Assembly: GCA_024644775.1 (NCBI GenBank)
Contig: JAHEHB010000202.1
Location: 1 to 9,434 of the forward strand
Direction of reading: 5' to 3'
From: Deltaproteobacteria bacterium
GTDB lineage: Bacteria; Desulfobacterota; Desulfobacteria; Desulfobacterales; SURF-15
DNA length: 9,434 nt
Positions 1 to 9,434 of this stretch are shown here, in pieces (within the stretch, counting starts at the first letter, position 1; the number at the start of each line of letters is the position of its first letter). Both the position numbers and the translations under genes were made by a program. The notes below the pieces were generated by a model. The model searched no databases and was not told where the DNA came from. It saw only the letters and a list, made by a program, of their open reading frames with translations.

Positions 1-1
1 A

Positions 2-829
2 CATATTGTTTACCCAAAAGAGGGGGCATTCTGGTTTAAAACCTCGGCGTATGGAGATGAAAAAGATCGGGTCGTCGTGCGGAGCAATGGCGATACAACC
101 TATTTTGCATCAGATATCGCCTATCATCAGAACAAATATGAGCGGGGGTTCGAACGCGTCATCGACGTGTGGGGCGCGGATCATCACGGATATATTCCCC
201 GTATGACAGCCGCCATCGAGGCATCCGGTCGCAAGAGGGAACAGTTTCACGTAATTCTCGTGAAGCTCGTAAATCTGCTGAGAGGAGGAGAACCGGTAGC
301 CATGTCCACCCGGGCTGGAGAATTTGTTACGCTGCAGGATGTCGTCCATGAGGTTGGCAAGGATGCGGCACGGTTTATTTTCTTGACGCGCCATTACGAA
401 AGCCCCCTGGATTTCGATCTTGAACTTGCCAAACAGAAAACAAACGAAAACCCGGTTTACTACGTTCAATATGTTCACGCCAGGATATCAAGCATTATCA
501 GAAAAGCAAAAGAAAGAGGGATCAAAGATATGGCGTGGAAGAATGAAGCGATCTCGTTGCTTAACACGCCGGAAGAGATACAACTATTAAAAACACTCAC
601 TCGCTACCCTGAAACGGTAAGGAACAGCGCAACATTTATGGAACCTCACAGGATCACGTTCTATCTGATGGATCTCGCGTCCGAATTTCATTCGTATTAC
701 AATAAACATCGTGTCTTGGGAGATTCGGAAAATCTGACAATGGGCAGACTGTATCTCGTTCAGGCGGTGCAAAAAGTGATTCGAAACGGTCTTTCGCTAA
801 TGGGCGTGAGTGCGCCGGAAAAAATGTAA
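2..829 (+). CDS. argS: Arginyl-tRNA synthetase, C-terminal half (partial, 5' end outside window)
   Basis: Class I aminoacyl-tRNA synthetase that charges tRNA-Arg with arginine in the cytoplasm. The reading frame is open from base 2, so the start lies upstream; 275 residues are visible, about half of the usual 550-560. The visible part begins in the catalytic domain (YFASDIAYH, then [13 protein letters not shown] at about residues 56-68). It continues through the KMSKS-equivalent loop, which here reads [12 protein letters not shown] (about 100-111); lack of the canonical lysine is common in ArgRS. A helical DALR anticodon-binding domain follows (about 150-275), ending in the family-typical GVSAPEKM. 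The stop lies 8 bases before the SPOR gene, which suggests co-transcription. Identification is from recognised family motifs and is very secure; nothing looks broken. Confidence 0.97.
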
Positions 830-837
830 TCAGGATC

Positions 838-1536
838 ATGACGGCAAGAAAGAAGAGTAAAAAACGATCTTCTCCCAAAAAAAAGGGATATGTTTTTCAG
901 CTAACCCGCTGGGGCGCGGTACTGTGGGTATGCCTTATTGTCATCATTTCTGGCTGGACATTTGTACTTGGCATCCTGGTGGGCAGAGAGACAGCCCCTT
1001 TAAAATTTGATATCAAACAGCTCGAAAAAAAACTAGCCGCACTAAAGGCTGTGGATTTTCGAAAGGAGCTTCAGAGATTTAGCATTGATTCAAATGTCTT
1101 AGAAGAGAAGCCGGATCTTGGTTTTTACGAAGCATTAATAGTAGACACAGACGATATTAAACTTCCTTCCGAATCCATCGAGACAGAGAAGCAGGCAGCC
1201 CCTCTCAATGTTCGCTCGAAAGAAACAAAGCGGACAACTTCTGGAAAACAGAACGTAGTACCGAAAAAACCGGTGGAAACGGCTCGTAAGTCAGACCCAT
1301 CTCCGAAGAAGCTAACGGTTCAAGTCGCATCGGTAAAAAATTTGAACGATGCGGGTAAAATGATCATAAAACTAAAAAAGAAGGGATTTCCAGCCTATAT
1401 GGCCACTGCGACGATACCGGGTAAAGGCAAATGGTACCGGGTGAGAGTCGGGCCTTTTAAAACCAAAACAGAAGCCAGTATCGCGTTAAACAACTTGAAA
1501 AAAGCAAACGTTAAAGGGATTATTTTAAATTATTAG
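838..1536 (+). CDS. Membrane-anchored SPOR-domain protein
   Basis: 232 residues. A strongly basic cytoplasmic N-terminus (residues 1-24, many Lys/Arg) precedes one transmembrane helix (about 26-48) ending in LGILVGR. Then come a short charged, possibly coiled segment (about 58-80), a Lys/Ser/Pro-rich low-complexity linker (about 110-157), and a C-terminal SPOR domain (about 158-232) with LTVQVASV, KWYRVRVGPF and a closing helix plus strand. SPOR domains bind peptidoglycan stripped of stem peptides at division sites, so the expected topology is a single-pass inner-membrane protein with its C-terminus in the periplasm. That role is known for the domain; for this protein it is inference. The start sits 8 bases after the argS stop with only a short AGGA 2 bases upstream, so translation may be coupled to argS. 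gatC follows after 13 bases. Confidence 0.9.
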   Translation: MTARKKSKKRSSPKKKGYVFQLTRWGAVLWVCLIVIISGWTFVLGILVGRETAPLKFDIKQLEKKLAALKAVDFRKELQRFSIDSNVLEEKPDLGFYEALIVDTDDIKLPSESIETEKQAAPLNVRSKETKRTTSGKQNVVPKKPVETARKSDPSPKKLTVQVASVKNLNDAGKMIIKLKKKGFPAYMATATIPGKGKWYRVRVGPFKTKTEASIALNNLKKANVKGIILNY

Positions 1537-1549
1537 GATAAGAGATGGT

Positions 1550-1837
1550 ATGAAGATCACTAAAGAACAGGTGCTTTATGTGGCGAACCTTGCCAGATTG
1601 AAACTGGACGAAGCATCCATTGAAACATTTGCCAGGCAACTCGCAACAATATTAGAGTACATGGAAACGTTAGATACGGTATCCACAGAAGGTGTCTCGC
1701 CCACCTCACATGCGATCTTTTTAACCAATGCATTTCGAGACGATGTTGAGTCGGAGCACCTCGACCGAAAATCTGCCCTCGATAATGCACCGGAGCAAGA
1801 AGAGGGAAGCTTTTTGGTTCCGAAGGTTGTTGGGTAA
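1550..1837 (+). CDS. gatC: Asp-tRNA(Asn)/Glu-tRNA(Gln) amidotransferase subunit C
   Basis: 95 residues, the normal length for GatC. This small subunit wraps around GatA and stabilises the GatCAB complex, which converts mischarged Glu-tRNA(Gln) and/or Asp-tRNA(Asn) to the amidated forms. The N-terminal helix carries the family pattern (ITKEQVLYVANLARLKL, residues 3-19). The middle has LATILEYMETLDTVST, and the C-terminus shows the usual extended segment (FRDDV, then ALDNAPEQEEGSFLVPKVV). An AGGATAAGAG stretch precedes the ATG. gatA, normally close behind, is here 165 bases away because two repeat elements fill the gap. gatB is not in the window. Confidence 0.95.
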   Translation: MKITKEQVLYVANLARLKLDEASIETFARQLATILEYMETLDTVSTEGVSPTSHAIFLTNAFRDDVESEHLDRKSALDNAPEQEEGSFLVPKVVG

Positions 1838-1849
1838 TCGTTTGAAAGT

Positions 1850-1884
1850 CTCGTAAAAAGTCAGAAAAATGACCTTTTGACGAG
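1850..1884. repeat. Short inverted repeat, TCGTAAAAAGTC family, compact copy
   Basis: The left arm (CTCGTAAAAAGTC, 1850-1862) and right arm (GACCTTTTGACGAG, 1871-1884) are near-complementary around an 8-base loop. The same 12 bases TCGTAAAAAGTC recur at 5999-6010 with a matching right arm, so this is a repeat family and not only a gene-specific hairpin. It begins 12 bases after the gatC stop. No T-run follows directly, so a strong intrinsic terminator is unlikely, and gatA would otherwise lack an obvious promoter. Transcript folding or processing between gatC and gatA is possible but unproven. Confidence 0.7.
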
Positions 1885-1892
1885 AGTGTTTT

Positions 1893-1980
1893 GTATTTGG
1901 TGTTTGGTGTTTAGTATTCTACCAAACTGATATGACACCGTATGTTTTAAACAAAATACTAAATACGAAACACTAAAAAC
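1893..1980. repeat. Heptamer-built hairpin element between gatC and gatA
   Basis: The left arm (1893-1920) contains TTTGGTG, TTTGGTG and TTTAGTA in tandem. The right arm (1953-1980) contains AAATACT, AAATACG and AAACACT plus a further partial unit. Compared as reverse complements, the 28-base arms match at 23 positions, with three of the five differences giving G-U pairs in RNA; the loop is 32 bases. The right arm and the bases before it (1945-1973) are identical over 29 bases to 6145-6173. The arms have the same orientation as the two arrays around the S23 gene, so this looks like a version of that element without cargo. Confidence 0.75.
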
Positions 1981-2002
1981 TTGATGAATTAGGAGTCGTT
2001 CA

Positions 2003-3463
2003 ATGAGCTTGCACGAACTTACCATTCATAAAGCCCACACTCTACTGAAGACACGGGAACTATCGTCGGAAGAGCTGACCCGGGAAGTTTTAAACCGTAT
2101 TCAATCGGTTGAGGAAAAAATAGACGCTTTTTTGACTGTTTCTGAAGATGCGGCGATGGCGCAAGCAAAGCAAGCCGACAAGAACCTTTCTGAAGGTAAC
2201 GTAACCGCGCTTACCGGCATCCCGCTTGCCATCAAAGATGTTATCTGTACCCAGGGGCTTCGTACCACCTGTGGTTCAAAAATACTGGAAAATTTCGTGC
2301 CCCCTTACGATGCAACGGTAATTTCAAAACTTAAACAAGCCGGTGCTGTCATTGTCGGCAAAACGAATATGGATGAATTTGCCATGGGGTCGTCTACGGA
2401 AAATTCAGGTTTCAAGTTAACACACAATCCCTGGAAAATTACGCATACCCCTGGCGGTTCCAGCGGAGGATCGGCTGCGGCCGTTTCAGCACATATGTGT
2501 ATCGGGGCTCTGGGATCTGATACCGGTGGTTCCATTCGTCAACCGGCATCCCATTGTGGGGTCGTCGGGATGAAACCAACATACGGTCGGGTTTCCCGAT
2601 ATGGCCTGGTTGCATTCGCCTCTTCATTGGATCAAATCGGCCCGTTAACAAAAGACGTGACGGACTGTGCCGTCATTATGAATGCCATTTCAGGTTACGA
2701 CCCGAAAGATTCCACCTCCGTCCCCCGCGACGTCCCGGATTTTATGTCTAGCTTGACCGATGGCCTCAGCAATATAACGGTGGGGATCCCAAAGGAATAT
2801 TTTGAAACTGAAGGGCTGGATGTTGAAGTTTCAGAGGCAATACAAAAAGCGATCCACAAAATTCGTGAACTGGGAGCCGACACGGTAGATATATCCCTAC
2901 CGCACACAAACTATGCGGTGGCAGTATATTACATTATCGCGCCCTCGGAAGCCAGCTCCAATCTCGCAAGATACGATGGCGTTAAATATGGCTTCAGAGA
3001 TAAAGGCAACGGGGACTACGTAGAGATGTATCGGAGCACCCGGTCTAAAGGCTTTGGATCAGAAGTTCAGAGGCGTATCATTATTGGAACATACGCCCTT
3101 TCTGCAGGCTACTACGACGCATATTACGGTAAAGCCTCCCAGGTCCGAACGCTCATCATACAAGATTTTAAAAACGCATTTGAACGCTGTGATGTTATCA
3201 TTGCGCCGGTAGCACCGACACCCGCCTTTAAGATCGGTGAAAAAATCGATGACCCACTGACCATGTATTTGTCGGACATCTTCACTATTTCCGCAAATCT
3301 TGCCGGATTACCGGGTATGTCCGTACCATGCGGATTTTCCGCAACAGGCCTTCCCATAGGGGTTCAGTTATTGGGAAATCATCTTAATGAAGCAGCCCTG
3401 CTAAGGGTGGCATACAATTTTGAACAGGCGACAGATTTTCATAAGGAAAAACCCGATCTATGA
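2003..3463 (+). CDS. gatA: Asp-tRNA(Asn)/Glu-tRNA(Gln) amidotransferase subunit A
   Basis: 486 residues, full length for GatA, the amidase subunit of GatCAB that releases ammonia from glutamine for tRNA-dependent Gln/Asn synthesis. The amidase-signature catalytic triad is intact: Lys78 in PLAIKDV, cis-Ser153 in [11 protein letters not shown], and nucleophile Ser177 in [12 protein letters not shown]. The 75- and 24-residue spacings equal those of fatty acid amide hydrolase (Lys142, Ser217, Ser241). The C-terminal half has the family's [15 protein letters not shown] and [10 protein letters not shown] stretches. The start is supported by AGGAG at 1991-1995, 7 bases upstream. The stop codon is followed at once by heptamer repeats and then a small gene. 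No truncation or frameshift is seen. Confidence 0.97.
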
Positions 3464-3465
3464 TA

Positions 3466-3486
3466 TTTGCGATTTGCCATTTTCGA
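3466..3486. repeat. Three-unit heptamer repeat (TTTGCGA type) after gatA
   Basis: Three consecutive 7-base units, TTTGCGA (3466-3472), TTTGCCA (3473-3479) and TTTTCGA (3480-3486), begin two bases after the gatA stop. The units are degenerate and the array is short, so chance is not excluded. The position at a gene junction and the shared 7-base period with the other arrays in the window make a common origin plausible. Confidence 0.45.
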
Positions 3487-3510
3487 AGTAAAATTAAGAA
3501 AGGAATTCTC

Positions 3511-3696
3511 ATGAGCATTCAGCCGGAAGGTGAAGAGATAAGAAACGCCGTTAAATGGATTTCTGAAGAACGGCAACATAGTCCGGGAAAAACCGCAAAA
3601 CAGTTGATCGAAGCGGCATGTTTAAAATTCGATTTGTCCCCGCTGGAAGCGGAGTATCTGTATCGGTGTTATAAGAAAGATGATAATGGGATTTAG
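3511..3696 (+). CDS. Small protein of unknown function (61 residues)
   Basis: I do not recognise a named family. The ATG at 3511 is preferred over one at 3460 because AAGGAA lies 8 bases before it and the earlier start would translate the heptamer repeat after gatA. The protein has no signal peptide or membrane segment and is mostly helix-forming: a first helix with AVKWISEERQ (about 13-22), then KQLIEAACLKFDL (about 30-42), then SPLEAEYLYRCYKK (about 43-56). It is probably a small cytoplasmic helical protein. Its stop codon (3694-3696) lies inside the following TTTAGTG array, so the last few residues could have been set by insertion of that repeat. Its position between gatA and mutL suggests it belongs to the same transcript. 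Confidence 0.7.
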   Translation: MSIQPEGEEIRNAVKWISEERQHSPGKTAKQLIEAACLKFDLSPLEAEYLYRCYKKDDNGI

Positions 3697-3726
3697 TGTT
3701 TGGTGTTTAGTGTTTAGTGTTTAGAA
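3692..3726. repeat. TTTAGTG heptamer array, left flank of the S23 gene
   Basis: Five tandem heptamers: TTTAGTG, TTTGGTG, TTTAGTG, TTTAGTG, and TTTAG followed by AA. The array overlaps the stop codon of the 61-residue gene and ends just before the AAGGAGG ribosome binding site of the S23 gene. The reverse-complement heptamers occur on the other side of that gene (4124-4137). Confidence 0.85.
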
Positions 3727-3738
3727 TAAGGAGGTTCT

Positions 3739-4104
3739 ATGAGTTTTCAGCCCTTTGAAGAATTACGAGTTTTTCGGTTAGCTGAAGAATTAGCTGATGA
3801 AATTTGGGATATTGTGGTCGAATGGAAATATTTTGCAAAAGAAACTGTTGGATTGCAATTGGTTAAAGCGGCAGATAGTATTGGAGCCAATATCGCAGAG
3901 GGGGCAGGAAGAGGAACTAAAAAAGACAACCAGCGTTTTATCAGAATTTCAAGGGGCTCACTAAATGAAACAAAGTACTGGTTACGTCGAGCTTACAAAA
4001 GAAAGTTAATCGGCAAAAAGAAAATTGATAATGTAGTAAGTATTATGGATAATTTGGCACCTAGTCTCAATGCGTACCTAAAATCGATCGGCAGAAATGC
4101 ATAA
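3739..4104 (+). CDS. S23-type four-helix-bundle protein
   Basis: 121 residues, the usual size for the four-helix-bundle family named after the 23S rRNA intervening-sequence protein and related to the Avd accessory protein of diversity-generating retroelements. Family hallmarks are SFQPFEELRVFRLAEELAD at the N-terminus, AADSIGANIAEGAGRGTKKD (about 45-64), and RFIRISRGSLNETKYWL (about 66-82), with a last helix to the end. It is Lys/Arg-rich, fitting nucleic-acid contact as proposed for Avd; the cellular function is unknown. AAGGAGG at 3728-3734 gives a near-ideal ribosome binding site, stronger than those of its neighbours. Base use is AT-rich compared with gatA and mutL, a sign of acquisition. 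No reverse transcriptase or template/variable repeat pair is present, so it is not part of a retroelement within this window. Confidence 0.92.
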   Translation: MSFQPFEELRVFRLAEELADEIWDIVVEWKYFAKETVGLQLVKAADSIGANIAEGAGRGTKKDNQRFIRISRGSLNETKYWLRRAYKRKLIGKKKIDNVVSIMDNLAPSLNAYLKSIGRNA

Positions 4105-4123
4105 TTTAAATCAATACAGTACC

Positions 4124-4137
4124 AAAAACTAAACACT
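4124..4137. repeat. Inverted heptamers, right flank of the S23 gene
   Basis: AAAAACT (4124-4130) and AAACACT (4131-4137), the reverse-complement type of the left array. They end 4 bases before the mutL ATG. The preceding bases (TTTAAATCAATAC, 4105-4117) resemble the lead-in to the right arms at 1945 and 6145 (TTTTAAACAAAATAC), suggesting that all three right ends share ancestry. Confidence 0.65.
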
Positions 4138-4141
4138 CTAT

Positions 4142-5977
4142 ATGACCAAAATCAAAATTCTTCCCGAAATCCTTTCCAATAAAATCGCAGCCGGGGAAGT
4201 TGTGGAACGGCCGGCCTCTGTGGTCAAGGAGCTTGTTGAAAACGCCTTGGACGCAAAGAGTACCCGAATCAGAATTGAGATTGAACGAGGCGGCAAATCT
4301 GCCATTCGGATTTCGGATAATGGTGTAGGAATGAGCCGGGATGACGCCATGCTGGCCATCGAACGGTACGCGACCAGTAAAATTTACAAAGATACGGACC
4401 TGTTTTCAATCAAAACGCTCGGCTTTAGAGGTGAGGCACTTCCCAGTATTGCCGCCGTTTGTCGATTTTCCCTTGTCACCAGAGAAAAAACGGCGGACTC
4501 GGGCACTGCCATTTATGTTGAGGGAGGTAAATTAAAGAAAGTCACGGAAACGGGTGCGCCACCCGGTACGATGATTACCGTAACACAGCTTTTTTTCAAC
4601 ATACCCGCACGACGCAAATTCTTAAAAACCATTAACACCGAAACGGGACACATCGCCGATACGGTTTCAAGAATGGCCCTAGGTTGGCCAAGTGTGCTAT
4701 TTCAGCTTCACCATAACGGGAAACTCGTCAAAAGCTGGTCTGCCACATCCGATCCGGTGGTACGCGTATCAGAAGTTCTCGGAAAAGACATCAAGGGACA
4801 ACTGTATCCCATCCGAGCCGATTTTGAGGGGCATTCGGTTTGGGGGTGGGTTTGTGATCCCCGAATCATCCGTCACACCTCCCGCGGCACGTATACCTAT
4901 ATAAACAGCAGATTCGTTAGAGATCGCGTCATTCAGCATGCCCTTTTTGAAGGGTATTCAGGAAGGTTAATGAAAGGACAATTCCCGCTGGCAGCGCTTT
5001 TTATATCGGTCCCCTATGATCAAGTGGACGTCAATGTTCATCCGACAAAAAGCCAGGTTCGATTCGTCGATCAAAATAAGATCCATGCTCTGGTGAAAGC
5101 CGCCGTATCAGAGGCTCTCAAAACAGGTGACAAACCGACAGGTGCCTCTTCTCCAAAATCAACGGAACAAGCCGCCCCTGACCACTGGAGGACTCAGAGA
5201 GTATCAGAATCTAGATCTGACTATTACCCATCGAACTCCGAGTTCCGATTTTCGAATTCCGAATTTCGGATTCCAAATTCCAGGTTAAAAGAAAAAACTA
5301 TAGAAACTCCAATGGTGCTCTCTGAACAAACGATCCATGATATCGAACACGGGCTCCAAATCGAAAATCAAACGGCTCTTTGGGACAAAAAGCCGTTTCG
5401 TGATTTAAAGATAATCGGGCAGCTTCATCAAACCTATATTGTGTGTGAATCCAATAAAGGGCTTGTTCTTGTCGATCAACACGCCGCCCACGAACGCATC
5501 CGTTTCGAGCAGCTTAAAGCCTCATCAAATCGAACAGGAAAAGAAGCCCAGCGGCTCGTTATAGCTGAAACCCTGGACCTATCCTATGCCGAAGCCGATA
5601 TCCTCAAAAAACTCATCCCGAACCTCAATGAATTGGGCCTTGATATCGAACCTTTTGGCGGAAACACATTTGTCGTTAAAGCGATCCCGGCGCTGCTCGA
5701 AGGAAAGAATATCGCATCGATGGTATTAGAAATAGTGGAACAAATTGCAGAGCTTGGAATCATTCACGATTTAAAAAAAACAATCGAACAATGCTTGCTC
5801 GTTATGGCCTGCCACGAAACGGTTCGTGCGAATCAGACGCTGTCCGAGAAGGAAATGAAGGCGCTCCTCCAACAGCTCGACGCGTGCGAAACTCCCTCCC
5901 ACTGTCCACATGGGCGACCCGTTTGGATTGCTTGGTCTCTGCGATCCCTTGAGAAATCCTTTCGGAGGATTGTATAG
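4142..5977 (+). CDS. mutL: DNA mismatch repair protein MutL, endonuclease type
   Basis: 611 residues, full length. MutL couples MutS mismatch recognition to strand incision. The N-terminal GHKL ATPase (about 1-330) has the catalytic Glu30 and Asn34 in KELVENALDA, DNGVGM (59-64) and GFRGEAL (94-100). A low-complexity linker spans about 331-415. The C-terminal dimer/nuclease domain (about 416-611) carries all metal-site motifs: DQHAAHERIRFE (445-456), ACHETVRA (556-563), CPHGRP (588-593) and a terminal F-R-R (607-609). It should therefore nick DNA itself, as in bacteria without MutH/Dam; that is family knowledge. The start fits family alignment (LPEILSNKIAAGEVVERPAS), but no Shine-Dalgarno is visible because the repeat arm occupies the leader. 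The linker includes a heptamer array. Confidence 0.97.
   Translation: MTKIKILPEILSNKIAAGEVVERPASVVKELVENALDAKSTRIRIEIERGGKSAIRISDNGVGMSRDDAMLAIERYATSKIYKDTDLFSIKTLGFRGEALPSIAAVCRFSLVTREKTADSGTAIYVEGGKLKKVTETGAPPGTMITVTQLFFNIPARRKFLKTINTETGHIADTVSRMALGWPSVLFQLHHNGKLVKSWSATSDPVVRVSEVLGKDIKGQLYPIRADFEGHSVWGWVCDPRIIRHTSRGTYTYINSRFVRDRVIQHALFEGYSGRLMKGQFPLAALFISVPYDQVDVNVHPTKSQVRFVDQNKIHALVKAAVSEALKTGDKPTGASSPKSTEQAAPDHWRTQRVSESRSDYYPSNSEFRFSNSEFRIPNSRLKEKTIETPMVLSEQTIHDIEHGLQIENQTALWDKKPFRDLKIIGQLHQTYIVCESNKGLVLVDQHAAHERIRFEQLKASSNRTGKEAQRLVIAETLDLSYAEADILKKLIPNLNELGLDIEPFGGNTFVVKAIPALLEGKNIASMVLEIVEQIAELGIIHDLKKTIEQCLLVMACHETVRANQTLSEKEMKALLQQLDACETPSHCPHGRPVWIAWSLRSLEKSFRRIV
5235..5283 (+). repeat. 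Seven-unit heptamer array (ATTCCGA type) inside mutL
   Basis: Seven consecutive units: ACTCCGA, GTTCCGA, TTTTCGA, ATTCCGA, ATTTCGG, ATTCCAA, ATTCCAG. Because three units make seven codons, the protein shows a matching 7-residue repeat, SNSEFRF / SNSEFRI / PNSR (residues 364-369 onward to 381). The two 21-base copies match at 16 of 21 positions. An internal palindrome TCCGAA-T-TTCGGA spans 5258-5270. It lies in the disordered linker, where extra residues are tolerated. Confidence 0.8.
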
Positions 5978-5998
5978 GTAATCATAAAAATGATGGTT

Positions 5999-6087
5999 TC
6001 GTAAAAAGTCGAAAAACACATTTTTATGTCATTTCCCGATCTTAGCGGGGATCAAGTCCGGCATGATGGTTTTAGGACTTTCTACGA
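5999..6087. repeat. Inverted repeat, TCGTAAAAAGTC family, long copy with nested hairpin
   Basis: The left arm TCGTAAAAAGTC (5999-6010) pairs with the right arm GACTTTCTACGA (6076-6087), one mismatch in twelve. The 65 bases inside contain a second imperfect hairpin around TTCCCGATCTTAGCGGGG (6033-6050). This interior resembles the widespread GTCATTCCCG...CGGGAATCCAG class of dispersed bacterial repeats (from memory). It lies in the convergent gap between mutL and the lipoprotein gene. Confidence 0.7.
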
Positions 6088-6097
6088 GTTTATCAAA

Positions 6098-6147
6098 CTT
6101 AACTTCGACTAAATTCGGTTAAGGTTGTTTATATTTTTTACTTTTTT
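6098..6147 (+). terminator. Weak candidate terminator downstream of mutL
   Basis: CTTAAC (6098-6103) and GTTAAG (6118-6123) form a perfect 6-bp stem, extendable by CGA/TCG after a two-base bulge. A T-rich tract follows (6124-6147, with runs of six and seven T). The stem is AT-rich and the U-tract is interrupted, so efficiency is doubtful. It is the only hairpin plus T-tract seen after mutL. Confidence 0.35.
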
Positions 6148-6181
6148 TAAACAAAATACTAAATACGAAACACCAAACACG
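6145..6181. repeat. Solo right arm of the heptamer element
   Basis: Four heptamers, AAATACT, AAATACG, AAACACC and AAACACG (6154-6181), preceded by the same TTTTAAACA lead-in as the gatC-gatA copy. Bases 6145-6173 are identical to 1945-1973 over 29 positions. No left arm is recognisable upstream. It ends 15 bases before the lipoprotein stop codon. Confidence 0.75.
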
Positions 6182-6195
6182 TGAATTCCCACCGA

Positions 6196-6723
6196 TCAAA
6201 ACCCCGTTTTCTGAAGCGGACTCATATAAAACGGTAAATCGTTTAGCCCATCCCGTTCTGCCTCTAGGACCCGTCCATTGTAACCAAACGCAAAGCCGAC
6301 AGTTCCCGGCGGCGGTAACAGCGTGCGTGTAAAGTGCCACTTATCATCGATACGATAACCGGACATATATGTCATAACCGTTTGTCTCACCAACATCCGT
6401 CCCTCGCCATCCAAAAAGTTGATGGTCAAAAAGAAATAATCAACATACTCATAATTGGTGCTGAGTCGACCCGTCAATTGAACGTAACCGGAAAGCATCA
6501 AATTGTCTTGATTTCGGGTGTATTCGTACTCCAATAAAAGATCGATTGTTTTTAGGGAACCCTTGTGAGTTCCGCCTTCCCGCAAATCAACGCGGCTTTC
6601 AGGCCTGACCACTGCACCGTTCCCCCTCCCCAGATATGTACTGCAGGCGGTAACGGTGATGATAAGCGAAATCACTAAAATCTGATTTATGATAATAGAG
6701 CGATATTTCTTGTCAGGTTGCAT
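6196..6723 (-). CDS. Small secreted lipoprotein, function unknown
   Basis: 175 residues. A positively charged start (MQPDKKYR) and hydrophobic stretch (about 9-26) end in the lipobox VTAC with Cys27, followed by Ser at +2. This predicts lipidation and, by the usual rule, outer-membrane retention. The mature part is mostly beta-forming, with LLLEYEYTRNQDNLMLSGYV (62-81), YEYVDYFFLTINFLD (91-105), and a notable PPPGTVGFAFGYNGRV (137-152). I do not recognise a named family. GGGAG lies about 7 bases upstream of the ATG. It is convergent with mutL and is the last of three same-strand envelope genes, 283 bases downstream of the FG-GAP protein gene. Confidence 0.85.
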   Translation of the reverse strand: MQPDKKYRSIIINQILVISLIITVTACSTYLGRGNGAVVRPESRVDLREGGTHKGSLKTIDLLLEYEYTRNQDNLMLSGYVQLTGRLSTNYEYVDYFFLTINFLDGEGRMLVRQTVMTYMSGYRIDDKWHFTRTLLPPPGTVGFAFGYNGRVLEAERDGLNDLPFYMSPLQKTGF

Positions 6724-7006
6724 TTGTTGCTCCCGCTGTAAATGGGATGAAGATAGAAGTATTTACACAAGTTTCGCACCCCCAGTTTTACTCGAGTGCC
6801 TGTTGATGTACGTCTTGCATCCATTCACCGAGAAAAACGGTTGCGATACTTAAGGTAATGCTGATACATTTGAGAGGCAAGATATATTTTATCGAGGTGT
6901 GTCAAAATTTGGGTTTGGATCACGCTGTCTTGGAAAACATGTTAACAGTCTTCACGCCTTAACGTAGGACTTACTTAATATCGTGGGGTTTTGGAACTAA
7001 TTGTAA
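6724..7006. other. 283-base intergenic region without a supported gene
   Basis: It lies between the lipoprotein gene and the FG-GAP protein gene, both on the minus strand. I see no convincing terminator after the FG-GAP gene, no heptamer array, and no coding frame with a ribosome binding site. The only candidate signal is a TTGACA-type -35 in the middle of it. Confidence 0.6.
6879..6905 (-). promoter_or_regulatory. Candidate promoter for the lipoprotein gene
   Basis: On the minus strand there is a perfect TTGACA (6905-6900), then a 15-base spacer and TATCTT (6884-6879). The -35 is ideal but the spacer is short and the -10 poor. It would give a leader of roughly 150 bases. Low confidence. Confidence 0.3.
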
Positions 7007-8626
7007 CTAGCTTGACTCCTTCATCACTTCCATGGCAACCACATAACTTCTGGTGCTCCCAATAATAGGGCTGCTTTTTGAAACCAATGAAAATACGAGC
7101 TCCTCTGTTCCATCGTTGTCTATATCGGCAATAACCGCGTCGCTAATGTAACCTGAGTTTTCCCGGGTTTTCCATTTCTGACGAAGCCCCATGGTATCCC
7201 AGCTGAGACACTCGACACGACCGCTTTTGAACACCCTCAGACGTGACGCAACCGTACGGGGAATCGCTTCTTCATTTTTGACGGTGATCACATCATTTTT
7301 CCCATCTTTATCAATATCAACGACATGGACCCGCTGCGGCAGATAATATCGGGGCTTCTGTAAACTCGGATTATTGTCAAATACCTTGGTGGCCTCTACG
7401 TAGACGGCGGTACCCCCAAACCTGTCACCACTACTCCATATCACTCTTCCATTGCTATCGGAAACACGCAGATAGTCTCCATCGGTATAAGATACGACCA
7501 TCGCTTCACCGGTATTCATCACGTCTCCAAAGGTAAACCCGAATATTTTCTGCCCCTTGGGAAGCTTTAATTGCTCGACGGGGCGATACGCTCCTTGACT
7601 CCAGGCGAGCTCGTGGACTCTTTTCCAAAAGAGGTCCTGAACCCCCCGCTTTTGTCCGACAAGAATTTTTCCCCGATTCGGCGCCTGGGTCACGCGATAG
7701 TACCAGTTCTGATCATTGATGATTTTTTTAAAGGCGGTTCCGTTCCACTCTACGACAAACGAATTCATTTTGGCCCCGACGAGACTCACACTGGTAACAA
7801 ATATTTCCGAGACACCGTTCTGATTGATATCCGCAACATCCACACCCAGAAGGACGCAACCGGTGCGGCTTTCGACGGTTCCGACTTTTTCAAATTTGCC
7901 CTCTAACTGACGATAAATCATCAGATTGTCATTATCCACAAACGCCACCTCGTTCCGGCCGTCCCCATCCACGTCCCCCACGGAAAGACCTGAAATTACG
8001 GTTTTAAATCGACGACTTCTCCAAAAATCGATACCGGCGGCTTTATTGGTTATGATAAGCTGATCGGAGGGAATCAACGAATCCGGATGCCTGCGGCGTT
8101 CGGCCTGTTCATCGGTTGTTTCGGGTTTTGCATAGGTATAGGTTTTCCGGCCGAAAACCTTCTCATTGACTTGAGCGGCAAAAAGATCGATGTGAAATAA
8201 CACCTCGCTCTGATCTTTTCCAAACTGGCTGAAAGAGACGGCGGGTTTCTTTTCTTTGACATCGAGAAACCTGGCATCCGTACTGATGCTCTCCCCCAGA
8301 ACGGTCAGGGTGCCGACCACCACATAATCCGCCCCTGCCTCGGTGCCCAGTTCGAGTGCTTTCGCTTCATCGATGGACTCCGGAACGCTTTGAAACATTT
8401 CTTGCGTGGCTTCGGTGCTGATAGGCACCACCTCGTCTGCTACCGTCAAACGGGTGGACAGCATGTTCCCAATACCCTTTTTTAAAAAGGAAAGATCCTG
8501 ATCGGAATGAATCGTAAAGGGCAGGATGAGCACCCGGTATGGTTTTTCGGCCAACGCAACGGTCGCGCATAAAACGACTGCAATGAAAATCATTGAAACG
8601 CAAATTCTCTTATTCTGATACGGCAT
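7007..8626 (-). CDS. Secreted protein: TolB/CsgG-like N-terminal domain plus FG-GAP (VCBS) propeller repeats
   Basis: 539 residues. A signal peptide (NKR, then a hydrophobic core, cleavage expected after VALA at residue 26) directs export. Residues about 29-155 (YRVLILPF, LSTRL, GADYVVVGTLTVLG) look like the alpha/beta domain of TolB-N/CsgG/FlgO-type envelope proteins. A charged linker (about 165-190) precedes FG-GAP blades with Asp-rich calcium-type loops: DVDGDGRNE (218-226), DINQNGVSE (266-274), a degenerate DVMNTGE (368-374), DIDKDGKND (437-445) and DIDNDGTEE (501-509). Such repeats fold as beta-propellers that bind proteins or sugars. The overall role is unknown; the location should be periplasm or outer membrane. 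Spacing suggests it is transcribed with or just after the upstream barrel gene. Confidence 0.88.
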   Translation of the reverse strand: MPYQNKRICVSMIFIAVVLCATVALAEKPYRVLILPFTIHSDQDLSFLKKGIGNMLSTRLTVADEVVPISTEATQEMFQSVPESIDEAKALELGTEAGADYVVVGTLTVLGESISTDARFLDVKEKKPAVSFSQFGKDQSEVLFHIDLFAAQVNEKVFGRKTYTYAKPETTDEQAERRRHPDSLIPSDQLIITNKAAGIDFWRSRRFKTVISGLSVGDVDGDGRNEVAFVDNDNLMIYRQLEGKFEKVGTVESRTGCVLLGVDVADINQNGVSEIFVTSVSLVGAKMNSFVVEWNGTAFKKIINDQNWYYRVTQAPNRGKILVGQKRGVQDLFWKRVHELAWSQGAYRPVEQLKLPKGQKIFGFTFGDVMNTGEAMVVSYTDGDYLRVSDSNGRVIWSSGDRFGGTAVYVEATKVFDNNPSLQKPRYYLPQRVHVVDIDKDGKNDVITVKNEEAIPRTVASRLRVFKSGRVECLSWDTMGLRQKWKTRENSGYISDAVIADIDNDGTEELVFSLVSKSSPIIGSTRSYVVAMEVMKESS

Positions 8627-8635
8627 CGTCGGAAT

Positions 8636-8641
8636 CACCTT
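8636..8641 (-). promoter_or_regulatory. Ribosome binding site deciding the FG-GAP protein start
   Basis: AAGGTG on the minus strand, 9 bases before the ATG at 8626, in the longer 16S-complementary context AAGGTGATT. The alternative GTG start at 8638 lies inside this site and so is unlikely; starting at 8626 also gives a cleaner signal peptide. Confidence 0.65.
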
Positions 8642-8675
8642 TATAAAAATTTTCTGAATGATTGAATAGTGGTAA

Positions 8676-8705
8676 AATTTACATGAACTGATACGATGTT
8701 GTCAA
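8676..8705 (-). promoter_or_regulatory. Candidate promoter for the FG-GAP protein gene
   Basis: A perfect TTGACA (8705-8700), an 18-base spacer and TAAATT (8681-8676) on the minus strand. It lies about 30 bases beyond the stop of the barrel gene, giving a leader of roughly 45 bases. The -35 is strong and the -10 moderate (four of six). Confidence 0.45.
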
Positions 8706-8734
8706 TATAATCGTTTTCAATAATTCGAGGGGTG

Positions 8735-9349
8735 TCAAAAGCGTAGTCGTATGCCAACGAGAACATTATGACTGTGATACGCCATTTTGATGCGATCGAA
8801 CTCTGGATCGGTCGTTCCAAAAAACCGATAGGATATGTCAAGCGACCAGGATGAGGTAAACTCCAATCCGACGCCGGCACCCGCCTGGTAAGCAAACTGC
8901 CATGACGTGTCACTCGGTATCGAAACACCGCCGCCCGATACATTGCCGGTATCCACATTGGCGCCCCCCACACCGCCCATTATAAATGGCGTAAAAGGAG
9001 ACTGATTGTGAAAGTCATAATATCCATTCAACATGAACGCCAAAGATTTGAGCGACCCGCTGGCACTCTCCTTTGAAAACCCATTACGCCCTACTTTGTC
9101 GTAGTCACTATTACGGTATTCGACTTCCCCTTCGAGGCGCACCGAGCCAAAATCATACCCCACACCACCGCCGACGCCAAAACCGGTATTAAATTCCGCC
9201 TCCCCATTAACACCGTCTTTAATGTCGGAATCCATTGCCCAGACGGCCCCGCCATTGACCGTCACATACAAGGATTCTGCGAATGCGGTCGACGAGCAGA
9301 CCATCATCAAAAAAACACCGCATACCAGCAACCACACTTTCCGATTCAT
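8735..9349 (-). CDS. Small outer-membrane beta-barrel protein
   Basis: 204 residues. The start at 9349 is chosen because AAGGGGGA sits about 5 bases upstream and the protein then opens with a standard signal peptide (MNRKVWLL, hydrophobic core, STAFA, cleavage after residue 24). An in-frame ATG at 9376 would add nine polar residues before it. The mature ~180 residues alternate polar and hydrophobic residues in Gly-rich strands: YVTVNGGAVWAM, GFGVGGGVGYDFG, VRLEGEVEYR, FTPFIMGGVGGANV, FAYQAGAGVGLEF, SLDISYRFFG. They end with VLVGIRLRF, the C-terminal Phe being the usual barrel-assembly signal. Size and pattern fit an eight-strand barrel of the OmpA-transmembrane/OMP_b-brl kind. Substrate or partner is unknown. 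The FG-GAP protein gene follows on the same strand. Confidence 0.9.
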   Translation of the reverse strand: MNRKVWLLVCGVFLMMVCSSTAFAESLYVTVNGGAVWAMDSDIKDGVNGEAEFNTGFGVGGGVGYDFGSVRLEGEVEYRNSDYDKVGRNGFSKESASGSLKSLAFMLNGYYDFHNQSPFTPFIMGGVGGANVDTGNVSGGGVSIPSDTSWQFAYQAGAGVGLEFTSSWSLDISYRFFGTTDPEFDRIKMAYHSHNVLVGIRLRF

Positions 9350-9391
9350 GTCGTCCCCCTTTTCATGGTTAATCATTTCTATTATCCCGGA

Positions 9392-9422
9392 TGTATATTT
9401 CGTAAACCGAAACCATTTTCAA
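9392..9422 (-). promoter_or_regulatory. Candidate promoter with inverted repeat upstream of the barrel gene
   Basis: On the minus strand TTGAAA (9422-9417) and TATACA (9397-9392) are 19 bases apart, or 18 if the -10 is read one base earlier. An inverted repeat TTTCG-GTTTA-CGAAA fills the adjacent spacer (9412-9398), a position where a regulator could act. Both calls rest on sequence appearance only. Confidence 0.35.
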
Positions 9423-9434
9423 ATCACGATGTCA

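Follow-up and report, generated by a model that had tools for sequence, protein, structure and literature searches.

The S23 locus just before mutL in the stretch of DNA analysed here (9,434 nt, referred to as the window) is an old, partly eroded member of a class of S23 cassettes bounded by heptamer arrays. In the reading that we consider likely, it is an old and worn example of a minimal cassette of mobile DNA, one that would move as a unit defined by its arms. The genes of the window are arranged in the order argS (part), SPOR gene, gatC, gatA, 61-aa ORF, S23 and mutL, and the features of the locus are as follows:

3511..3696, + strand, host ORF of 61 aa; its TAG stop, within the first heptamer, is taken as the left boundary of the insert
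3692..3724, + strand, left arm, tandem array (period 7) of 4.7 heptamers TTT(A/G)GTG, G-rich strand inward
3728..3734, + strand, ribosome-binding site AAGGAGG of S23, from the sequence
3739..4104, + strand, S23 / 23S_rRNA_IVP four-helix-bundle gene, 121 aa, from PF05635 and TIGR02436 matches
4121..4137, + strand, right arm, heptamer motif in one degenerate, inverted copy that stops 4 nt short of the mutL ATG
4142..5977, + strand, mutL, host gene at the right edge of the insertion, from a Pfam profile scan

The S23 protein matched PF05635 (E 5e-26, 91.4 bits against a curated cut-off of 33.8) and TIGR02436 (86.2 bits against 24), and the solved structures 2GSC and 2RLD belong to its sequence relatives. 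The element had a size of 446 nt and a GC content of 35.9%, compared with 45.8% window-wide, within the lowest 0.2% of 446-nt stretches. An earlier note on this DNA had described an AT-rich S23 gene with a strong ribosome-binding site, inserted just before mutL, and gene, site and orientation were all confirmed. With S23 as the single ORF of at least 80 aa between the arms and no transposase gene, the element does not classify as a transposon. No reverse transcriptase was named among the six window ORFs scanned with Pfam and the six scanned with NCBIfam, and by these ORF scans the window contains no diversity-generating retroelement. Nor is the gene an rRNA insertion, as it sits between gatA/61-aa ORF and mutL. 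Rfam at gathering score returned zero matches in the window and in 99 other loci, which, together with inverted heptamers in most tested copies, upholds the description of a small S23 element outside rRNA. A plasmid DNA search queried with the window element gave zero matches.

The polar residues Q40, S47, N51, E54 and E77 (window numbering) were each present in at least 97% of 79 S23 domains, near-invariance that points to a specific function of the protein. Net charge was discarded as a sign of nucleic-acid binding, with a median of 0 over 79 domains and +7 in the window. The host ORF at 3511-3696 (MSIQPEGEEIRNAVKWISEE...) had a match in 256 of 291 sampled genomes of the class, and no Pfam or NCBIfam model matched the window copy; it is a conserved small protein of unknown function, adjoining gatA and mutL in the loci read.

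Heptamer arrays had been proposed on both sides of the gene, and this stood for the left side only. The left array (3692-3724) reached a period-7 score of 21, matched by 0 of 2000 shuffles with any period from 3 to 12, and exact TTTAGTG occurred eight times in the window against 1.0 expected (0/200 shuffles), three of them within this array. The right arm, in contrast, is one degenerate copy of 14-17 nt with zero exact reverse-complement heptamers; arm pairings within 4121-4137 covered 14 nt at 93% and 17 nt at 82%, and with 100-nt flanks the score was equalled by 35 of 2000 shuffles. In the stricter, 250-nt inverted-arm test the window scored 23, below the 29 reached by the best shuffle, and so failed. 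A related genome (G079) has at this site an S23 gene 71% identical to that of the window and flanked by TTT(A/G)GTG arrays, with an inverted-arm score of 48 (0/1000 shuffles) and a right tandem score of 42. Beside the long right array of G079, the window copy looks eroded.

Between the S23 genes of the window and G079, pN was 0.21 and pS 0.82, with synonymous sites saturated, which indicates purifying selection on the S23 protein. The site is common to both genomes and pS is 0.82, so that a recent insertion is unlikely, if a single event is shared; judged from the sequence comparison, the window S23 is probably an old insertion at this site. An empty gatA-mutL interval, which the earlier note had suggested looking for, was found in L001 (MutL 66% identical), where gatA, a 60-aa ORF and mutL follow one another and S23 is absent, in a comparison that is not nucleotide-exact; against this, the window copy is shared with G079 at the same site. 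In L002, S23 is absent and a period-7 array stands before mutL, and a PF13366 (GxxExxY) gene lies between gatA and the small ORF (189-575). Across the best 30 small-ORF loci, the gatA-mutL interval contained S23 in three (L169, L182, L184) and GxxExxY in five, and S23 was missing from 27, some of the intervals being interrupted by the end of the locus; the small-ORF and mutL matches were 5-25 nt apart in 14 of the 30. Dating of the insertion by MutL and GatA identity was abandoned, as the two genes conflict on whether L001 or G079 is closer; given this disagreement, the empty interval of L001 fits loss there as well as later gain.

GxxExxY (PF13366) genes with inverted arms of 9-10 nt (CACGAAG and CACGGAA types) were also observed in the interval between gatA and the small ORF, in L002, L132, L134, L138, L144, L152 and L165, and in G079 such a gene with CACGAAG-type arms lies across the small ORF from S23. 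This interval may be a hotspot for insertions.

Insert-free relatives were found for all four cyanobacterial plasmid loci that were searched, of eight known:

L193, insert between nrdB and nrdA; empty site in L230
L195, insert between cas10 and cmr3; empty site in L236
L197, insert after an integrase gene; empty sites in L231, L232, L233 and L237
L199, insert between two secretion genes; empty sites in L234 and L235

L198 was also compared with one of the relatives of L197. A cas10-cmr3 cassette is present in Picosynechococcus PCC 7003 and absent from PCC 7002. In the six pairs measured, the insert-bearing locus carried 442-556 nt extra, consisting of array, S23 and array, and the edges located by BLAST fell at the arrays or within about 15 nt of them. 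Where the insert is missing, the corresponding flanks enclose 10-25 host nucleotides at three of the loci, compared with 162 at the remaining one (L234), and these host bases are replaced in the insert-bearing loci. The four plasmid sites showed no clear duplication of the target, with a possible 4-nt TTAG at L193, and the relatives without S23 at these sites showed no such array by eye. Insertion as a unit is evident from these orthologous sites without the insert, at four of four plasmid loci and, without nucleotide-exact correspondence, in L001 for the window. Mobility, which the earlier note had put forward, gains from the insert-free plasmid sites and from a motif that moves with the S23 lineage; as far as sequence can tell, the mobile nature of the heptamer-bounded S23 cassette class is well supported. 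These comparisons indicate that array-S23-array units may be a widespread form of minimal mobile DNA that enters operons without a recognisable transposase.

A further plasmid copy, in Pseudanabaena galeata (L196), places S23 between cas6 and cas4 and has several nested arrays of AAAAGCT/AAAAGCC, very long and in part directly oriented.

The family is common, with PF05635 present in 102 of the 147 sampled genomes of the class to which G002 belongs, and in up to 31 copies. The S23 sample comprised 19 loci, 29 new ones and the next 40 by E-value, so that strong matches were favoured; with S23 frames from other loci and the window added, it held 92 frames in 89 loci, of which 85 were left after removal of duplicates and short flanks, 75 of them full-length. 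Complementary termini, weak in the window and strong at the same site in G079, were frequent: inverted arms scoring above the best of 100 dinucleotide shuffles flanked 52 of the 75 distinct full-length S23 genes, compared with 0/33 GatC controls (Fisher 5e-13) and 1/28 ParE controls (50 shuffles). A tandem array with a score of at least 14 and a period of 7, 8, 14 or 15 accompanied 50 of the 75, and a tandem array was near six of 33 GatC controls. The earlier note had suggested testing other S23 genes for inverted heptamers; 23 of the 75, the window among them, failed the inverted-arm test, and 11 of these 23 had a tandem array that scored 14 or more with a period of 7, 8 or 14 on one side or both. 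In distant genomes (Geobacter, acidobacteria, Opitutales, Kiritimatiellae and Cloacimonadota) 10 of 16 S23 genes passed with 50 shuffles, eight of them with a score of at least 30, and six of eight cyanobacterial plasmid S23 loci had inverted arms. Among the latter, L192 had no arrays, and L199 failed the inverted-arm test with short heptamers visible on both sides. Four of 20 distant-genome loci, two of 30 ParE and two of 30 GIY-YIG were excluded for stops or weak matches, and one further GIY-YIG for a short flank. An earlier 50-shuffle count (S23 66/88, GxxExxY 27/31, GatC 2/34), which contains a few duplicate loci, is superseded by the 100-shuffle test.

The heptamer unit itself varied among copies (TTTAGGG, GGGGTCA, AGTGGTC, TTCAAGG, and GGGAGTA on a Nostoc plasmid), with the same motif on both arms in inverted register. 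The counts of polarity, motif sharing, stop triplets, G.U pairs and neighbour orientation were made on elements passing the 50-shuffle test. G exceeded C in the 5' arm of 62 of 63 arm-positive S23 elements, and the ends of the S23 element therefore have a fixed polarity. In pairs from different genomes without a common neighbour gene, the motif was shared by 17/30 at S23 identities of at least 60%, by 9/179 at 45-60% and by 17/1230 below 45%; the rule is not strict, as 13 of the 30 close pairs do not share it. A permutation test of motif against S23 identity on different-genome pairs gave r 0.30 (0/2000). Two S23 genes of one genome with less than 60% identity never shared a motif (0 of 22 pairs), and a genome-specific motif was rejected. 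On these pairwise comparisons, the arm motif goes with the lineage of S23 rather than with the genome. Stop codons as the function of the arms were likewise rejected: 47 of 63 left arms hold one, fewer than the 54.7 averaged over shuffles.

Arrays of the window heptamer also occur in the window away from S23:

about 1885..1974, no strand assigned, gene-less inverted array (hairpin) of the window heptamer, MITE-like, between gatC and gatA
6148..6180, no strand assigned, solo (right-type) array of the window heptamer, 3' of mutL, by eye

The hairpin at 1885-1974 had a DNA fold z of -4.4 (0/200 shuffles), and similar hairpins were found in G079, G146 and G076. The pattern TTTRGTGTTTRGTGTTTRG was found in six of 147 genomes; the 30 loci returned overlapped heavily and one of them carried S23 (L215, G079). 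Five distinct loci of this pattern (L203, L204, L205, L211, L217) were short-loop hairpins with the G-rich strand inward, and the remaining ones had one array each by scan. An unguided scan of two 400-kb stretches gave 32 inverted array pairs, many of them gene-less hairpins and some enclosing unrelated genes; their compact cargo included S23 and GxxExxY genes, identified by matching positions in the profile searches, and one ORF that by eye resembles a GIY-YIG nuclease. GxxExxY (PF13366) genes had inverted 9-10-mer arms in 27 of 30 cases (100-shuffle test).

The cassette that we envisage would be built of a heptamer array with the G-rich strand inward, a ribosome-binding site, the S23 gene and an inverted copy of the array. 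Its arms would define it and the whole unit would move, often landing in short gaps within operons, along the direction of transcription and with the loss of some host nucleotides. The S23 element lay on the same strand as the upstream neighbour in 52 of 56 cases and as the downstream neighbour in 45, and was antisense to both in none, as judged from longest reading frames and not from annotation; two of eight cyanobacterial copies were antisense to both annotated neighbours. The S23 domain started a median of 33 nt from the left arm, a spacing that would scarcely accommodate a separate promoter and makes expression by read-through likely. S23, whose fold is shared with Avd of diversity-generating retroelements, may recognise its own arms, and an enzyme supplied in trans may cut and join. 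Gene-less hairpins of the same heptamer would be non-coding relatives of the cassette. Copy numbers of S23 correlated with those of GxxExxY (rho 0.60), Y1 transposases (0.32) and reverse transcriptases (0.21), all three nominally significant, where genomes without a listed match were counted as zero. The value for GxxExxY fits shared machinery or shared tolerance, and dependence on reverse transcriptases or Y1 transposases was rejected on their lower values. Against the cassette, no transposition event was observed.

The element could instead act at the level of RNA, with arms that pair in the transcript, cleavage by RNase III and re-entry of the excised S23 RNA into DNA by reverse transcription. 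Co-orientation with the upstream neighbour (52/56) agrees with this, as do a precedent in the rRNA intervening sequences, for which the accessible text of PMC4990558 describes tandem heptamers, a terminal stem and RNase III excision, and the resemblance of PF05635 to Avd of diversity-generating retroelements noted in the accessible part of PMC10053308. We nevertheless regard it as unlikely. Mismatches between the arms showed no excess of G.U (103 G.U-compatible against 123 A.C-type), on which RNA pairing was rejected as a selected feature of the arms, and the RNA fold of the window element was not unusual against shuffles (z -0.78); the earlier note's suggestion of a stem around the S23 message is not borne out as a selected feature by these two results. 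Moreover, 35 of the 102 S23-bearing genomes, including three of the top four by S23 copy number (31, 18 and 17), had no RVT_1 match, and reverse-transcriptase counts followed those of S23 with a rho of only 0.21.

It is very improbable that the arrays are independent regulatory or G-quadruplex repeats of the host beside which S23 genes merely land. In its favour, solo arrays occur frequently in the genomes concerned, and heptamer arrays have been published as quadruplex or regulatory repeats in what is accessible of PMC4692102, PMC4679880 and PMC2700814; but the same motif stands in inverted register on both arms and tracks the S23 lineage rather than the genome, the four plasmid sites without S23 show no array by eye, and control genes are rarely armed. 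That S23 is here an ordinary, vertically inherited operon gene, with flanks arising by chance or resembling a terminator, is scarcely credible. The weak right arm of the window taken alone (35/2000 shuffles), the gene and site common to G079, and the purifying selection (pN 0.21, pS 0.82) would suit such a gene, yet S23 is absent here in L001, L002 and 27 of the 30 gatA-mutL loci (some intervals ending with the locus), and arms are general among S23 genes; the insert-free sites already disfavour it.

The mobile cassette can be compared with several known systems. In the accessible text of PMC4990558, the 23S intervening sequence of Coxiella (428 nt) has S23, tandem GACAGAT heptamers 5' of the gene and a 28-bp terminal stem, and is excised by RNase III; the function of S23 genes is given there as not known. 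These heptamers and stem strengthen the link of the element to rRNA intervening sequences. According to the accessible part of PMC11270868, 23S_rRNA_IVP ORFs occur in CPR bacteria within insertions in both rRNA genes, 16S and 23S. As far as these sources describe them, the rRNA intervening sequences (Coxiella, Leptospira) share with the present element the S23 gene, terminal inverted repeats, though weak in the window copy, a similar size (428 nt in Coxiella, 446 nt here) and, in Coxiella, tandem heptamers beside the gene; residence in a host transcript would be a further likeness. Unlike them, the element here lies outside rRNA, between protein genes, most copies tested have lineage-specific heptamer arms, and the gene has an intact ribosome-binding site and is under purifying selection. 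The likeness rests on DNA anatomy, and the S23 cassette resembles an rRNA intervening sequence in anatomy, not by location.

Heptamer arrays themselves are on record, in the accessible portions of the respective papers, as GGGAATC quadruplex repeats of Xanthomonas with 70 and 75 convergent array pairs and as Nostoc arrays of which few are paired (PMC4692102), as tandem heptanucleotides of Geobacter metallireducens, considered putative regulatory sites, some paired on opposite strands (PMC2700814), and as TAACTGA repeats of Beggiatoaceae (PMC4679880). The word S23 does not appear in the accessible text of these three papers. Repeats of this kind (STRR, Xanthomonas, Geobacter, Beggiatoaceae) are 7-nt tandem arrays as well, whereas the arrays here bound a gene. 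GxxExxY (PF13366) elements also consist of one small gene between inverted short arrays and also occur in the gatA-mutL interval. They differ in an unrelated, nuclease-like protein, in unit length and in arms without G-over-C polarity (11/27), and share a motif with S23 arms in 1.2% of pairs. MITEs and REPINs are likewise small, dispersed, gene-less hairpins; S23-type ends, unlike theirs, are tandem heptamers, and copies can carry S23. Avd of diversity-generating retroelements belongs to a related fold family, according to the accessible part of PMC10053308, but no reverse transcriptase was named among the scanned window ORFs.

Within open-access literature (listings and abstracts, with most subscription journals and all preprints outside), no paper was found that joins non-rRNA S23 to heptamer arms, which is weak evidence that the link is new. 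Heptamer arrays have so far appeared in scattered reports, where they figure as quadruplex or regulatory repeats, and S23 is common yet without a function in the literature; a mobile S23 cassette with gene-less hairpins, if true, would unite both puzzles with the rRNA intervening sequences. A wider proposal, which we hold tentatively as possible rather than probable, is that every lineage of S23 is specific for inverted heptamer ends of its own and that S23 represents a large and so far overlooked class of minimal mobile elements, of which the 23S rRNA intervening sequences would be members landed in rRNA. Many heptamer arrays (cyanobacterial STRRs, Xanthomonas and Geobacter pairs) would then be derivatives without a gene, moved by trans-acting machinery that also serves GxxExxY elements. 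STRR stands for short tandemly repeated repetitive, the name of the cyanobacterial heptamers.

GIY-YIG was rejected as a third cargo, with inverted flanks in eight of 27 genes and a tandem array scoring 14 in none of the eight; these flanks (L299, L300, L302, L309, L311, L320, L322 and L324) are non-tandem, several of them like GTCATTCCGGCGAAGGCCGGAA. An AATTCCG-type heptamer-like array (gaactccgagttccgattttcgaattccgaatttcgg) was seen by eye at 5235-5283, inside the mutL frame, where it separates the two regions with domain matches. Heptamer hairpins of both the window and G076 adjoin or sit inside another repeat (TCGTAAAAAGTC...TTTTTACGAG...TTGATGAA), also by eye; this was noted at 1850-1886 and 5998-6115 of the window and at 1440-1640 of L205.
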